64,000 bases of DNA from Halorubrum trapanicum (GTDB taxonomy: Archaea; Halobacteriota; Halobacteria; Halobacteriales; Haloferacaceae). Below are positions 1 to 64,000 of this stretch, piece by piece. The stretch covers positions 1,364,001 to 1,428,000 of the forward strand of contig NZ_AP017569.1 of NCBI RefSeq assembly GCF_002355655.1, written 5' to 3'. The notes under the pieces are model-generated. The model made no database searches, was not told the DNA's origin, and saw nothing but the letters and a program-made list of their open reading frames with translations. The position numbers and the translations under genes are program-made. How positions within the stretch are numbered: position 1 is the first letter of the stretch; every line of letters starts with the position of its first letter.

Positions 1-78
1 CCACGGTATACCCGTTACCGGACGGTCCCTCCGCGGATCAGATCGTCCGGTCGCCGAAAACGCGGCGCACGACGCCGT

Positions 79-537
79 TTACTCCCGTCGAAGCGTCACG
101 TCGGTCGCGGTCTCGTTCGCCAGGTTGTCGCTCACCGGACAGCGCGCCTCGACGGCGGCGGTGAACTCGGCTAACGTCTCGTCGTCCACGTCGCCGGCGA
201 AGTCCACGTCGACGGACGCCTCCACGCCCTGGTAGCCCGCCCGGGGCTCCTCGGCGCGGCCGAGGTGCTTGCGGGGGTCGAACCCGCCGGCGACCTCGAC
301 CGCGACGCCCTCGACGTCGAGGTCGAAGTCCGGCGCCACCGCGCGGACGGTCGCGTTGAGGCAGCCGGTCCAGGCGGCGAGCAGGTACTCGACGGGCATC
401 GCGCCCTCGTCGTCGCCGCCCATCGCCTCCGGGTCGTCCATCACCAGTTCGTGGTCGCGGGCCCGGGCGACGAACTTCGACTCGCCGTCGCTCTCGCCGC
501 TGACCTCCATCCGCTGCGTCGCGTTGGCGTCACTCAT
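79..537 (-). CDS. OsmC family peroxiredoxin-like protein
   Basis: A 152-aa protein of the OsmC/Ohr superfamily, whose members reduce organic hydroperoxides with a pair of cysteines. Both expected cysteines are visible: C59 in the AWTGCLNA segment and C133 in ARCPVSDNLA. Length matches the family. An upstream in-frame ATG at 564 would add nine residues, but a TATA-like TTTATG (minus strand, 567-562) overlaps that codon and sits about 25 nt before the ATG at 537. The later start therefore fits a leaderless haloarchaeal transcript. The gene stands alone, and its physiological substrate cannot be read from the sequence. Confidence 0.9.
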   Translation of the reverse strand: MSDANATQRMEVSGESDGESKFVARARDHELVMDDPEAMGGDDEGAMPVEYLLAAWTGCLNATVRAVAPDFDLDVEGVAVEVAGGFDPRKHLGRAEEPRAGYQGVEASVDVDFAGDVDDETLAEFTAAVEARCPVSDNLANETATDVTLRRE

Positions 538-780
538 CGACTGCGTTAGCGGACGAGGGCGCATAAACCGTCGAAGCCGGTCCGGTTCGTGCCGGTGACC
601 GTGACGCCGCCGCCTCGCGCAGAAGCAGCCTCGAAGCGCTGAGAACGTTGATTCCGCTTCGCTCGTCGTCTGACGCCACCACGACGCGTCACGGACACCG
701 GAGATTTTTGCGAGCGCGCCCCCGGAACGATCTCGGACCGCTCGACCGTCAGGGAGCCGCGGCCGCGAGCGCGCGGCCGA

Positions 781-1644
781 CTACTCCAACAACTCCACCA
801 GTTCGTTCACGTCCTCGACCACCGCGTCGGCGCCGTTCTCGGCGAACTTCTCGCGGCCCGCCTCGCCCGTCAGTCCGCCGGTGAGCACGCCGATACCGTA
901 GTAGACGCGCGTCTCGTCTGTCTCGTCGGCGTTACGCGCGGTCCGCACGTCGTCGAGGGTGTCGCCCGCGAACGCGACGCGCTCGGCGTCGAACCGCTCG
1001 GCGAGTTCGACGAGCGCCCGCGGGTGGGGCTTTCCCTCCTCCCAGTCGTCCATCGTGAACCGGCGGTCGTCGGGCACGTCGAGGCCGACGCGCTCCAAGG
1101 CGATGTCGGCCTCCGCGGCCGGGCGCCCGGTGAGGACGCCGACGTCGAACCGCTCGGTGAGGTCGGCGATCGTCTCGGGGTCGACGAGCGTCGGCTCGTC
1201 GTGGATGTACCCCTCCGCCTCGATCGGCGGCTCGCCGCCCTCCAGCTCGCGGTACAGCTCCGCGCCGAGGTACAGCGCCTGGAACGTCTCGCGGAGCGCG
1301 TCCCGGTCCCACTGGTCGCGGACGCGAGCCTGCGCGACCCGCGGGAGGTCGCCGACGACCTCCTTGGCGGCGTCGAGGCCGCCGCCGAGCTCGCGGACGC
1401 GGTCGGTGAACTCGTCGACGTCCATCCGGAGCCCCTCGCGGCGGGCCAACACGAACAGCGCGGCCGCGTCCGTCAGTTCCCAGTCGTTGTTGAACCCGCC
1501 GGCGTCCTTGAACGCCTGGACCGCGTCCCGGTCGATCGGCTTGCCGCAGACGCGGTCGACCGACTCGAGGATCGCCCGCCGGTAGGAGTCCGCCACGTCG
1601 ACCAACACCCCGTCGATGTCGAGGACGACTGCGTCGACCTGCAT
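781..1644 (-). CDS. HAD-superfamily hydrolase (TIGR01548-like phosphatase)
   Basis: A 287-aa haloacid dehalogenase-type hydrolase. Motif I is DIDGVLVD, with nucleophile D9 and acid/base D11 near the N-terminus. Motif II is the threonine in VLTGRP, motif III the lysine in GKPHP, and motif [11 protein letters not shown] long cap region (about residues 20-160) follows motif I. The arrangement resembles the TIGR01548 group of archaeal HAD phosphatases. Phosphomonoester hydrolysis in the cytoplasm is expected, but the substrate is unknown. The gene is monocistronic, with more than 200 bases of apparently empty sequence after its stop. Confidence 0.88.
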
Positions 1645-1710
1645 ACCGCTACCCCGGCTGGCGGCGGAATGAACGTTCGGGTTCGCGGCCGACGTCGCCG
1701 GTTCGTTCCG

Positions 1711-2214
1711 TCATCGCGCCACGTACACGACGGTCCCCGACTCCCCCGACCGCCGGCGGACGTCGACGACCGGCTCCTCGAAGCCGAGCGTGGTGAACAG
1801 ACAGGCGGCGTCGAGCCGCTCCGCCAGCGCCACGGTCGGGCGCTGGAGCTCGGCGGGGAGGTTCCGCGCGTACACGGCGTCGACGCCGGCGGCCGCCTTC
1901 GAGGCGTCCGCGCCGCCCTCGGCGTTCGCGTCGGGACCGAGCGCGTCCCGTGTCGATCGGTCGTCGTCAGCCGTCGCCAGCGCCGTCACGTCCGCGGCGA
2001 CGACGCGGAGCGACCCCGCGCTCGACGGCCGGGGCTCCGTCGACGCGTCTCGCGCCGCCTCGCTCACCTCGACGTCGATCGCGACGACCTCGCGACCGCG
2101 GTCGGCGAGCGCGCGAGCGACGTCCGGGCGCCGCCCGACGCCGACCTCGATCAGTCGCTCGTATCGGTCGAGCGCGGCGACCAGCGCCCGTTCCGACGGC
2201 GGTGGTTGGCCCAC
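1711..2214 (-). CDS. UPF0146 family protein
   Basis: A 167-aa protein. The N-terminal segment IEVGVGRRPDVARALADRG followed by VVAIDV resembles a nucleotide- or SAM-binding Rossmann start. The segment VYARNLPAELQRP plus the C-terminal FTTLGFEEPVV are typical of UPF0146, an uncharacterised archaeal family. An acidic, alanine-rich insertion (about residues 50-95) makes it longer than the usual ~135 aa. The frame stays open far upstream, but the first plausible start is the GTG at 2214, just before the conserved region. It is divergent from the archaemetzincin gene, with 39 nt between the starts. Function unknown. Confidence 0.75.
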   Translation of the reverse strand: MGQPPPSERALVAALDRYERLIEVGVGRRPDVARALADRGREVVAIDVEVSEAARDASTEPRPSSAGSLRVVAADVTALATADDDRSTRDALGPDANAEGGADASKAAAGVDAVYARNLPAELQRPTVALAERLDAACLFTTLGFEEPVVDVRRRSGESGTVVYVAR

Positions 2215-2253
2215 GGCGCGGCCTTTATGGCCGCGGCGGTCAAAAGCGGTTCC

Positions 2254-2775
2254 ATGCTCGTGGACATCGTCCCGGTCGGAGAGGTCACCCCCCGAGTGAA
2301 GCGGGAGGCCTCCGGTGCGCTGCGTTCCGTGTACGACTGCGACGTGACGGTCCACGACGATCAGGCGATCCCCGACTCCGCGTTCGACGCCGACCGCGAC
2401 CAGTACCGCGCCGAGGACCTCATCGAGACGGTCACGCGGGTCGGCGGCGGCGAGAAGAACATCGGAATTACGTCCGAGGACCTCTACTACCGCCGCCGGA
2501 ACTACGTGTTCGGCCTCGCGTACCTCAACGGCAGCGGCTCCGTCATCTCGACTCACCGACTCCGCACCTCCTCGGACGGCGGCGTCTCCACGAAGCCCGC
2601 GGTCGACGTCTTCGGCGACCGCGTCCGCAAGGAGGTCGTTCACGAGATCGGCCACACGCTCGGCTTGGAACACTGCGACAACAGCAAGTGCGTGATGTCG
2701 TTTTCCCCCACCGTCCGCGAGGTCGACGTGAAAGAGGAGAACCTCTGTGGCACCTGTTCTCGGATCGTTCGCTGA
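2254..2775 (+). CDS. amzA: archaemetzincin zinc metalloprotease
   Basis: A 173-aa archaemetzincin. The extended zinc motif HEIGHTLGLEHC starts at H130: H130, H134 and H140 are predicted zinc ligands and E131 the catalytic base. Family cysteines follow in CVMSFSP (C146) and in LCGTC (C165, C168), which would bind a second, structural zinc. Length matches the short archaeal members. ATG 2254 is preceded by a TATA-like CTTTATGG about 30 nt upstream, so the transcript is probably leaderless. The frame is open far upstream only because of the GC-rich codon structure. Physiological substrates are unknown. Confidence 0.93.
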   Translation: MLVDIVPVGEVTPRVKREASGALRSVYDCDVTVHDDQAIPDSAFDADRDQYRAEDLIETVTRVGGGEKNIGITSEDLYYRRRNYVFGLAYLNGSGSVISTHRLRTSSDGGVSTKPAVDVFGDRVRKEVVHEIGHTLGLEHCDNSKCVMSFSPTVREVDVKEENLCGTCSRIVR

Positions 2776-2849
2776 CGCGCCGCTCGCTCGGGTCGCGTTC
2801 GCTCCTCCTCGCCGGTAGACGTAAAGTCCGCCCCGCGTAAGGGACACGT

Positions 2850-3149
2850 ATGGCCGCAAAGCCGGAATACCGCGACCGGCCGGACGTCGAGGTCGCGCTG
2901 CTCGACGCGCTCGTCGACCGCGGCGACGAGGGGATGACCGTCCTCGAGCTTCGCGCGGCCGTCGACGCCGACATCGACGCCGTCGAGGAGGCCCTCTCGG
3001 CGCTGAAGGACGACTCGCTCATCACCGTGGAGTCCGAGGAACGCGTCCGGGTGTACGCCCACGAGCGGGTCGTCCCGGACCCGGACGCCCCGGACGACGA
3101 CCCCTCGGAGAGCCTCGTTGACGCGATCCGCGACCGCCTCGGACTGTAG
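2850..3149 (+). CDS. DUF6432-type winged-helix protein
   Basis: A 99-aa acidic protein. Its first ~75 residues form a helix-turn-helix pattern (ALLDALVDRGDEGMTVLELR, then DIDAVEEALSALKDDSLI) and a short wing (VESEERVRVYAHERV). It matches a small haloarchaeal family (DUF6432-like) and probably binds DNA, but no target is evident. It lies 74 nt after the archaemetzincin and 47 nt before the GcvT-like gene, all on the plus strand, so partial co-transcription is possible. Start ATG 2850 is clear. Confidence 0.75.
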   Translation: MAAKPEYRDRPDVEVALLDALVDRGDEGMTVLELRAAVDADIDAVEEALSALKDDSLITVESEERVRVYAHERVVPDPDAPDDDPSESLVDAIRDRLGL

Positions 3150-3196
3150 CCGCCGGAGACGGCGGCCTTTTGGCCCTCGATCGCGTCTCTCCGACC

Positions 3197-4353
3197 ATGA
3201 CGCTCGTCTCCGGCACCCACGACGCGCACGGCGCCGCGTACCGCGACCGCGGCGGCCGCGAGGTCGTCGACCACTACGGGAAGCCCGTCCGCGTCGGCAA
3301 GGCGATCCGCAACATCGCCGGCGTGATCGAGATGGGGTACGGCGTCCTCGCCGTCAGGGGCGCCGACCGCGTCGAGTTCGTCGACAACGCCGTCTCCAAC
3401 CGCGTCCCGACCGAGGACGGGGAGGGGACGTACGCCCTCCTGCTCGACCCGCAGGGCGGGATCGAGGCGGACATGTACGTGTACAACGCCGACGAGCGAC
3501 TGCTCGTCTTCCTCCCCCGGAGCGCGCCGAGTCGGTCGCCGCCGACTGGGCGGAGAACGTGTTCATTCAAGACGTCGAGATCGACGACGTCTCCGACGAG
3601 TTCGGCGTGTTCGGCGTCCACGGCCCCAAGTCGACCGAGAAGGTCGCCTCCGTCCTCGGCGGGCCGGGCGCCCCCGAGGAGCCGCTCTCGTTCGTCCGCG
3701 GGTCGATGGTCGACGCCGGTGTCACCGTGATCGCGACGGACGCGCCGCTCGGCGAGGAGGGGTACGAAATCGTCTGCGCCGCCGCCGACGCGGGAGACGT
3801 GTTCGACACCCTGATCAACCGCGGACTCAACGCCGCCCCGTTCGGCTACCGCACGTGGGACGCTCTCGCGACCGAGGCCGGGACGCCCCTCTTCGAGCAC
3901 GAGCTGGCGGGGACTGTCCCCAACGTCCTCGGCCTCCGGAACGCGCTCGACTTCGAGAAGGGGTGTTACGTCGGGCAGGAGGTCGTCTCGCGCGTGGAGA
4001 ACCAGGGGCGACCGAGCCGCCGGCTCGTCGGCCTCGAACTCGACGGCGTCGCCGAGGCGGTCGCCGACCTCGACGCGAACGCGGACCCGCGGGGGATCGA
4101 CGACGCGCTCCCCGCGCCCGGCGCAGCCGTCTTCGACGGCGACGAGGCGATCGGCGAGGTCACCCGGGCCGCGGTCGGCCCCGCGACCGACGTCCCGATT
4201 GCCCTCGCGCTCGTCGGGTTCGACGCCGACCGCGACGGGGTCACCGTCCGCGTCGACGGCGACGAGGTCCCGGTGACCGCCGTCGACCTCCCGTTCGTCG
4301 ACGGGAGCGCGGGGTCCGCCCGACTGCCGACGTACCCTGAGCTGCGCGCCTGA
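3197..4353 (+). pseudogene. GcvT/YgfZ-type folate-binding aminomethyltransferase-like protein, frameshifted
   Basis: A GcvT/YgfZ superfamily gene split between two reading frames. The first part (3197 to about 3520) begins MTLVSGTHDAHGAAYRDRGG and ends at VFLP. The second part continues in the next frame from PERAESVAADW to the stop at 4353. It includes the family signature EKGCYVGQEVVSRVENQG, the usual tetrahydrofolate-interacting motif. Adding one C to the five-C run at 3514-3518 restores a continuous ~385-aa protein of normal length. So either one base has been lost or the assembly undercounts the homopolymer. The intact form would belong to the YgfZ-like group linked to Fe-S protein maintenance rather than the glycine cleavage complex: no gcvH or gcvP is nearby. 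Confidence 0.82.
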
Positions 4354-4389
4354 GACGGACGAGAGCGGCCGCGAGGCCGTCGAATCCAC

Positions 4390-5565
4390 TCACACGACGA
4401 AGTCGACCGCCGAGTAGAGGACGAACCCGAGCGAGAACGCGCCGGCGAGCGAGCCGACCCACGCGAGCACCGTGTACCCCATCTTCCTCCGGCTCACGCC
4501 CGCGTCGCCGGCGGCGTAGCCCGCGCCGACGATCGCGGAGACGATGATCTCGTTGAACGACACGGGGATCCCGAAGGCGACGGCGGTCTGCGCGATCGCG
4601 AACGAGGGGATGAGCGCCGAGATCGACCGCCGCGGCCCCATCGAGGCGTAGTCCTGCGCGAGCGCCTTGATCATCCGTGGCGCGCCCGTCCACGACCCGG
4701 CCAGCAGCCCAGCGCCCCCGCCGACGAGCAGCGCCCACAGCGGGACCCCGACCTCGCTGAAGATCGGGACGAGCGGGCCGATCGCGAGGCCGACCTGCGA
4801 GCCCCCCGCCGAGAACGCGACGAGGCCCCCCATCGCGAGCAGGAACCGCCGCTGGGCGCCCTCGCGGTCGCGGCCGAGGTCGGCGTACACGGCGACCGCG
4901 ACCAAGGCGGCGATCGCGAGGCTCACCGCGGGCGCCCCCGCGCCGCCGATCCCGAGCCCCGACCCGAGGACGCTCGCGACCGAGGCCTGCTCGCCGGCGG
5001 GACCGAGCAGCGCGAACCCGACGTTCGCGAGGATCGCGCCGACGAGTCCGGCGAGGACGGCCGTGAGCGGCCGTTCGGGCAGCGACTCGCCGGTGAGCAT
5101 CCGGGCGACGCCGTAGGCGACGCCGCCGCCGACGAACGGGGTGAGCACCCACAGCGTCGCGATCTCGGCGTACTTCGGCCACGCCGGGTCGCCGCCCAGC
5201 GCGAGGCCGACGCCGACGACCGCCCCGGTCACGGTGAACGCCGTCGCGATCGGGTACCCCGCGAACACGCCGATCGCGACTAGCGCGGCGGCCGTGACGA
5301 GCGCGACGATGGCCGCCGCCGCCGTGAGCGTCACGCCGCCGATCAGTTCGGTGCCGACCGCCTCCGTCACGTTCGCGCCCTGGAGTATCGCGCCGAGCAG
5401 CCCGAGGACGCCGACGATCAGGCCGGCGCGCATCACGGAGATGGCGTTCGCGCCGACCGCGGGGGCGAACGGGGTCGAGCCGGAGGAGCCGGCGCCGATC
5501 GACCACGCCATGAAGAGGCTGGCCGCGGCGGCGACGAACAGGGTCGCAACGGTGACGACGACCAT
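4390..5565 (-). CDS. inorganic phosphate transporter, PiT family
   Basis: A 391-aa polytopic membrane protein with about ten hydrophobic segments. It contains the two PiT signature-like half repeats: SIGAGSSGSTPFAPAVGANA near the N-terminus and GVPVSFNEIIVSAIVGAGYA near the C-terminus. Members are proton- or sodium-coupled phosphate permeases. Its ATG (5565-5563) overlaps the stop codon of the upstream 42-aa membrane protein by one base (TGATG), which indicates translational coupling. The larger open frame upstream of 5565 is not coding. No PhoU-like gene is adjacent. Confidence 0.92.
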   Translation of the reverse strand: MVVVTVATLFVAAAASLFMAWSIGAGSSGSTPFAPAVGANAISVMRAGLIVGVLGLLGAILQGANVTEAVGTELIGGVTLTAAAAIVALVTAAALVAIGVFAGYPIATAFTVTGAVVGVGLALGGDPAWPKYAEIATLWVLTPFVGGGVAYGVARMLTGESLPERPLTAVLAGLVGAILANVGFALLGPAGEQASVASVLGSGLGIGGAGAPAVSLAIAALVAVAVYADLGRDREGAQRRFLLAMGGLVAFSAGGSQVGLAIGPLVPIFSEVGVPLWALLVGGGAGLLAGSWTGAPRMIKALAQDYASMGPRRSISALIPSFAIAQTAVAFGIPVSFNEIIVSAIVGAGYAAGDAGVSRRKMGYTVLAWVGSLAGAFSLGFVLYSAVDFVV

Positions 5566-5693
5566 CAGTTCCGCCCGTCGTTGTACCCCTCGTTCAGCCC
5601 GGTCACCGTGCGCCGGACGAGGAGGAACCCGAAGAAGAACAGCCCGAGAAGACCCACCAATAAGAGCACGAACAGCGGTTGGACCGGGAGCAT
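5565..5693 (-). CDS. 42-aa single-span membrane protein coupled to the phosphate transporter
   Basis: A short gene directly upstream of the PiT permease. The ATG at 5693 encodes 42 residues beginning MLPVQPLFVLLLVGLLGLFF. A single hydrophobic helix (about residues 5-26) is followed by a basic/polar tail, RRTVTGLNEGYNDGRN. Its TGA shares a base with the permease ATG. A TATA-like GTTATAACC (5724-5716, minus strand) lies about 25 nt before the ATG, so it is probably the first gene of a leaderless two-gene operon. I do not recognise a named family. A small accessory or regulatory subunit of the permease is a reasonable inference. Confidence 0.72.
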   Translation of the reverse strand: MLPVQPLFVLLLVGLLGLFFFGFLLVRRTVTGLNEGYNDGRN

Positions 5694-5715
5694 ACGCTCG
5701 AATCCGTCGGCACGC

Positions 5716-5724
5716 GGTTATAAC
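5716..5724 (-). promoter_or_regulatory. TATA box of the phosphate transporter operon
   Basis: GTTATAACC on the minus strand, with its centre about 27 nt upstream of the ATG at 5693. This is the usual spacing for a haloarchaeal leaderless transcript. Confidence 0.55.
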
Positions 5725-6079
5725 TTTCGAGCTAGCCGGTCGCGCCCCTCCGAGCCGCGGCCGCCCGCGGGCGCTCGGAGCGATGACTAAAACGCGTCTT
5801 TGTCCCTCGGCCACGTATATGTCGGTACCCGCACTACGTGTAGTCGCGACCCCCGCTTCGGCCCTCACACGCTCGAACACCCCGGTCGACCCGCCGGCCG
5901 GTCGGACTCGCGGCCGCTCCCTCCCCTGCCCGGAACCCCTCCCCGGCCGCTCCGCCCGACCGCCGGCGTCCGCGCCCACACCCGCGTCGATTCGGGTCCG
6001 CCACCGTGCACACGATCGTCGACCGGTCCGGCCGCACGCGGGGCGTCGCGATCGGTCCCCGCCGCGTTCGACCCTCCCG
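5725..6079. other. intergenic stretch, no gene seen
   Basis: About 350 bases between the phosphate operon promoter and the stop of the phosphodiesterase gene. Open frames crossing it lack haloarchaeal-type acidic composition and family motifs. Two small items are visible: a TATA-like CGTATATGTC near 5813-5822 and a short inverted repeat ACTACGTGTAGT at 5833-5844 that could be an operator. Nothing else is supported. Confidence 0.5.
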
Positions 6080-6607
6080 CTACTCCTCGCCCCCTCCCGC
6101 GATCCGGAACGTCTCGAAGACCTCGCCGTCCGGCGTCACCAGCCTCCCGTCAAGTCCGCTCCCGTCTTCCGACGCGATCAGCTCCGCGTGCGCCGGCCGG
6201 TTGCCGCGCGGCTGCGCGTGGCTGCCCGGGTTCAGTATCGGAAGCCCGCCCGAGTCGTCGAACCGCGGGCGGTGGCTGTGGCCGCAGATCACGGCGTCCG
6301 CGTCGCGGCCGCGACCGAGCATGACGAGCCCGGTGTCGCCGCTGCGGTGGCGGTGCGTGACCGCGAACCGGACGCCCGCGTACTCGACGGTCCGCACCTC
6401 GGGGACCCGGTCGCGGATCGCCGCGTCGTCGTTGTTGCCGTAGACGGCCCGGAGGCTCGCGGCGGCCGACCCAAACGCGTCCAGGACCGGCTCGCGGTAG
6501 AAGTCGCCGGCGTGGATCACCAGCTCCGCCTCGCGGACCGCCTCCGCGGTCCGTCCCTGGAGCTTCGACTCCTCGCGTGCGTGCGTGTCGGAGACGACGA
6601 CGAGCAT
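6080..6607 (-). CDS. YfcE/MJ0936-type metallophosphodiesterase
   Basis: A 175-aa calcineurin-like phosphoesterase. The metal-binding motifs appear in order: VSDTHAREE (D7, H9), HAGDF, YGNNDD, VTHRHR and GHSHRPR. Length and motif spacing match the short YfcE/MJ0936 group, which hydrolyses phosphodiesters in vitro with Mn or Ni. A TATA-like TTTTTAAA (minus strand, near 6638-6631) lies about 27 nt before the ATG. The gene is monocistronic, and its physiological substrate is unknown. Confidence 0.92.
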   Translation of the reverse strand: MLVVVSDTHAREESKLQGRTAEAVREAELVIHAGDFYREPVLDAFGSAAASLRAVYGNNDDAAIRDRVPEVRTVEYAGVRFAVTHRHRSGDTGLVMLGRGRDADAVICGHSHRPRFDDSGGLPILNPGSHAQPRGNRPAHAELIASEDGSGLDGRLVTPDGEVFETFRIAGGGEE

Positions 6608-6660
6608 ACCGACCGTCGGCGCCGCCGTGGTTTAAAAAGCGCGCCTGCCGGGATGGCGTC

Positions 6661-7095
6661 GCCGGCGGCTCTGCCGCCGGCTGCTAGAGGCGCTACGCGC
6701 CTCCCTGCGTGCCGATGAGCGCCCGAAGGGCGCGAATCGCACGCGCGAGGGAGTCGGCCGACCGTAGGGAGGCCGACGAGGCTGGGGAGGGTGAGGTGCG
6801 GTGCCGTGCGGGGCGGGACTCAAAGGGGCAGTCGCCGGCGGCTTCGCCGCCGGCTGCCCGTGGCGCGTAGCGCCACGCTGCCGCGAGGACGGCGCAGACG
6901 ACGTGAGCACCGCAGCGAGTGAGCGGAGCGAACGAGCGAGGAGCGCAACGAGTGTGCGCCGTCCTCGCGGCTGGGGCTTTGGAGCTGTTCATAATCGATT
7001 CATCAGCAGCCATTTATAAGCGAGCGGCTGGGGCTTTGGCGGTATCGTCCGTCGGTCCGCAATCAGCTATTTATAAATGACAACTGGCAACATCG
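6661..7095 (+). repeat. intergenic structured element, copy A
   Basis: One of four related non-coding elements. From left to right: tight hairpins with three-base loops (6661-6681, 6687-6703, 6719-6733); stem 1, GTCGGCC/GGCCGAC (6753-6759 with 6771-6777); a conserved core from GAGGCTGGGGAGG (6778) to GGGACTCAAAGGGGCAG (6815-6831); two more hairpins (6834-6854, 6860-6876); and stem 2, a perfect 17-bp inverted repeat (6880-6896 with 6955-6971). It ends with tandem units beginning GCTGGGGCTTTGG, each followed by a TTTATAA box. The reading frames across it are low-complexity shadows. It could be a structured RNA or a MITE-like element. Confidence 0.7.
6969..7082 (+). repeat. 57-bp tandem repeats with TATA boxes (copy A tail)
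   Basis: Two units start at 6969 and 7026, exactly 57 bases apart; a degenerate third would start near 7083. Each unit begins GGCTGGGGCTTTGG and ends with ATTTATAA. Confidence 0.7.
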
Positions 7096-7118
7096 CCTTT
7101 ATTGAAACCCGATCAGTC

Positions 7119-7535
7119 CTAAATCGCATCGTAAAGCGCCGCCCGCCGCCTGTCTAAGTCGAACGCGGCCTCGGGCGCGTCGAGCCGGTCGAAGAAGGCG
7201 AACGCGTCGGCGCCCGCTCCCTCGGCGTGGCCGATCAGCGCCTCGATCGACGCCCGATTCAGCGCGAACGACTCCAGCTTCCCGCAGCAGAGCGCCAGCG
7301 CGACGCCCGCCTCGCCGGACGGGAACGCGGGGTCGACCGCCGACAGGTCGGGATCGTCGGGCACTCCGTCCGCGACCCCCGCCTCGTCGGCCGCGCCCTC
7401 GAAGCCCGCCTCGTCCGCGGCGACGACTCGCAGACAGCGCGTACAGATCGCGGCCGCGTCGGCCGGGGCGTACTCGCGGAGCGCGGACGGCACGGCGAAC
7501 GCGACGACGTCGGCGTCGCAGTGTGGACAGGACAC
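7119..7535 (-). CDS. DUF6276 family zinc-ribbon protein
   Basis: A 138-aa acidic protein. An N-terminal CPHC pair (C3, C6) and a CTRC pair (C32, C35) form a probable zinc ribbon. A C-terminal helical part with LALCCGKLESFALNR and FFDRLDAPEAAFDLDRRR is characteristic of the haloarchaeal DUF6276 family. No catalytic function is known. It lies between repeat element A and the end of the ATP synthase operon, on the same strand as that operon, but 123 nt after atpD, so co-transcription is uncertain. Confidence 0.82.
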   Translation of the reverse strand: MSCPHCDADVVAFAVPSALREYAPADAAAICTRCLRVVAADEAGFEGAADEAGVADGVPDDPDLSAVDPAFPSGEAGVALALCCGKLESFALNRASIEALIGHAEGAGADAFAFFDRLDAPEAAFDLDRRRAALYDAI

Positions 7536-7658
7536 GCTCGTCGCTACGAGCGGGTCCGAGTAAAAGTCGACGGCAGAGAGAGAGAAGCGGCGACCGACGC
7601 GGGAGCGGTGATGGCGGTTCGGGAGCCGACGCGCGACGGGCTATCGGTCGGGGAGCCG

Positions 7659-8357
7659 TCAGTCGGCGGGCTCGGGCTCTTCGGTCTCCGCGGCCGCGAC
7701 CGCGGCGTCCTCTTCGGCCTCTTCCTTCTCCTCTTCCTCCTTTTTCGCCTTGATCTTCTTCATGCGGAAGATCTCCTCGCGCTCCTGCTCTTCGAGCTTC
7801 TGCTCGATGTACTCCTGGTTCTCGTAGAGGGTCGGGAGCAGGGTGAACTCCAGGGCGTTCACGCGGCGCTTCGTGGTCTCGATCTCCGTGAGCATTTTCT
7901 TCATCGCCGTTTCGACCTCGGCCGCGAGGATGATCTTCTCTAACAGCTCCTCGTAGGCATCGGCCGCCTCGTCGATGCGCGCCGAGGAGCCGAGCAGGCC
8001 GTAGCCGCGCTCGTCGAGGCTCTTTTTCACCTTCGAGGACTCGATCTGCGGGACCACGACGCCCATGATGTTCTTCGACTGGGTCGTGATCTCGGGGTGC
8101 TCTTTCAGCGCCGCGGCCGCGCCGCGGACGGCCACGTCGCCCTCCATCGCGCGGGCCATGTCGATCTTGCGCTGGGCCGTCTCGTAGTTCTCGGAGACCT
8201 CGGACCGGACGTCCTGCGCCTGGTCGAGGATGTCCATGAACTCCATGATGAGCCCGTCGCGCTTCTGTTCGAGCGTGTCGTGGCCGCGCTCGGAGAGCTC
8301 GATGCGGTCCTCGATCGCCATCAGGTTCTTCCGCGTCGGTTTGACGTCCTTGGCCAT
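7659..8357 (-). CDS. atpD: A-type ATP synthase subunit D
   Basis: A 232-aa central-stalk subunit. The N-terminus [20 protein letters not shown] and the C-terminal coiled coil ([28 protein letters not shown]) are typical; a Glu/Ala-rich acidic tail is added at the end. Together with F it forms the rotor axle inside the A3B3 head. It is the last gene of the ATP synthase cluster, separated from atpB by 162 bases, a larger gap than elsewhere in the operon, so it could also have its own promoter. Confidence 0.96.
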
Positions 8358-8519
8358 CTTGGGGGAAGGTTCCGCTCCGAGGCGGATAATTCTTTTCAGA
8401 CGCGTCGGTTCGGCGGGCCGGCGAGGGGGGATCGATCCGGCCTCGTCGACGGGCGATTTCCGGCGACGCCGTCGCTACCGAGCGAGCGTGCGACGGGCGT
8501 CAAAAAGTGAGCCGAGACG

Positions 8520-9944
8520 TTAGTCGGCCGCTTCGACGACTTCGCGCTCGGCGTCGTCCTCGCGGTAGTGCTCCTCGATGAACTCCTCGTCGATCCGGTT
8601 GAGGGCGTCCTTCGGCAGCATCGAGAGGAGGTCCCAGCCGATCTCCAGCGTCTCCTCGATGTCGCGGTTCGTCTCGAAGCCCTGGTCGATGAACTCCGAC
8701 TCGAACGCGTCCGCGAAGTCGAGGTACTGGTTGTCCAGCTCCGACAGCGCCTCGCGACCGACGATGTTCACGAGGTCGCGGAGGTCCTCGCCCTCCGCGT
8801 ACGCCGCGAACATCTGGTCTTTCACGTCGGCGTGGTCGGCGCGGGTGAGCCCCTCGCCGATCCCGTCGTCCATCAGCCGCGACAGGCTGGGGAGGACGTT
8901 GATCGGCGGCTGGAGGCCCTGGCTGTTCAGGTCGGGGTCGACGTAGATCTGCCCTTCCGTGATGTACCCGGTCAGGTCCGGGATCGGGTGGGTGTCGTCG
9001 TCGCCCGGCATCGTGAGGATCGGGATCTGCGTGACCGAGCCGTCGCGGCCCTTGATCCGGCCGGCGCGCTCGTACAGCTGCGCCAGGTCAGTGTACATGT
9101 ACCCGGGGTACCCGCGGCGGCCGGGCACCTCCTCGCGGGCCGCCCCGATCTCGCGGAGCGCCTCGCAGTAGTTGGTCATGTCCGTCAGGATGACGAGGAC
9201 GTGGTAGTCCTTCTCGAAGGCGAGGTACTCGGCCGTCGTCAGGACCATCCGCGGCGTGACCGTCCGCTCGACGGCGGGGTCGTCCGCGAGGTTCATGAAG
9301 ACCACCGAGCGCTCCAGGGCGCCGGTGCGCTCGAAGTCCTCCATGAACTCGTTGGCCTCCTCCTGGGTGATCCCCATCGCGCCGAAGATGACGGCGAACT
9401 CGGAGCCCTCCTCGTCGTCACCGCCCTCCTCCTCTTCGGGCACGCTGGCCTGTCGCGCGATCTGCATCGCCAGCTCGCTGTGCGGCTGGCCGGAGCTGGA
9501 GAAGATCGGGAGCTTCTGCCCCCGGACGAGCGTGTTCATCCCGTCGATCGCGGAGACGCCCGTCTCGATGAACTCCTCGGGGTACTCCCGGGAGTAGGGG
9601 TTGATCGCCGCGCCGACGATGTCCTGTCGCTCCTCGGGGACGATCTCCGGGCCGTCGTCGATGGGGCGGCCCGAGCCGTCCAGCACCCGCCCGAGGAGGT
9701 CCTCGGTGACGGGCATCTTCATCGTCTCGCCCAGGAAGCGGACGGACGCGTCTCTGTCGATGCCTGAGGTGCCCTCGAAGACCTGGATCGCGACCACGTC
9801 CTCCGAGGATTCGAGCACCTGCCCGCGCAGCGTCTCCCCCTGTGCCGTCTCGATCTCGACGATCTCGTCGTAGCCGATCGCCTCGTCGACCTCGGCGTAC
9901 ACGAGGGGACCGCTGATCTCGGTGATGGTTTGATACTCTTTCAT
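8520..9944 (-). CDS. atpB: A-type ATP synthase subunit B
   Basis: A 474-aa non-catalytic nucleotide-binding subunit of the A3B3 head. Visible features are an N-terminal beta barrel ([29 protein letters not shown]), a core lacking a proper Walker A lysine loop ([21 protein letters not shown]), and the segments [23 protein letters not shown] and [20 protein letters not shown]. An acidic insert ([13 protein letters not shown], about residue 170) is typical of halophiles. It starts two bases after the atpA stop, so the two major subunits are translationally linked. Confidence 0.97.
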
Positions 9945-9946
9945 GG

Positions 9947-11710
9947 TCAGTAGAGGCTCCGGAGCTCCTCGGTGATCTCGGCTTTGAGATCCTCGACGTA
10001 CTCCTCGTAGTCCTCTTGCACGCCGATGCGGTTAATCCGCGGGGCCGACTCGATGTCGATGATCTCCTCGACCGGGACGCCGGCGTCGAGCGCGTCGAAC
10101 GCCTCGTCGTTGAACGTCTGGATCGTCGTCAGCATGAGGTACGTCTTCTCCGGGGGACAGTACGTGTCGACCGGGTGGAACGCGTTCTGCTGGAGGTACG
10201 CCTCGCGCAGGTAGCGCGCGACCTCCAGGGTGAGCTGCTGGTCGTCGGGCAGGGCGTCCTTCCCGACGAGCTGGACGATCTCCTGCAGCTCCGTCTCCTC
10301 GTCGAGCACGTCGACCGCCCACTGGCGCCGCTCGGCCCAGTCGTCGGCGACCTCCTCTTCGAACCAGGGGTCCAGCTGGTCCTTGTACAGCGAGTAGGAC
10401 TCGTTCCAGTTGATCGACGGGAAGTGGCGGCGCTCCGCCAGGTCCGCGTCGAGCGCCCAGAACGTCTTCACGATCCGCAGCGTGTTCTGGGTGACCGGCT
10501 CGGAGAAGTCGCCGCCGGGCGGCGACACCGCGCCGATCGCCGAGACGGAGCCCTCCGTCCCGTTGATGTTCTCGAAGTAGCCGGCGCGCTCGTAGAACTG
10601 CGCGAGCCGGGCGGCGAGGTACGCGGGGTACCCCTCCTCGCCGGGCATCTCCTCCAGCCGGGAGGAGATCTCGCGCATCGCCTCCGCCCACCGCGAGGTG
10701 GAGTCGGCCATCAGCGCCACGTCGTACCCCATGTCGCGGTAGTACTCGGCGATCGTGATCCCCGTGTAGATACAGGATTCACGCGCCGCGACGGGCATGT
10801 TCGAGGTGTTCGCGATGAGCGAGGTGCGGGCCATCAGCGGGTTGCCGTTGGCCGGGTCCTCGAGCTCCGGGAAGTCCTCGATGACCTCGGTCATCTCGTT
10901 GCCGCGCTCGCCGCAGCCGACGTAGACGATGATGTCCGCGTCGGCGTACTTCGCGAGCTGGTGCTGAGTGACCGTCTTCCCGGAGCCGAACGGGCCGGGA
11001 ATCGCGGCCGTCCCGCCCTTCGCGATGGGGAACAGCCCGTCGAGGATGCGCTGCCCGGACACCAGCGGCGTCCGGGGCGTCTTCTTGTCCTCCGCGGGGC
11101 GGGCCTCGCGCACCGGCCACTCTTGGTGCATCGAGACCTCCTCGCCGTTGTCGAGCTCGACGACCGTCTCGGTCACGTCGAAGCTGCCGGCCTCGGCGGC
11201 GACGACCTCGCCGCCCTCGTAGTCCGGCGGCACCATGACCTTGTGGTCGATGGTGACCGTCTCCTCGACGACCCCGACGATGTCGCCGGGCTCGACGACG
11301 TCGCCTTCCTCGACCTCGGGCTCGAACTCCCACTCCTCCTCGAGGTCGATGCCGGGCGCGTCGACCCCGCGGTCGAGGTAGGGGCTCCCCATCTTGCCCT
11401 CCAGCACGTCCAGGGGGCGCTGAACGCCGTCGTAGATGGCGTCCAGCATCCCCGGGCCGAGGTCGACCGACAGCGGCTCGCCCGTGTTCTCGACGGGTTC
11501 GCCGGGGCCGACGCCGGAGGTCTCCTCGTACACCTGAACGGTCGTGAGGTCGCCCTCGATCTCGATCACTTCCCCCATGAGCCCTTCGTCGCCGACGTAG
11601 ACGACGTCGTTCATGCGGGCGTTGAGATCGCGGGCGGTCACGACCGGACCGCTCACGCTCTGAATGACGCCGTTGTCCGTCTCGGCGTCGGTTGTGTCTG
11701 CTTTGCTCAT
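9947..11710 (-). CDS. atpA: A-type ATP synthase catalytic subunit A
   Basis: A 587-aa catalytic subunit. Walker A is GPFGSGKT (residues 239-246). The A-type non-homologous insert lies between about residues 115 and 190 ([12 protein letters not shown]). The segments [44 protein letters not shown] and [20 protein letters not shown] are diagnostic. No intein interrupts the P-loop region. It is separated by one base from atpF upstream and two from atpB downstream. Confidence 0.98.
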
Positions 11711-11711
11711 A

Positions 11712-12041
11712 TTAGTCGTCTTCCTCCATCAGGTCGATGCCGATGGCGCGTTTGATCTGGTCGCGCAGCCCGCCGCTGCCGGCGCCGGAGCCGCCCAGCG
11801 TCACGAGGACCGGCTCGATGCTCCCCTCCACCGCCTCGCGGGTCCCCCGCGAGAGGTGGTCGAGGTCGTCGTCGTGCATCACGATGATGCCGACGCCCTC
11901 GTCGTCGAGCGTCCGCTCGACGGCGTCGTCGAGCTTCTCGTCCTTCTCGTCGTCCGGCACGTTCTCGAACTCCCGGACGCCGGCGAGACGGAATCCGGTC
12001 GTGAACTCCGGGCTGCCGACGACCGCTATCTCCTGGCTCAT
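11712..12041 (-). CDS. atpF: A-type ATP synthase subunit F
   Basis: A 109-aa central-stalk subunit with the Rossmann-like N-terminus [21 protein letters not shown] and the segment [15 protein letters not shown] typical of subunit F. It binds subunit D in the rotor and helps regulate catalysis. The gene overlaps atpC by four bases (ATGA-type) and is followed one base later by atpA, so it is firmly within the operon. Confidence 0.95.
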
Positions 12042-13084
12042 GTTATCACCAGCTCCGATTCGATCTCGTCGGGCGAGAGGCCGGCCTCCTTCCCGCGGGC
12101 TATCGCCCGGATGTTCTCCGTCTCGCGCTCCTTCGCGAGGATGTAGGAGATCACCGGGGTGACCGACACCGGGTGGATCGTGCCGAGCCGGTCGCCGTAC
12201 GCGAGCAGGGCGCCGTCGATCGCGTGTTCGAACGCGATGAGGCTGTCCGCCTCCTCGAGCTCGCGTAACGCGGGCCCGAGCTCGTCGCCGTACTGGCTGT
12301 CGCCGATGTACTCGACCAGCTCGTCGAGGTTCTGCGCCAGCCGCGCGAGCGACGACCGGGTGAACAGGTCGCCGCCCTCGATGAAGTACGCCGCGGGATC
12401 GATGTCCGCGCCCGAGCGGGCGAGCCGGAGCGCGTTCGTCGCGTTCCGGAAGTCCACCTCAGCCTTGAGGAACGCCTCGTACTGCCGGGTCGGCTCGTCG
12501 CCGCCGAGCCCGGAGAGGAGCCGCTCGTAGAACGCGCGGTCGACCGCGTTCTCCAAGGGCACCAGCACGTCCGTCTCCTCGTACTCCGCGTACGCCGCCC
12601 GGAGCGGCTCCCCGTAGATCGTGTCCTCGAGGACCTCGATCACGGCGTCGATCGAGTCCGCCTCCAGCAGCCGGCGGATCCGGCGGTCGTCGAACTCGCC
12701 GGCGCGGATCAGGTCGACCTCGACGGCCGACTGGTCCGCGTCGGTGTAGACGCCGCGGATGACCGTCTTCACGTTCCAGGCGTCGAACTTCCGGAGGTAC
12801 CGGGCGATGAGGTCGTACAGCGGCCCCTCGCTCCAGTCGAGGATCGCGTCGAACTGCTCGGCGAGGTTGCGGTTCAACGCGTACTCGATCAGGTCCACGC
12901 CGCCGTGGCGGCTGCCGAGGGCGTTGATCTCCGCGCCGTAGCTCGACTCCTCCATGAACCGGGCGATCTCGGCCGGCCCCATCCGGGTGAGCTTGCGGTA
13001 CTCCTCGTCCCCGTAGAGGCTGCCGCGGCGGGCACGAACCCGCGCGACGACGTACTCGGGGTTCGAGCTACCGGCGGCGCTCAT
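12038..13084 (-). CDS. atpC: A-type ATP synthase subunit C
   Basis: A 348-aa all-helical protein of the V-type subunit C/d family. It sits on the membrane rotor ring and connects it to the D/F axle. The segments YVVARVRARRGSLYGDEEYRKLTRM at the N-terminus and NIRAIARGKEAGLSPDEIES at the C-terminus are characteristic. It overlaps atpE upstream and atpF downstream by four bases each. Confidence 0.95.
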   Translation of the reverse strand: MSAAGSSNPEYVVARVRARRGSLYGDEEYRKLTRMGPAEIARFMEESSYGAEINALGSRHGGVDLIEYALNRNLAEQFDAILDWSEGPLYDLIARYLRKFDAWNVKTVIRGVYTDADQSAVEVDLIRAGEFDDRRIRRLLEADSIDAVIEVLEDTIYGEPLRAAYAEYEETDVLVPLENAVDRAFYERLLSGLGGDEPTRQYEAFLKAEVDFRNATNALRLARSGADIDPAAYFIEGGDLFTRSSLARLAQNLDELVEYIGDSQYGDELGPALRELEEADSLIAFEHAIDGALLAYGDRLGTIHPVSVTPVISYILAKERETENIRAIARGKEAGLSPDEIESELVIT

Positions 13085-13659
13085 TGGTCGAACAGCCGCT
13101 CCGAGATGTTCTTCAACTCGTCGTCCCAGACGGACTCCAGGACCGAGTCGAACGTGTTGTTCACGCGAACGCGGGAGGTGTCGCTCTCGGCGACGACGCC
13201 GCCGAGACAGTCGATCTCGCCGTCGACCTCGGCGTTGCGGTCCGCGACGAGCTCCTCGAGCAGCTCGACGTCCTCGGCGCGGGTGTAGACGGCGACGTCC
13301 TCGTCGTCGTCGAACTCCGCGAGGCTCGCGTCGAGTAAGGCCTCGGTGAGCTCGCGGCGGTCGTCGCCGTCGAGGCCGGCGATCGCCGCCTCGACGTCGT
13401 CGCGGACGTCCTCTAAGACGTCGCGGCGGGCGCCCAGCCGCTCCTGTTTGGCCTCGAGCTTCGCCGAGGAGAGCGTCTGTTCGCGCTCCTGGTCGATCTG
13501 GCTCTCGACCTCGGCGAGCCGCTCCTCGCGGATCCGCTCCGCGTCGGCCTCGGCGTCGGCGAGGATCTCGTCGGCCTCCGCCTCGGCCTGTTCGCGGATC
13601 TCCTCCGCACGCGCGCGGGCCTCATCTTCAACGTCCTCAACGACGGTTTCCAAACTCAT
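13081..13659 (-). CDS. atpE: A-type ATP synthase subunit E
   Basis: A 192-aa peripheral-stalk subunit. The first ~95 residues are a charged right-handed coiled coil (ARARAEEIREQAEAEADEIL and repeats of that type) that pairs with subunit H. The C-terminal globular domain contains VDCLGGVV-like and VRVNNTFDSVLE motifs that dock on the A3B3 head. It lies 21 nt after the atpK stop and overlaps atpC by four bases. Confidence 0.94.
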   Translation of the reverse strand: MSLETVVEDVEDEARARAEEIREQAEAEADEILADAEADAERIREERLAEVESQIDQEREQTLSSAKLEAKQERLGARRDVLEDVRDDVEAAIAGLDGDDRRELTEALLDASLAEFDDDEDVAVYTRAEDVELLEELVADRNAEVDGEIDCLGGVVAESDTSRVRVNNTFDSVLESVWDDELKNISERLFDQ

Positions 13660-13680
13660 TGGTTGAAAAACGCTGGAGAG

Positions 13681-13935
13681 TTACCCGACGATGAAGACGA
13701 CGACGAGCGCGAGAATGACGATCGTCTCGGGAAGGACCGTCAGGATGAGCCCGTTGACGAAGAGGTCGTCGTCCTCGGCCATCGCGCCGACGGCGGCCGA
13801 CCCGATACCGCGCTCCGCGTAGCCTGCGCCCAGCGCCGCGAGCCCGACGGCGAGCGCCGCCGCGGCGTTGGGGTCAGTCAGCGTTCCACCGGTCGACAGT
13901 ACGAGGTTCCCGAGTTCGTTGGTAGCTTCAAACAT
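13681..13935 (-). CDS. atpK: A-type ATP synthase proteolipid subunit K (rotor ring)
   Basis: An 84-aa two-helix proteolipid of the membrane rotor. The ion-binding carboxylate is E70 within VLPETIVILALV. Hydrophobic segments are at about residues 22-45 and 60-83, joined by a short polar loop with AERGIGSAAVG. Being a single two-helix hairpin, it is the unduplicated form. Spacing to atpI upstream is 203 bases, unusually wide for this operon, and contains a TATA-like element. Confidence 0.95.
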   Translation of the reverse strand: MFEATNELGNLVLSTGGTLTDPNAAAALAVGLAALGAGYAERGIGSAAVGAMAEDDDLFVNGLILTVLPETIVILALVVVFIVG

Positions 13936-14138
13936 TGGTAGTAGTTGCTGTTGCTCGTCTCCGAACGGTTGCTATTTGCCCCTACAGGAGTCATAAAGCT
14001 TCCCAAAACGACCGAACGGAATCCGGGAGAACGGCGGGGAAAGCGGCGGCTGCTGCGGTCAGATACCCGACGGAATTGCCGGGTTCGACCGCACGCGAAG
14101 CGACGAGACCGAGCGGCGACCGACGACCGGTCGGGTCG
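13936..14138 (-). promoter_or_regulatory. long atpI-atpK spacer with a candidate internal promoter
   Basis: This 203-base gap interrupts a cluster whose other junctions from H to B are at most 21 bases. On the minus strand a TATA-like GCTTTATGAC lies about 60 nt before the atpK ATG. A secondary promoter here would raise rotor-ring and head subunits relative to H and I. No gene is seen on either strand. Confidence 0.4.
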
Positions 14139-16361
14139 TCAGTCGTCGCGGGTGTACTTCCGGTCGCGGCCGAACGGCAGGTACGCGCGGCCGCCGCCCT
14201 CGTAGAAGTTCCCGAAGAACTCCACGTACTCGAGGCGGACCGCCTGGATGCCGGCGGAGGTGACCCCGAGCAGGAGGACGACGAGGTGGCCGACGAGCGC
14301 GACGACGACGCCGCCGACGAGCGCGACGACCCCGACGAGACCGATCGAGGCGGGGTCGAACGCCGTGGTGATCCCCGCGAAGACGAGCTCGTAGTCCGCG
14401 GTGTTTTGCACCTCGGCGAGGTAGTCCGCGCTGAAGATGAAGTGGAAGCTCCCGTCGCCGCCGTCGTCGATGTACGCGCCGAACGCGAGCAGGTTGACCG
14501 CCAGCGCCATCCCGCCCTTCGCGAGCAGGACGGCCATGAGCCGGGCGTACGAGATGACGTTGACGACGGGCGAGAGGAACTCGGCCAGCTCCGGCGGCTC
14601 GCCGATCCCGAGCAGGACGAGTCCGAGCACCGCGGCGGCCGCGCCGGCCCAGCCGACCAGGACCGGGAACCCGCTGAACGAGACGGCGCCGAACGTCAGG
14701 GTCGAGACGGCCTCGAACAGGAAGTCGGGCTTCGAGTTGGGGAACACTTGGCTGAAGATCCAGATCCACGCGCCGTTGAGGATCAGCAGCCACGAGCCGG
14801 CCTCGTAGACGGCGTGTTTCACGTCGTGCTGCTGGGCGGTACTCACGAACGAGAGGACGTGGCCGATGTTGAGGTGGACGATGCCGAACACCACGCTCAC
14901 GACGAGGAACGAGAGCCCCCAGTCGAGGTCGGCGGGCGAGAGGCCCTTCCCCTCGACCGGCCAGTGGATCCCGAGCAGCTGGTAGGCGTGGTAGCCGAAC
15001 AGGTCGATACCGTAGTAGATGCCGAACAGTATCGTGAAGCCGCCGGCCCACATCGCGACGGAGCCGAGTTCGCGGAACGCGCCGTCGAACTTCGAGTACA
15101 TGAAGAGCCCGATGGCGGCGTAGAGGACGCCGTAGCCGACGTCGCCGATCATGAACCCGAACATCGCCGGGAACGTGAGGAAGACCAGAAGCGTCGGGTC
15201 GAACTCCGAGTACTTCGGCCGCCCGAACGCCTGAACGAGCAGTTCGAACGGACCGGCCGCGCTCCCGTTGTCCTGGACGACCGGCGGGTCGTCGGAGCCG
15301 TGGGCCGCGTGGCCGCCGTCGGTGGCGACCGCCGTTTCCGTCTCGCGTTCCGCGTCCGCGACGCCCTCGTTCGCGGATCCGTCACCCTCGCCGTCGACCG
15401 ACTCGGTGTGGTGGTCGCCGTCGGGGGTGAACGAGGCGCGCTCGAGCTCCTCGACCTCGACGTGGTCGCCGACGGCGTCGACGACCGCCGCCTCGAAGTC
15501 GGGGTACGTCTCGGTCGGCACCCACCCCTCGGCGACGAACGCGTTCTCGGTGGTCGCAAAGGAGAGCGGCGCCTCCTTCTTTTCGGCCTCGATAGTGAGC
15601 TCCTCCTCGGCGCGAAGCAGGAAGCCGGCCGCCTCCTCCTTCACCGATTCGAGCTCGCTCTCGACGGCGTCGAGCTCGTCGCGGAGGTCGGCCTGCTCGG
15701 CCTCCAGCTCCGCGACGTACTCCTCGGGGCTCGCGTCCGCGTCGGGGACGTCGAGCAGCGCGATGTCGACGCCGACGAGCGCGTCCTGAACGACGCCCTC
15801 GGCGTCCGGGTCGGTCGGCCGCGCGACGATGGCGACCACGTCGCCGCCGACGAAGACGTCGAAGACGTCGATCGAGTCGGCGTCTTCGAGCGCGGCCTCG
15901 ACGGCCGCGGGCTTGGCCTCGCCGACGACGACCTCGACCGAGTCGTAGCCGCGCAGGTACTCGAGGTCGATCCCGAGCTCCGCGAACGGCTCCAGCCGGT
16001 CGATCTCCTCCTGCCGGTCCCGGATCGCGGTCTGGAGCTCGTCGCGCTCGTCGTTGAGCTCGTTGACCCGCTCGCGGACGCGCTCCAGCTCGTCGACGAG
16101 CTCGTCGTCGTCCAGCGACCGGGCGACGTCGGCGTCCTCGGCGTCGACGTCGAGGATGCTCTCCAGCGAGCGGACCGTCACGAGGCGCTCGTTAACGGCC
16201 TCGGCGCCGTCGAGCGAGGTCCCCGGCTCGAACCCCTCGTACCGGTCGTCGTAGTCCGTGACGTGCAGGGAGTGGTGGGCGTACGCCGCCTCGATGACGT
16301 CGTCGATGACGCGCTTCGAGCCCGTCACCGACACCCGGCTCATCTGCTCAGGCCTGAGCAT
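14139..16361 (-). CDS. atpI: A-type ATP synthase subunit I (membrane stator)
   Basis: A 740-aa subunit a/I. The cytoplasmic N-terminal half (about residues 1-390) holds two long coiled-coil stretches and an acidic halophile-type insertion near 330-375. The C-terminal half carries about seven or eight membrane helices, beginning around FELLVQAFGRPKYSEFDPT and including MFGFMIGDVGYGVLYA. The conserved YARLMAVLLAKGGMALAVN segment holds the arginine that faces the rotor. It forms the ion half-channels. Start MLRPEQMSRV overlaps the end of atpH by 14 bases. Confidence 0.95.
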   Translation of the reverse strand: MLRPEQMSRVSVTGSKRVIDDVIEAAYAHHSLHVTDYDDRYEGFEPGTSLDGAEAVNERLVTVRSLESILDVDAEDADVARSLDDDELVDELERVRERVNELNDERDELQTAIRDRQEEIDRLEPFAELGIDLEYLRGYDSVEVVVGEAKPAAVEAALEDADSIDVFDVFVGGDVVAIVARPTDPDAEGVVQDALVGVDIALLDVPDADASPEEYVAELEAEQADLRDELDAVESELESVKEEAAGFLLRAEEELTIEAEKKEAPLSFATTENAFVAEGWVPTETYPDFEAAVVDAVGDHVEVEELERASFTPDGDHHTESVDGEGDGSANEGVADAERETETAVATDGGHAAHGSDDPPVVQDNGSAAGPFELLVQAFGRPKYSEFDPTLLVFLTFPAMFGFMIGDVGYGVLYAAIGLFMYSKFDGAFRELGSVAMWAGGFTILFGIYYGIDLFGYHAYQLLGIHWPVEGKGLSPADLDWGLSFLVVSVVFGIVHLNIGHVLSFVSTAQQHDVKHAVYEAGSWLLILNGAWIWIFSQVFPNSKPDFLFEAVSTLTFGAVSFSGFPVLVGWAGAAAAVLGLVLLGIGEPPELAEFLSPVVNVISYARLMAVLLAKGGMALAVNLLAFGAYIDDGGDGSFHFIFSADYLAEVQNTADYELVFAGITTAFDPASIGLVGVVALVGGVVVALVGHLVVLLLGVTSAGIQAVRLEYVEFFGNFYEGGGRAYLPFGRDRKYTRDD

Positions 16362-16704
16362 CCACCGCCTCCTCGGCCTGGTCGTGAACCGCCGCCTCGA
16401 ACCGCTCGACGGCGTAGTCGACGGCCGATTCCACCCGGTCGCGGGCCTCGCGTTCGAGCTCGTCGCGGTCTTCGCGCCCCGATTCGAGGATCTCCTCGCG
16501 CCGCTCCTCGATCTCCTCGCGGGCCGCTTCGAGCCGCTCTTGGGCCTCGGCCTCCGCCTCCTCCTCGGCCTCGGCGCGGATCTCGTCCGCGCGCTCTCGA
16601 GCTTCGGCGAGGCGCTCCTCGGCGTCCGACTCCGCGTCCGCGATGATCTCGTCCGCCTCCCGTTCGGCCTCCTTGATCGAGTTGAGCACCTCTGGTCTCG
16701 CCAT
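16348..16704 (-). CDS. atpH: A-type ATP synthase subunit H (peripheral stalk)
   Basis: A 118-aa, almost entirely helical, Glu/Arg/Ala-rich protein. It shows the 11-residue coiled-coil periodicity seen in subunit H (AEREADEIIADAESDAEERL and onward). It pairs with subunit E to form the peripheral stalk. It is the first gene of the ATP synthase operon; a TATA-like CCTTATA (16743-16737, minus strand) sits about 33 nt before the ATG. Confidence 0.92.
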   Translation of the reverse strand: MARPEVLNSIKEAEREADEIIADAESDAEERLAEARERADEIRAEAEEEAEAEAQERLEAAREEIEERREEILESGREDRDELEREARDRVESAVDYAVERFEAAVHDQAEEAVDAQA

Positions 16705-16736
16705 GCTACTAATCGCCTGAAACTCTACAAGCGACG

Positions 16737-16743
16737 TATAAGG
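16737..16743 (-). promoter_or_regulatory. TATA box of the ATP synthase operon
   Basis: CCTTATA on the minus strand, about 33 nt upstream of the atpH ATG at 16704, in an otherwise GC-rich gap. It is the most likely main promoter for H-I-K-E-C-F-A-B(-D). Confidence 0.6.
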
Positions 16744-16851
16744 TGTTTGCGAAAGCCCGCGGGGTCGCGCGCCGATTCCGAGGAGATTCCGGACGAGTTA
16801 CGGACCGAACGCGGCCGACGCGTCGTCCGGATCCGGGCGCCGCCGCCTACA

Positions 16852-16857
16852 TTTAAG
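16852..16857 (+). promoter_or_regulatory. TATA box of the MinD4-like gene
   Basis: TTTAAG within CATTTAAGTAG, starting 30 nt upstream of ATG 16882; a leaderless transcript is implied. Confidence 0.5.
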
Positions 16858-16881
16858 TAGCAGTCGCCGGACCCACACCGT

Positions 16882-18546
16882 ATGGCAACGGTGTATGCGG
16901 TCGCGTCGGCGAAGGGTGGCGTCGGGAAGACCACCACGACCGCCGCGCTGGCGACGATTCTGGCGGACTCGGGCGCCGACGTCGTCGCGATCGACGCCGA
17001 CCTCGGCATGGCGAACCTCGCGGGCGCCGTCGGGGTGACCCCCGGCGAGACCACCCTCCACGACGTCCTCGCCGGCGAGGCGGACCCGGAGGCGGCGGTC
17101 CGCGAGGGGCAGTCCGGCCTCCGGGTCGTCCCCGGCGCGACCGACCTCGACGCGTACGCGGCCGCGGACCCCTCGGGGCTCCGCCGGGCAATCGAGGCGT
17201 TCGACGACGCCGACTACGTGTTCGTCGACGCGGGCGCCGGGCTCTCGCACGACTCCACGATGCCGCTCGCGATCGCCGACGAGACGCTGCTCGTCTCGAC
17301 CCCGGAGCGGAGCGCCCTCGGCGACACCGAGAAGACGCGACAGCTGACCGAGCGGCTCGGCGGGACCGTCGCGGGCGCCGCGATCACCCGCGTGACGGAC
17401 GACGCCGACGAGGTGGTCACGACCCTGCTCGACGCCCCCGTCCTCGGGCGGGTCCCGGACGACGAGGCCGTGGCCCGGGCCGCGGCGGCGAACCGCCCGC
17501 TGCTCGACGCCGCGCCCGACGCGCCGGCGACGCGGGCGTACAGAGACCTGGCCCGAGCGCTGACCGGCGCGGACGTCGACGGCGCGGGCCTCGACGAGCC
17601 CGCGGCCGACGCGGCGACCGTCGCCGGAGCGCGCGCGGGCGACATCGCGGACTCCGGCGCCGCGGAAGACGGCGCCGCGGACGCGGACGAAGTCGTCGAA
17701 GAGACCGAAAGCGACGACGAAGACGAGGTCGAACCGGACGCGACACAGGACGACGCGGTGATCGTCGACGACGATGAGCCGGCCGACGACGACGCGCCGG
17801 CCGACGACGGGGACGGCGACGACCGAGCGGAAGCGGACGAGCGGGACGGTGTCGAACGCGGAGACGACGAGGATATCATCGTCGCGGACCCCGACGCGAC
17901 CGGGGTGACGGAGCCGGGCGACGGCGACGACATCATCGTCGCGAGCGAGGACGAGGCGGCGGACGCCGATGCGGACGACGCCGGCGACGAGGAGCTGGAC
18001 TCCGACGACGGCGACGGAGACGAGACCGGCCTCGACGACGCCGTCACGACCGACACCGGCGACAACGCCGTCACCGAAGACGAGGCGACCGCCGGCGACG
18101 AGGGCGGTGCCGACGACGAGACCGACGGTGATGACGAAGTCGATAGCGACGAGGACGAGAGCGCCGCCGAGGAGGAGGCGGGCTCGGGCGCGATTCCCGA
18201 CGCGGACGAGACGGCGCGCGAGTCGACCGACGAGGACGAACCCGCGAGCGACGGCGCCGTCGACGAGGGGCGAGCGGGCGAGGAACCGACGGCGGCGGAC
18301 GACGACATCGACGACGAGCTCGCCGGCAGCATCCCGTTCCGCGACGACGACTCCGGGACGATGAACACCGTGCTGTCGGAGGAGGACGGCGAGAGCGAGG
18401 CGGACGCGGACGGCGAGCAGGCGGCGGACGACGACAGTGGGGCGAACGACGGGAAAACGGCGGACGAGGAAGAGTCGTCTGCCGATGTCGACGACGAGGA
18501 GCCGGAGAAGGACGGCGGGTTCTTCAGCCGGCTCCTCGGCCGGTGA
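16882..18546 (+). CDS. minD4: ParA/MinD family ATPase with long acidic C-terminal tail (MinD4-like)
   Basis: A 554-aa protein. Residues 1 to about 235 form a complete MinD/ParA ATPase: deviant Walker A KGGVGKTT (K11-T18), VVAIDADLGMANLA, and FVDAGAGLS at the Walker B position. From about 240 onward the protein is almost purely Asp/Glu/Ala/Gly low-complexity sequence. It ends in a short hydrophobic/basic segment, GGFFSRLLGR, which could be an amphipathic membrane- or partner-binding tip. In Haloferax volcanii, a MinD homologue with an extended C-terminus (MinD4) oscillates and positions archaella and chemosensory arrays. The domain layout supports the same role here, by inference. The gene is divergent from the ATP synthase operon. 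Confidence 0.8.
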   Translation: MATVYAVASAKGGVGKTTTTAALATILADSGADVVAIDADLGMANLAGAVGVTPGETTLHDVLAGEADPEAAVREGQSGLRVVPGATDLDAYAAADPSGLRRAIEAFDDADYVFVDAGAGLSHDSTMPLAIADETLLVSTPERSALGDTEKTRQLTERLGGTVAGAAITRVTDDADEVVTTLLDAPVLGRVPDDEAVARAAAANRPLLDAAPDAPATRAYRDLARALTGADVDGAGLDEPAADAATVAGARAGDIADSGAAEDGAADADEVVEETESDDEDEVEPDATQDDAVIVDDDEPADDDAPADDGDGDDRAEADERDGVERGDDEDIIVADPDATGVTEPGDGDDIIVASEDEAADADADDAGDEELDSDDGDGDETGLDDAVTTDTGDNAVTEDEATAGDEGGADDETDGDDEVDSDEDESAAEEEAGSGAIPDADETARESTDEDEPASDGAVDEGRAGEEPTAADDDIDDELAGSIPFRDDDSGTMNTVLSEEDGESEADADGEQAADDDSGANDGKTADEEESSADVDDEEPEKDGGFFSRLLGR

Positions 18547-18618
18547 GGCCGGCTGAAGAGGGAGGGTTTTCAGCTGGAGAGAACGGACGCGAGAGCCGTT
18601 CGGACCGCGGCGGCGCGG

Positions 18619-19590
18619 TCAGGCCTCCGAGGGGGCGCGGGCGCGGTCGCGGATCAGCTCGCGGATCTCCTCTGGGTCGGTGACCGCCGCGAGCTCTTCA
18701 CAGGAGACGAGGGCGGTGCCGTCGACGGACTCGCGCTTCTCGTCCTCCTCGGTGAAGTACACCGAGCGGGTCCGTGCCACCTCGCCGATGGAGGACATGA
18801 TCCGGGCGCGCTTCTCGGCCGCGGCGGTGAACGCCGAGTGGCCGGTGAGCACGCGCGTCGCGGGGCTGTCCTCGTCCTCCGAGACGGCCTTGAAGGGGGC
18901 GCGGGCGGTCGGGTGGACGGTGAAGCCGGCGCTCGTGAGCACGCCGAGGACGTGTTCGTCGTCCGGGTCGGCGTCGGGCGCCGAGGGCGTCGGCTCCGAG
19001 TCGCGGACCTCGTCCGCGCCGTCGAGCACGTCGACGGGGCTAGAGAACGGCTGGTCGAACAGCTCCTCCAGCTGGATCGCCACCTCGATGGAGGCGTTCA
19101 TCCCGTCCTCGTACTTCGAGACCGTGCGCCGGGAGACGCCCAGCTCGGTCGCGAGGCGGCCGAGCGACCAGCCGCGCTCCTCGCGCTCGTCGGCGAGCAG
19201 GTCGCCGTCGAGGCTGACGTACAGCCCGCCGGGGGCGGCGTAGATGAGCGGCGGCATCCCCTCGACGAACAGGTCGTAGGCGGTGTCCGGGTTGATCACC
19301 GGGACGCCGTGCCTGAAGTAGACGACGCCGGGCTTCAGCTCCTCGTCGCGGGTGCGGACCCCGATCACCATCGGCGTCCCCCTGAGGTACTCGCCGAGCC
19401 GGCGCATCTCCGCGCCGGTCTCCGCGTCGAGCGCGTCGACGTTACCCAGGATTTTCAGGAGGAGGAGGTCCTCGTCGCGGCGGGCCGCCACGTCGAAGCT
19501 CTTGGGCCGGACCGCACACCGGTCGCTGACGAGGAACCCCGCGTCCTCCAGCATCGCGGTGACGTTCCCGATGAGCGCAGTCCGGGACAT
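18619..19590 (-). CDS. archaeal HTH-type transcriptional regulator (MJ1164-like)
   Basis: A 323-aa protein of the archaeal family with an N-terminal restriction-endonuclease-like module, a Cro/C1-type helix-turn-helix, and a C-terminal extension. The HTH is at about residues 135-165, with [20 protein letters not shown] easily recognised. The start is ATG 19590: a TATA-like CATATATACG (19620-19611, minus strand) lies about 25 nt before it, so the far longer upstream open frame is spurious. Its targets are unknown. It is divergent from tiaS. Confidence 0.85.
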
Positions 19591-19610
19591 AGCCGAAACA
19601 AGCGGCTCGG

Positions 19611-19620
19611 CGTATATATG
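19611..19620 (-). promoter_or_regulatory. TATA box of the HTH regulator gene
   Basis: CATATATACG on the minus strand about 25 nt upstream of ATG 19590; this spacing fixes the start codon. Confidence 0.6.
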
Positions 19621-19788
19621 CGTTGTGTCGTCCCGCTCCCGACGAAACTGCCGCCCGCCTGCGATTTTCCGCGTTCGGCACGGGAAACGGTTAAATACTC
19701 GACCGGGGCCGAGAGCGCCTTCGCGGTCGGCGGACACCTCCCGGCCGCCCTCGAAAGGGGCTTGACGCGCCGCCACGAACCGCGTCGC

Positions 19789-21225
19789 ATGCCGATCGTC
19801 GCCGTCGACGACACCGACTCCCGCGAGCGCGGGATGTGCACGACGTACGTCGCGACGCGGATCGCGGAGCGGCTCGCGGACGACGGGGGGCGAGTCCGCC
19901 GACGGCTGCTCGTGCGCCTGAACCCGGCCGTGAAGCACAAGACGCGCGGGAACGCCGCGGTCGCGCTCCACGTCGCCGGCGTCGACGCGGAGCGGGCCGC
20001 GACCGTCGCAGTCGAGACGGTCGAGGAGTTCGCCGCGGCCGCGGACCCGCGGACTTCCCCCGGCGTCGTCGTCGCCGACCGCGACGTCGACGGCGACCCC
20101 TTCGACCCGACCGGATCGCCGATCCCCGACGAGATTTCCGGGTTCGCCCGCCGCGCGCTCCGCGAGCGGCTCTCCGTCGGGGAGGCGGTCGAGTTGGCCG
20201 AGGAACACGGGTTCCGACACGCCGCGGTGGGCTCGGCGGGCGGGGCGGACGGAGCGGACGACGCCGACGCCGTCGCGGGACGGGGGCGGATCGGCGCGCT
20301 CGCGGCGGTCGGCGCGCCGGCCGCGTTCGACGACTGGACCTTCGAGCGCATCTCCTACCGCGAGCTCGACCGCTGCGGGACGCCCCGCGACATCGACGCC
20401 GAGAGCGTCTTCGCCGCCGCCGACGAGGGGTACCCGACCGTCTGGGACACCGTCGACCGCGAGACCGGCGCGACCGTCTGCGTCCCGAACGCCCCCGGCC
20501 CGATCCTCCACGGGATCCGCGGCGACGACCCGGCCGCGTGTCGCGAGGCCGCGGCCGGTATCGACGGCGAGACGGTCGACCGCGCCGCGACGTTCCTGAC
20601 GAACCAGGGCACCGACGCGCACCTCGCGCCCGGTCGGATCGGCGACCTCCGCGACGGCGCCGGCTACCGCGTCGCGGGCGTGGTGGCGAGCGCGCCGGAG
20701 ACGAGACAGGGGGGGCACGTCCACGTAGAGGTCGCGAGCGACGCCCCCGGGGACGGGGCGAGCGAGGGCGGTCCGGCCGCGGACCGCGACACCCTCCGCG
20801 CCGTCGCGTTCGCGCCCACGGGGCGGTTCCGCGACCGGGTGCGCGCGCTCCGGCCGGGCGACCGCGTTACCCTCTGCGGCGAACACGAGGTACGAGAACA
20901 CGAGGTGCGGGAACACGAGGTGCGAGACGACGCGGACGGGTCCGAGAACACGCTGAAGCTGGAGAAGTTCGCCGTCCGCGACCTCGTCCGAACGGCGCCC
21001 GCGGTGCCGACGTGTCCCGACTGCGGGCGGTCGATGTCCTCGGCGGGGAGCGGGCAGGGGTACCGGTGTCGCGACTGCGGGACGAGCGCGCCGGGGAAGG
21101 CCGCGGAACCGATCGAGCGCGACCTCGAAGCCGGGTGGTACGAGGTGCCGCCGAGCGCGCGCCGCCACGTCGCGAAGCCCCTCGTCCGCGGCGGGTTCGA
21201 CGCGCCGACGCACCCGGAGCGGTGA
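19789..21225 (+). CDS. tiaS: tRNA(Ile2) 2-agmatinylcytidine synthetase TiaS
   Basis: A 478-aa enzyme that attaches agmatine to C34 of tRNA-Ile(CAU), so that AUA codons are read as Ile. The N-terminal motif [20 protein letters not shown] is diagnostic. The C-terminus has an OB-like region and a zinc ribbon: CPDCGRSM, then YRCRDCGT. The family uses ATP and agmatine. ATG 19789 opens the conserved domain directly. One oddity is a threefold repeat of EHEVR near residues 364-378, encoded by three nearly identical 15-base units (20881-20925). Confidence 0.94.
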
Positions 21226-21293
21226 GGCGGGCCCGTCACTCCCGCGACCGGCCCACCCGAACCGATGAAGTGCCTCGGCCGCGAGCGACCGCT

Positions 21294-21647
21294 GTGACCG
21301 GTATCGTCTTCCACGCGACGGAGCGGCGCGACGCGGTCGTCGAGTTCTACCGCGAGCGGCTCGGCGCGACCGTGCGGCTCGAACAGCCCGACTGCACGAT
21401 CCTGGCGTTCGACGGGTTCCTGTTCGGCTTCTGCGAGCGCGACGAGGCCGACGACTGCGGGATACTCACCTTCGTCTACCCGGACCGAGAGGGGGTCGAC
21501 GCCGCCGCCGGTCGGCTGGGCGACGCGGTCGTGAAAGAGCCGAGAGAGAACGAGACGTACGGCATTTACCAGTGTTTCGCCGAGGACCCGGAGGGCCGGA
21601 CCGTCGAGTGTCAGGTCTTCTTGGACGACAGCGTCGACATCGAGTAG
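21294..21647 (+). CDS. VOC (glyoxalase/bleomycin resistance) family protein
   Basis: A 117-aa single-domain VOC-fold protein. GTG 21294 opens [21 protein letters not shown]. The ending [19 protein letters not shown] carries the usual C-terminal metal-ligand glutamate position. The beta-alpha-beta-beta-beta pattern is clear. Substrate unknown; the group includes dioxygenases, lyases and resistance proteins. It follows tiaS by 68 nt on the same strand and might be co-transcribed. Confidence 0.85.
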
Positions 21648-21673
21648 GCCGGAGAGAACGGCGTTCGAGACGG

Positions 21674-21903
21674 CTACTCGTCGAGCGTGCGCTCGTCGCG
21701 CCACGCGGCCGCGCGCTCCTCGGCGGCCTCGCGGTCGTCGAACCGCTCCCGCTCGTAGGCCGACTCGTCGGCCGCCTGCTCCATCACGTCGAGGCGGACG
21801 ACGAAGCCCCCGCCGCGCGCTCGCGGAGCCTGACGGTCGCGTACCCGTCCGACCGCTCCCACTCGGTGACCGTGCCGTCGTCGCGCTCCAGCGACCAGCT
21901 CAT
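21674..21903 (-). pseudogene. DUF7543-type small protein, frameshifted
   Basis: ATG 21903 starts MSWSLERDDGTVTEWERSDG and runs to RLRER in one frame. The continuation GGGFVVRLDVMEQAADESAY to the stop at 21674 lies in the next frame. Adding a single base in the G-rich stretch (plus-strand coordinates near 21808-21820) joins them into a 76-aa protein of the form known for the haloarchaeal DUF7543 family. Either one base is lost or the assembly is wrong there. Only the second half forms a sizeable open frame, so automatic callers may report a false 62-aa protein. Function unknown. Confidence 0.72.
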
Positions 21904-21991
21904 ATCCGGGCGGACGCGCCCCGCGGCTAAAGCGGTGCGGTTCCGCGGTCGCGGCGCGGCGCCGGGTTCGGCGGGGCGGGTCGCGGCCGAG

Positions 21992-22168
21992 TCAGTCGCC
22001 CGCGCTCGGCGACCGCTCGGCGCTCGACGACCGCTCCGGGGCCGGCGTGGCGGCGTAGCCGCACACCGGGCAGACGACGTAGCCGAGCGAGTCGTACGGC
22101 ACCGACGTCGAGGGGGCGCTCACGTCGCACTCGGGGCAGTCGAACGTCGCGGCGTTCTCGGTTGACAT
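21992..22168 (-). CDS. 58-aa zinc-ribbon protein
   Basis: ATG 22168 encodes 58 residues. CPEC (C11-C14) and CPVC (C33-C36) are separated by 18 residues with PYDSLGYVV, a compact zinc-ribbon arrangement. A low-complexity Ser/Ala/Glu tail follows. Composition is typical of haloarchaeal small zinc proteins. A TATA-like GCATAAC lies about 30 nt upstream on the minus strand. No specific function can be assigned. Confidence 0.75.
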   Translation of the reverse strand: MSTENAATFDCPECDVSAPSTSVPYDSLGYVVCPVCGYAATPAPERSSSAERSPSAGD

Positions 22169-22232
22169 GCTATCGCGTAGCGACCGATCCGCCGTAGTTA
22201 TGCGCCGCTTGCTGCCCGGTCAACGCCACCCT

Positions 22233-22243
22233 ACTTATATACC
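22233..22243 (+). promoter_or_regulatory. TATA box of the M24 peptidase gene
   Basis: ACTTATATACC, starting 29 nt upstream of GTG 22262; it supports that GTG as a leaderless start. Confidence 0.6.
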
Positions 22244-22261
22244 GCGTCCGAACTCCGGCGC

Positions 22262-23422
22262 GTGACCGACGACGCACACGCGGACCGGTCGGGGGGAGAG
22301 CGACTGACCGACGCGCACGAGCGACGACGCGAACGGGCCGCGCGGCGGCTGGACGAGGTCGACGCGGCGGGGCTGGTCGCGTTCCCGAGCCGCAACCTCC
22401 AGTACCTCACCGGCTTCGCCGAGGAGCCCGGCGAGCGGCACTTCTTCCTCGTGCTCCCGGCCGCGAGCGCGGCCGACCCGGAGCCCGCGCTGCTCGTGCC
22501 GGCGCTGTACGAGACGCAGGTCCGGGAGGCGACGGGTATCGCCGAGATACGGACGTGGAGCGACGGCGACGACCCGGTCGCGGCGACGCGCGACCTGCTC
22601 GCGGACCGCGGGCTCGACGCGGGGCGGCTGCTCGTCGACGACACGATGTGGGCGCGGTTCACGCAGGACCTCCGCGCGGCGGCGCCCGACGCGACGTGGG
22701 GGCTCGCGAGCGAGGCGCTCGCCGACCTGCGGGTCCGGAAGGACGAGGCCGAGCTGGCGGCGCTCCGCGAGGCGGCCGCGGTCGCGGACGCGGTCGTCGG
22801 CGACCTCCGCGAGCTGGGCGCCGACGCGGTCGGGATGACCGAGGCCGAACTCGCCGATCGGATTTCGGACCGACTCGCGGAGCGCGGCGGGCGCGGCGTC
22901 AGCTTCGAGACGGTGGTCGCGGCGGGCGAGAACGGCGCGAAGCCCCACCACGGCCACGGGGACCGCGAGATCCGCGCGGGCGAGCCGGTCGTCTTAGACT
23001 TCGGGACGCGCGTCGACGGCTACCCCTCCGACCAGACGCGGACGCTCGCCTTCGGCGGCGAGCCGAGCGAGGCGTACCGGGAGGTCCACGAGGTCGTGCG
23101 CGAGGCGCAGGCGGCCGGCGTGGAGGCGGTCGAACCGGGCGTCCCCGCGTCGGCCGTCGACCGCGCCGCGCGCGAGGTCATCGAAGCGGCGGGGTACGGC
23201 GACGCGTTCGTCCACCGGACCGGCCACGGCGTCGGCCTCGACGTCCACGAGGAGCCCTACCTCGTCGCGGGCAACGACCGCGCGCTGGAGCCGGGGATGG
23301 TCTGCTCCGTCGAGCCCGGGATCTACCTCGACGGGCGGTTCGGCTGTCGGATCGAGGACCTCGTGGTCGTCACCGAGGACGGCTGCGAGCGACTGAACCG
23401 CACCGACCGCGGCTGGGCGTGA
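22262..23422 (+). CDS. M24 family Xaa-Pro peptidase
   Basis: A 386-aa metallopeptidase. The N-terminal creatinase-like domain (about 1-150) includes VAFPSRNLQYLTGF. The C-terminal pita-bread domain carries all metal ligands: DFGTRVDGYPSDQTRT (two Asp), TGHGVGLDVHE (His), SVEPGIY (Glu) and CRIEDLVV (Glu). It removes Xaa-Pro N-terminal residues or splits Xaa-Pro dipeptides in the cytoplasm. The GTG start at 22262 fits the TATA box upstream. A second, divergent M24 paralogue lies at 39782-41161. Confidence 0.92.
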   Translation: MTDDAHADRSGGERLTDAHERRRERAARRLDEVDAAGLVAFPSRNLQYLTGFAEEPGERHFFLVLPAASAADPEPALLVPALYETQVREATGIAEIRTWSDGDDPVAATRDLLADRGLDAGRLLVDDTMWARFTQDLRAAAPDATWGLASEALADLRVRKDEAELAALREAAAVADAVVGDLRELGADAVGMTEAELADRISDRLAERGGRGVSFETVVAAGENGAKPHHGHGDREIRAGEPVVLDFGTRVDGYPSDQTRTLAFGGEPSEAYREVHEVVREAQAAGVEAVEPGVPASAVDRAAREVIEAAGYGDAFVHRTGHGVGLDVHEEPYLVAGNDRALEPGMVCSVEPGIYLDGRFGCRIEDLVVVTEDGCERLNRTDRGWA

Positions 23423-23738
23423 CGAGCGCGAGCAGCACCGCTCCTCGGCGAGCGAGACGTGCCGCTCGTCGCCGGAGCGGCGCGAGAGGAAAACGCGGAG
23501 ACCGGCGTGTCGGCGCCCGACACGCGAATGCGGGAGTCGTGTGCCGTGCCCCCAACCGGAGATTACGGCCGGATAATATAACAGTATTACCGAATTATTT
23601 CGGGTGTATTCGCGGAGTCGGACCGAGCCGACGGCGGCCTCGGGGTGCGTCCTCGCGAGTGCGTTCTCACGGGTGCGTCCCCGCGACCCCCCGAGCGGCA
23701 TCGAAACCATTAGTGTCGCCCGAGCGGAACCGCGGGGC
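23423..23738. other. intergenic stretch, no gene seen
   Basis: About 316 bases between the M24 peptidase and DUF5789. A short AT-rich island (about 23570-23600, with GGATAATATAACAG) could hold a promoter. No ORF with haloarchaeal composition or motif is seen. Confidence 0.5.
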
Positions 23739-24041
23739 ATGAGCGACACAGACGCGGACGAGGGGGACGAGGAGGCTGAAGCGGAGCCGGCCGTCGAACT
23801 CGGCGACGGGCCGGACGTGGCCGGCGAGCCGGTCGCCCGCGTCGCGTCGCGGCTCACCTGGCCCGCGACGCGCAGCGACGTCCGCGAACAGGAGGGCGAC
23901 GCCGAGATCCGAACGCCCGACGGCCCGCAGACGCTCGACGACGTGCTCGCGGAGTCCGAGGTCCCGCTGTTCGAGAGCCGGAGCGACTTCGTCCAAGAAG
24001 TCGAGGAGGTCGTCGGCCGCGGCCCGGTCGCGACCGAGTAG
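23739..24041 (+). CDS. DUF5789 family protein
   Basis: A 100-aa acidic protein. An Asp/Glu-rich N-terminus is followed by the conserved DUF5789 core: RVASRLTWPATRSDVREQEG, DAEIRTPDGPQTLDDVL, then VPLFESRSDFVQEVEEVVG. The family is small, soluble and haloarchaeal, with no established function. ATG 23739 is the first plausible start; the open frame upstream has non-haloarchaeal composition. Repeat element B follows immediately. Confidence 0.85.
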   Translation: MSDTDADEGDEEAEAEPAVELGDGPDVAGEPVARVASRLTWPATRSDVREQEGDAEIRTPDGPQTLDDVLAESEVPLFESRSDFVQEVEEVVGRGPVATE

Positions 24042-24057
24042 GCGTCGAGCGCGACGA

Positions 24058-24625
24058 TTCTATTTATAAACAGCAGCCGAGACGACGAGAGATATTTATA
24101 AAACAGCGATCGGCGCGCGCCTCCGAGCGGCCGGAGCGAAGCGGAGGCCGCGAGGAGCACGCGCGAGGGAGTCGCTGGCGCCGGAGCGAAGCGGAGGGGC
24201 CAGCGACGAGGCTGGGGAGGTGTGAGGTGCTGTGCGGGGTGGTCGGGTGGGACTCAAAGGGGCAGTCGCCGGCGGCGAAGCCGCCGGCTGCCCGTGGCGC
24301 GTAGCGCCACGCTGCCGCGAGGGCGAAGGCGCGCGACGCAAGGACCGCAGGAGCGAGCGAAGCGAGTGACGAGGAGCGTGGTTCGAGAGAGCGAAGCTCT
24401 CTCGTCATCCCGAAAATATCCGATTTTCGGGCGACAGCGAGCGCACCGAGCCGTCGCGGCTGGGGCTTTGGAGGTGTTCGTCGCCGATCTGCGGTCAACC
24501 GTTTATAAGCGAGCGGCTGGGGCTTTAGTGGTGTCCGCCGTCGATCAGTTAACAGCTATTTATAAACGAGCGCCTGAGGCGTCGGCCGTGTTCACCGTCG
24601 ACACGCTGACAACTCCTTATAAGTA
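24058..24625 (+). repeat. intergenic structured element, copy B
   Basis: Second copy of the four-copy element. It begins with two TATA-like boxes (24063-24070, 24095-24103). Then come stem 1, GTCGCTGG/CCAGCGAC (24171-24178 with 24200-24207), and the core GAGGCTGGGGAGG through GGGACTCAAAGGGGCAG. A GCCGGCGGC hairpin follows whose loop is GAA rather than the TTC of copy A, then the GTGGCGC hairpin. Stem 2 is partly decayed here: only GCCGCGA/TCGCGGC still pairs, next to 24460. Tandem 57-bp units follow. No gene is supported. Confidence 0.7.
24458..24620 (+). repeat. 57-bp tandem repeats with TATA boxes (copy B tail)
   Basis: Units start at 24458, 24515 and 24572, exactly 57 bases apart, each ending in a TTATAA-type box. 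The third is more diverged than the first two. Confidence 0.7.
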
Positions 24626-24646
24626 AACGACCCGCGCACCGAAATC

Positions 24647-25882
24647 CTACCCGCTCGCCCCGCTGCCGTCCGCTTCACCACGGTCCAGCCACGAGGTCGC
24701 GACGGACTCGAACGGCGCGGAGTAGCCCATCAGCGTCGTCCCCAGCACCGCCATCACGAGGACGTAGCCGACCGCGAACGCGTTGATCGTCCCCGCGAGC
24801 GCCGGGTCGAACGAGCCGGCGTTCGCGCCGGAGACCGCGACCGTCGCGATGATCAGCGAGAACTCGCCGCGGGTGGTCATCCCGAGGCCGACCCGCGTCG
24901 ACCGGCGGACGTCGAGGTCGAACGCGCGCCCCGCGAGGTAGCCGGTGACGACCTTCGGCGGCGTGGTCACGACGACGGCGAGCGCGACGAACGCCGCCAC
25001 GTCCGCGAACAGCGCGGGGTCCGTGACGAGCCCGATCCAGAAGAAGAACACCGCGGCGAACAGGTCCCGGACCGGCTCCAGGATCGTCTCGATCGTGTGG
25101 GCCCGATCGGTCGGGGCGAACGCCATCCCGACGAAGAACGCGGCGACCGCCTCGCTGACGCCGAGCGCGAGCGCCGCGCCGGCGACGAACACGACCGCGG
25201 CCACCGAGCGCAGCGCCACGAACTCCCGGTTGTCCGTCGCGACGAGCCGGTCGAAGAGCGGCGTGCCGAACCTGACGACCGCGAACAGCCCGGCGATGAA
25301 CCCGAGCGCGATCCCCACGTCGACCGCGGCCGCGGCGACGTCGCCGCCGCCGAGCACCAGGGCGGACGCGACGGAGAGGTACACCGCGATGAACAGGTCC
25401 TCGTACACCAGGGTCCCGAGCATCGGCTCCGCCTCGTCGTTGGCGATCCAGCCGAGGTCGATGAGCGACTTCGTGATCACCGCCGACGAGGAGATGTAGA
25501 CGATCCCCGCGACCAGGAACGCCGGGAGGAACGCCCCGAAGACGAGCCAGCCGAGGACGAGCCCGACCCCGAAGTTCGCGAGGTCGATCGTGCCCGCCGT
25601 CCCGATCGGCCCCCGCCGGGCGAGCAGTCGATCGAGGTTGAACTCCAACCCGAGGAAGAAGAGGAGGAAGACGATCCCCAGCTCCGCCCCGAGCGAGATG
25701 AACTCCGTCTCGGGGACGTAGGCGGTCCCGATCGCCGGGAGCGCGAGGCGGCCGAGGACGTACTCCCCGAGCAGCATCCCGGTGACGATGTAGAAGGGGA
25801 TCACCGACTGCCCGAGGCGGTTCGCGAGCGCGCCGGCGACCGCGACCGCGACGAACATGACGCCGACGTCGAGCAGCGCCAC
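24647..25882 (-). CDS. CPA2-type cation:proton antiporter, membrane subunit
   Basis: A 411-aa protein with about twelve hydrophobic segments and the KefB/CPA2 sodium-hydrogen exchanger pattern: VIPFYIVTGMLLGEYVLGRL near the N-terminus, GLEFNLDRL, YISSSAVITKSLIDLGW, and STRVGLGMTTRGEFSLII. No cytosolic RCK domain is attached; that function is supplied by the gene just upstream (25944-26426). The pair resembles KhtU/KhtT-type K+/H+ antiporters, so potassium efflux or pH homeostasis is likely. Confidence 0.9.
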   Translation of the reverse strand: MALLDVGVMFVAVAVAGALANRLGQSVIPFYIVTGMLLGEYVLGRLALPAIGTAYVPETEFISLGAELGIVFLLFFLGLEFNLDRLLARRGPIGTAGTIDLANFGVGLVLGWLVFGAFLPAFLVAGIVYISSSAVITKSLIDLGWIANDEAEPMLGTLVYEDLFIAVYLSVASALVLGGGDVAAAAVDVGIALGFIAGLFAVVRFGTPLFDRLVATDNREFVALRSVAAVVFVAGAALALGVSEAVAAFFVGMAFAPTDRAHTIETILEPVRDLFAAVFFFWIGLVTDPALFADVAAFVALAVVVTTPPKVVTGYLAGRAFDLDVRRSTRVGLGMTTRGEFSLIIATVAVSGANAGSFDPALAGTINAFAVGYVLVMAVLGTTLMGYSAPFESVATSWLDRGEADGSGASG

Positions 25883-25943
25883 TACCTGTCACCCCCGGGA
25901 GAGCGGACCGTAACGCCGAAACAGGCGGCGCCGTACCGGCCGC

Positions 25944-26426
25944 TCATTCCGTGAGGATCTCCTCGAACGCCTCGCAGTTCTCGCGGGTCCCGACCCCGAT
26001 CAGGGTGTCGCCCTCGCGGAGGGTGGTCTCGGCGCCCGGACTGTCGAGCACCTCGTCGCCGCGCTGGATCGCGACGACGGCGAGCCCGGTCCGGTTGCCG
26101 ATGTCGGCGCTCGCCAGCGTCTCGCCGACGAGCGGCGACCCGGGCGGAAGCTCGTACCACTCTAAGAGGACCCCGCCCGGCAGGGTCGTCTCCTGCGTGT
26201 CCGGCTCGACCGGCTGGAAGTGCGCCCCCTCGATGATCGAGCCGATCGTCCGCGCGAGGTCGTCGGAGAACTCGAACGCCTTCTCGGAGTCGGCCTCGGG
26301 GTCGCTGCGGCGGAACACCTCTCGTTTCCCGGTGTTGTGGATGACGACGATCATCTCTTCGCCGTCGCCTAACTCGATCTCGAACTTCTTCCCGACCCCC
26401 GGGAGGTCGGACTCGGTGATCGTCAT
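25944..26426 (-). CDS. RCK_C (TrkA-C) regulatory subunit of the cation antiporter
   Basis: A 160-aa soluble protein. An N-terminal domain (MTITESDLPGVGKKFEIELG to about residue 75) is followed by a TrkA-C/RCK_C domain (LPPGSPLVGETLASADIGNR to GDTLIGVGTRENCEAF). This layout matches KhtT, the nucleotide-sensing regulatory subunit of KhtTU antiporters. It precedes the membrane subunit with a 61-nt gap, and a TATA-like CATATTAC about 25 nt upstream drives both. It probably binds cyclic di-AMP or another nucleotide (inference from the family). Confidence 0.88.
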   Translation of the reverse strand: MTITESDLPGVGKKFEIELGDGEEMIVVIHNTGKREVFRRSDPEADSEKAFEFSDDLARTIGSIIEGAHFQPVEPDTQETTLPGGVLLEWYELPPGSPLVGETLASADIGNRTGLAVVAIQRGDEVLDSPGAETTLREGDTLIGVGTRENCEAFEEILTE

Positions 26427-26565
26427 ACGGGCTCCAGCGCGCCCACCGTAATATGTCTGTACGTCGGCTCCCGAGAGCCGCGGGAGGCGACCGTTCAGCA
26501 GTCCCGTCCGACGGGCGTCAGCCGCCGCACCAAACGCTAAGTGGGGCGGGACCGAGGGGATTCGT

Positions 26566-26931
26566 ATGTGGCGCTCCCGAGGGAGTCGGGACCGGCGGAC
26601 GGTGGTGTGCATCGCGTGCGGGGACTCGGTGTTGCGGGAGGACGCGCGCGAGTACGACAAGGAGGGCGACCGCTGGAACCGGCGCGACAAGGAGTTCGAG
26701 TACCTCTGTGTCGACTGCGACGACGAGATCTCTCACCAGCCGCGCGACGGCCTCGAATCGCTGATCCTCTCGATCGAGTCGGACGGCCTCACCACCGAGG
26801 AGTTCCTCAACCGCTACGCCGACGCGGTCGCGGACGACGCCGACGACCGGACCGGCGAGGGCGGCGCGGGAAGCCGCTCGGACCGCGACCGCTCGGACCG
26901 CACGCGCTCCGATCGCGACCGCGACCGATAA
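26566..26931 (+). CDS. haloarchaeal two-CxxC zinc-ribbon protein (DUF7562-like)
   Basis: A 121-aa protein with CIAC and CVDC pairs separated by about 33 residues, including EYDKEGDRWNRRDKEFEYLC. A helical segment follows (LESLILSIESDGLTTEEFLN), then a low-complexity Asp/Arg/Ser tail made of repeated SDRDR units. The CxxC pairs suggest a zinc ribbon. I recognise the pattern as a haloarchaeal family without a known role. Start ATG 26566. Confidence 0.72.
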   Translation: MWRSRGSRDRRTVVCIACGDSVLREDAREYDKEGDRWNRRDKEFEYLCVDCDDEISHQPRDGLESLILSIESDGLTTEEFLNRYADAVADDADDRTGEGGAGSRSDRDRSDRTRSDRDRDR

Positions 26932-26967
26932 TTCTACCCGTCGCGGCTCGGTACCGCGACCGTACGC

Positions 26968-27891
26968 ATGTGCGCCCTCCACGTAGCGGCCGCGACCGCT
27001 GACTTCCTCTCGACCGTCATCGGCGCCGTCGAATCCCTTCCGATCGCCGTCGGCACCGTCGAATCCGTCCCGACCGTCATCGGCGCCGTCGACCCCGTCA
27101 CGACCGTCATCGGCGCCGTCGACCCCGTCACGACCGTCATCGGCGTCGGCGCGTTTGTCCTCGGACTCGCGTTCCTCGCGCGCGGCGCGAGCGGCGCCGC
27201 CGACGCGGCCCGGGTCCTCCGAACGACGGCGACGAGCCCGGCCGGGCTCGACGGCGCGGAGCGGCGGATACGGGTCACGGGCCGCGCCGCCGCGGTCGAC
27301 GACGAGACCCTACCGGCGCCGTTCGGCGGCGACCCCGGCCTCTGCGTCGAGTACGACGTCTCCGAGCTCCGCAGTCAGGGGAACGGACAGTCGTGGGTCA
27401 CGATCGAGGCGGGCGAGGCGGGCGTCCCCTTCCGCGTCGACGACGGCGGGACCGGCGTCCGGGTCGACCCCGGGGCGGCGACCTTCTCGCTCGCCGTCGA
27501 CGAGAAGGTCAAGATCGACGCCGGCGAGGAGCCGCCCGAGCGCGTCCGGGGGTTCATCGAGGCGGTCGACGAGGTCGACGACACGGAGACGGGCTACGAG
27601 GTCGGCCCGCTCACGATCGGCGACGACCCGCGGCGCCGGTACGTCCAGCGGACCCTCCGCCCGGGCGACGAGGTGACCGTCGTCGGCGACACCGAGGCGT
27701 TCCCGGACGCGCCCGTCGGCGAGGTGAAATCGCGGCTCGCCGGCGGCTCGCCGTTCGTCGTCTCGGACGCGAGCGCGCGGCGAACCGCGCTCCGGCTTGT
27801 CGGCTCGTCGGCGATTCCGATCGCCCTCGGCGCCCTCGCGCTCGGCATCGGGGCCCTGCTGCTGTCGCCGATCCTCACGACGCTCGTCTGA
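26968..27891 (+). CDS. GIDE-like domain membrane protein
   Basis: A 307-aa protein. A hydrophobic N-terminal part (about 1-72) contains a tandem repeat, TVIGAVDPVT twice, encoded by two identical 30-base units (27071-27130). The central soluble region (TGRAAAVDDETLPAPFGGDP, CVEYDVSELR, SWVTIEAGEAGVPFRVDDG) resembles the GIDE domain of MUL1-type proteins. A second hydrophobic stretch closes the protein (about 275-303). The topology, two membrane regions with a soluble domain between them, fits the family. In haloarchaea no ubiquitin-type ligase activity is established. Confidence 0.68.
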   Translation: MCALHVAAATADFLSTVIGAVESLPIAVGTVESVPTVIGAVDPVTTVIGAVDPVTTVIGVGAFVLGLAFLARGASGAADAARVLRTTATSPAGLDGAERRIRVTGRAAAVDDETLPAPFGGDPGLCVEYDVSELRSQGNGQSWVTIEAGEAGVPFRVDDGGTGVRVDPGAATFSLAVDEKVKIDAGEEPPERVRGFIEAVDEVDDTETGYEVGPLTIGDDPRRRYVQRTLRPGDEVTVVGDTEAFPDAPVGEVKSRLAGGSPFVVSDASARRTALRLVGSSAIPIALGALALGIGALLLSPILTTLV

Positions 27892-27954
27892 GGCGTCGCG
27901 CGCCCGTTCCACCCGCCCGACAGGCCTTTCTAACGGACCCGCGTTGGTGGAGGT

Positions 27955-29256
27955 ATGTCAGACGACGAGCCGAAGCAAGGGTCCGCCGAGGACCAGGGCC
28001 CCGTGACGATCACGCCGGCGCTCGCGGACCGACTCGCCGAGAAGCGCGAGGAGCTGTTCGAGGAGTTCGAGATCCGCGACGAGTTCCCGAGCGAGGTCCT
28101 CCGCGAGGCGGAGGCCCGGACCGAGGGCGTCTACGAGGAGATCGAAGCCGAGGTCGACGAGCGCGAGGACCTCCGCGACCTCACCACCTGGACCACCGAC
28201 CCGGTCGACGCGCAGGACTTCGACGACGCGATCTCCATCGAGCGCGAGGAGGGCGCCTACCGCCTGTGGGTCCACATCGCCGACGTGACCCACTACGTCA
28301 CCCCGGACACCGCGATGTGGGAGGAGGCGGTCGAGCGCGCCAACACCGTCTACCTGCCCGACTACACGATCCACATGCTCCCGCCGGTGCTGGCGGAGAC
28401 CGTCTGCTCGCTCGTGCCGAACGAGGACCGGCTCGCGCACACCGTCGAAATGGAGATCGACGAGGAGACGCTATCCTTCGAGGACATCGACATCTACAAG
28501 TCCGTCATCAACTCCGACGAGCGGCTCACCTACAAGGAGTGCGAGAACCGGCTGGAGGACCCCGACCTGCCACTGAGCGAGGAGAACCAGCTCGCCTTCG
28601 AGCTCGCGGACCGAATGCACGAGCAGCGCAAGGAGGACGGCTCGCTCGTCTTGAACCCCCGGCGCGACCGCGCGCACACCATCATCGAGGAGTCGATGCT
28701 GAAGGCGAACAAGGCGGTGACGCACACCCTGATGTGGGACCGCGGCGTCGAGGCGATGTACCGCGTCCACCCGCAGCCGACCCCCGACCAGTGGAACGAG
28801 GCCTTAAAAGAGATCCAGGAACTCGACGGCGTCTCCATCCCCGGCGACGCGTGGGGCGACGACCCGCGGAAGGCGGTCAACGCCGCCCTCGAAGAGTCGC
28901 CGGAGCGCCAGCTCAACAAGATCCAGCGCGCCGTGCTGAAGGTGATGCCCCGGGCGAAGTACATGAACGACCCGTTCGGCGGCCACCACGCGCTCAACTT
29001 CGACATCTACGGCCACTTCACCTCGCCCATCCGCCGCCTGTCGGACACGATCAACCACTGGATCGTCCACGAGAACGACGTGCCGGAGACCCTCGTGGAG
29101 CTCTGCGACCACGCCAGCGACAAGCAGAAGGACGGCGAGACCGCCGAGCGCCTTTATAAGCAGTTCCTCCAGGAGCAGGGGCTCGACCCGTACGCGGTCA
29201 ACAACCGCGGCGTCGAGGTCGTCGAGGACCCCGAAGAGGCGAAACACGCCGTCTGA
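27955..29256 (+). CDS. rnr: RNase R-type exoribonuclease (minimal RNB protein)
   Basis: A 433-aa protein consisting essentially of the RNase II/R catalytic RNB domain. The acidic cluster DAQDFDDA (D85-A92) supplies metal ligands. The basic signature FTSPIRRLSDT starts at F355. The cold-shock and S1 RNA-binding domains of bacterial RNase R (about 800 aa) are missing, as is known for haloarchaeal RNase R. It degrades RNA 3'-to-5'. The gene is monocistronic; ATG 27955 follows a short GC-rich leader. Confidence 0.93.
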   Translation: MSDDEPKQGSAEDQGPVTITPALADRLAEKREELFEEFEIRDEFPSEVLREAEARTEGVYEEIEAEVDEREDLRDLTTWTTDPVDAQDFDDAISIEREEGAYRLWVHIADVTHYVTPDTAMWEEAVERANTVYLPDYTIHMLPPVLAETVCSLVPNEDRLAHTVEMEIDEETLSFEDIDIYKSVINSDERLTYKECENRLEDPDLPLSEENQLAFELADRMHEQRKEDGSLVLNPRRDRAHTIIEESMLKANKAVTHTLMWDRGVEAMYRVHPQPTPDQWNEALKEIQELDGVSIPGDAWGDDPRKAVNAALEESPERQLNKIQRAVLKVMPRAKYMNDPFGGHHALNFDIYGHFTSPIRRLSDTINHWIVHENDVPETLVELCDHASDKQKDGETAERLYKQFLQEQGLDPYAVNNRGVEVVEDPEEAKHAV

Positions 29257-29274
29257 GCGGCCGTCAGCCGACGC

Positions 29275-30558
29275 TCAGTCCCGTCGCGTCGCGAACCGCG
29301 TGACCGCGGTCGCCGACAGCGCGCCGAGCGCCGCGATGACAGCTAAGACGAGGAACAGCTCCCGGGGCCCGGCCCGGGTGAGGACCGTCCCGGCCAGCGT
29401 GGAGCCGAGCGCGCCGATCCCGAAGATCCCGACGTACGTGTAGCCGAACGAGAGGCCGCGCGCCTCGCTCGGCGAGTACGCCGCCACCGTCGCCTGCGAG
29501 AGCGGCTGGACCGTGAACAGTGCGACGCCGAGCGCGAGCGACACCGCGACGAAGGTGGCGACCGCGCCCGTCGCGGGGATGAAAAGCAGCGCGAGCGCCG
29601 ACAGGACGCCCATCAGCGCCATCAGCCCCCACTCCGGCGGGACGCGGTCGGCGATCCGGCCGCCGAGGTACTGACCGAACACGCCGACCGTGAGGACCGC
29701 GACGTAGAGGTACCGGCCCACGTCGAACTGGTCGGCGTACGGGCTCGACGGGTCGACGAGCCGGACGTCGACGAGGCCGCCGAGCACGTCGCCGAGGAGG
29801 TCCGGGAGGAACGTGAGGAACGTCCGGTAGTAGAGCCCGCTGAACGTGACGAACGCGAACACGATCAGGAAGCCGCCGGCGATCAGCAGCCGCGTGTCCG
29901 TCGCGATCGACGACAGCGAGACCTCGCCCTTCGCGCCGCCGGACGAGTCGCCGGGCGGGTTCGTCTCGTCGTCCGAGCCGGCACCGTCGGCGGCCGCGGA
30001 CGAGAGCGCCGCGTCGACGTCGACGGTGACCCCGTACGCGGCGACGGCGACCGCGGGGAGCGCGAGCGCCGCGGTGACCAGCCGCCAGTCGAACGCCAAG
30101 AGCAGCAGCGCGGTCGCGAGGGGGCCGAGCGCGATGCCGAGGTTCCCGCCGATCCCGTGGTAGCCGAGCGCGGTCCCGCGCTGGTCGACCGACTTCGAGA
30201 GCAGCGACAGCCCCGCGGGGTGATAGACGCTGGCGGTGAGTCCCCACACCGCGATGGCCGCGGCGAGGACGGGCAGCGTCGGCGCGGCGCTCACCAGGAG
30301 GAACGATCCCCCCATGCCCGCGAGGCAGGCGAGGATCAGCGGCTTCGACCCGAAGCGGTCGACCAAGATGCCGCCCGGCAGCGCACCGAGGCCGAACAGC
30401 CCGTAGCCGAGCGTGACGACGACGCCGAGCGCGGCCGCGGTCGTCGAGAACTCCCCGACCCACACCGTCAACAGAATCGGGATCGACAGCTCGTAGGTGT
30501 GGACGAGCCCGTGCGACCCCGCGGTGAATTTGACGATCCGGCGCTCGGCGGCGTCCAT
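29275..30558 (-). CDS. MFS transporter
   Basis: A 427-aa major facilitator superfamily protein with about twelve membrane segments. The loop between helices 2 and 3 reads GALPGGILVDRFGSKPL, the usual MFS G-x-x-x-D-R-x-G motif. A long acidic cytoplasmic loop separates the two six-helix halves (about residues 170-210). Substrate unknown. It converges on the RNase R gene with an 18-base gap. ATG 30558 is chosen because it starts the protein just before the first helix; the longer upstream frame overlaps the small membrane protein region. Confidence 0.88.
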   Translation of the reverse strand: MDAAERRIVKFTAGSHGLVHTYELSIPILLTVWVGEFSTTAAALGVVVTLGYGLFGLGALPGGILVDRFGSKPLILACLAGMGGSFLLVSAAPTLPVLAAAIAVWGLTASVYHPAGLSLLSKSVDQRGTALGYHGIGGNLGIALGPLATALLLLAFDWRLVTAALALPAVAVAAYGVTVDVDAALSSAAADGAGSDDETNPPGDSSGGAKGEVSLSSIATDTRLLIAGGFLIVFAFVTFSGLYYRTFLTFLPDLLGDVLGGLVDVRLVDPSSPYADQFDVGRYLYVAVLTVGVFGQYLGGRIADRVPPEWGLMALMGVLSALALLFIPATGAVATFVAVSLALGVALFTVQPLSQATVAAYSPSEARGLSFGYTYVGIFGIGALGSTLAGTVLTRAGPRELFLVLAVIAALGALSATAVTRFATRRD

Positions 30559-30636
30559 GTGGATCCGGGGTTCGTCGGGTCGGGTGATAACCTCGGGGGT
30601 AGCCGCCGCGGTTGCCGAGAGTCGAGGGCGCCGGCG

Positions 30637-30765
30637 CTACAGCGACGAGGTGTACAGCAGCAGCCCGACAGAGATGATGGTGACGAGCAGAATCCACCCG
30701 ACCATGATGATCCCCATCTGTCGGTGCGTGAGGTTCGTTCCTTCGAGTATCTCGGAGACGCCCAT
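30637..30765 (-). CDS. 42-aa single-span membrane protein
   Basis: ATG 30765 encodes 42 residues: a polar N-terminus (MGVSEILEGTNLTHRQMG) and one hydrophobic helix (about residues 19-38, IIMVGWILLVTIISVGLLLY). A strong TATA-like GCTTATATATC (30796-30786, minus strand) lies about 25 nt before the ATG, so it has its own leaderless promoter. It precedes the MFS gene on the same strand by 78 nt. I do not recognise a named family. Confidence 0.7.
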   Translation of the reverse strand: MGVSEILEGTNLTHRQMGIIMVGWILLVTIISVGLLLYTSSL

Positions 30766-30785
30766 ACGACGCTCAACTTACTCGG

Positions 30786-30796
30786 GATATATAAGC
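30786..30796 (-). promoter_or_regulatory. TATA box of the 42-aa membrane protein gene
   Basis: GCTTATATATC on the minus strand, about 25 nt upstream of ATG 30765. Confidence 0.6.
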
Positions 30797-30861
30797 GGTC
30801 TGGGTCGGGGAGGTACCAGCGGAACGTCGACCGATCGGCCGGTGGTCGTCACGCTAAAGCC

Positions 30862-30871
30862 CGATTAATCG
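30862..30871 (+). promoter_or_regulatory. perfect palindrome upstream of the phosphoesterase gene
   Basis: CGATTAATCG is a perfect 10-bp palindrome ending 16 nt before ATG 30888. It lies just downstream of a TAAAGC TATA-like stretch, a position compatible with a repressor site. Confidence 0.3.
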
Positions 30872-30887
30872 AAAGCACTCGTATTCG

Positions 30888-31445
30888 ATGGAGTACCTGG
30901 TCTCAGATCTCCACCTCGACCACGACAATATCATCGACTACTGCGATAGACCGTTCGGCTCGGTCGAAGAGATGAACGAGACGCTGGTCGAGCGGTGGAA
31001 TCGCGTCGTCGATCCGACCGACGAGGTGTTGTACGGCGGCGACCTGACGATCCGCAGTTCAGCGGGAGCCCTGTTGGACTGGCTCGACGAACTCAACGGC
31101 GAGCTCGTCTTCCTCATCGGAAACCACGACGGGACGATACTGGAGCGGTTGGACGGGGTTCAGTTCGTCGAGGAGTTCCGCTTCGAGCGGCGGGGGGTCC
31201 CGTTCCACGCCGTCCACGACCCGGCGGACGGACCGTCGAACCCGAAGGGCTGGGTACTCCACGGCCACCACCACAACAACTGGCCGGATCGGTTCCCCTT
31301 CATCGACCACGACGCCCGCCGCGTGAACATCTCGATCGAACTGCTGGACTACCGTCCGCTGGCGACCGACAGGCTGGTCGATTTCTTGGCCCTCGGTGAG
31401 GGTTTCCCGGACCGAGCCGCCGCTGAGAACGCGCTATCGACGTAG
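30888..31445 (+). CDS. calcineurin-like metallophosphoesterase
   Basis: A 185-aa metallophosphoesterase of the phage-like/short archaeal type. Metal motifs in order: SDLHLDHDNII (D7, H9), LYGGDLTI, FLIGNHDG, HAVHDPAD and LHGHHHNNW. It lacks extra domains, and the substrate is unknown. Codon usage is less extreme in G+C than its neighbours, with several AT-ending codons in the first 40 residues (GATATCATCGAC-type), which hints at later acquisition. It sits next to the tRNA-Ala gene, a common integration site. Confidence 0.88.
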   Translation: MEYLVSDLHLDHDNIIDYCDRPFGSVEEMNETLVERWNRVVDPTDEVLYGGDLTIRSSAGALLDWLDELNGELVFLIGNHDGTILERLDGVQFVEEFRFERRGVPFHAVHDPADGPSNPKGWVLHGHHHNNWPDRFPFIDHDARRVNISIELLDYRPLATDRLVDFLALGEGFPDRAAAENALST

Positions 31446-31455
31446 CAGTCTGCGG

Positions 31456-31472
31456 GAAGTGGACTCGCGGGG
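31456..31472. repeat. direct copy of the tRNA-Ala 3' end (possible att scar)
   Basis: The 17 bases GAAGTGGACTCGCGGGG are repeated exactly at 31543-31559, where they cover the 3' end of the tRNA-Ala gene. The two copies start 87 bases apart. Duplicated tRNA 3' ends are left by tyrosine integrases that use tRNA genes, so this is a candidate attachment-site remnant. Confidence 0.5.
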
Positions 31473-31506
31473 GTCCCGCGAGCGAACGGAGTGAGCGAGT
31501 GGGACC
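31472..31506. repeat. hairpin with a GCGAACGRAGTGAGC-type loop
   Basis: GGTCCC (31472-31477) pairs with GGGACC (31501-31506) around a 23-base loop containing AGCGAACGGAGTGAGCG. The same loop motif recurs at 42771-42788 and within repeat element C. Confidence 0.45.
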
Positions 31507-31546
31507 AAGCGAGGGAACGACTAAGCGAACGAAGAGAGTGAAGAAG

Positions 31547-31618
31547 TGGACTCGCGGGGATTTGAACCCCGGGCCTCTTCCTTGCGAAGGAAGCGATCTG
31601 CCACTGATCTACGAGCCC
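31547..31618 (-). tRNA. tRNA-Ala (anticodon CGC)
   Basis: A complete cloverleaf on the minus strand. The acceptor arm is GGGCTCG with CGAGTCC. The D arm is GATC-AGTGGCA-GATC. The anticodon stem is CTTCC/GGAAG around the loop TTCGCAA, with CGC at positions 34-36. The T arm is CGGGG-TTCAAAT-CCCCG and the discriminator base is A. No CCA is encoded. It reads GCG alanine codons, which are frequent in this genome. Confidence 0.93.
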
Positions 31619-31877
31619 TCATCACGAATCAATCCCCGTTCGTATTTGTACCTTACCTTTCGCTGACCGGTGCGGGAGACGCTCACATCCGAGAACCGAA
31701 CAGATTCGGTGGATCACCGGAGTCGCCGCGAAGCCGACCGGCACCGACGGGATTACATATCCAGCGCGGGAACCATCTCGTCCAGCAGTCACCGGTCGGT
31801 TCCGCCGACTGATTAACGTTTTTGAGATGCGCTCCATATTCGTTACCCTTTTGCCCGCGGACGACCGAACTCCGGGT

Positions 31878-32636
31878 ATGACAGACGCGACGGCGACCGA
31901 CGCGGCGGCCGACGTGGACCCGGCTGCGCTCGCGGCCCTCAAACACGTCGGGCTGGTCGGCGGCCTCTCCGAGACGAAGGTGTCGTGTGCGGCGCTGGGG
32001 GACCGGCTCGACGCCTCCACGCAGACCGCCTCCCGACGCCTCCAGACGCTCGAATCCGCGGGCTACGTCGAGCGCGACGTGGTCAGCGACGGGCAGTGGG
32101 TTCGGGTGACCGACGCGGGCGAGGCCGCGCTCCGCGCGGAGTACGCCGACTACCGCCGGCTGTTCGAGTCGGACGTCGAGCTCTCGCTCCGCGGCTCGGT
32201 CACCGGCGGGATGGGCGAGGGGCGGCACTACATCACGCTGCCGGGGTACGCCGAGCAGTTCCGCGAGCGGCTCGGCTACGACCCGTTCCCGGGCACGCTC
32301 AACGTCGACCTCACCGAGGAGAGCGTCCGCCGGCGCGGCGAGATGGCCGGCATCGACGCCGTCCCCATCGACGCGTGGGAGGGCGAGGACCGCACCTACG
32401 GCGCCGCCACCTGCTACGGGGTCACCCTCGTCGCGGGCGACGAGCGGTACGAGGAGGTCCACGCCATCGTCCCCGACCGGACCCACCACGACGACGACCA
32501 GCTCGAGCTGATCGCGCCGGACCGCCTGCGCGACGCGCTCGACCTCACTGACGGCGACAGCGTGGAGGTCCGCGTCGAGCCGACGAGCCGCGCCGACGAG
32601 CCGGGAGCGACCGCGGTCGAGACGGAGGCCGCCTGA
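31878..32636 (+). CDS. ribK: CTP-dependent riboflavin kinase with N-terminal wHTH (RbkR/RibK)
   Basis: A 252-aa two-domain protein. Residues about 15-85 form a winged helix ([23 protein letters not shown] and [24 protein letters not shown]). Residues about 95-235 are the archaeal riboflavin kinase, with [27 protein letters not shown] and the [10 protein letters not shown] segment. It phosphorylates riboflavin to FMN using CTP. The fused form (RbkR) is known to regulate riboflavin genes. ATG 31878 is used; a 17-codon extension lacks support. Its stop overlaps the ribB start by one base. Confidence 0.95.
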
Positions 32637-33379
32637 TGCGCGCCGACGTCGACGCCGACCCGGAGGCGAGCCCGGGCGCCGGCGAGTCGACCGACGCCGC
32701 CGAGTCCGCGGACGCGACCGACCCCGTCGAGCGCGCGCTCGACGCCTTCCGCGCCGGCGACCCGGTCTGCGTCCACGACTTCGCGGACCGCGAGGGGGAG
32801 ACGGACATCGTCTACCCGGCCGGCGCCGTCGACGAGGCCGCGGTCGCGCACATGCGCAACGACGCGGGGGGCCTGATCTGCGTGGCCGTGAGCGACGCGG
32901 TCGGCGACGCGTTCGACCTGCCGTTCCTCGCGGACGCGCTCGACCACCCCGCGGTCGACGACGACCCCGACTACGACGACCGCTCCTCCTTTTCGCTGCC
33001 GGTGAACCACCGCGAGACGTTCACCGGGATCACCGACGCCGACCGCGCGAAGACCATCGTCGAGGTGGCGAACGCCGCCGGCCGCGTCCGGAAGGACCCG
33101 ACCGGCTACGGGCCGGAGGACTTCGCGGCGGAGTTCCGCGCGCCCGGCCACGTCCACGTCCTGCGCGGCGACCGCGACGGCCTCTCCGGGCGGACGGGCC
33201 ACACCGAACTCGGCCTCGCGATGGCCGAGGCCGTGGGCGCCGCGCCCGCCGCCGTCGTCTGCGAGATGCTCGACGACGAGACGGGCGACGCGCTCGCGCC
33301 CGCCGACGCCGCCGCCTACGCGGCCCGCCGCGACATCCCGTACGTCGAGGGCGCGGCGCTCGTCGAAGCGCTGAAGTAA
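32636..33379 (+). CDS. ribB: 3,4-dihydroxy-2-butanone 4-phosphate synthase
   Basis: A 247-aa DHBP synthase that makes the four-carbon precursor of riboflavin from ribulose 5-phosphate. Signature elements are DREGETDIVYPA (acidic metal-binding loop), MRNDAGGLICVAVS, SFSLPVNHRETFTGITDADRAKTI and LSGRTGHTELGLAMA. An acidic ~35-residue N-terminal leader precedes the domain. ATG shares its A with the ribK TGA (TGATG), so it is translationally coupled to the kinase. Confidence 0.96.
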   Translation: MRADVDADPEASPGAGESTDAAESADATDPVERALDAFRAGDPVCVHDFADREGETDIVYPAGAVDEAAVAHMRNDAGGLICVAVSDAVGDAFDLPFLADALDHPAVDDDPDYDDRSSFSLPVNHRETFTGITDADRAKTIVEVANAAGRVRKDPTGYGPEDFAAEFRAPGHVHVLRGDRDGLSGRTGHTELGLAMAEAVGAAPAAVVCEMLDDETGDALAPADAAAYAARRDIPYVEGAALVEALK

Positions 33380-33399
33380 CCGACCACCGTGCTGTGCGG

Positions 33400-33840
33400 C
33401 GGCGCGCGCCTGCGAGCGGTCGCCCCCGGCGACCGCGAGCCAGCACGCGCGAGGGACGCGGCGAACGCGAGCGGCGAAGCCGCGAGTCGTGAGCCGCGAG
33501 GCTGGGGAGGTGTGAGGCTGCGGTGCTGTGCGGTGCGGGGTGGGACTCAAAGGGGCAGTCGCGAGGACAGCGCAGGCGACGCAAGCACTGGAAGGAGCGA
33601 ACGAAGTGAGCGACTGAAGCGCGCAGCGAGCGTGCGCTGTCCTCGCGACTGGGGCTTTGGAAGTATTCTCCGCCGATCCGTTGTCAGCTATTTATAACCG
33701 AGCGACTGGGGCTTTGGAAGTGTTTGCCGTCGATCCGCAGTCTGCTATTTATAACCGAGCGACTGGGGCTTTGGAAGTGTTTGCCGCCGATCCGCAGTCT
33801 GTTATTTATAAATGAGCGGCTGGAGCTTCGGAGCGGTTCG
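33400..33840 (+). repeat. intergenic structured element, copy C
   Basis: Third copy of the four-copy element, downstream of ribB. Stem 1 is CGCGGC/GCCGCG (33457-33462 with 33493-33498). The core GAGGCTGGGGAGG to GGGACTCAAAGGGGCAG leads directly into stem 2, a perfect 19-bp inverted repeat (33556-33574 with 33634-33652). The GCCGGCGGC and GTGGCGC hairpins of copies A and B are absent here. The stem-2 loop contains GAGCGAACGAAGTGAGCGAC. The tail holds the best-preserved tandem repeats. No gene is supported in the whole ~550-base gap between ribB and ilvE. Confidence 0.72.
33648..33840 (+). repeat. 56-57-bp tandem repeats with TATA boxes (copy C tail)
   Basis: Units start at 33648, 33705, 33761 and 33818 (periods 57, 56, 57). 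The first three read GACTGGGGCTTTGGAAGT and end with ATTTATAA; the second and third are nearly identical. Each box sits about 27 nt before the GAAGT of the next unit, the spacing of a promoter to a start site. Confidence 0.78.
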
Positions 33841-33933
33841 CCGTCGCTCCGTCACCGGAGTCTGATCTCGCTTCCTCGCGACAGCCCCGGCCGGTTGTTA
33901 CAGTTTTAAGCCCGCCGGCCGCAACCACGTACC

Positions 33934-34863
33934 ATGGGATTCGACGAGATGGACGTCGACACGATCTGGAAGAACGGGGAGTTCCTCGACTGGGAGGACG
34001 CGACGACCCACGTTCTGACCCACGCGCTCCACTACGGGAGCGGCGTGTTCGAAGGCGTCCGCTGTTACGACACGGAGCAGGGACCGGCGATCTTCCGCTG
34101 GGAGGAACACCTCGACCGGCTGTTCGACTCCGCGAAGATGTACGACATGGACATCGAACACTCCCGCGAGGAGATCACCGAGGCGACCCTCGAACTGCTC
34201 GACCGGCAGGACCTCGACTCCGCGTACATCCGGCCGATCGCCTACTACGGCTACGACTCGCTGGGCGTCTCCCCGAAGGACTGCCCGACCGACCTCGTCC
34301 TCGCGGCGTGGCCGTGGGGCGCGTACCTCGGCGAGGAGGCCCTCGAAGACGGCGTCGACGTGATGGTCTCCTCGTGGCGGAAACACGCCTCCTCGCAGGT
34401 GCCGACGAACGTGAAGACGACCGGCCTCTACGTCAACTCCATGCTGGCGGGCGAGGAGGCGCGCCGGAACGGCTACGTCGAGGCCATCGTCCTCAACAAG
34501 GAGGGCAACGTCGCGGAGGGCCCCGGCGAGAACATCTTCATGGTCAACGACGGCGAGATCTACACCACCGGGCCCGCCCAGTCCATCCTCGAAGGGATCA
34601 CCCGCGACACCGTGATCGCCCTCGCCGAGGAGCGCGGCTACGAGGTCCACGACGAGGCGGTCATCTCCCGCGGCCAGCTGTACACCGCCGACGAGCTGTT
34701 CTTCACGGGCTCCGCCGCGGAGGTCACCCCGATCCGCTCGGTCGACGACACCGAGATCGGCGCGGGCACCCGCGGGCCGGTCACCGAGGAGCTCCAGCAG
34801 GCCTTCTTCGACCTGGTCGAGCGGCGGACGGACGACCACGACGAGTGGTTCACCTACCTCTAA
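33934..34863 (+). CDS. ilvE: branched-chain amino acid aminotransferase
   Basis: A 309-aa fold-type IV PLP enzyme. It catalyses the last step of Val, Leu and Ile synthesis, with glutamate as amino donor. The PLP lysine is K161 in VPTNVKTTGLYVNSML. Also visible are HALHYGSGVFEGVRCY at the N-terminus, EAIVLNKEGNVAEGPGENIF, and ELFFTGSAAEVTPI. Length is normal. Start MGFDEMDVDTIW; the upstream TTGTTACAGTTTTAAGCC carries a TATA-like TTTTAAG about 30 nt before the ATG. The gene is monocistronic. Confidence 0.96.
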   Translation: MGFDEMDVDTIWKNGEFLDWEDATTHVLTHALHYGSGVFEGVRCYDTEQGPAIFRWEEHLDRLFDSAKMYDMDIEHSREEITEATLELLDRQDLDSAYIRPIAYYGYDSLGVSPKDCPTDLVLAAWPWGAYLGEEALEDGVDVMVSSWRKHASSQVPTNVKTTGLYVNSMLAGEEARRNGYVEAIVLNKEGNVAEGPGENIFMVNDGEIYTTGPAQSILEGITRDTVIALAEERGYEVHDEAVISRGQLYTADELFFTGSAAEVTPIRSVDDTEIGAGTRGPVTEELQQAFFDLVERRTDDHDEWFTYL

Positions 34864-34902
34864 GCCGGGACGTCTGACCACGGGCGGACGCCCCGAATCG
34901 CC

Positions 34903-35616
34903 TCACTCGGCCGAACTGCTTCCCTCCGCCGCCGACCCCTCCCCGTCGCCGGGGGTCCCGTCGGTCCGGACGTGTCCGAACCCGTCGGCGGTGTCCGCGC
35001 CGTCGCCCTCGCCCGGGTTCTCCTCGTGGACGGGGACCTGATGGGCCGACTCCGCGAACCCGGCGGAGAGGACGCGGGTCATCCCCTCCTCGACGGTCTC
35101 GCCGGTCTCCTCGATCTTCTCGGGCTCGACCTCGATGACGAAGCCGGTGGTGATGTTCGGCGCGGTCGGCATGAATAAGACGATCTTGCCGTCGCGGGTC
35201 TTCTTCCCGGTGCGGAACGCGGTCATCCGGATCCCGGGCCACGTCTCGATGTACACCGGGCTCTGCAGCTCGTCGGTGCCGGAGACGGCCGTCTCGATCG
35301 CGAGCTTCGAGGCGTTGTACACCACCCGCAGCGCCGGGATACGGTTTATCGCGTCGTCCACCGCCGACTCCGCTAAGCGTCCGAGGGTGGTCCGCATGAA
35401 GTAGCCGACCGCGAGGACGACGGTCGCGAACACCGCGAACGCGATCACCACCCGGGAGACGGGCTCTAACGGCGCCGGGATGACCTCGGGCTGGAGCCCC
35501 TCGATGAGCGGGATCGAGGCGATGTACTGGTAGATCCAACGGAGGACTAAGAGTAAAACGAGGAGCGGCGACAGCACGATGAGCCCGCTGGCGAAGTCGC
35601 GTTTCCACGTGGACAT
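34903..35616 (-). CDS. DUF502 family membrane protein
   Basis: A 237-aa protein with two membrane segments (about residues 10-30 and 55-78). A conserved soluble region follows: [38 protein letters not shown] and [19 protein letters not shown]. The C-terminal 50 residues are an acidic, variable tail. The DUF502 family is widespread in archaea, bacteria and plants (COV/LCV in plants), without a defined biochemical role. ATG 35616. Confidence 0.9.
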
Positions 35617-35701
35617 CTATCGGATAGGTATGTGTCGGCAATCCTTAAAGGGGCTTCTACGCGTCGACGGCCCGCGGTCGACCCGCCCGGATTCGCCCCG
35701 A

Positions 35702-36541
35702 CTACCGCCCCAGCACCGCACGCGCCGCGAACGTCAGGTTCTCCTTGCGCTCGCGGACGCGCCGATAGAAGTACGAGAGCCACTTGTCGCCGTACGGCGC
35801 GTACTGGTACACGTCGACCCCCTGCGCGGCGAGGTCGCGCTGCGCGTCCTCGCGGACCCCCATCAGCATCTGGACCTCGTAGTCGGCGCCGTGCTCGCGC
35901 GCGAGCCGGTCCGCCAACGAGATCATCTCGGGGTCGTGGCTGCCGACCGCGATCCCCCGGTCGCGGCGCTCGAAGAGGAAGCGGAGGTCGTCGCGGTACG
36001 CCTCGTCGACGCGCGCCTTGTCCGTGTACGCGATCGACGACGGCTCGTCGTACGCGCCCTTCACGAGCCGGATCTCGCCCGGGAGGTCGACGAGGCGGTC
36101 GAGGTCGTCCGCGGTCCGCCTGAGGTTCGACTGGACGCACTGGCCGACGCTCCACGGGTAGTCGGCGGCGATGGACTCGAAGGCGTCGAGGGTGGCGTCG
36201 GTGGTGTCGGCGTCCTCCATGTCGCACCAGACGAACGCGTCGAGCTCGGCGGCGCGCGCGACGATCTCGCGGTAGTGCTCCTCGAACAGGTCCACCGAGA
36301 CGTCCATCCCGATCTGGGAGGGCTTCACGGAGACGCAGGCGTCGAGGCCGCTGTCGGCGATGTCGTCGAGCAGTTGGAGGTAGGCGTCCGCGTCCGCGCG
36401 GGCGCCCGCAACGTCGTCGTAATGCTCGCCGAGCAGGTTCAGGATGACCGCGACGCCGTCCTCGTTCGCGGCGCGGGCGTGGTCGAGGGCCGCCGGAACG
36501 CTCTCGCCGGCGACGAACCGCCGGGCGATCGGGGGGATCAT
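35702..36541 (-). CDS. proline dehydrogenase
   Basis: A 279-aa FAD-dependent monofunctional proline dehydrogenase (PRODH/PutA barrel). It oxidises proline to pyrroline-5-carboxylate. Visible motifs are [47 protein letters not shown] and the C-terminal [20 protein letters not shown]. Length matches stand-alone archaeal and bacterial PRODH. ATG 36541 opens the domain; the long upstream frame is not real. The P5C dehydrogenase partner is not in this window. Confidence 0.94.
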
Positions 36542-36665
36542 ACGTACGGTTCCGGTCGGCGCGAACTTTACTGTTGCCGACCCGGCGGCCGTGACCGCGA
36601 GTCCGCGTCGGGAAGGGCGACCGGGAGGAGGGGGAAAGGGCGTCGCGACGGAAACGGATCCGGGG

Positions 36666-36672
36666 TTTATAA
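36666..36672 (+). promoter_or_regulatory. TATA box of carS
   Basis: TTTATAA, 26 nt upstream of ATG 36698. Confidence 0.6.
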
Positions 36673-36697
36673 CACGCCGCGCGCCGCCGGTGGGGAC

Positions 36698-37240
36698 ATG
36701 ATCGGTTCGCTCGTCGCGACCGCGTTCTGGGCGATGCTCCCGGCGTACGTCCCCAACAACGCCGCGGTGCTGGCCGGCGGCGGACGCCCCATCGACGGCG
36801 GGCGCGAGTGGCGCGGCGCGCGGCTGCTCGGCGACGGGAAGACGTGGCGCGGCACCGCGGTCGGGACCCTGGTCGGCGTCCTGCTCGCGCTCGGGCTCAA
36901 TCGCCTCAGCGACCCCGCGGGCGCCGCGCTCGGCGCCGACCTGCCGACGTTCGCGCTCCCGGCGGCGTTCGCGCTCGCGTTCGGCGCGATGTGCGGCGAC
37001 ATCGGCGCCTCGTTCCTCAAGCGCCGGTCCGGGCGCGAGCGCGGCGCCGCGTTCCCCGGGCTCGACCAGCTGGACTTCGTCGTCGGCGCGCTGGGACTCG
37101 TCTTCCTCGTCGACGCCGACTGGGCGCTCGCGGTGTTCACGCCGCGCGTCCTCGCCGTCGTCCTCGTGATGACGCCCGTCCTCCACGTCGTCACGAACGT
37201 CGGCGCGTACGCGCTCGGGCTGAAGGACGAACCGTGGTGA
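36698..37240 (+). CDS. carS: CDP-archaeol synthase
   Basis: A 180-aa membrane enzyme that activates unsaturated archaetidic acid with CTP, giving CDP-archaeol for polar lipid synthesis. It has about five hydrophobic segments. Cytoplasmic motifs include [30 protein letters not shown] (catalytic loop) and [31 protein letters not shown] box 26 nt before ATG 36698 implies a leaderless message. GGGP synthase, an earlier enzyme of the same lipid pathway, is encoded at 42815-43522. Confidence 0.93.
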
Positions 37241-37354
37241 GCGGGGCGTAGCCGTCGTTCGTAGCCCAGTGCCGTCGGAAGTTTCGTATCGTCGGTTATT
37301 CTCCGAATAACCGACCGTTTATCGATGAAATTCGCAGCGACGAGAACGGCAGAA

Positions 37355-37365
37355 AGATATATATG
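37355..37365 (+). promoter_or_regulatory. TATA box of the small zinc-finger gene at 37390
   Basis: AGATATATATG, with its centre about 30 nt before ATG 37390. It overlaps an upstream in-frame ATG at 37363, which is therefore unlikely to be the start. Confidence 0.6.
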
Positions 37366-37389
37366 CTGGTGTGGCATACCATATCACGC

Positions 37390-37572
37390 ATGTCCAGTAG
37401 TGCACCCAGCTCGGACGACGACGTGTTCGACGAGTTCCTCTCCGACCACGGCCACGAGACAGAGATCGTCGACTGGGAGCGGTCCTATAACAAGCTCCAG
37501 TGTCCCGAGTGCGGTGCGCTCCACGAGGAAGGGTCCGCGCGGTGTTCCGTCTGCGACTGGCGGCCGAACTGA
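37390..37572 (+). CDS. HVO_0416 family zinc-finger protein
   Basis: A 60-aa protein. The conserved segment DEFLSDHGHETEIVDWERSY is followed by two zinc pairs, CPEC and CSVC, and ends CDWRPN. This is the pattern of the haloarchaeal HVO_0416 family of small zinc proteins. The start MSSSAPSSDDDV at 37390 is chosen because a TATA box lies 25-30 nt before it. Function unknown. Confidence 0.85.
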   Translation: MSSSAPSSDDDVFDEFLSDHGHETEIVDWERSYNKLQCPECGALHEEGSARCSVCDWRPN

Positions 37573-37658
37573 CGCCCGGGTCGACGCCCGGTTCCGCGAA
37601 TTTTCTTTCCGTCATACTCCCCGGTAGTATTATGTGGAATTACTCGATAGTGACTACC

Positions 37659-37817
37659 ATGCCGACGTGTCAGAACTGCGGTTCGTTCGTGACGACGGAT
37701 TACGTTCGGGTGTTCACCCCGAACGAGGTCGATCGGCCCCGCGTCTGTCCGGCCTGCGAGGACATGGTCCGCGACGGCGCCGACGTCCGCGAAGCGCGCG
37801 CGACGCGGAGCAGCTGA
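37659..37817 (+). CDS. DUF7563 family zinc-finger protein
   Basis: A 52-aa protein starting MPTCQNCGSFVTTDYVRVFT. It has a second zinc pair, CPAC, after VDRPRV, and a charged tail, DGADVREARATRSS. This matches the small haloarchaeal DUF7563 family. A TATA-like TATTATG about 30 nt upstream supports ATG 37659 rather than the upstream ATG at 37632. It is one of two adjacent small CxxC genes with separate promoters. Confidence 0.83.
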   Translation: MPTCQNCGSFVTTDYVRVFTPNEVDRPRVCPACEDMVRDGADVREARATRSS

Positions 37818-37940
37818 CGAGCCGACCGAGCGACGAGCCGACCGAGCGACGAGACGCCGCACCGGCGGGGCCGAACCGGGACCGGGGTCGACGATCGCCG
37901 AGCCACGGCGTTTAAGGAGAGTCGGAATCTGGGGGTAATA

Positions 37941-39785
37941 ATGACTGATACCACGGTGACGCGGCTGTTCGGGGGCCCCGGGAGCGGGAAGACGACCGCG
38001 CTCCTAGACCGCGTCGAGGAGATCCTCGAGGCGGAGGACGCCGACGTCCGCGACGTACTCGTCGTTTCGTACACGCGCGCGGCCGCGGCGGAGATCCGCG
38101 AGCGGCTCGCCGAGCGCCTCGACGTCTCGCCGCGCAGCCTCCAGGGGAACGTGAGTACGATGCACGCGAAGGCGTACGAGCTGCTCGACCTCTCGCGGGG
38201 CGACGTGGTCGGCGAGGACGACAAGGAGGCGTTCTGCGAGGAGTACGGCATCGAGTTCGAGGACCAGCACGGCGGCGCCGGCCGCCGAACCGCGCGCTCG
38301 ACGACCATCGGCAACAAGGTCATCGCCACCTCGCAGTGGCTCCAGCGCACCGAGCGCGACGTGGCCGACTGGTACGACGTCCCCTTCCAGTGGAACGTCG
38401 AGGAGGTCCGGCTCCCGCCGGAGGAGGACCCCAACGCCCAGCAGGGGAACAAGTACACGCCGACGTGGCCCTCCGACGACGACCGGATCGACATCCCCGA
38501 GACGATCCGTGCGTGGCGCGCGTACAAGGGCGACAACGACCTCGTCGGCTTCGCGGACATGCTCGAACGCGTCGCGCAGCGCTCGCTCGTCCCGAGCGTC
38601 GACTACCTGATCATCGACGAGTTCCAGGACATCACGACGCTCCAGTACAACGTCTTCGAGGAGTGGCGCCCGCACATGGACCGGGTGCTGATCGCCGGCG
38701 ACGACGACCAGGTCGTCTACGCGTGGCAGGGCGCCGACCCCGACCTCCTCCTCGACACCGACGTCGACGAGGACGTCGTCCTCCCGAACTCCTACCGGCT
38801 CCCCTCGGAGATCCTCAACGTCGTCAACGCCGAGATCCGGCACATCGACAAGCGCCAGGAGAAGGACCTCCACCCGCGCAAGGAGGGCGGCACCGTCGAG
38901 GCGATCGAGTCGCCGTCGATGATCGAGCTGGTCCGGAACGTCCGGTACACCGTCGAGGACGACGAGGGCGACATCATGTGCCTGTTCCGGGCGCGCTACC
39001 AGATGTTCGACTTCATCGACGAGTTCATCGACCACGGCATCCCGTTCACGATGCTCACCGACGGGCGGATGTGGACCGACCGTGTTCAAGACTACGTGAG
39101 CGCGATCGAGAAGGCCGAGGCCGACGAGCCCGTCACCGGACTGGAGGCGCGGCGGCTCGCCGACATGCTCCAGGAGTCGGCGTTCGGCACCCACGACCGC
39201 GAGGAGTTCTACGACTACCTCGACGACCGCGAGGAGGCGGCCGACGCCGACGACGTCTCCCTGATCGAGATCCCGGCCGACACGCTCGACGAGTACATCC
39301 CGTTCATGCCGGACACCGCCAGCGCCGACGACATGGTGCGGAAGGTGACGAGCTTCCAGCGCAAGTCGATGGGCGCGTACTTCGAGGGCGAGTACCAGGG
39401 GGCCGACCCGACCCGCGTCCGCGTCGGCACCATCCACTCCGCGAAGGGCCGCGAGGCCGACCACGTGTTCGTCGCCACCGACCTCACGGAGAAGGTGGTC
39501 GAGCAGATGGCGGCCTCCATCGACGACCCGACCGACGTCGACGGCGTCGAGGAGTTCACGAAGGCGACGAGCCCCGTGCCCGTCCTCACCGACAACGAGC
39601 GCCGCGTCTTCTACGTCGGGATGTCCCGCGCCCGCGAGCGGCTCGTGATCATGGAGAGCCTCATCGGCGGCGCGCCGACGCTCCCGATCAGCGTCCTGCT
39701 GTTCAACGAGCTCCGCGAGGAGCCGGCCCAGGAGCTCGTCGAGGAGGTCCAGGCCGAGCTGGCGGTGCCCGAACCGGAGCCGTGA
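37941..39785 (+). CDS. UvrD/Rep-type superfamily 1 DNA helicase
   Basis: A 614-aa SF1A helicase. Walker A is GGPGSGKTT (11-19). Other motifs are VVSYTRAAAAEI (Ia), YLIIDEFQDIT (II), GDDDQVVYAWQGAD (III), VRVGTIHSAKGREADHVFV (V) and FYVGMSRARERLVI (VI). It is a compact version of the family; domain 1B/2B material is reduced. A role in DNA repair or clearing replication blocks is expected. Its stop overlaps the start of the following M24 dipeptidase by four bases. Confidence 0.92.
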   Translation: MTDTTVTRLFGGPGSGKTTALLDRVEEILEAEDADVRDVLVVSYTRAAAAEIRERLAERLDVSPRSLQGNVSTMHAKAYELLDLSRGDVVGEDDKEAFCEEYGIEFEDQHGGAGRRTARSTTIGNKVIATSQWLQRTERDVADWYDVPFQWNVEEVRLPPEEDPNAQQGNKYTPTWPSDDDRIDIPETIRAWRAYKGDNDLVGFADMLERVAQRSLVPSVDYLIIDEFQDITTLQYNVFEEWRPHMDRVLIAGDDDQVVYAWQGADPDLLLDTDVDEDVVLPNSYRLPSEILNVVNAEIRHIDKRQEKDLHPRKEGGTVEAIESPSMIELVRNVRYTVEDDEGDIMCLFRARYQMFDFIDEFIDHGIPFTMLTDGRMWTDRVQDYVSAIEKAEADEPVTGLEARRLADMLQESAFGTHDREEFYDYLDDREEAADADDVSLIEIPADTLDEYIPFMPDTASADDMVRKVTSFQRKSMGAYFEGEYQGADPTRVRVGTIHSAKGREADHVFVATDLTEKVVEQMAASIDDPTDVDGVEEFTKATSPVPVLTDNERRVFYVGMSRARERLVIMESLIGGAPTLPISVLLFNELREEPAQELVEEVQAELAVPEPEP

Positions 39786-41161
39786 GCGGAGAGGACGCGA
39801 CGCCGGAAGCCGCCGAGGGAGAGGCCGCTCCCCTCCGGACCGATCTCCGACCGATCGTCGAGGCGGTCCGCGAGGCGGACGCGGCCGCGTTCGTCGCCGT
39901 CGGCGACCGCTTCGACGACGACCTGCGCTACCTGACGCGGTTTTCTGGACCCGACCGCCCCTACGCGCTGGTCGTCTCCCCGGACGGCGAGAGTGCCGAC
40001 CGCGTCGGGCGCGCCGTCTGCTGTGCCCCCGCGCTCTTCCGCGAGCAGGCGGAGCGGGAGTTCGTCGCGGCCGCCCGCGATCCGGCCGCCGACTCGGCGG
40101 ACGACGCCGACTCGGGACCGACCGGCGACGCCGACGGAGAGTTCCACGACGGGATCGCTCGCGAGGTCCGGACCGACCGCGTCGGCGACCACGCCGGCGA
40201 GCGCGCGGCCGCGGTCGTCGACGACCTGACCGACGGGAGCGACACGGACGACCCGACCGTCCTCGCGCCCGCCTCGATCCCCCACGACGCCGCGGTGTAC
40301 CTCGAACGGGCGGGCGTCGATCTCGCGTCGACGGACGCGGTCGCGGCCGCCCGGGAGCGGAAGACGCCGGCGGAGGTCGACCGGCTCCGGCGCGTCCAGC
40401 GCGCGACGGTCGCCGGGCTCGCCCGCGCCGAGGCGGTGCTCGCCGAGAGCGAGGTCGTCGGAGCGGGGGACGACGAGCGCGAAGCGGACGACCGCTCCGG
40501 CGACGGCCGCCGCCCGCCGCTCCGCTGGGACGACGAACCCCTCACGACCGAGCGGCTCCGCCGCGAGGTGAACCGCGTCCTCACCACTCGCGGGGTCCGC
40601 GACGCCGGCAACACCGTGATCGGCGCCGGGCCGTCGGCGGCCGACCTCCACTACGTCGGCGACGACCCGATTCGACCCGGCGAGACGGTGCTGCTGGACG
40701 TCTCCCCGCGCGGCCCGGACGGCTACTACGGCGACGCGACGCGGACGTTCGTCGTACGCGGCGACGGCGGCTGGGAGCGCCGCGCGTACGTCGCGGTCGA
40801 GGCCGCCCGCGAGGCCGCGCTCGACGAGGTCGAACCGGGCGTCCCGGCGAAGACGGTCCACGGCGAGGCCGCCGCGGAGCTGGCCGCGTACGGCTTCGAC
40901 CCGAACGCGGCCGAGGGCGAGGCCGGCTTCACGCACGGCACCGGCCACGGCGTCGGCGTGAGCCTCCACGAGGGGCCGTCGCTGTCGGGGGCGGGCGAGC
41001 TCCGCCCGGGGCACGTCGTGACGGTCGAGCCCGGCGTCTACGACCCCGAAATCGGGGGGATCAGGCTGGAAGACCTGATCGTCGTCACCGACGACGGGTA
41101 CGAGATACTGGCCGAGTACCCGTTCGGAATTGTCCCGGAGAAGCGGTCGGACGCGCGCTGA
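39782..41161 (+). CDS. M24 family Xaa-Pro dipeptidase-like metallopeptidase
   Basis: A 459-aa M24 protein. The pita-bread domain has every metal ligand: LLDVSPRGPDGYYGDATRT (two Asp), GTGHGVGVSLHEG (His), VTVEPGVYD (Glu) and IRLEDLIVV (Glu). The N-terminal domain (about 1-200) contains two acidic insertions, DSADDADSGPTGDADG and a second near residue 235, making it larger than the paralogue at 22262. The GTG start at 39782 is inside a GTGA overlap with the helicase stop. Confidence 0.88.
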   Translation: MSGEDATPEAAEGEAAPLRTDLRPIVEAVREADAAAFVAVGDRFDDDLRYLTRFSGPDRPYALVVSPDGESADRVGRAVCCAPALFREQAEREFVAAARDPAADSADDADSGPTGDADGEFHDGIAREVRTDRVGDHAGERAAAVVDDLTDGSDTDDPTVLAPASIPHDAAVYLERAGVDLASTDAVAAARERKTPAEVDRLRRVQRATVAGLARAEAVLAESEVVGAGDDEREADDRSGDGRRPPLRWDDEPLTTERLRREVNRVLTTRGVRDAGNTVIGAGPSAADLHYVGDDPIRPGETVLLDVSPRGPDGYYGDATRTFVVRGDGGWERRAYVAVEAAREAALDEVEPGVPAKTVHGEAAAELAAYGFDPNAAEGEAGFTHGTGHGVGVSLHEGPSLSGAGELRPGHVVTVEPGVYDPEIGGIRLEDLIVVTDDGYEILAEYPFGIVPEKRSDAR

Positions 41162-41170
41162 GGAGCCGAC

Positions 41171-41494
41171 CTACCGACCCGTCGCGTCGTCGCCGTCGAC
41201 CGCGGCGGCGTCCGGTGACTCGGACTCGTCCGCGCCGCTTTCGCGGCCGGCGTCCGCGCTGTCGGTATCGCCGCGCAGCTGCCGGGGTAACAGCCCGGAG
41301 AGGAGCCTGCGGGCGATTCGGGCCGGATCGAGGAAGTACTGCGGGAGGACGACCATCGCGACGGCGACGACGAGGAGGCCGGCGCCGAGCGCGACCTCGC
41401 CGGCGACCAGCCGGACCACGGCGTAGTTCGCGAGCGGCAGCGCGAAGACGAGCGACGCCGCCAGCCCGATCATGTCCAGCAGTCCCAGTCGCAT
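41171..41494 (-). CDS. DUF7533-type small membrane protein
   Basis: A 107-aa protein with two hydrophobic helices (about residues 5-25 and 30-52). A short amphipathic part follows (PQYFLDPARIARRLLSGLLP), then an acidic disordered tail of about 35 residues. This matches a haloarchaeal membrane family (DUF7533-like). No known function. It is divergent from ribE, with 130 bases between starts. Confidence 0.7.
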   Translation of the reverse strand: MRLGLLDMIGLAASLVFALPLANYAVVRLVAGEVALGAGLLVVAVAMVVLPQYFLDPARIARRLLSGLLPRQLRGDTDSADAGRESGADESESPDAAAVDGDDATGR

Positions 41495-41624
41495 TGCGGC
41501 CCCGTTGATCCCCGGGGGAGAAAAGGGACGCGGCGGCGGGCCGCGAGGTCGCGGAGCCGGTCCGTCGCCCGACGCGACCGCGCGGACCCAGAACCGATAA
41601 CCGTCGCCCGCCCCCAGTTCCGGT

Positions 41625-42248
41625 ATGTTCACCGGCATCGTCGAGGGCACCGGCGCGGTCCGGTCGCGGACCGAGACCGACGACGGACTGCGGCTGCGGA
41701 TCGGCGTCGACGGGTTCGACGACCTCCATCACGGCCAGTCGATCAGCGTGAGCGGCGTCTGCCTCACCGTCGAGGAGTACGGGGAGTCGAGCGACGGAGA
41801 GCGGGACGGCGACGAGTCCGGCTGGTTCTCTGTGTTCCTCGCGAGCGAGACGGTCGCGAAGACGTACCTCGGCGACGTGCGCGAGGGCGACGCGGTCAAC
41901 GTCGAGCGCGCGATGCCCGCGGACGGGCGGTTCGACGGCCACGTCGTTCAGGGCCACGTCGACACCGTCGCCGAGGTGACGGGGATCGAGCGCGTCGGCG
42001 AAGACTGGCGGTTCACCTTCGCGATCCCCGAGGGGCACGGCGACTACCTCGTCGACAAGGGCTCCGTGACGCTCGACGGCATCTCGCTGACGGTCGCCGA
42101 GAAGCGCGAGGGGGAATTCGACGTCGCGATCATCCCGACCACCTACGACCTGACGACGCTCTCGGAGAAGTCGGTCGGCGACCCGGTCCACCTGGAGGTG
42201 GACGTGATCGCGAAGTACGTCGAGAACATGCTGGACGGGTACGCCTGA
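41625..42248 (+). CDS. ribE: riboflavin synthase (bacterial-type, two lumazine-binding repeats)
   Basis: A 207-aa riboflavin synthase. Two homologous lumazine-binding halves are visible: MFTGIVEGTGAV with VSGVCLTV in the first, and GHVVQGHVDTVAEV with LDGISLTV in the second. A halophile-type acidic insert, ESSDGERDGDESG, lies in the first half. It dismutates two 6,7-dimethyl-8-ribityllumazine molecules to riboflavin. It is the bacterial alpha-subunit type rather than the archaeal RibC, and is not adjacent to ribK-ribB, which is 8 kb away. Confidence 0.95.
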   Translation: MFTGIVEGTGAVRSRTETDDGLRLRIGVDGFDDLHHGQSISVSGVCLTVEEYGESSDGERDGDESGWFSVFLASETVAKTYLGDVREGDAVNVERAMPADGRFDGHVVQGHVDTVAEVTGIERVGEDWRFTFAIPEGHGDYLVDKGSVTLDGISLTVAEKREGEFDVAIIPTTYDLTTLSEKSVGDPVHLEVDVIAKYVENMLDGYA

Positions 42249-42309
42249 GAAGCGTTACGGGAAGACGGTGGTTCGAACTGCCGAACAGTTTGGTCGTGTA
42301 ACTCCGGAG

Positions 42310-42620
42310 ACGAGACTGCGGTGACTGCCACCAAAGCCCCAGCCGCGAGGGCTCGGTGCGCTCGCTGTCGTTCGAAAAGACGCGGAGCGGCTTTCGTGAT
42401 GACGAGACGCCGGAGGCGTCTCGAACCACGGTCCTCGGCGCTCACTCCGTTCGCGCCTGCGGTCCTTGCGTCGCGCGCCTTCGCCCTCGCGGCTGCCCCT
42501 TTGAGTCCCACCCCGCACCGCACCTCACGCCTCCCCAGCCTCGTCGGTGGTCCTCCGCTTCGCTCCGGACCACCGACTCCCTCGCGCGTGCTCCTCGCGC
42601 CCGCTGGGCGCTCGGAGGCA
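42310..42620 (-). repeat. intergenic structured element, copy D (inverted)
   Basis: Fourth copy of the element, in reverse orientation. Read on the minus strand: stem 1 is a perfect 11-bp pair, GTCGGTGGTCC/GGACCACCGAC (42577-42567 with 42553-42543). The core GAGGCTGGGGAGG leads to GGGACTCAAAGGGGCAG. Stem 2 is CAGCCGCGAGGGC/GCCCTCGCGGCTG (42495-42483 with 42352-42340). A single CTGGGGCTTTGG box follows, with no tandem TATA tail. It lies between ribE and GGGP synthase; the rest of this ~560-base gap holds no gene. Confidence 0.7.
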
Positions 42621-42749
42621 CGCGCCGGCCGCATCGGAGGTCCACCCAGTCCGGCGGATTGACTGTCCCCCGCACAGCGCATCCGCGAGCGAAGCGAGCG
42701 GTTCACCGACGGCGAGGCGAACGCCGAGCCGTCGGGTTTTTCCTCCGGG

Positions 42750-42809
42750 TTTTTCGAGGAGCGGTTCCAGAAGCGAACGAAGTGAGCGAAGGAACCGCTC
42801 CTCGAAAAA
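42750..42809. repeat. 19-bp perfect hairpin after the GGGP synthase stop
   Basis: TTTTTCGAGGAGCGGTTCC (42750-42768) pairs fully with 42791-42809 around a 22-base loop containing AGCGAACGAAGTGAGCG. It begins six bases after the stop of the minus-strand GGGP synthase gene, so it could act as a 3'-end processing or stability hairpin. Confidence 0.6.
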
Positions 42810-42814
42810 GGTGG

Positions 42815-43522
42815 TCAGTCGTCGTGCGCGTCCTTCGCGCCCTTCACCGTCTCGCGGACGGCGTCGACGCCCTCGTCGTGGAGCAGGTCGCCGACGACGA
42901 TCACGTCGCTGTGGGCGGCCATCTCGTTGGCCGACTCGTAGTCGCCGATCCCGCCGCCGTAAAAGAGGGTGGCGTCGTCCAAGGCGTCGTGGGCGGCCGC
43001 GACCTTCTCGGTGTCCCCGAACGTGCCGGAGTACTCGACGTAGACGATCTCCTGGCCGAACATGCGCTCGGCCACCTTGGCGTACGCCCCCACGTCGTCG
43101 GCGGTGAGGTCGCAGTCGGCCTCCGTCAGCTGGGCGACCGACGCCTCGGGGTTCATCACGATGTACGCCTCGGTGTGGGTCCGGCTCCAGTCGAGGTCGT
43201 CGATCCGGACCCACTCCTTGTGCGCGCCCGTGATCCAGAAGGGGCCGCCGGCGTTGAACACGGTGGGGATCAGGTAGCCGTCGAGCGCCGGCGAGTCGAT
43301 CACGACGCCCGGGTTCGACGGCTCCTGATACAGCGGCACGTCGTACTCCGCTGCGGCGTCGACGACGCGCGTCATCTTCTCCGCGGTGACGTCGAGGGTC
43401 CCGCCGATCTCGATCGCGTCCGTCCCGGTCCGGCAGACGTCCTCGAAGGTCTCGCCCGACCGGAGGTCCTTGTCGGGGTCGACCTTCAGCACGTGGTCCC
43501 AGTCGTCCCACGGATTGGTCAT
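42815..43522 (-). CDS. phosphoglycerol geranylgeranyltransferase (GGGP synthase)
   Basis: A 235-aa TIM-barrel prenyltransferase that joins geranylgeranyl diphosphate to sn-glycerol 1-phosphate, the first committed step of archaeal membrane lipid synthesis. Signatures are [11 protein letters not shown] at the N-terminus, [32 protein letters not shown] and [16 protein letters not shown] near the C-terminus. The start [11 protein letters not shown] (43522) is preferred over an ATG five codons upstream. carS, a later step in the pathway, is also in the window. Confidence 0.95.
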
Positions 43523-43612
43523 CGGCCGAGACTCCACCGGGCGAGAACAAAAAGGTGCGGAACCTGTCCCGTCGACCGGGCGCGTCGCCCGGTTCCGGAC
43601 GGCGGAGCGCGC

Positions 43613-44692
43613 TCAGAGCAGGTCGTCTATCTCGTCGTTGTCGAACGCGGCCGCCGGGTCGGGCTTCTCCTCGCGCTCGTCGCGGACCGCCTGCCTGGCG
43701 CGCTCTAGGAACGCCTCCACCCGCTGCGAGCGCTCGACGCCCGCGAGGAGGACTAGGGCGGCGATCCGCTCGGAGTCGAGCGGGAAGTCCCCGCCGCGCA
43801 CCTGCATCGACCCCGTCTCCTCTTGAAGCCACTTCCGGGCCTTCTCCGCGCCCTTCCGCGAGATCCGGTCCGGATCGCCCGCGACCGCGACGAGGGCCGC
43901 ATCGGCGTCGGTGGCATTCGGTAGCGAGAGCCCGGTCATCACCGCGCTGCGGACCGCGCTCGTCACCGTGGTGACGTTCTCCTCCGCGTCCTCGGCCGCG
44001 GGCGCCGACGCGAACCCGACCGCGGCCATCCCGCCCGCGCGGAGCGTGTTGATCACCTCGCTCGTGTCGACGACGGACTCACCGACGCCCTCGACCGCCT
44101 CGCCGGCGGCCAGGATGAGCCCGATCCGCTTCGCCATCGAGGCGTTGATCGCCTCGTAGCCGCCCTCCATGGACTCCCCCGAGGAGCGCCACGCGTCGTT
44201 GTCCAACAGGATCGTCGCGTCCGCCTCGCGGACCAGCGTCTTCAGCGAGCGGCCGGCGTTCACCTGATACATCGTCCCCTCGTCGCGGCCGGGGAGGATT
44301 CCGACCGCGTAGACGGGGACGTCGTACACGCGGTTCAGCTCGCGGACGAGGACCGGCGCGCCGCCGGATCCCGTCCCGCCGCCGAGGCCGGCGACGACGA
44401 GTATCGCCTCGGCCTCCGCGGTGACCTTCGGCGCGAGCGCGTCCAACACCTCGACGGCGTCCTCGTCCATCACTTCCGCGCCCAGTTCGTTGTCGCCGCC
44501 GACGCCGTGGCCGCTGACGCGCGACTGCCCGACGAGGACCGTTTCGAGCGGGAGCGGGTCGAGGTCGGCCGCGGCCGTGTTGACGGCGAGCGCGTCGAGG
44601 ACCGCGCCGTAGCCGGCGTCGGCGTCGAACTCCGCGAGGGCGGTCGCCAGCTTGCCGCCCGCCTGTCCGACGCCGAGGAGGACTGCCTTCAT
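43613..44692 (-). CDS. cetZ: CetZ tubulin-like GTPase
   Basis: A 359-aa tubulin/FtsZ-superfamily protein of the haloarchaeal CetZ group. It shows the N-terminal GVGQAGGK (7-14), the GQSRVSGHGVGGDNELGAEV segment characteristic of CetZ, and the tubulin signature GGGTGSGG (104-111). The nucleotide-contact segment NDAWRSSGESMEGGYEAIN follows. The C-terminal domain contains RKWLQEETGSMQVRGGDFP. CetZ proteins control cell shape and motility rather than division. The closest type appears to be CetZ2-like; the paralogue assignment is uncertain. ATG 44692. Confidence 0.92.
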   Translation of the reverse strand: MKAVLLGVGQAGGKLATALAEFDADAGYGAVLDALAVNTAAADLDPLPLETVLVGQSRVSGHGVGGDNELGAEVMDEDAVEVLDALAPKVTAEAEAILVVAGLGGGTGSGGAPVLVRELNRVYDVPVYAVGILPGRDEGTMYQVNAGRSLKTLVREADATILLDNDAWRSSGESMEGGYEAINASMAKRIGLILAAGEAVEGVGESVVDTSEVINTLRAGGMAAVGFASAPAAEDAEENVTTVTSAVRSAVMTGLSLPNATDADAALVAVAGDPDRISRKGAEKARKWLQEETGSMQVRGGDFPLDSERIAALVLLAGVERSQRVEAFLERARQAVRDEREEKPDPAAAFDNDEIDDLL

Positions 44693-44766
44693 GCGGGGAC
44701 GTACCACTCCCCGGAACAATACCCTTTCCCCGAGGTTTAAGAGTGAAACCGCGGGCAACGGGTCGC

Positions 44767-45444
44767 ATGACCGACCACGCGAAGGGGGCCGAGCCGTCGA
44801 GAACGGGAACGGAGGCGGCGCCGACGGGGGCGGAACCCGAGGCGAGGGCGAGAGAGAACGAAGGGAACGATCCGAGGGATCGGATCGAGGCCCGGCTCAG
44901 CGCGGTCGAGCGCGCGGTGACCGGGAGCGACGCGCGCCCGGCGGACGCCGCCTCGGAGGCGGAGGCGACCGCCGAGCGCGAGCGGCTCGAATCGCGGCTC
45001 GACGACCTCGAGGAGCGCGTCGCGGAGCTGGAGTCGGCGACGCAGGCGGTCCGCGGCTACGCGGGGGCGGTCAGAGCCGTCAACCGCGAGGTCGAGCGGC
45101 GGGCCGACCTCGCGCTCGCGCGGGCGACCGAGGCCGGGCGAGGAAGCGGACGGGACGGCGGTGGCGACGGGATCGGTCGAGGCGCCAGCGACGGGGGAGA
45201 TCGAGGCGCCGGCGACGGGACCGGTCGAGACGGCGAGAGCGCCGCGCCCGACCGAGGCGCGCGAGACGGGGACGGCCCCGACGGTGCGGTTCCGTCGGAG
45301 AGCGCTCTCGACGCCGCCCTGCCGGACGACCGGCCGACGTCCGGACCGCGTACCGGCGACAGCGAGCGCGCCGAGGACGGCGGAGACGGCGACGACGGCG
45401 CGTGGGCGACGGACGCGCTGGACCGGCTCCGGGAGTCGCTGTGA
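44767..45444 (+). CDS. coiled-coil protein (DUF7310-like), first gene of the pilus-like locus
   Basis: A 225-aa protein with a predicted coiled coil in the middle (about residues 35-120: RIEARLSAVERAV, ERERLESRLDDLEERVAELE, AVRAVNREVERRADL). It is flanked by a Gly/Asp-rich low-complexity linker (about 125-200) and a short conserved C-terminal helix, WATDALDRLRESL. It matches a haloarchaeal family found next to type IV pilus-like ATPase genes. There is no signal peptide. The start is ATG 44767, and the stop is eight bases before the next gene's GTG. Confidence 0.7.
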   Translation: MTDHAKGAEPSRTGTEAAPTGAEPEARARENEGNDPRDRIEARLSAVERAVTGSDARPADAASEAEATAERERLESRLDDLEERVAELESATQAVRGYAGAVRAVNREVERRADLALARATEAGRGSGRDGGGDGIGRGASDGGDRGAGDGTGRDGESAAPDRGARDGDGPDGAVPSESALDAALPDDRPTSGPRTGDSERAEDGGDGDDGAWATDALDRLRESL

Positions 45445-45451
45445 GCGGGCC

Positions 45452-45916
45452 GTGATCCGGGTGGTCCTCACCGTCCTCGTGGCGGTCGCGCTGCTGGCGG
45501 CGTCGATGCCCGCGGTCGAGACGGCCCGAACCGCGACGACGGCGGAGCGGATCGGCGCGGAGGCGGACCGGCTGGAGCGGGCGATCGGCGGCGTCGTCGC
45601 CGGGTCGACGCCCGTGAGCGACCCCGCGATGGCGGCGCAGACGACGGTCCTCCTCCGGGTTCCGACGGGGTTCGCCGCGGCGGACGTCGACCGCGTCGCG
45701 CTCGTCGAGCCGCCGGACCGACCAGACGGCGTCGCCCTCACGTATCGGATCGACGACCGCCCGGAGCGCACGCTCCGCGTCGGCACGGGGCCCGCGGAGA
45801 CGGCGGTCGACCTCGCCGGCGGACCGGTCGAACTCCGGCCGGGCGGGGCGAACCGGATTCGGATCAAATACGTCGACGACGGAGGGCCGACGGTCCGGAT
45901 CCGTCGAATTGGATAG
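45452..45916 (+). CDS. membrane-anchored protein of the pilus-like locus (DUF7311-like)
   Basis: A 154-aa protein. An N-terminal hydrophobic helix (VIRVVLTVLVAVALLAASMP, residues 1-20) is followed by a helical stretch (about 25-50) and a beta-rich, probably extracytoplasmic domain. It resembles a minor pseudopilin or pilus assembly protein in layout. The GTG start at 45452 follows the coiled-coil gene by seven bases and has no separate promoter, so the two are in one operon. Family role unknown. Confidence 0.68.
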   Translation: MIRVVLTVLVAVALLAASMPAVETARTATTAERIGAEADRLERAIGGVVAGSTPVSDPAMAAQTTVLLRVPTGFAAADVDRVALVEPPDRPDGVALTYRIDDRPERTLRVGTGPAETAVDLAGGPVELRPGGANRIRIKYVDDGGPTVRIRRIG

Positions 45917-45993
45917 ATCCGACCGGTCGGGATCCGTCGTGTCGGACAGCCCCGTTCGACAGAGGGAACCGAGAGCGGACGATCGGCCGATCG

Positions 45994-46003
45994 TTTATAT
46001 ATC
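45994..46003 (+). promoter_or_regulatory. TATA box of the pilus-like ATPase gene
   Basis: TTTATATATC, starting 30 nt before ATG 46024. The surrounding 38 bases closely resemble the promoter at 49848. Confidence 0.7.
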
Positions 46004-46023
46004 AAACCGCGGCCACGCCCGCC

Positions 46024-47964
46024 ATGAACCTCGGTCTCAGCGAGCGGATCGCCGGCGACGACGGCGAGACGCTTATCGGACGGCTTCCGTGGGTCGAAGA
46101 CGGCGGCGGCAGGTGCCGGTGCGAACCGGCGTTCCGCGAGCCCGTGGGGACTGGCGTCGAGGACCGGGTCGTCCTCGATGTCGACGCCGACGGCTGCCCC
46201 GGACGCGGCGACCTCGCCGCGAGCCCGGACTGCCTCGCGACCGTTATCGCGGCGCTCACCGACCGGGACGCGGACGTGATAAGGACTCGACACCGCGGAC
46301 GAGAGCGCTCCTACGCCGACCGGGCGGCCGACCTCCTGATCGCCGCGGGACGGTTCCGCGAGCGGATCGGCTTCCACGAAGAGCGGCTCGTCGATCGGGT
46401 CGCCCGCGATCCGCTCGGCGCGGCGGCGGAGGCGGCCGGACGCGCGAGTCCCGCGAAGCGGATCGCGACCGAGACGGGACTGCTGTCGGCCGCCGAGGAA
46501 CTCGCGGGAGACGCGGACGGAGCGGAGAGCGACCGCGACCTGAACGAGCGGCTACGGGCGCACGTCGGGCCGACGGCCGCGACCGCGCGCGTCGCGGCCG
46601 CGCCGCCGCCGGGCGCGACGCTGGCCGACCGCTGGACGGTCTCGACCGGGGCGACCGTCCGGCTCTACGAGGGCGACGAATCCCTCAGGACGTATCACCT
46701 CACGCCGCCGAGCGCCGACCTGGACGCCGAGAGCGTGGCGACGCTGGCCGCCGCGCGGGACCGGCTGCTCGGCGATCCCCGCGGCGGCGACAGGGCGCCC
46801 GGACGAGCGGTGCGGGCCGTGGCGGACGACGTCGACCCGGTCGCGGACCTGACCGAGGTCCTGCGGCGGCACACGCACGGCTACGGCGCGTTCGAACACG
46901 TCTTCGCGGACGACCGCGTGAGCGACGCGACGGTGACGGCGCCGGTCGCGGAGAACCCCCTGCGAGTGGTCCTCGACGGCGAACGGTGTCGGACGAACGT
47001 GCGGCTTCCGCCTGAGGGAGCCGCCACGCTCGCGTCCAGGCTTCGACGGGCGAGCGGGCGGGCGTTCTCGCGGGCGACGCCGACGCTCGACGCGACGATC
47101 GAGTCCGAGACCGGACGGGTCAGGGTCGCCGCCGCCACGGCACCGGCGAGCGACGGCCTCTCGTTCACCTTCCGGCGCGGCGACCCGGAGGCGTGGACGC
47201 TCGCTCGGCTGGTGTCCGTCGACACGCTCACGCCCGCGGCGGCCGGCCTGTTGTCGGTCGCCGTCGAGCGCGGCGTGACCGGGCTCGTCGCGGGGGGTCG
47301 AGCGGCCGGGAAGACGACCGCGCTCGGGGCCCTGCTGTGGGAACTTCCCTCCGAAACGCGGACGATCGCGGTCGAGGACACGCCGGAACTCCCGGTGGAC
47401 GCGCTCGCCGACGCCGGGCGGGACGCCCAGCGGCTCCGCGTCGGCGACGGCGCCGAGCTCGCGCCGGCGGACGCCGTGCGGACCGCGCTCCGCATGGGCG
47501 GCGGCGCGATGTGCGTCGGCGAGGTGCGCGGCGAGGAGGCGCAGGCGCTGTACGAGGCGATGCGGGTCGGGGCCGCCGGCGAGACGGTCCTCGGGACGAT
47601 CCACGGCGAGGACCCGGCGGCCGTCGAAGAGCGCGTCGTCACCGACCTCGGGGTCGCCCGCTCGTCGTTCGCCGCGACCGACCTGATCGCGGTTCTCGAC
47701 GACCACCGCGTCGAATCGATCGTGGAGGTCGGCGACCGCGACGACGGGGTGAGCTTCGATCCCCTCTTCGAGCGGACCGAACAGGGGCTCGTCGCGACGG
47801 GGCGGATCGACCGCGGCGAGAGCCGACTGATCGAGGACCTCGCGGAGGCGAGCGAGTCGTACGCCGCGGTTCGAGAGGCCGTCGACCGGCGGAGCGACCG
47901 AATCCGCGACGCGGTTCGAACGGGACGGACCGCGCCGACGCGGTACGCGGGAGGCGACCGATGA
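46024..47964 (+). CDS. type II/IV secretion system ATPase (PilB/TadA/VirB11-like)
   Basis: A 646-aa secretion/pilus ATPase. The N-terminal third is haloarchaea-specific, with a CRCEPAF segment. The core holds TEVLRRHTHGYGAFEHVFADD, Walker A GGRAAGKTT, the acidic Asp box VEDTPELPV, and the Walker B/His region GGAMCVGEVRGEEAQALYEAM and ETVLGTIHGEDP. It should power assembly of a pilus-like structure or export at the inner face of the membrane. Its stop overlaps the next gene (ATGA). It has its own TATA box. Confidence 0.9.
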   Translation: MNLGLSERIAGDDGETLIGRLPWVEDGGGRCRCEPAFREPVGTGVEDRVVLDVDADGCPGRGDLAASPDCLATVIAALTDRDADVIRTRHRGRERSYADRAADLLIAAGRFRERIGFHEERLVDRVARDPLGAAAEAAGRASPAKRIATETGLLSAAEELAGDADGAESDRDLNERLRAHVGPTAATARVAAAPPPGATLADRWTVSTGATVRLYEGDESLRTYHLTPPSADLDAESVATLAAARDRLLGDPRGGDRAPGRAVRAVADDVDPVADLTEVLRRHTHGYGAFEHVFADDRVSDATVTAPVAENPLRVVLDGERCRTNVRLPPEGAATLASRLRRASGRAFSRATPTLDATIESETGRVRVAAATAPASDGLSFTFRRGDPEAWTLARLVSVDTLTPAAAGLLSVAVERGVTGLVAGGRAAGKTTALGALLWELPSETRTIAVEDTPELPVDALADAGRDAQRLRVGDGAELAPADAVRTALRMGGGAMCVGEVRGEEAQALYEAMRVGAAGETVLGTIHGEDPAAVEERVVTDLGVARSSFAATDLIAVLDDHRVESIVEVGDRDDGVSFDPLFERTEQGLVATGRIDRGESRLIEDLAEASESYAAVREAVDRRSDRIRDAVRTGRTAPTRYAGGDR

Positions 47965-49793
47965 CGGAGCGTCGGCCGACCGCGTCCGACGGGCCCCTCC
48001 GCTCCGCCGGCGACGACGAATCAGACGTTTCGGAGGAGCTGCGCCGGGCGGTCGCGTTCCTCGGGTGGGACGCCTCCGCAGAGCGCGTCGTGGCCGTCGG
48101 GTATCGGGTCGGGATCGTCACGGGTGCGGTCGTCACCGTCGTCTCGGCGCTCGTCGCCGGCGCGGTCGCCGCCGCGCCCGCGGGACTGGCCGCCTTCGTC
48201 GGCGGAGCACACGCGGTCCACCGTGCGCCGGTGTGGCTCGCGTCGCTCCGGCGGACGCGGGCGCTCGGCGCAGCGCCGGGACTCGTCGGGCGGCTCGTGT
48301 TGCGAATGCGGCTGGACCCCTCGACCGAGCGGGCGGTGCGGTTCGCCGGCCGGACGGGGGACGGACCGCTGGCCGCGGCGCTCGCCCGCCACGAGCGGGG
48401 GAGCGCGGACGGACCGACGAGCGGCCTCCGGGCGTTCGCCCGCGAGTGGCGGCCCTGGTTCCCGGCGATCGACCGCGCCGCGGCGCTGGTCCGGACGGCG
48501 GCGACCGCGCCGCCGGAGCGTCGCGGGCGGTGTCTGGACCGCGCGCTCGACGCGACGCTCTCCGGAACGACGGACCGACTCGCGTCGTTCGTCGGGGCGG
48601 TTCGGGGACCGGTCTCCGCGCTGTACGCGTTCGGCGTGCTGCTCCCGCTGGCGCTCATCGCGCTGCTTCCCGCGGGCGCCGCCGCCGGCGTCGCCATCGG
48701 TCCCGGGCTCGTCGCCGGCCTGTACCTCGTCGCGCTTCCCGCCGGACTGCTGGCCGCCTCGGCGTGGCTGCTCTTCCGGCGACCGGTCGCGTTCCCGCCG
48801 CCGGAAATCGGCGGCGACCACCCGGACGTGCCGGACCGGCGCGGCCGCGCGCTCGTCGTCGGGTGCGCCCTCGGAGCGGCGGCGGCCGTCGTCGCCGCGC
48901 GGACGGTCGCGCCGTGGGCGCGGCCGGTCGCGGGGGTCGGCGTCGGCGTCGGGAGCGCGCTGTTCGTCCTCGCGCGACCTCGTCGGGCGGTGTTATCGGA
49001 CGTGCGCGACGTCGAGCGAGGGCTCCCGGACGCGATGACCGTGATCGGCGGCGACGTGGCGGAGGGCGTGGCGGTCGAGACCGCGGTCGCGAACGCCGGC
49101 GAGCGGCTGGACGGCGCGACCGGCGAGCTGTTCGAGCGCGCCGGACGGCGGAGCGACACGCTGCGGGTCGGCGTCCGCGAGGCGTTCTTAGGACAGGGCG
49201 GACCGGCGACCGCCGTCCCGTCGCCCCGCCTCCGTGGCGCGATAGCGCTGCTCGCCGTCGCCGCGCGTGAGGGTCGGCCGGCCGGCGACGTCCTGCTGGA
49301 GCTCGCGGACCAGCTGGAGTCGCTGCGCGAGCTCGAACGCGACGCGCGCCGCCAGCTGGCGACCGTCACGGGGACGCTCTCGAACACCGCCGCGGTGTTC
49401 GCGCCGCTCGTCGGCGGGGCGACCGTCGCGCTCGCGACGGGGATCGACGCCGTCGACGTCGGCGGTCTCGGCGCCGGGGCGGCCGCGGGCGCCGACGCCC
49501 TCGCCGGCGGCGGAGTCGGCGCGGAGGGCGGAGCGACCGCCGGCGCCGGCGGTGCGGCCGGCGGGAGCGGCGCGGCCGGGACGAACGGCGGTGCGGGAAC
49601 CCTGTCGGTCCCGGTCCTCGGACGGATCGTCGGGACGTACGTGCTGCTGCTCGCCGCACTCCTCACCGGGCTCGCGACCGGCCTGGAGCGAGGGTTCGAC
49701 CGGACGCTGGTGGCGTATCGGATCGGCATCGCGCTGCCGACGGCCACCGCGACGTTCCTCGTCGCGTTCGCCGGCGCCGGGCTCCTGTTTTGA
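47961..49793 (+). CDS. type II secretion system F/TadC-like membrane protein
   Basis: A 610-aa membrane platform protein. Two T2SSF-type modules are visible (helical stretches around residues 95-200 and 350-470), with hydrophobic helices at about 45-80, 225-275, 300-345, 480-500 and 555-610. The segment RGLPDAMTVIGGDVAEGVAVETAVANAGE is typical of the second module. A Gly/Ala low-complexity insert lies at about 505-550. It pairs with the upstream ATPase, sharing a four-base overlap, as in archaeal PilB-PilC systems. Confidence 0.88.
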   Translation: MTERRPTASDGPLRSAGDDESDVSEELRRAVAFLGWDASAERVVAVGYRVGIVTGAVVTVVSALVAGAVAAAPAGLAAFVGGAHAVHRAPVWLASLRRTRALGAAPGLVGRLVLRMRLDPSTERAVRFAGRTGDGPLAAALARHERGSADGPTSGLRAFAREWRPWFPAIDRAAALVRTAATAPPERRGRCLDRALDATLSGTTDRLASFVGAVRGPVSALYAFGVLLPLALIALLPAGAAAGVAIGPGLVAGLYLVALPAGLLAASAWLLFRRPVAFPPPEIGGDHPDVPDRRGRALVVGCALGAAAAVVAARTVAPWARPVAGVGVGVGSALFVLARPRRAVLSDVRDVERGLPDAMTVIGGDVAEGVAVETAVANAGERLDGATGELFERAGRRSDTLRVGVREAFLGQGGPATAVPSPRLRGAIALLAVAAREGRPAGDVLLELADQLESLRELERDARRQLATVTGTLSNTAAVFAPLVGGATVALATGIDAVDVGGLGAGAAAGADALAGGGVGAEGGATAGAGGAAGGSGAAGTNGGAGTLSVPVLGRIVGTYVLLLAALLTGLATGLERGFDRTLVAYRIGIALPTATATFLVAFAGAGLLF

Positions 49794-49847
49794 AATCGGA
49801 CGGCGGGGGAACGAGGTCCCGTTCGGACCCGACCTCCGCGCCGATCA

Positions 49848-49857
49848 TTTATATACC
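49848..49857 (+). promoter_or_regulatory. TATA box of the DUF7283-DUF7286 genes
   Basis: TTTATATACC, starting 30 nt before ATG 49878. Nearly the same 38-base context (CGATC, box, CAAGCCGCG) occurs before the ATPase gene at 45994. Confidence 0.7.
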
Positions 49858-49877
49858 AAGCCGCGCCCAGCCGCGCC

Positions 49878-50378
49878 ATGTTCGAGACGCACCTCGACGC
49901 CACGTACGCGTGGCTCGGTCTGGCCGTCGTGAGCGTCGCGGCCGTCGGCGTGGCCGCATCGTTTCCGGCCTCGCCGCCGCCGGACGCCGACGGCGTGGCG
50001 CGCACGATCGATTCGGTCGCGGACGGGGAGTACCCGGCGACGGCCGAACACGGCATCACCGCGGAGAGGCTCCGGCTCGCGGAGGGATCCGTCTCGCTCG
50101 GCGACGATCGGGAGACGGCGCGGGCGACGCTCGACGCCCCGCGGATTACGCCGGTGATCCGGCCGGACGCGGGGATGACGCCGAACGCGACGACCGACCC
50201 GCGGCTTCGGCGCGTCCTCGACGGCGCTCCCCCGGACGCCGCGTTCGACGATCCGGCGGCGTTCGCGGCGGCGGCCGAGCGCGCGCGAGCGGCGGACGCG
50301 GCGTGGATGCCCGCACCGGAGCGGGTCACGGTTCGACGGGTCCACTACGGAGGCGTCCGCGTCACGCTCGTGGGGTGA
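49878..50378 (+). CDS. N-terminally anchored protein (DUF7283-like)
   Basis: A 166-aa protein with one N-terminal membrane helix (Y10-S28: YAWLGLAVVSVAAVGVAAS). The extracytoplasmic-type domain that follows is rich in charged residues and ends in a short beta-rich segment, RVTVRRVHYGGVRVTLVG. It belongs to a set of four consecutive genes with the same anchor-plus-domain plan. It has its own TATA box and is followed six bases later by the next gene. Function unknown; a minor pilin or assembly role is inferred from position. Confidence 0.72.
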   Translation: MFETHLDATYAWLGLAVVSVAAVGVAASFPASPPPDADGVARTIDSVADGEYPATAEHGITAERLRLAEGSVSLGDDRETARATLDAPRITPVIRPDAGMTPNATTDPRLRRVLDGAPPDAAFDDPAAFAAAAERARAADAAWMPAPERVTVRRVHYGGVRVTLVG

Positions 50379-50384
50379 TCTCGC

Positions 50385-50858
50385 GTGTCACACGACTCCG
50401 TGAAACCAGACGGACCGGAAACGTCGGGGGCGTCGAAGCGGCCTGCTGCGGCGCTCTCGACCGCCGACCGCGCCGCCGTCGAACCGACCGCCGCGCTCGT
50501 CGCGGTAGTGGTCGTCGGACTCGCGCTGGGGCTGTACGCCGGCGCGTTCGCGGACGCGGCGCCCGACGACGATCGGTCGGCCGCGAGGGCGGCGCTCGAC
50601 CGCGTCGAGGAGGCGATCACCGTCGGCGGCGTCGTCGACCCCGCGCGGATGCGACGAGTGGAAGCGCCGGGGACCGCGACCGCGATCGAACTGGAGGCGG
50701 GCGGCGAGCGGTGGCTGGCGGCGTCGGGCCCGGACGCTCCCGGACCGCCGGAGGTCCGGTCGCCGGACGCGGTCGCGGTCGCCGAGCGGCGGGTGACGGT
50801 CCGCGTGGCGCCGGGCCGAAACGTCCGCGGGACGCTCCGGGCGGTGGTGTGGCGGTGA
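50385..50858 (+). CDS. pilin-like protein (DUF7285-like)
   Basis: A 157-aa protein. A polar leader of about 30 residues precedes RAAVEPTAALVAVVVVGLAL, which matches the archaeal class III signal layout: basic residue plus Ala, then a short polar stretch and a hydrophobic helix (35-55). A prepilin peptidase could cut after R29-A30. The rest is a small beta-rich domain. The GTG start at 50385 is six bases after the previous stop, and its TGA overlaps the next GTG. Confidence 0.7.
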   Translation: MSHDSVKPDGPETSGASKRPAAALSTADRAAVEPTAALVAVVVVGLALGLYAGAFADAAPDDDRSAARAALDRVEEAITVGGVVDPARMRRVEAPGTATAIELEAGGERWLAASGPDAPGPPEVRSPDAVAVAERRVTVRVAPGRNVRGTLRAVVWR

Positions 50859-51508
50859 CCAGCACCGTCCTCGACGTGACCGTGCTGCTGCTTTGCGTCT
50901 CCGCGAGCGTCGTCGGGCTCGGCGCGAGCGACGCCGGCGGCCCCGACGGCCCGACCGCGACCGACGCCGCGGACCGGCTCGTCACCGAGACCGCGACCGT
51001 TTCGTACTCCGACGAGGACGCGCCGAACGGCACGCGTCGCGTCCACGCGACCCGCGCGGAGCTGCTCGCACTGGTCGCCGTCCGGGACGCGGAGGGCGCG
51101 TTCGACCGCAGGGCCGTCGAGGCAGTCCGCGCGGGAGTCGGTCCGCGGACGCGCGTCGACGTAACGGTCCGACGCGGCGGCGAGAGCGACGCAGACGACA
51201 TCGTCGTCGGCCCGGGACACGGCGGATCGCAGGGACCGCCCGGCGCTCCGAGGGCCCGGGGCGTGGCGGCGGTGTCTCCGCACTCGATCGCCGGCGAGGC
51301 GGTTCCGTTGCGGAGGAGCGGCGGGCGGGGCCGAGCGGCCGACGCGACCGAATCCGGGGTAGCAGTCGCTGTCGGCCCCGAACCGCCGCGAAACGCCGAC
51401 GTCGCCGTCGCCGTGGTCCGACAACCGGTTCCGGACCGGTTCGACGGCGAACAGGGATCGCATCGCTCGGCGGAAGGCGTCGTTCGGATCGTCGTCCGGA
51501 GGTGGTGA
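50855..51508 (+). CDS. N-terminally anchored protein (DUF7284-like)
   Basis: A 217-aa protein with an N-terminal hydrophobic helix (about residues 5-25: VLDVTVLLLCVSASVVGLGA). The segment TATVSYSDEDAPNGTRRVHA and a long region of strands and turns follow. The GTG start at 50855 overlaps the previous stop by four bases; the stop overlaps the next GTG. No catalytic motif is seen. Position and layout make it a component of the same cell-surface machine. Confidence 0.7.
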   Translation: MTSTVLDVTVLLLCVSASVVGLGASDAGGPDGPTATDAADRLVTETATVSYSDEDAPNGTRRVHATRAELLALVAVRDAEGAFDRRAVEAVRAGVGPRTRVDVTVRRGGESDADDIVVGPGHGGSQGPPGAPRARGVAAVSPHSIAGEAVPLRRSGGRGRAADATESGVAVAVGPEPPRNADVAVAVVRQPVPDRFDGEQGSHRSAEGVVRIVVRRW

Positions 51509-54500
51509 GCGTGGGGGATCGAGATTGCGGCCAGTCCGCGGACACGGGTCGCGCACGGACGTTCACCGTCGACGAACGGGCGCGCGTCCCCTTCGCGCTC
51601 GTCGGCGTGCTGTTGCTCGTGACGAGTTCGGCGTACGCCGCGGGGCTCGCTGAGCAGGGGCTCGTCGGCGAGGACCGCCGCGTCGAACGCGCGGTCGAGC
51701 GCGTCGACGCCGACGCCACCGCCGCGCTCAGGAGCGCGGCCCGCGAGGCCGCCCACGACGCGGCGAGAGAGCCAGTGACGCGCGCGCCGAACGGATCGGG
51801 GCCCGGAACCCGGGCGGTCCGCGAGGGGTCCGCCTTCGAGGACGCGTTCCGAGTCCGGCTCGCTATCGCGGGGGCGGAGGCGCTGCGCGCGGTCGAGAGC
51901 GACGTCGGCGGCGCCGAGGCGAACGCGTCGCTGCCGGCGGTCGACTCGGCCGCCGACCTCGTCGCGGCGCGCGAGCGGGTCAGCGTCGAACCGACCGCGA
52001 ACGGGACCGCGACGCGGGTCACCTTCGCGGGCGTCGCGACGACCGCGACGCGGGAGGGCCGAACGGTCGTGAACCGGACGCGGTCGCGGACGGTCACGGT
52101 CGCCGTGCCGACCCTGGCCGCCCACGAACGGACCGAGCGGTTCGAGCGTCGACTCGACCGCGGACCCGTCGAGGGGCCCGGGCTCGGTCGACAGGTCACC
52201 GCCAGCCTCTACGCGATGGCATGGGCCCGGGGGTACGGCCAGTACGCCGGCGCTCCCGTCGAGAACGTCGTCGCGAACCGCCACGTCGAGCTGTCGACGA
52301 ACGCCGGGATCGTCCGCGTCCAGCGGGACGTGTTCGGGACCAGCGACCCCGACGCGCGCGGCGGCGTCGCGCGGGCGGCCGCGCGGACCGGCGTGACCGA
52401 CCTGCTGTCGCCGACCGGCGTCCCCGAGGCCGCCTGGACGGACGCCGTCCTCGGAGCGCCGACGCCGACGGGGACGGGGGACGGCGAGGGGGGAAACACG
52501 GCCTCGACCGGGGACGCGACGGCGAGCGAGGACGCCGCCTTCGACCCGGCCGCGGACGCGACGAGCGAGACCGCGTCGGTCGAGGTCGGGCACGCGGCCG
52601 ACCGGGCCGCTACGCGCGTCCACGACGGCCTCGAATCGATCGTTCGGGCGAGCCACCGCGTCGAGGCGACCGCGGAGACGGAGACGACCCGGGTGGCCGA
52701 CGGCGGCCCCGTGACGCCGGACCGCCCCCGATCGCTGCTCGACGAACCGTGGGAACGGGTCGACGCGTCGCGGACGGAGCGCGTCCGCGTGGTCGACGGG
52801 AGCGACCTCCGAACGGGGACCGACGGCGAGACGGTGTCGGCCGGTGAATCCGTGTCGTTCGGCGGCGCGACCCGGGAGGTCGTCGTCGAGCGCGCCGCGA
52901 CCGCGACGTGGGAGCGGCGAGTCGTCGAGCGGGGGCCGAACGGGACGGTACAGAACGTGAGCGTCGACCGCGCCGTGACGACCGACGAGGCGACGGACCG
53001 GTACCGCGTCCGCGTGTCGGTGACCGGGACGTACGCGCCGCGCACCGGCGCGCCCGACAGGCCGACGGGGACGTTCGGCGCCGCCGAGGGCGTCGACGGC
53101 CCGGACCTCGCGGACACTCCGGCGGCCGCGCGGGCGGAACTCGACGTCGAGACCGACGGCGACATCGACCGGCTGGCGCGCGAGGCGGTCGAACGGGGCG
53201 ACGAGACGCGGTCGACGGTCGTGTACGGCGAGCGGTCGGACGCCGACCTGGACCGGATCGCGAGGGACGTCTCGGAGCTGTCGGAGCGCGTCCGCGAGAT
53301 CGAGACCGAGGCGTCGATGGCGGACGCCGCCGTCGGCGAGTCGACGCCGTACCGCGACCTCGCCGCGACCGTGCGGGACCGCCGGAACGCGCTCCGCGAC
53401 GCTCCGCCGAGGTACGACGGCGCGGTCGACCGGGGACGCGTCGCCGCCCGCGTCGCGTACCTCGACGCCGTGATCGCGGAGCTCGAAGCGGCCTCCGAAG
53501 ACAGAGAGGCGGCGACCGAGGGCGTGCTCGACCGCGTGAACGACGCGTTCGGCGGGCCACCCGTCGGCGAGGTGATCGCCAGCCGCGAGGCCGCCCGCGA
53601 CCCGGGGACCTACAGCGTCGGCGACGAGGGGCCGGGCGGCGCCGTCACGTTCGCGCCGGAGGGGTCGCCGGGGTACCTCCCGCGGACGGCGGTCGACGGG
53701 GAACGCGTCGATGGCGTCGACGGCACGACGACGCGACCGCTCGTAACCCGGAACGTGAACTACGTCACGCTCCCGTACAGCGACGTCGCCGGCGGGATCG
53801 CCGACCGGATCCTCGGCACCGACGACACGGTCCGTCTCGGCGTCGCCGGACGGTCGCTCCTCGCGGCCGACGAGGCGCTCGCGGCGGCCGACGACGACGA
53901 TCTGCGCGCCGACCGACGCGCGCTCGCCGGGCGGGTCGACGCCTCGCTCGACCGGGTCGACGAAGCGCTGGCGGACCGGCTCGCGGAGCGGACCGATCTC
54001 TCGCGCGAGGAGCGGAACGAGGTGTTGGAGGACGCCGCGGCCGAGTACGACTCGCTCGGCCACAGGGCCGTCGCGGTCGGCGACGGCGAGTACCCGGATC
54101 GCGTCGCGAGCGAGGCGGCCCGGGTCGGGTCCCTTTCGTCGTCGGAGCGGCTCGGGCTCGCCGCGCACCTCCGCGTCGAGACGCGGAGGGAAGCGGGACG
54201 GAACGCGGTCCGCGTTCCGGCCCGGTTCGTCGACGAGACGACGGCCGCGTCCCGCGCGATCCGCCGGAAGCAGGTCGAGTCGGCGATCGAGGGCCGCGCG
54301 AAGGAGGCGGTCGCGTCGGTGCCGGACGAGCGCGTGCCGAAGCCCGTCCGGACCGTCGGGGCGGGACTTCCGGTCGCGCCCGTTCCCGGGTACTGGGTGG
54401 CGACGGTCAACGCGTGGAACGTGGAGGTGCGCGGGGAGTATCCCCGGTTCGCCCTCCGCGCGAACGTCGGGACGCCCGATCGCCCGTTCGAGTACGTCCG

Positions 54501-54726
54501 AGAGCCCGGCACGGTCAGCGTCGATGTGGACGGCGAGTCGGTCGCGCTCGGGGTGACGGAGCCGGTCGCGTTCGAGACCCGGACGGTCGTCGTCGTCGCC
54601 GTCCCCGCCGGGCCGCCGGGCGTCGGCGACGTCGGCGGGACGCGCGACGAGCGGTCGAGCGGCTGGCCGTGTCCGGGCCCGCTGGGCGCGTCGCCGGGAG
54701 CGGCCGACGAGTGTACGGGGCCGTGA
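51505..54726 (+). CDS. very large N-terminally anchored surface protein (DUF7286-like)
   Basis: A 1073-aa protein, the largest of the locus. After a 27-residue leader, DERARVPFALVGVLLLVTSSAY forms a pilin-like N-terminal helix (about 25-48) with a possible prepilin peptidase site after R25-A26. The body is long, acidic and mostly helical, with repeated coiled-coil-like stretches (RIARDVSELSERVREIETEA and similar). It contains TMAWARGY-like and NVEVRGEYPRFALRAN segments. It may form a stalk or adhesin. The GTG start at 51505 overlaps the previous stop. Confidence 0.75.
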   Translation: MSVGDRDCGQSADTGRARTFTVDERARVPFALVGVLLLVTSSAYAAGLAEQGLVGEDRRVERAVERVDADATAALRSAAREAAHDAAREPVTRAPNGSGPGTRAVREGSAFEDAFRVRLAIAGAEALRAVESDVGGAEANASLPAVDSAADLVAARERVSVEPTANGTATRVTFAGVATTATREGRTVVNRTRSRTVTVAVPTLAAHERTERFERRLDRGPVEGPGLGRQVTASLYAMAWARGYGQYAGAPVENVVANRHVELSTNAGIVRVQRDVFGTSDPDARGGVARAAARTGVTDLLSPTGVPEAAWTDAVLGAPTPTGTGDGEGGNTASTGDATASEDAAFDPAADATSETASVEVGHAADRAATRVHDGLESIVRASHRVEATAETETTRVADGGPVTPDRPRSLLDEPWERVDASRTERVRVVDGSDLRTGTDGETVSAGESVSFGGATREVVVERAATATWERRVVERGPNGTVQNVSVDRAVTTDEATDRYRVRVSVTGTYAPRTGAPDRPTGTFGAAEGVDGPDLADTPAAARAELDVETDGDIDRLAREAVERGDETRSTVVYGERSDADLDRIARDVSELSERVREIETEASMADAAVGESTPYRDLAATVRDRRNALRDAPPRYDGAVDRGRVAARVAYLDAVIAELEAASEDREAATEGVLDRVNDAFGGPPVGEVIASREAARDPGTYSVGDEGPGGAVTFAPEGSPGYLPRTAVDGERVDGVDGTTTRPLVTRNVNYVTLPYSDVAGGIADRILGTDDTVRLGVAGRSLLAADEALAAADDDDLRADRRALAGRVDASLDRVDEALADRLAERTDLSREERNEVLEDAAAEYDSLGHRAVAVGDGEYPDRVASEAARVGSLSSSERLGLAAHLRVETRREAGRNAVRVPARFVDETTAASRAIRRKQVESAIEGRAKEAVASVPDERVPKPVRTVGAGLPVAPVPGYWVATVNAWNVEVRGEYPRFALRANVGTPDRPFEYVREPGTVSVDVDGESVALGVTEPVAFETRTVVVVAVPAGPPGVGDVGGTRDERSSGWPCPGPLGASPGAADECTGP

Positions 54727-54801
54727 GGACCGGTCGAGGGGGCGAACGGCCCGGAGCCGCCCGACCGCAGGCGTTTTGAGACGCGGCGACCGAGTGGCGG
54801 T

Positions 54802-55254
54802 ATGTTCCACGAGGTCGTCGACGGCCGCGGAGCCGGACCCGACGTCGACGCCGACGAGCCGGCGGCGGCGGATCTGCTCGCCGCCTTCGAAGCGATGGTA
54901 ACGGAGGCGGCGGCGGCGATCGACACCGACCGGCTCGTCGACGAGATCGGACTGTCCGAGGCGGACGCGAGCGCCGCCCGCGACGGGGACGTCGCCGCGC
55001 TCTCGCTCGCGGACGGGGCGGCCGTCCTCGCGGCGGCGAACCCGGACCGCGACGCCGACGCGATGGTGGCGGAGGTGCGCGACCACCTGCTGATGGGGAT
55101 GGCGACCGCCGTCCTCGACGTCGACGCCATCGCGGCGAAGATCGACGCCGACCTCACCGGCCAGGAGGTTCAGCAGGCGCTGGAGGGGCGGACCGCGATG
55201 ACGCTCGGCCAGCTCGCCGAGATCCTCGCGGTCATCGAGCGCCGGAAGCCATGA
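54802..55254 (+). CDS. DUF5791 family protein
   Basis: A 150-aa acidic, helical protein with conserved segments typical of haloarchaeal DUF5791: LLAAFEAMVTEAAAAIDTDRL, LSLADGAAVLAAANPDRDADAMVAEVRDHLLMGM, and DLTGQEVQQALEGRTAMTLGQLAEI. It is soluble, with no known role. The stop overlaps the start of the next gene by four bases (ATGA), so it is co-translated with the epimerase-like gene. Confidence 0.85.
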   Translation: MFHEVVDGRGAGPDVDADEPAAADLLAAFEAMVTEAAAAIDTDRLVDEIGLSEADASAARDGDVAALSLADGAAVLAAANPDRDADAMVAEVRDHLLMGMATAVLDVDAIAAKIDADLTGQEVQQALEGRTAMTLGQLAEILAVIERRKP

Positions 55255-56153
55255 GGGTCGTCGTCGTCGGCTGCGGCTACGTCGGGCTGACGCTGGCGGA
55301 GCAGCTCGCCGAACGCGGCCACGACGTCACCGGCGTCCGGCGGTCCGACGACGGGCTCGACGCGGTCGACGCCGTCGGTCCCGACGTCGAGGCCGTCCGG
55401 GCTGACGCGACCGATCCGGAGTCGCTCTCGACGCTCCCGGACGCGGACGCGGTCGTCTTCGCGGCCAGTTCCGGTGGACGGGGCGCCGACGCGGCGCGGG
55501 AAGTATACGTCGACGGGCTCGCGAACGTCGTCGACGAGTACGGTTCGCGGTCCTCGCCGCCGGATCGGCTGGTGTACACCTCCTCGACCGGCGTGTACGG
55601 CGACCACGACGGCGGCTGGGTCGACGAGGAGACGCCGGTCGATCCGACCACGGAGAAGACCCGGGTCCTCGCCGAGGCCGAACGGATCGCGACCGAGCGC
55701 GCGGGCGACGCCGGAATAGACGGGACCGTGGTCCGGTTCGCGGGGCTGTACGGCCCGGACCGGTACCGGCTGGAGCGCTACGTGGAGGGGCCGGTGACGG
55801 CCGGCTACCTGAACATGGTCCACCGCGCGGACGCCGCGGGGTCGATCCGACACCTCCTAGAGACGGATCGCGCTCGCGACCGCGTCGTCCTCGTCGTCGA
55901 CGACGAACCGGTCGACAAGCACGCGTTCGCCGACTGGCTCGCCGACGCCTGCGGCGTCCAGCGGCCGGAGAAGCTGTCGAAGGACGAGCGGATCGCGGCC
56001 GGCGACCTCTCCGCGGCCGCCGAGCGCCGTATTCGAACGAGCAAGCGGTGTTCGAACGCGCTGCTCCGCGAGCTGGGCTACGAGTTCGTCCACCCGACGT
56101 TCCGGTCGGGGTACCGCGACGCCGTGCGCGCGTACCGGGCGCGGACCGAGTAG
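55251..56153 (+). CDS. NAD(P)-dependent epimerase/SDR family protein
   Basis: A 300-aa extended SDR protein. The N-terminal dinucleotide motif is VVVGCGYVGLTLAEQLAERG. The strand VVFAASS follows, and the SDR active-site region contains YTSSTGVYGDHDG. VVRFAGLYGPDR and YLNMVHRADAAGSIRHLL match the YeeZ/complex I NDUFA9-like subgroup. Substrate unknown. ATG 55251 overlaps the upstream DUF5791 stop. Confidence 0.88.
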   Translation: MRVVVVGCGYVGLTLAEQLAERGHDVTGVRRSDDGLDAVDAVGPDVEAVRADATDPESLSTLPDADAVVFAASSGGRGADAAREVYVDGLANVVDEYGSRSSPPDRLVYTSSTGVYGDHDGGWVDEETPVDPTTEKTRVLAEAERIATERAGDAGIDGTVVRFAGLYGPDRYRLERYVEGPVTAGYLNMVHRADAAGSIRHLLETDRARDRVVLVVDDEPVDKHAFADWLADACGVQRPEKLSKDERIAAGDLSAAAERRIRTSKRCSNALLRELGYEFVHPTFRSGYRDAVRAYRARTE

Positions 56154-56277
56154 CCCGCCCCGGCCGGACGACGGCCGGTTCGGTGTGTAACCGCCCGGAA
56201 ACGACCGAATTCCGTCGGTTCCGCTCCGTCGGAACGGTAACGAACCTTCATGTGTCGGGAGCGATTCGCCACTACCC

Positions 56278-57453
56278 ATGCGAGCGATGAGCGGGGTCGG
56301 CGATCGGTTCTCGCAGGCGGAGGCCATGGCCCGGGAGAATCCCGAACTCGCCGTCGCCGTGGCGCTCGTCGTCCTGATCGCCGTCGCGGCCGGGGTAGTG
56401 GTGCTGCGGTCCCGGCGGACGCCGGGAGTGCGGTTCCGGCGACTGCTGGCCGACGAAGACGAGATTACGGTGTTGATGCACCCGAACCCGGATCCCGACG
56501 CGATGTCGGCCGCGGTCGGGGTCGCCTCGCTCGCCGCCCAAGTGGACGTCGACGCGACCGTCCAGTACCCCGGCCAGATCCGTCACCAGGAGAACCGGGC
56601 GTTCCGGACCGTCCTCGACCTCGAACTGGACCCGATCGAACACGTGAGCGACCTCGCGGCGGAGTCGGTCGTCCTGGTCGATCACAACGAGCCGCGGGGG
56701 TTCGCCGGCGCGGACGGGGTGTTGCCGACGGCGGTCGTCGACCACCACCCGGGGGACGGCGCCGGCGAGTCGTTCACCGACGTGCGGACCGACTACGGCG
56801 CGACCGCGTCGGTCGTCGCCGAGTACTTTCAGGACAACGACGCCGTTCCCGTCCCCCCCGACAAGCACGCGAGCGAGACGGCGAGCGACCTGACGCTGTC
56901 GACGGACACCGCGACCGGGCTGCTGTACGGGATCTTAGCCGACACGAAACACCTCACCGTCGGCGCCAGCGAGCCCGACTTCGCGGCGGCCGCCTACCTC
57001 TACCCCGGCGTCGACCAAGACCGGCTCGACCGCATCGCGAACCCCGCGGTCGACGCGGAGGTGCTGGAGGTGAAGGCCCGGGCGATCGCGGGGCGGCGCA
57101 TCGAGGGGTCGTTCGGGGTCGCCGACGTCGGCGGCGTGAACAACGTCGACGCCATCCCGCAGGCGGCAGACGAGCTGATCCAGCTGGAGGGAGTCAGCGC
57201 CGTCGTGGTGATCGGCGAGCGGGACGGGACCGTCCACCTCTCGGGCCGGTCGCGCGACGACCGGGTCCACATGGGCAACGCGATTGCGGCGGTGTTGGAC
57301 GACGTCGACAACGGTAACGGCGGGGGCCACTCCCGGATGGGCGGCGGGACGATCCAGCCGGAGGTCGACCCCACGGGTGAGGGAGAGCCGGAGACCGTCG
57401 ACCGCGACGCCCTCGCCGACGGGCTGTTCCGGGCGATGGCGGGCGACGTGTGA
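56278..57453 (+). CDS. DHH family phosphoesterase with N-terminal membrane anchor
   Basis: A 391-aa protein. A membrane helix at about residues 24-45 (LAVAVALVVLIAVAAGVVVL) anchors it to the membrane, and a DHH phosphoesterase follows. HPNPDPDAMSA supplies metal ligands, and VVDHHPGDG carries the DHH triad. The C-terminal DHHA1 domain has the GGGHSRMGGG substrate loop. Related proteins degrade cyclic di-AMP or nanoRNA; which applies here is not visible. ATG 56278. Confidence 0.9.
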   Translation: MRAMSGVGDRFSQAEAMARENPELAVAVALVVLIAVAAGVVVLRSRRTPGVRFRRLLADEDEITVLMHPNPDPDAMSAAVGVASLAAQVDVDATVQYPGQIRHQENRAFRTVLDLELDPIEHVSDLAAESVVLVDHNEPRGFAGADGVLPTAVVDHHPGDGAGESFTDVRTDYGATASVVAEYFQDNDAVPVPPDKHASETASDLTLSTDTATGLLYGILADTKHLTVGASEPDFAAAAYLYPGVDQDRLDRIANPAVDAEVLEVKARAIAGRRIEGSFGVADVGGVNNVDAIPQAADELIQLEGVSAVVVIGERDGTVHLSGRSRDDRVHMGNAIAAVLDDVDNGNGGGHSRMGGGTIQPEVDPTGEGEPETVDRDALADGLFRAMAGDV

Positions 57454-57512
57454 CCGGGACCGGCGCGGCGGAACGGAGAACCGAGGCGGCCATATCGGAC
57501 GCGAGCGTGCGG

Positions 57513-57519
57513 ATTTAAG
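57513..57519 (+). promoter_or_regulatory. TATA box of the 43-aa membrane protein gene
   Basis: ATTTAAG, starting 30 nt before ATG 57543; it implies a leaderless message. Confidence 0.55.
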
Positions 57520-57542
57520 TTCCGGGCGGCGGTCCTTCGGGC

Positions 57543-57674
57543 ATGGACGTCGCTGACGCGCTCGACGACGGGTGGCTCGCGCTCGCCGGCGTCGGCGCCG
57601 GCTACGCCCTCGCGGTCGGGCTGGTGTTCCTGCTGATCTTCTTCCTGCCGTACCTCGCGGTCGCGGCGCTTTGA
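57543..57674 (+). CDS. 43-aa single-span membrane protein
   Basis: ATG 57543 encodes 43 residues: a polar, acidic start (MDVADALDDGW) and a long hydrophobic helix (about residues 12-41) ending AVAAL. A TATA box sits at the correct leaderless distance. It lies between the DHH phosphoesterase and PAN (the latter on the other strand). No family is recognised; the dedicated promoter argues that it is a real gene. Confidence 0.68.
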   Translation: MDVADALDDGWLALAGVGAGYALAVGLVFLLIFFLPYLAVAAL

Positions 57675-57737
57675 GGGCGGTCGAAGGAGAAAAGGCGAGT
57701 CGGCGACGGCTCCCGGAGCGGAGCGACGGCGACCCGA

Positions 57738-58955
57738 TCAGGCGAACGCCAGCGAGTCGTCTGCGCTCGTCTCCTCGTCCTGACTGAGCTTCTCGTGGGC
57801 TTCGAGGAAGTCGTCGAGCGTGACCTCCGTGCGGTCGTCGCGGATGGCGAACATCCCGGCCTCGGTACACATCGCCTTGATGTCGGCGCCGGAGGCGTCC
57901 GGGGTCAGCTCGGCGAGCTCGGCGAAGTCGACGCCGTCGGCGAGGTTCATGTTGCGGGTGTGGATCTGGAAGATGATCTCGCGGCCCTCGGTCTCCGGCT
58001 TGGGCACCTCGATGAGGCGGTCGAAGCGGCCGGGGCGGAGGATGGCGGGGTCGAGCATGTCGAAGCGGTTGGTCGCGGCGATGATCCGGACCTCACCGCG
58101 TTCGTCGAAGCCGTCCATCTCGCTGAGCAGCTGCATCATCGTCCGCTGGACCTCGGCGTCGCCGGAGGTCTTCGAGTCCGTCCGCTTCGAGGCGATCGCG
58201 TCGATCTCGTCGATGAACAGGACGGCGGGCTGGTTCTCGCGGGCGACCTCGAACAGGTCGCGGACCAGCTTCGCGCCCTCGCCGATGAACTTGTGGACGA
58301 GCTCGGAGCCGGCCATCTTGATGAACGTCGCGTCCGTCTCGTTGGCGACGGCCTTCGCGAGCATCGTCTTCCCGGTGCCCGGCGGGCCGTACAGCAGCAC
58401 GCCGCTCGGGGGCGTGATGCCCACGTCCTCGAACATGTCGGGGTGTTCGAGGGGCATCTCGACGGTCTCGCGGACCTCCTGCATCTGGTCTTCGAGCCCG
58501 CCGATGTCGGCGTAGGTGACGTCCGGGGAGTGCTCGACCTGCATGACGCGGGCGCGGACGTCCGTCTCCTTCTCCAGCTTCTTGACCACCGACAGCGAGT
58601 TGTTGACCGCGACGCGGTCGTCGGGGTCGAGCTTCTCGCGCATCTCGTCGGTGATCTCGGTGAGCGCCTCCTGGTTGTTGCCGTGCTGTTTGATCACCGC
58701 GCCGTCGGGCGTGATCTCCTGGACCGTCGCCACGAACAGCGGGGACTGCTTCAGCTTCTTGTTCTCGTGGGTGAGCCGTTCGAGCTTCTGCTGGTACTTG
58801 TTGTTCTCCGCGTTGGCGTCGAGGAGCTTGTCGCGCATCTCCTCGTTCTGGGACTCCAAGACGTCGAGCCGCTCCTGTAAGGAGTCGATCTTCTCCTGTT
58901 TCGACGCCGCTCCCTCGTCGTAGGGCATATCGACGTCGTCGACCGTGTCGCTCAT
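57738..58955 (-). CDS. pan: proteasome-activating nucleotidase PAN
   Basis: A 405-aa AAA ATPase that unfolds substrates for the 20S proteasome. An N-terminal coiled coil (about 18-70) is followed by an OB domain (about 75-135). The AAA module has Walker A GPPGTGKT (190-197), Walker B FIDEID (247-252), sensor 1 AATNR and the arginine-finger region RPGRFDR. The C-terminus is LAFA rather than a Hb-Tyr-X docking motif. The start MSDTVDDVDMPYD (58955) is supported by a TATA-like CTTATC about 25 nt upstream. Confidence 0.96.
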   Translation of the reverse strand: MSDTVDDVDMPYDEGAASKQEKIDSLQERLDVLESQNEEMRDKLLDANAENNKYQQKLERLTHENKKLKQSPLFVATVQEITPDGAVIKQHGNNQEALTEITDEMREKLDPDDRVAVNNSLSVVKKLEKETDVRARVMQVEHSPDVTYADIGGLEDQMQEVRETVEMPLEHPDMFEDVGITPPSGVLLYGPPGTGKTMLAKAVANETDATFIKMAGSELVHKFIGEGAKLVRDLFEVARENQPAVLFIDEIDAIASKRTDSKTSGDAEVQRTMMQLLSEMDGFDERGEVRIIAATNRFDMLDPAILRPGRFDRLIEVPKPETEGREIIFQIHTRNMNLADGVDFAELAELTPDASGADIKAMCTEAGMFAIRDDRTEVTLDDFLEAHEKLSQDEETSADDSLAFA

Positions 58956-59068
58956 TGTGTTTATTAAAGCGTCTCGCGGATAAGAGGCTTCGGGTGGGGG
59001 CACGACGGGGGCGTTCCGCCAACGAGACGCCGTACGGCGGCGGTCTGCGTCCGGGCGGATTCGGTCGG

Positions 59069-59125
59069 TTGGGGCAATTTAATTCCCAATAGTAATTAAA
59101 TAGGATAGTAAATATTATTACCCGG
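59069..59125 (+). promoter_or_regulatory. AT-rich promoter/operator region of the wHTH gene
   Basis: A 57-base AT-rich island in very GC-rich surroundings. TTGGG (59069-59073) and CCCAA (59085-59089) form an inverted repeat around AATTTAATT. A second AT block with AGTAAATATTATTA (about 59107-59120) holds the TATA box about 30 nt before ATG 59148. The arrangement suggests strong, possibly autoregulated expression. Confidence 0.45.
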
Positions 59126-59147
59126 CATTGGTACGATCGAAGTACGC

Positions 59148-59411
59148 ATGAGCACGACCGACGCCGTCACCACCGACGACGGAGCAGCGGACCGCTGGGC
59201 GGCCGTTCGCGACCTCCCGCCGAGCGCAAAGCTAGTCGCGAAGGTGTTAGACTACAACGACACGCTGACGCAGAGCGAACTGGCCGAGGAGACGCTGCTC
59301 CCGCCGCGGACCGTCCGCTACGCGCTGTCGCGGCTCGAAGAGGAGGGCGTCGTCGACTCCCGGTTCTCCTTCACCGACGCCCGCAAGCGGCTGTACTCGC
59401 TGGGGATCTGA
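59148..59411 (+). CDS. MarR-like winged-helix transcriptional regulator
   Basis: An 87-aa single winged-helix domain. Helix 1 is LPPSAKLVAKVLDYNDTLTQ, the recognition helix region SELAEETLLPPRTVRYALSRL, and the wing RFSFTDARKRLYSL. The sequence is a highly conserved haloarchaeal MarR-type protein. A striking AT-rich upstream region suggests tight regulation. It is divergent from PAN, with about 190 bases between starts, so it could regulate itself and PAN. Confidence 0.85.
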   Translation: MSTTDAVTTDDGAADRWAAVRDLPPSAKLVAKVLDYNDTLTQSELAEETLLPPRTVRYALSRLEEEGVVDSRFSFTDARKRLYSLGI

Positions 59412-59465
59412 ACGGGCGCGCCCGGGCGACCGCTCGCGGCCGCGTGGAGCGGCGCCGTCCGCGAC

Positions 59466-59476
59466 GGTTTATATCC
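59466..59476 (+). promoter_or_regulatory. TATA box upstream of the hypothetical gene and mre11-rad50
   Basis: GGTTTATATCC, starting 31 nt before GTG 59497. It is probably the promoter for the three-gene run to rad50. Confidence 0.6.
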
Positions 59477-59496
59477 GATAGCGCGCCAGTCGGCCC

Positions 59497-59892
59497 GTGG
59501 TCTCGACTACCGCCGTCAAGCGCGCCCTCGCCGCGCTCGCGACGCGCACCGACACCGCGAGACGCCCGTACGTCGCCGTGATCGACGAGGCGGACGCCGC
59601 GCGAACCGATCTCCGGCGCGCGGCCGGGTTCGTCGACGCCGTCGGGCTCGACCGACTCGCGGACGCGGTCGACGCGGCGGACCGCGCGGGCGACGAGGCC
59701 GCCGCCGAGCGCGGACGCGACGCGCTCGCCGCGTATCGGGAGTTCCGGCGGGCAGCGGCGGGCGACGGCGACGAGCGCGACGGCGACGAGAGGGACGGTG
59801 ACCTCCGACCGGATCGCGACGCCGACCGCGACCACTTCCGCTCCGGCCCCGGAATCCCTAAGCCGGACACCGGCCAAGACGCGGACAGATGA
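59497..59892 (+). CDS. conserved haloarchaeal hypothetical protein upstream of mre11
   Basis: A 131-aa acidic protein with a helical core (KRALAALATRTDTARR, VIDEADAARTDLRRAAGFVD, GLDRLADAVDAADRAGDEAA) and a disordered tail of Asp/Arg-rich repeats (DERDGDERDGD). There is no recognisable domain. The GTG start at 59497 is supported by a TATA box 31 nt upstream. The stop overlaps the mre11 ATG by four bases, so it is co-translated with the break-repair genes; a supporting role is only an inference. Confidence 0.7.
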   Translation: MVSTTAVKRALAALATRTDTARRPYVAVIDEADAARTDLRRAAGFVDAVGLDRLADAVDAADRAGDEAAAERGRDALAAYREFRRAAAGDGDERDGDERDGDLRPDRDADRDHFRSGPGIPKPDTGQDADR

Positions 59893-61271
59893 CACGGGTG
59901 ATCCACACCGGCGACACCCACATCGGGTACTCGCAGTACCACTCGCCGGTCCGACGCCAGGACTTCCTCGACGCGTTCGAGTCCGTGGTCGACGACGCGG
60001 TCGACGACGGCGTCGACGCCGTCGTCCACGCGGGCGACCTCTTCCACGACCGCCGGCCGGAACTGCGGGACCTGATGGGGACCATCTCCGTCCTCCGCCG
60101 GCTCGACGACGCCGGGATCCCCTTCCTCGCGGTCGTCGGCAACCACGAGTCGACCCGAGGCGGACAGTGGCTCGATCTCTTCGAGCGGCTCGGGCTCGCG
60201 ACCCGGCTCGGCGACGAGCCGGTCGTCGTGGGCGAGGCCGCCTTCTACGGGCTCGACCACGTCCCCGTCTCGCGGCGCGACGACCTCGACTACGCGTTCG
60301 CCGACCACGACGCAGAGTACGCGGCGCTCGTCGCGCACGGGCTCTTCGAGCCGTTCGGCTACGCCGACTGGGACACGGAGACCGTGCTCACCGAGAGCGA
60401 CGTCGACTTCGACGCGATGCTGCTCGGCGACAACCACACGCCCGACACCGCCGAGGTCGCCGACACGTGGGTCACGTACCCGGGCTCGACCGAGCGCGCG
60501 AGCGCGAGCGAGCGCGAGGGGCGCGGCTACAACCTCGTCGTCTTCGACGCCGACGCGGCCGGGGGCGACGACCGCGTCGAGATCCGGCGCCGCGCGCTCG
60601 ACACGCGCCCGTTCGTCTTCGTCTCGGTCGAACTGCGCGAGGGGGAAGGCGAGTCCCGAGTCCGCGAGCGCGTTCGCGAGTACGACCTCGCGGGGGCCGT
60701 CGTCCACGTCGAAATCACCGGCGAGGGCGACCCGGTGACGCCGGCGGCCGTCGAGGAGTTCGCCACCGACGAGGGCGCGCTCATCGCGCGCGTCACGGAC
60801 CGGCGCGAGACCGACGCCGACGGCGAGGTGGACGTGAGCTTCGCCGACCCGGAGGACGCGGTCCGCGACCGGCTCGACGAGATGGCGCTCTCGACGGCCG
60901 CGCGCGACGTGGAGCGCGCGGTCCGCGAGGACACGGTCCCCGACGCCAACGTCCGCGAGACGGTGAAACGCAGGGTCGAGGAGCGGCTCGACGAGGAGGC
61001 GGACCTCGGCGCGTTCGAACCGGTCGAGGCGGTCGACGAACCCGTCGATGACGGCGACGGCGGTGACGACGAATCGGAGGACGAGACCGCCGATGGCGGC
61101 GGCGACGAATCGGACCCCGACGAACCGGGACCAGATGAACGGGACGCCGACGAGCCGGAACCCGGCGAATCGGACCCCGACAAGTCGAACGCTGAGTCCG
61201 ACTGCGCGGAGGCGGCGGACCCCGATCCGGCGTCGACCGACGGCCAGGTCTCCATGGAGGACTACCTGTGA
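59889..61271 (+). CDS. mre11: DNA double-strand break repair nuclease Mre11
   Basis: A 460-aa nuclease. Phosphodiesterase motifs in order: HTGDTHIG (D9, H11), [10 protein letters not shown] (D50, H53), VVGNHES (N85, H86), LVAHGLF and [11 protein letters not shown]-terminal capping and Rad50-binding region follows, then a long acidic disordered linker (about 375-445). The end, QVSMEDYL, is a short conserved tip. It processes DNA ends together with Rad50, whose gene overlaps by four bases. Confidence 0.96.
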
Positions 61272-63961
61272 AGTTCGACCGCGTCCGCCTCGCGAACTTC
61301 AAGCCGTACGGCGACGCCGACCTCCGGCTCACGGAGGGGGTCACGGTGATCCACGGGCTCAACGGCAGCGGGAAGTCGTCGCTCTTAGAAGCGTGCTTCT
61401 TCGCGCTGTACGGGTCGAAGGCCCTCGACGGGACCCTCGAAGACGTCATCACCAACGGCGAGGAGGAGACGGAGGTCGAGCTGTGGTTCACCCACGACGG
61501 CGTCTCCTACCGGATCGAGCGGCGACTCAGGGCCTACGACGACCGGATCGACCACCAGTGTACGCTCGAGTCGACCGACGGGAGCGACGTGACCCGCGAC
61601 GGCGCGCGGGCGGTCCGCGAGTTCGTCACCGAACTGCTGCGGATGGACGCCGAGGCGTTCGTCAACTGCGCGTACGTCCGGCAGGGGGAGGTGAACAAGC
61701 TGATCAACGCCACCCCGCGGGAGCGGCAGGACACGATCGACGACCTGCTCCAGCTCGGGAAGTTAGAGGAGTACCGCGAGCGCGCCGGCGACGCCCGGCT
61801 CGGCGTCGAGGACGTGCTGGAGAACCGGCGCGGCCGGCTCGACCAGCTCGACGAGCAGATCGCGGCGAAGGAAGACCGGGACCTCCACGGGCGGCTCAAC
61901 GAACTGGAGAGCGAGCTCGCCGAGGTCGACGAGGAGATCGACCGGTACGAGAGCCAGCGCGAGCAGGCGAAGGAGACGCGCGACGCGGCCGCGGAGACGC
62001 TCGAAACCCACGCCGAGAAACGCGAGAAGCTGGAGTCGGTCGAGGACGAGATCGACGAGATCGAAGCGGCGATCCGCGAGGCCGAGCGCGAGCGCGACGA
62101 CCACCGCGACGCGATCCGCGAGGCCCGCGAGCGGATCGACGAGATCGAGGCGGCGATCGACGACCGGCTCGACGACGCCGGGCTCGACGCGGCGAGCGAG
62201 GCGGCGATCGACGACCGCCGCGAGGAGCTCGACGACCGGGAGGCGGAGATTCGGGACGAGCTCGACGACGAGCGGGTGACGGCCGAGGGGCTCCGTAACC
62301 AGGCGACGAACCTCGCCGGGAAGGCGGACGACCGCGCCGAGCGCGCCGATGAGGTCGAGGCCGAGGCCGACGACCTCGCCGACGAGGCGGAGGCGGCGGC
62401 CGAGGAGGCCGACGAACGCGAGGCCTCGATCGAGGAACTGCGCGAGGAGGCCGACGGGTACCGAGAGCGGTTCGCGGCCGCCGACGCGGACGTCGACCGC
62501 GACGGCGTCGACGACGAGTTAGAGCGGCTCCGAGAGCGGCGCGGCGAGCTCCGCGAGCGGATCGCCGAGCTGTCGGCGGAGCTGAAGAACGCCCGCGAGC
62601 GCGTCGAGGAGGCCGAGGAGCTGCTCGCGGCGGGGAAGTGCCCCGAGTGCGGCCAGCCGGTCGAGGACTCCCCGCACGCCAGCGGGATCGAGGCGGACCG
62701 CGAGCGCGTCGAAGAGCTCGAAGCGGAGCTGGAGGACGCCCGCGAGCGCGAGGACGACCTCGACGAGCGGATCGCGGAGCTGGACGAGCTGGCGAGCGCC
62801 GCGGACCGGCTCGACGAGATCGACGAGCGGGTCGAGACCCTCGAAGCGCGGGTCGAGGAGAAGCGCGACGAGGCGGAACGGAAACGAGAGGCGGCCGAGG
62901 CAAAGCGCGAGCGCGCCGCCGAGCTCCGCGAGGAGGTGGAAGAGACCCGCGAGGTCGCCGAGCAGAAGCGCGACGAGGCGGAATCGGCCGCGGAACGCGT
63001 CGAGGAGCTGGAGGCGTCGCTGTCGGCGATCGACGACGCCCGCGAGGCGGTGACGGCGGTCGAGGAGCGGCTGTCCGCGGTCGCGGACGCGGAAGACGAG
63101 ATCGAGCGACGCCGCGAGAAGCGGGAGAACCTCGAAGAGGTGAACGACGAGCGGCGCGACCGGCTCGCGGACAAGCGCGAGCGCCGCGACGAACTGGCGG
63201 CCGCCGTCGACGAGGCCGCTGTCGAGAACGCGAAGGAGCGGAAAGCCGACGCCGAGCGGTACCTCGAACAGGTCGCCGAGGAACTCGACCGACTCGGCGA
63301 GCGGCGGGAAGAGCTTCAGAACGCGATCGGCGGGGTGAAAGGCGAACTCAGCGAGCTGGAGGCGCTCCGCGAGGAGCGCGAGGCGCTCGGCGAGCGCGTC
63401 GAAGCGCTCGAAACCCTCCACGAGGAGACGAGCGAGCTGGAGTCGATGTACGGCGACCTGCGCGCGGAGCTCCGCCAGCGCAACGTCGCCGAGTTGGAAC
63501 GCACCCTCAACGAGACGTTCGAGCTCGTCTACGGCAACGACGCCTACTCGCACATCGAGCTCGACGGCGAGTACGTCCTCACCGTCTACCAGAAGGACGG
63601 CGAGCCGCTCGACCCCGAGCAGCTCTCCGGCGGCGAGCGCGCCCTGTTCAACCTCTCGCTGCGCTGTGCGATCTACCGGCTGCTCTCGGAGGGGATCGAG
63701 GGCGCGGCGCCGACCCCGCCGCTCATCCTCGACGAGCCGACCGTCTTCCTCGACTCCGGCCACGTCTCCCGGCTCGTCCGGCTCGTCGAGGAGATGCGCG
63801 GGTTCGGCGTGCGTCAGATCGTCATCGTGAGCCACGACGACGAGCTGGTCGGCGCGGCCGACGAGCTGGTCACCGTCGAGAAGGACCCGCGCTCGAACCG
63901 CTCGACGGTCCGCCGGGAGGACGCGGCGGACCTCGACGTCGCCTCGCTCGCGGACGACTGA
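61268..63961 (+). CDS. rad50: DNA double-strand break repair ATPase Rad50
   Basis: An 897-aa SMC-like ATPase. Walker A is GLNGSGKSS (30-38). Two long coiled coils flank the zinc hook CPEC (C458-C461) at the apex. The C-terminal head has the ABC signature [16 protein letters not shown] (from L786) and Walker [12 protein letters not shown] (from L819). It bridges DNA ends and controls Mre11. The gene is complete and ends 39 bases before the window edge, where a TATA-like TTTTATAAA appears. Confidence 0.97.
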
Positions 63962-63980
63962 GCCACCGCTGCGCCGGGTC

Positions 63981-63990
63981 CTTTTATAAA
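63981..63990 (+). promoter_or_regulatory. TATA-like box at the window edge
   Basis: CTTTTATAAA followed by CAACAGACGA. This resembles the first bases of repeat element B (ATTTATAAACAGCAGCCGA, near 24062) and may be the start of another element copy or a normal promoter. Confidence 0.35.
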
Positions 63991-64000
63991 CAACAGACGA

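Follow-up and report, generated by a model that had tools for sequence, protein, structure and literature searches.

What kind of machine is encoded where a predicted secretion-type ATPase and a membrane platform are co-encoded with four anchored proteins (DUF7283, DUF7285, DUF7284, and DUF7286), the last of them 1073 residues long? The locus that raises this question comprises eight collinear genes at positions 44767–54726 of the window, by which we mean the whole 64,000-nucleotide stretch analyzed, and is part of a contig 2.84 Mb long from a Halorubrum chromosome. A first-pass annotation, made from the sequence alone, proposed a distinct surface machine. Its pilus- or secretion-like character stands, as does its difference from the PilA/PilB3 operon, but the system is not an unrecognized one: it matches the haloarchaeal system already described (PMC4858521, PMC9856176, PMC4292770) as pilB2-C2, subclade 4F T4P, or pil-2. 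Our main reading, to which we give a probability of about 75%, is a pilB2-C2 (subclade 4F) type IV pilus (T4P) operon beside cetZ2, with DUF7285, DUF7284, and DUF7286 as a minor-pilin tip or priming complex.

Pfam searches recovered every gene type that the annotation had listed, from the coiled-coil and membrane-anchored proteins through the PilB- and PilC-type genes to the four genes downstream, and the last product is indeed far larger than a pilin (table 1). For the operon's DUF proteins, NCBIfam returned no models. All genes except PilC score above their Pfam cut-offs and the order is kept across the Halobacteria, which places the locus far beyond chance. Four-base overlaps (ATGA or GTGA) at the pilB/pilC, DUF7285/DUF7284, and DUF7284/DUF7286 junctions indicate that these genes are probably translationally coupled. 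The closest relatives of the locus are other Halorubrum loci, with identities up to 92%.

Table 1. Genes of the locus and its flanks, in window positions.
Feature	Coordinates	Strand	Evidence and remarks
CetZ2 tubulin-like gene	43613..44689	-	Pfam CetZ_C and Tubulin; divergent, directly upstream of DUF7310
DUF7310 coiled-coil protein	44767..45444	+	PF23991, E 1.2e-27
DUF7311, leaderless hydrophobic N-terminal anchor, then a long, probably helical stretch	45452..45916	+	PF23993, E 2.4e-38; N-termini compared in 58 loci
PilB2-type VirB11/GspE ATPase (T2SSE), N-terminal Cys motif	46024..47964	+	PF00437, E 2.2e-17
PilC2/TadC-type membrane protein	47961..49793	+	T2SSF weak, E 0.0034; ATGA overlap with pilB
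DUF7283 pilin-like anchor, class III site lacking	49878..50378	+	PF23954, E 9.9e-50
DUF7285 minor-pilin-like protein, site RA/AVEP	50385..50858	+	PF23956, E 6.5e-28
DUF7284 pilin-like protein, leader lost, ORF begins at mature N-terminus (TSTVLD)	50855..51508	+	PF23955, E 3.9e-11
DUF7286 1073-aa surface protein, pilin-type anchor, site RA/RVPFALVG	51505..54726	+	PF23957, 1095.6 bits
DUF5791 (probably arCOG04674)	54802..55254	+	PF19104; usual downstream neighbor
NAD-dependent epimerase-like gene (probably arCOG03095)	55251..56153	+	usual neighbor; identity suggested by synteny with the regulon in PMC9856176

The ATPase scores 63.2 bits against PF00437 (cut-off 24.9) and carries cysteines at positions 31, 33, 58, and 70 of its N-terminus; these columns are occupied in 53–54 of 54–55 loci. 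PilC remains under the T2SSF cut-off (17.8 bits vs. 25.2), and its position and overlap with pilB fit a TadC/PilC partner; all loci with an identified PilB have the PilC gene next to it. The product of the divergent gene directly upstream is closest to PDB structure 4b45 (503 bits, vs. 315 bits for 4b46), which we take to be CetZ2 and CetZ1, respectively, so that the ftsZ-like neighbor of the 4F T4P is present. Its coiled-coil partner (arCOG07564) is matched, by family description, by DUF7310.

The system is widespread in haloarchaea, next to a cytoskeletal tubulin-like gene. Of the 194 Halobacteria genomes sampled, 151 (50 of 65 genera) have DUF7286 and 147 have DUF7283. In a synteny sample of 40 loci, each from a different genus, 30 contain all eight genes in order; among these complete loci CetZ lies divergent directly upstream in 21, DUF5791 follows in 27, and the epimerase comes after DUF5791 in 24. 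In some loci the pilin-like genes are present although PilB or PilC is missing, suggesting that the assembly proteins may act in trans.

The N-termini of the anchored proteins, compared over about 65 loci, separate two groups. DUF7285 and DUF7286 both carry a class III signal, that is, a basic residue and G/A just ahead of a hydrophobic helix, and both prepilin peptidase sites that the annotation had picked out (RAAVEP and RARVPF) are supported by their conservation. The DUF7286 site, R[AG]/RVPFAL or of R[AG]xVPFA type, is present in 63 of 65 loci, the two exceptions being an interrupted gene (L059) and a variant RAMVPLA (L068). DUF7285 has a strict R[AG]xxEP in 52 of 64 loci, with R6, E10, and P11 invariant in the alignment; the remaining loci mostly keep a basic and a small residue, and the proline at the same spacing. 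No recognizable class III site was seen in DUF7283 or DUF7311 across the loci compared, where the hydrophobic helix begins at once. It should be noted that the latter, encoded ahead of the ATPase, brings the number of anchored proteins to five, where the annotation had counted the four after PilC, and that the short leader ascribed to all four of those holds for DUF7285 and DUF7286 but neither for DUF7283 nor for the DUF7284 of the window. Ordinary anchors removed by signal peptidase I, which would speak against a pilus, are unlikely for DUF7285 and DUF7286 given their near-invariant charged class III sites; for DUF7283 and DUF7311 the comparison offers no such counter-argument.

A different history is apparent for DUF7284. 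In the other families (f2–f10) the site R[AG]/ISTVVD occurs in 27 of 27 loci, and in all 12 genera of the family to which the window belongs (f1) the leader is gone and the reading frame starts at the mature end. In the window a GTG start overlaps the DUF7285 stop and the protein continues with TSTVLD directly after the start codon; this aligns with the mature I-S-T-V-V-D end in other families, and the mature start resembles the DDRA/VSPVIG of PilA from the same genome. If real, a pilin-like protein made without a leader would depart from prepilin processing in an unusual way; our literature search on leaderless pilins returned nothing relevant.

Neither a prepilin peptidase nor a major pilin is encoded within the locus, as the annotation had observed, but this does not extend to the genome, which contains one A24 prepilin peptidase gene (C1:2067961) and four Pilin_N genes outside the locus, two of plain PilA type with DDRAVSPVIG. 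Haloarchaeal T4P loci normally lack a peptidase and a major pilin of their own. The 4F T4P has been described as having its own major pilin of the PilA family (arCOG02981 or arCOG10216), whose gene often stands alone; two of the four Pilin_N genes are PilA-like, and they do not tell which one serves the pilB2-C2 system.

Structural modeling of DUF7286 from 25 aligned sequences with AlphaFold2 gave a poor model (mean pLDDT 62, pTM 0.36), for which Foldseek returned no PDB match at E <= 0.001 and the best VIA-align hit (SecDF, Z 5.6) is not meaningful. The DUF7285 model (pLDDT 76) consists of a helix and four strands; its best PDB matches lack specificity (Z 6–7), being a Bacillus subtilis domain and chains of the ribosomal protein S3 type, and no pilin is among them, an absence that proves nothing. 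Profile comparison of DUF7286 with DUF7285 detected no relation, and our literature search found no mention of DUF7286. In several loci DUF7286 is missing about 200 internal residues (profile positions 719–915) with its neighbors retained, as expected for a variable distal part.

Outside the Halobacteria, a phylum-wide search detected DUF7286 relatives of ~1000–1400 residues, chiefly in two families (f12 and f18) and matching mostly through the C-terminal third, with the caveat that the control Methanosarcina acetivorans also matches. Three f18 genomes (L111–L113) keep the order DUF7285, DUF7284, DUF7286, and no PilB was seen near the triad; in L113, the genome whose proteins were read, the motifs are RGVTEP, DGYSTIID, and GARVPFAV, respectively. 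Tentatively, DUF7285-7284-7286 could be an ancient minor-pilin tip module of the Halobacteriota, whose tip subunit is a pilin of ~1000–1400 residues and whose DUF7284 has in the Halorubrum family become leaderless, translated from the mature N-terminus and bypassing the prepilin peptidase; we regard this combined proposal as less likely than not.

In the mechanism that we propose, PibD, encoded elsewhere, would trim DUF7285 and DUF7286, and in most other families also DUF7284. PilB2 and PilC2 would then extrude the trimmed proteins together with DUF7283 and possibly DUF7311. The triad DUF7285-7284-7286 would serve as a tip or priming complex of minor pilins, DUF7286 with its ~1000 residues being the exposed distal part, and any shaft would consist of a PilA-type pilin whose gene lies elsewhere. 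On the cytoplasmic side, control or placement would fall to the DUF7310 coiled coil and CetZ2. The operon would probably serve attachment to surfaces or other cells.

The same genes could instead form a short pseudopilus resembling that of a type II secretion system (T2SS), in which PilB2 and PilC2 drive a DUF7286-capped piston of minor pilins that secretes a substrate across the S-layer without any long filament. Such a device would account for an operon without a major pilin and for the occurrence of the triad apart from PilB in other lineages, and one pilin-type protein of very large size accompanied by two smaller ones is reminiscent of GspI/J/K (PMC6211770). We consider it unlikely, as neither a substrate nor an exit pore was seen to be co-encoded, the genome offers PilA-type pilins in trans, and the fold searches, weak as they are, gave no GspI/J/K match.

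Another possibility is that the operon builds a pilus in which DUF7286 takes no part, the protein being a static S-layer-associated one held by its N-terminal helix; in earlier work, one protein of the system is labeled S-layer-like or a predicted surface protein (PMC4858521, PMC9856176). The near-invariance of its class III site argues against this, as does its company: DUF7286 stays with DUF7284 and nearly always with DUF7285, even where PilB and PilC are missing, and in three genomes outside the Halobacteria. We rate a static protein as distinctly improbable. Very improbable to us is the view that many hosts carry a degenerate operon or one that is of little use to them: pilC2 carries an in-frame stop in Halobacterium salinarum R1 and pilB2 is interrupted in strain NRC-1 (PMC4292770), most of the operon is lost in Halorubrum coriense, and two f2 genomes have large deletions, but most sampled genomes keep DUF7286 with near-invariant motifs and the operon of the window is intact. 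The H. salinarum lesions and the H. coriense loss indicate that the operon is dispensable. This counts against our main reading, as do the DUF7285 model with its lack of a pilin match and the poor, unmatched DUF7286 model. With a conserved pilin-type site on DUF7286 in place of a plain surface anchor, the tip-complex model becomes testable in Haloferax volcanii.

Compared with the PilA/PilB3-C3 adhesion pili of Haloferax, the system shares the T4P logic and PibD-processed pilins; the PilB3 operon contains no pilin genes, whereas four pilin-like genes follow pilC in the window. The proposed likeness to the T2SS lies in small pilins with one far larger pilin at the tip, the place of GspK in the GspI/J/K minor pseudopilin complex (PMC6211770). 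No sequence or fold match to these was found in our searches, and DUF7286 is several times larger; the tip comparison, neither backed nor refuted by the fold searches, is offered as an analogy only. Haloarchaea are not known to have an outer membrane, so that no secretin is expected in the system of the window.

Among the haloarchaeal descriptions, Losensky et al. (2014) reported for H. salinarum R1 that pilB2, pilC2, and downstream genes of pil-2, a locus restricted to haloarchaea, are co-transcribed and include three prepilins predicted by FlaFind, and that pilB2 transcripts are raised in adherent cells relative to flaI (PMC4292770). The pilC2 that is broken in R1 is intact in the window. 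No report of a filament made by the pilB2-C2 locus was found in our literature search. In the account of Brown and Duggin (2023), cetZ2 adjoins the pilB2/C2 regulon, and an epimerase and a putative transcription factor are nearby, an arrangement that fits the window; the available text lists one predicted surface protein and no giant pilin, and does not analyze N-termini (PMC9856176).

The closest correspondence is with the halobacterial 4F T4P of Makarova, Koonin and Albers (2016), described with a VirB11-family ATPase with a Cys-rich N-terminus, a cognate TadC, a coiled-coil protein, an ftsZ-like neighbor, several pilins, and a large surface protein (PMC4858521). The gene content fits that of the window, where the TadC counterpart is a weak match, and the assignment to 4F is by description, arCOG numbers and clade included; Legerme (2019) placed the Haloferax PilB2 in subclade 4C, in contrast to the 4F of the coiled-coil/ftsZ description. 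No basic difference separates the two systems, except that in the window the large protein is itself seen to carry a conserved class III site. Beyond what was known, our analysis thus adds this pilin site on the giant DUF7286, the old DUF7285-7284-7286 triad, and a leaderless DUF7284.

About 200 internal residues (profile positions 719-915) are absent from the giant protein DUF7286 of loci L092, L095, L103-L106, L108, L121 and L122, some of which lack PilB/PilC. Two loci of genome G354 (L114 and L115) encode proteins of 235-311 aa which match the DUF7286 profile in parts only, at about 576-715 and 914-1018; the DUF7286 C-terminal region may also occur as a separate pilin-like family.

In Halorubrum coriense (L065), the operon is mostly deleted, and an in-frame fusion links the initial portion of the coiled-coil protein DUF7310 with the final portion of DUF7286; the flanking CetZ2, DUF5791 and epimerase genes are retained. 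This deletion and fusion may be an assembly error. In two genomes of family f2, DUF7286 is reduced to its C-terminal quarter, and one of them (G066) still has DUF7310; these remnants look like losses, with end points resembling those of L065. At two loci from metagenome assemblies, DUF7286 is spread across at least two frames, reflecting either real frameshifts or sequencing errors.

Coordinates of the reduced, split and leaderless genes
Feature	Locus or genome	Family	Coordinates
Operon deletion with fusion	L065		9725-10621
DUF7286 remnant	G066 (L107)	f2	8858-10927
DUF7286 remnant	G012	f2	C1:2158541-2159317
Split DUF7286	L059		6741-10026
Split DUF7286	L064		8874-12769
Leaderless DUF7284	window	f1	50855-51508

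In the window's family, the pilin-like DUF7284 starts without a leader, whereas a class III site is present in all loci of other families (27/27); the leaderless form is possibly a pilin independent of prepilin peptidase.
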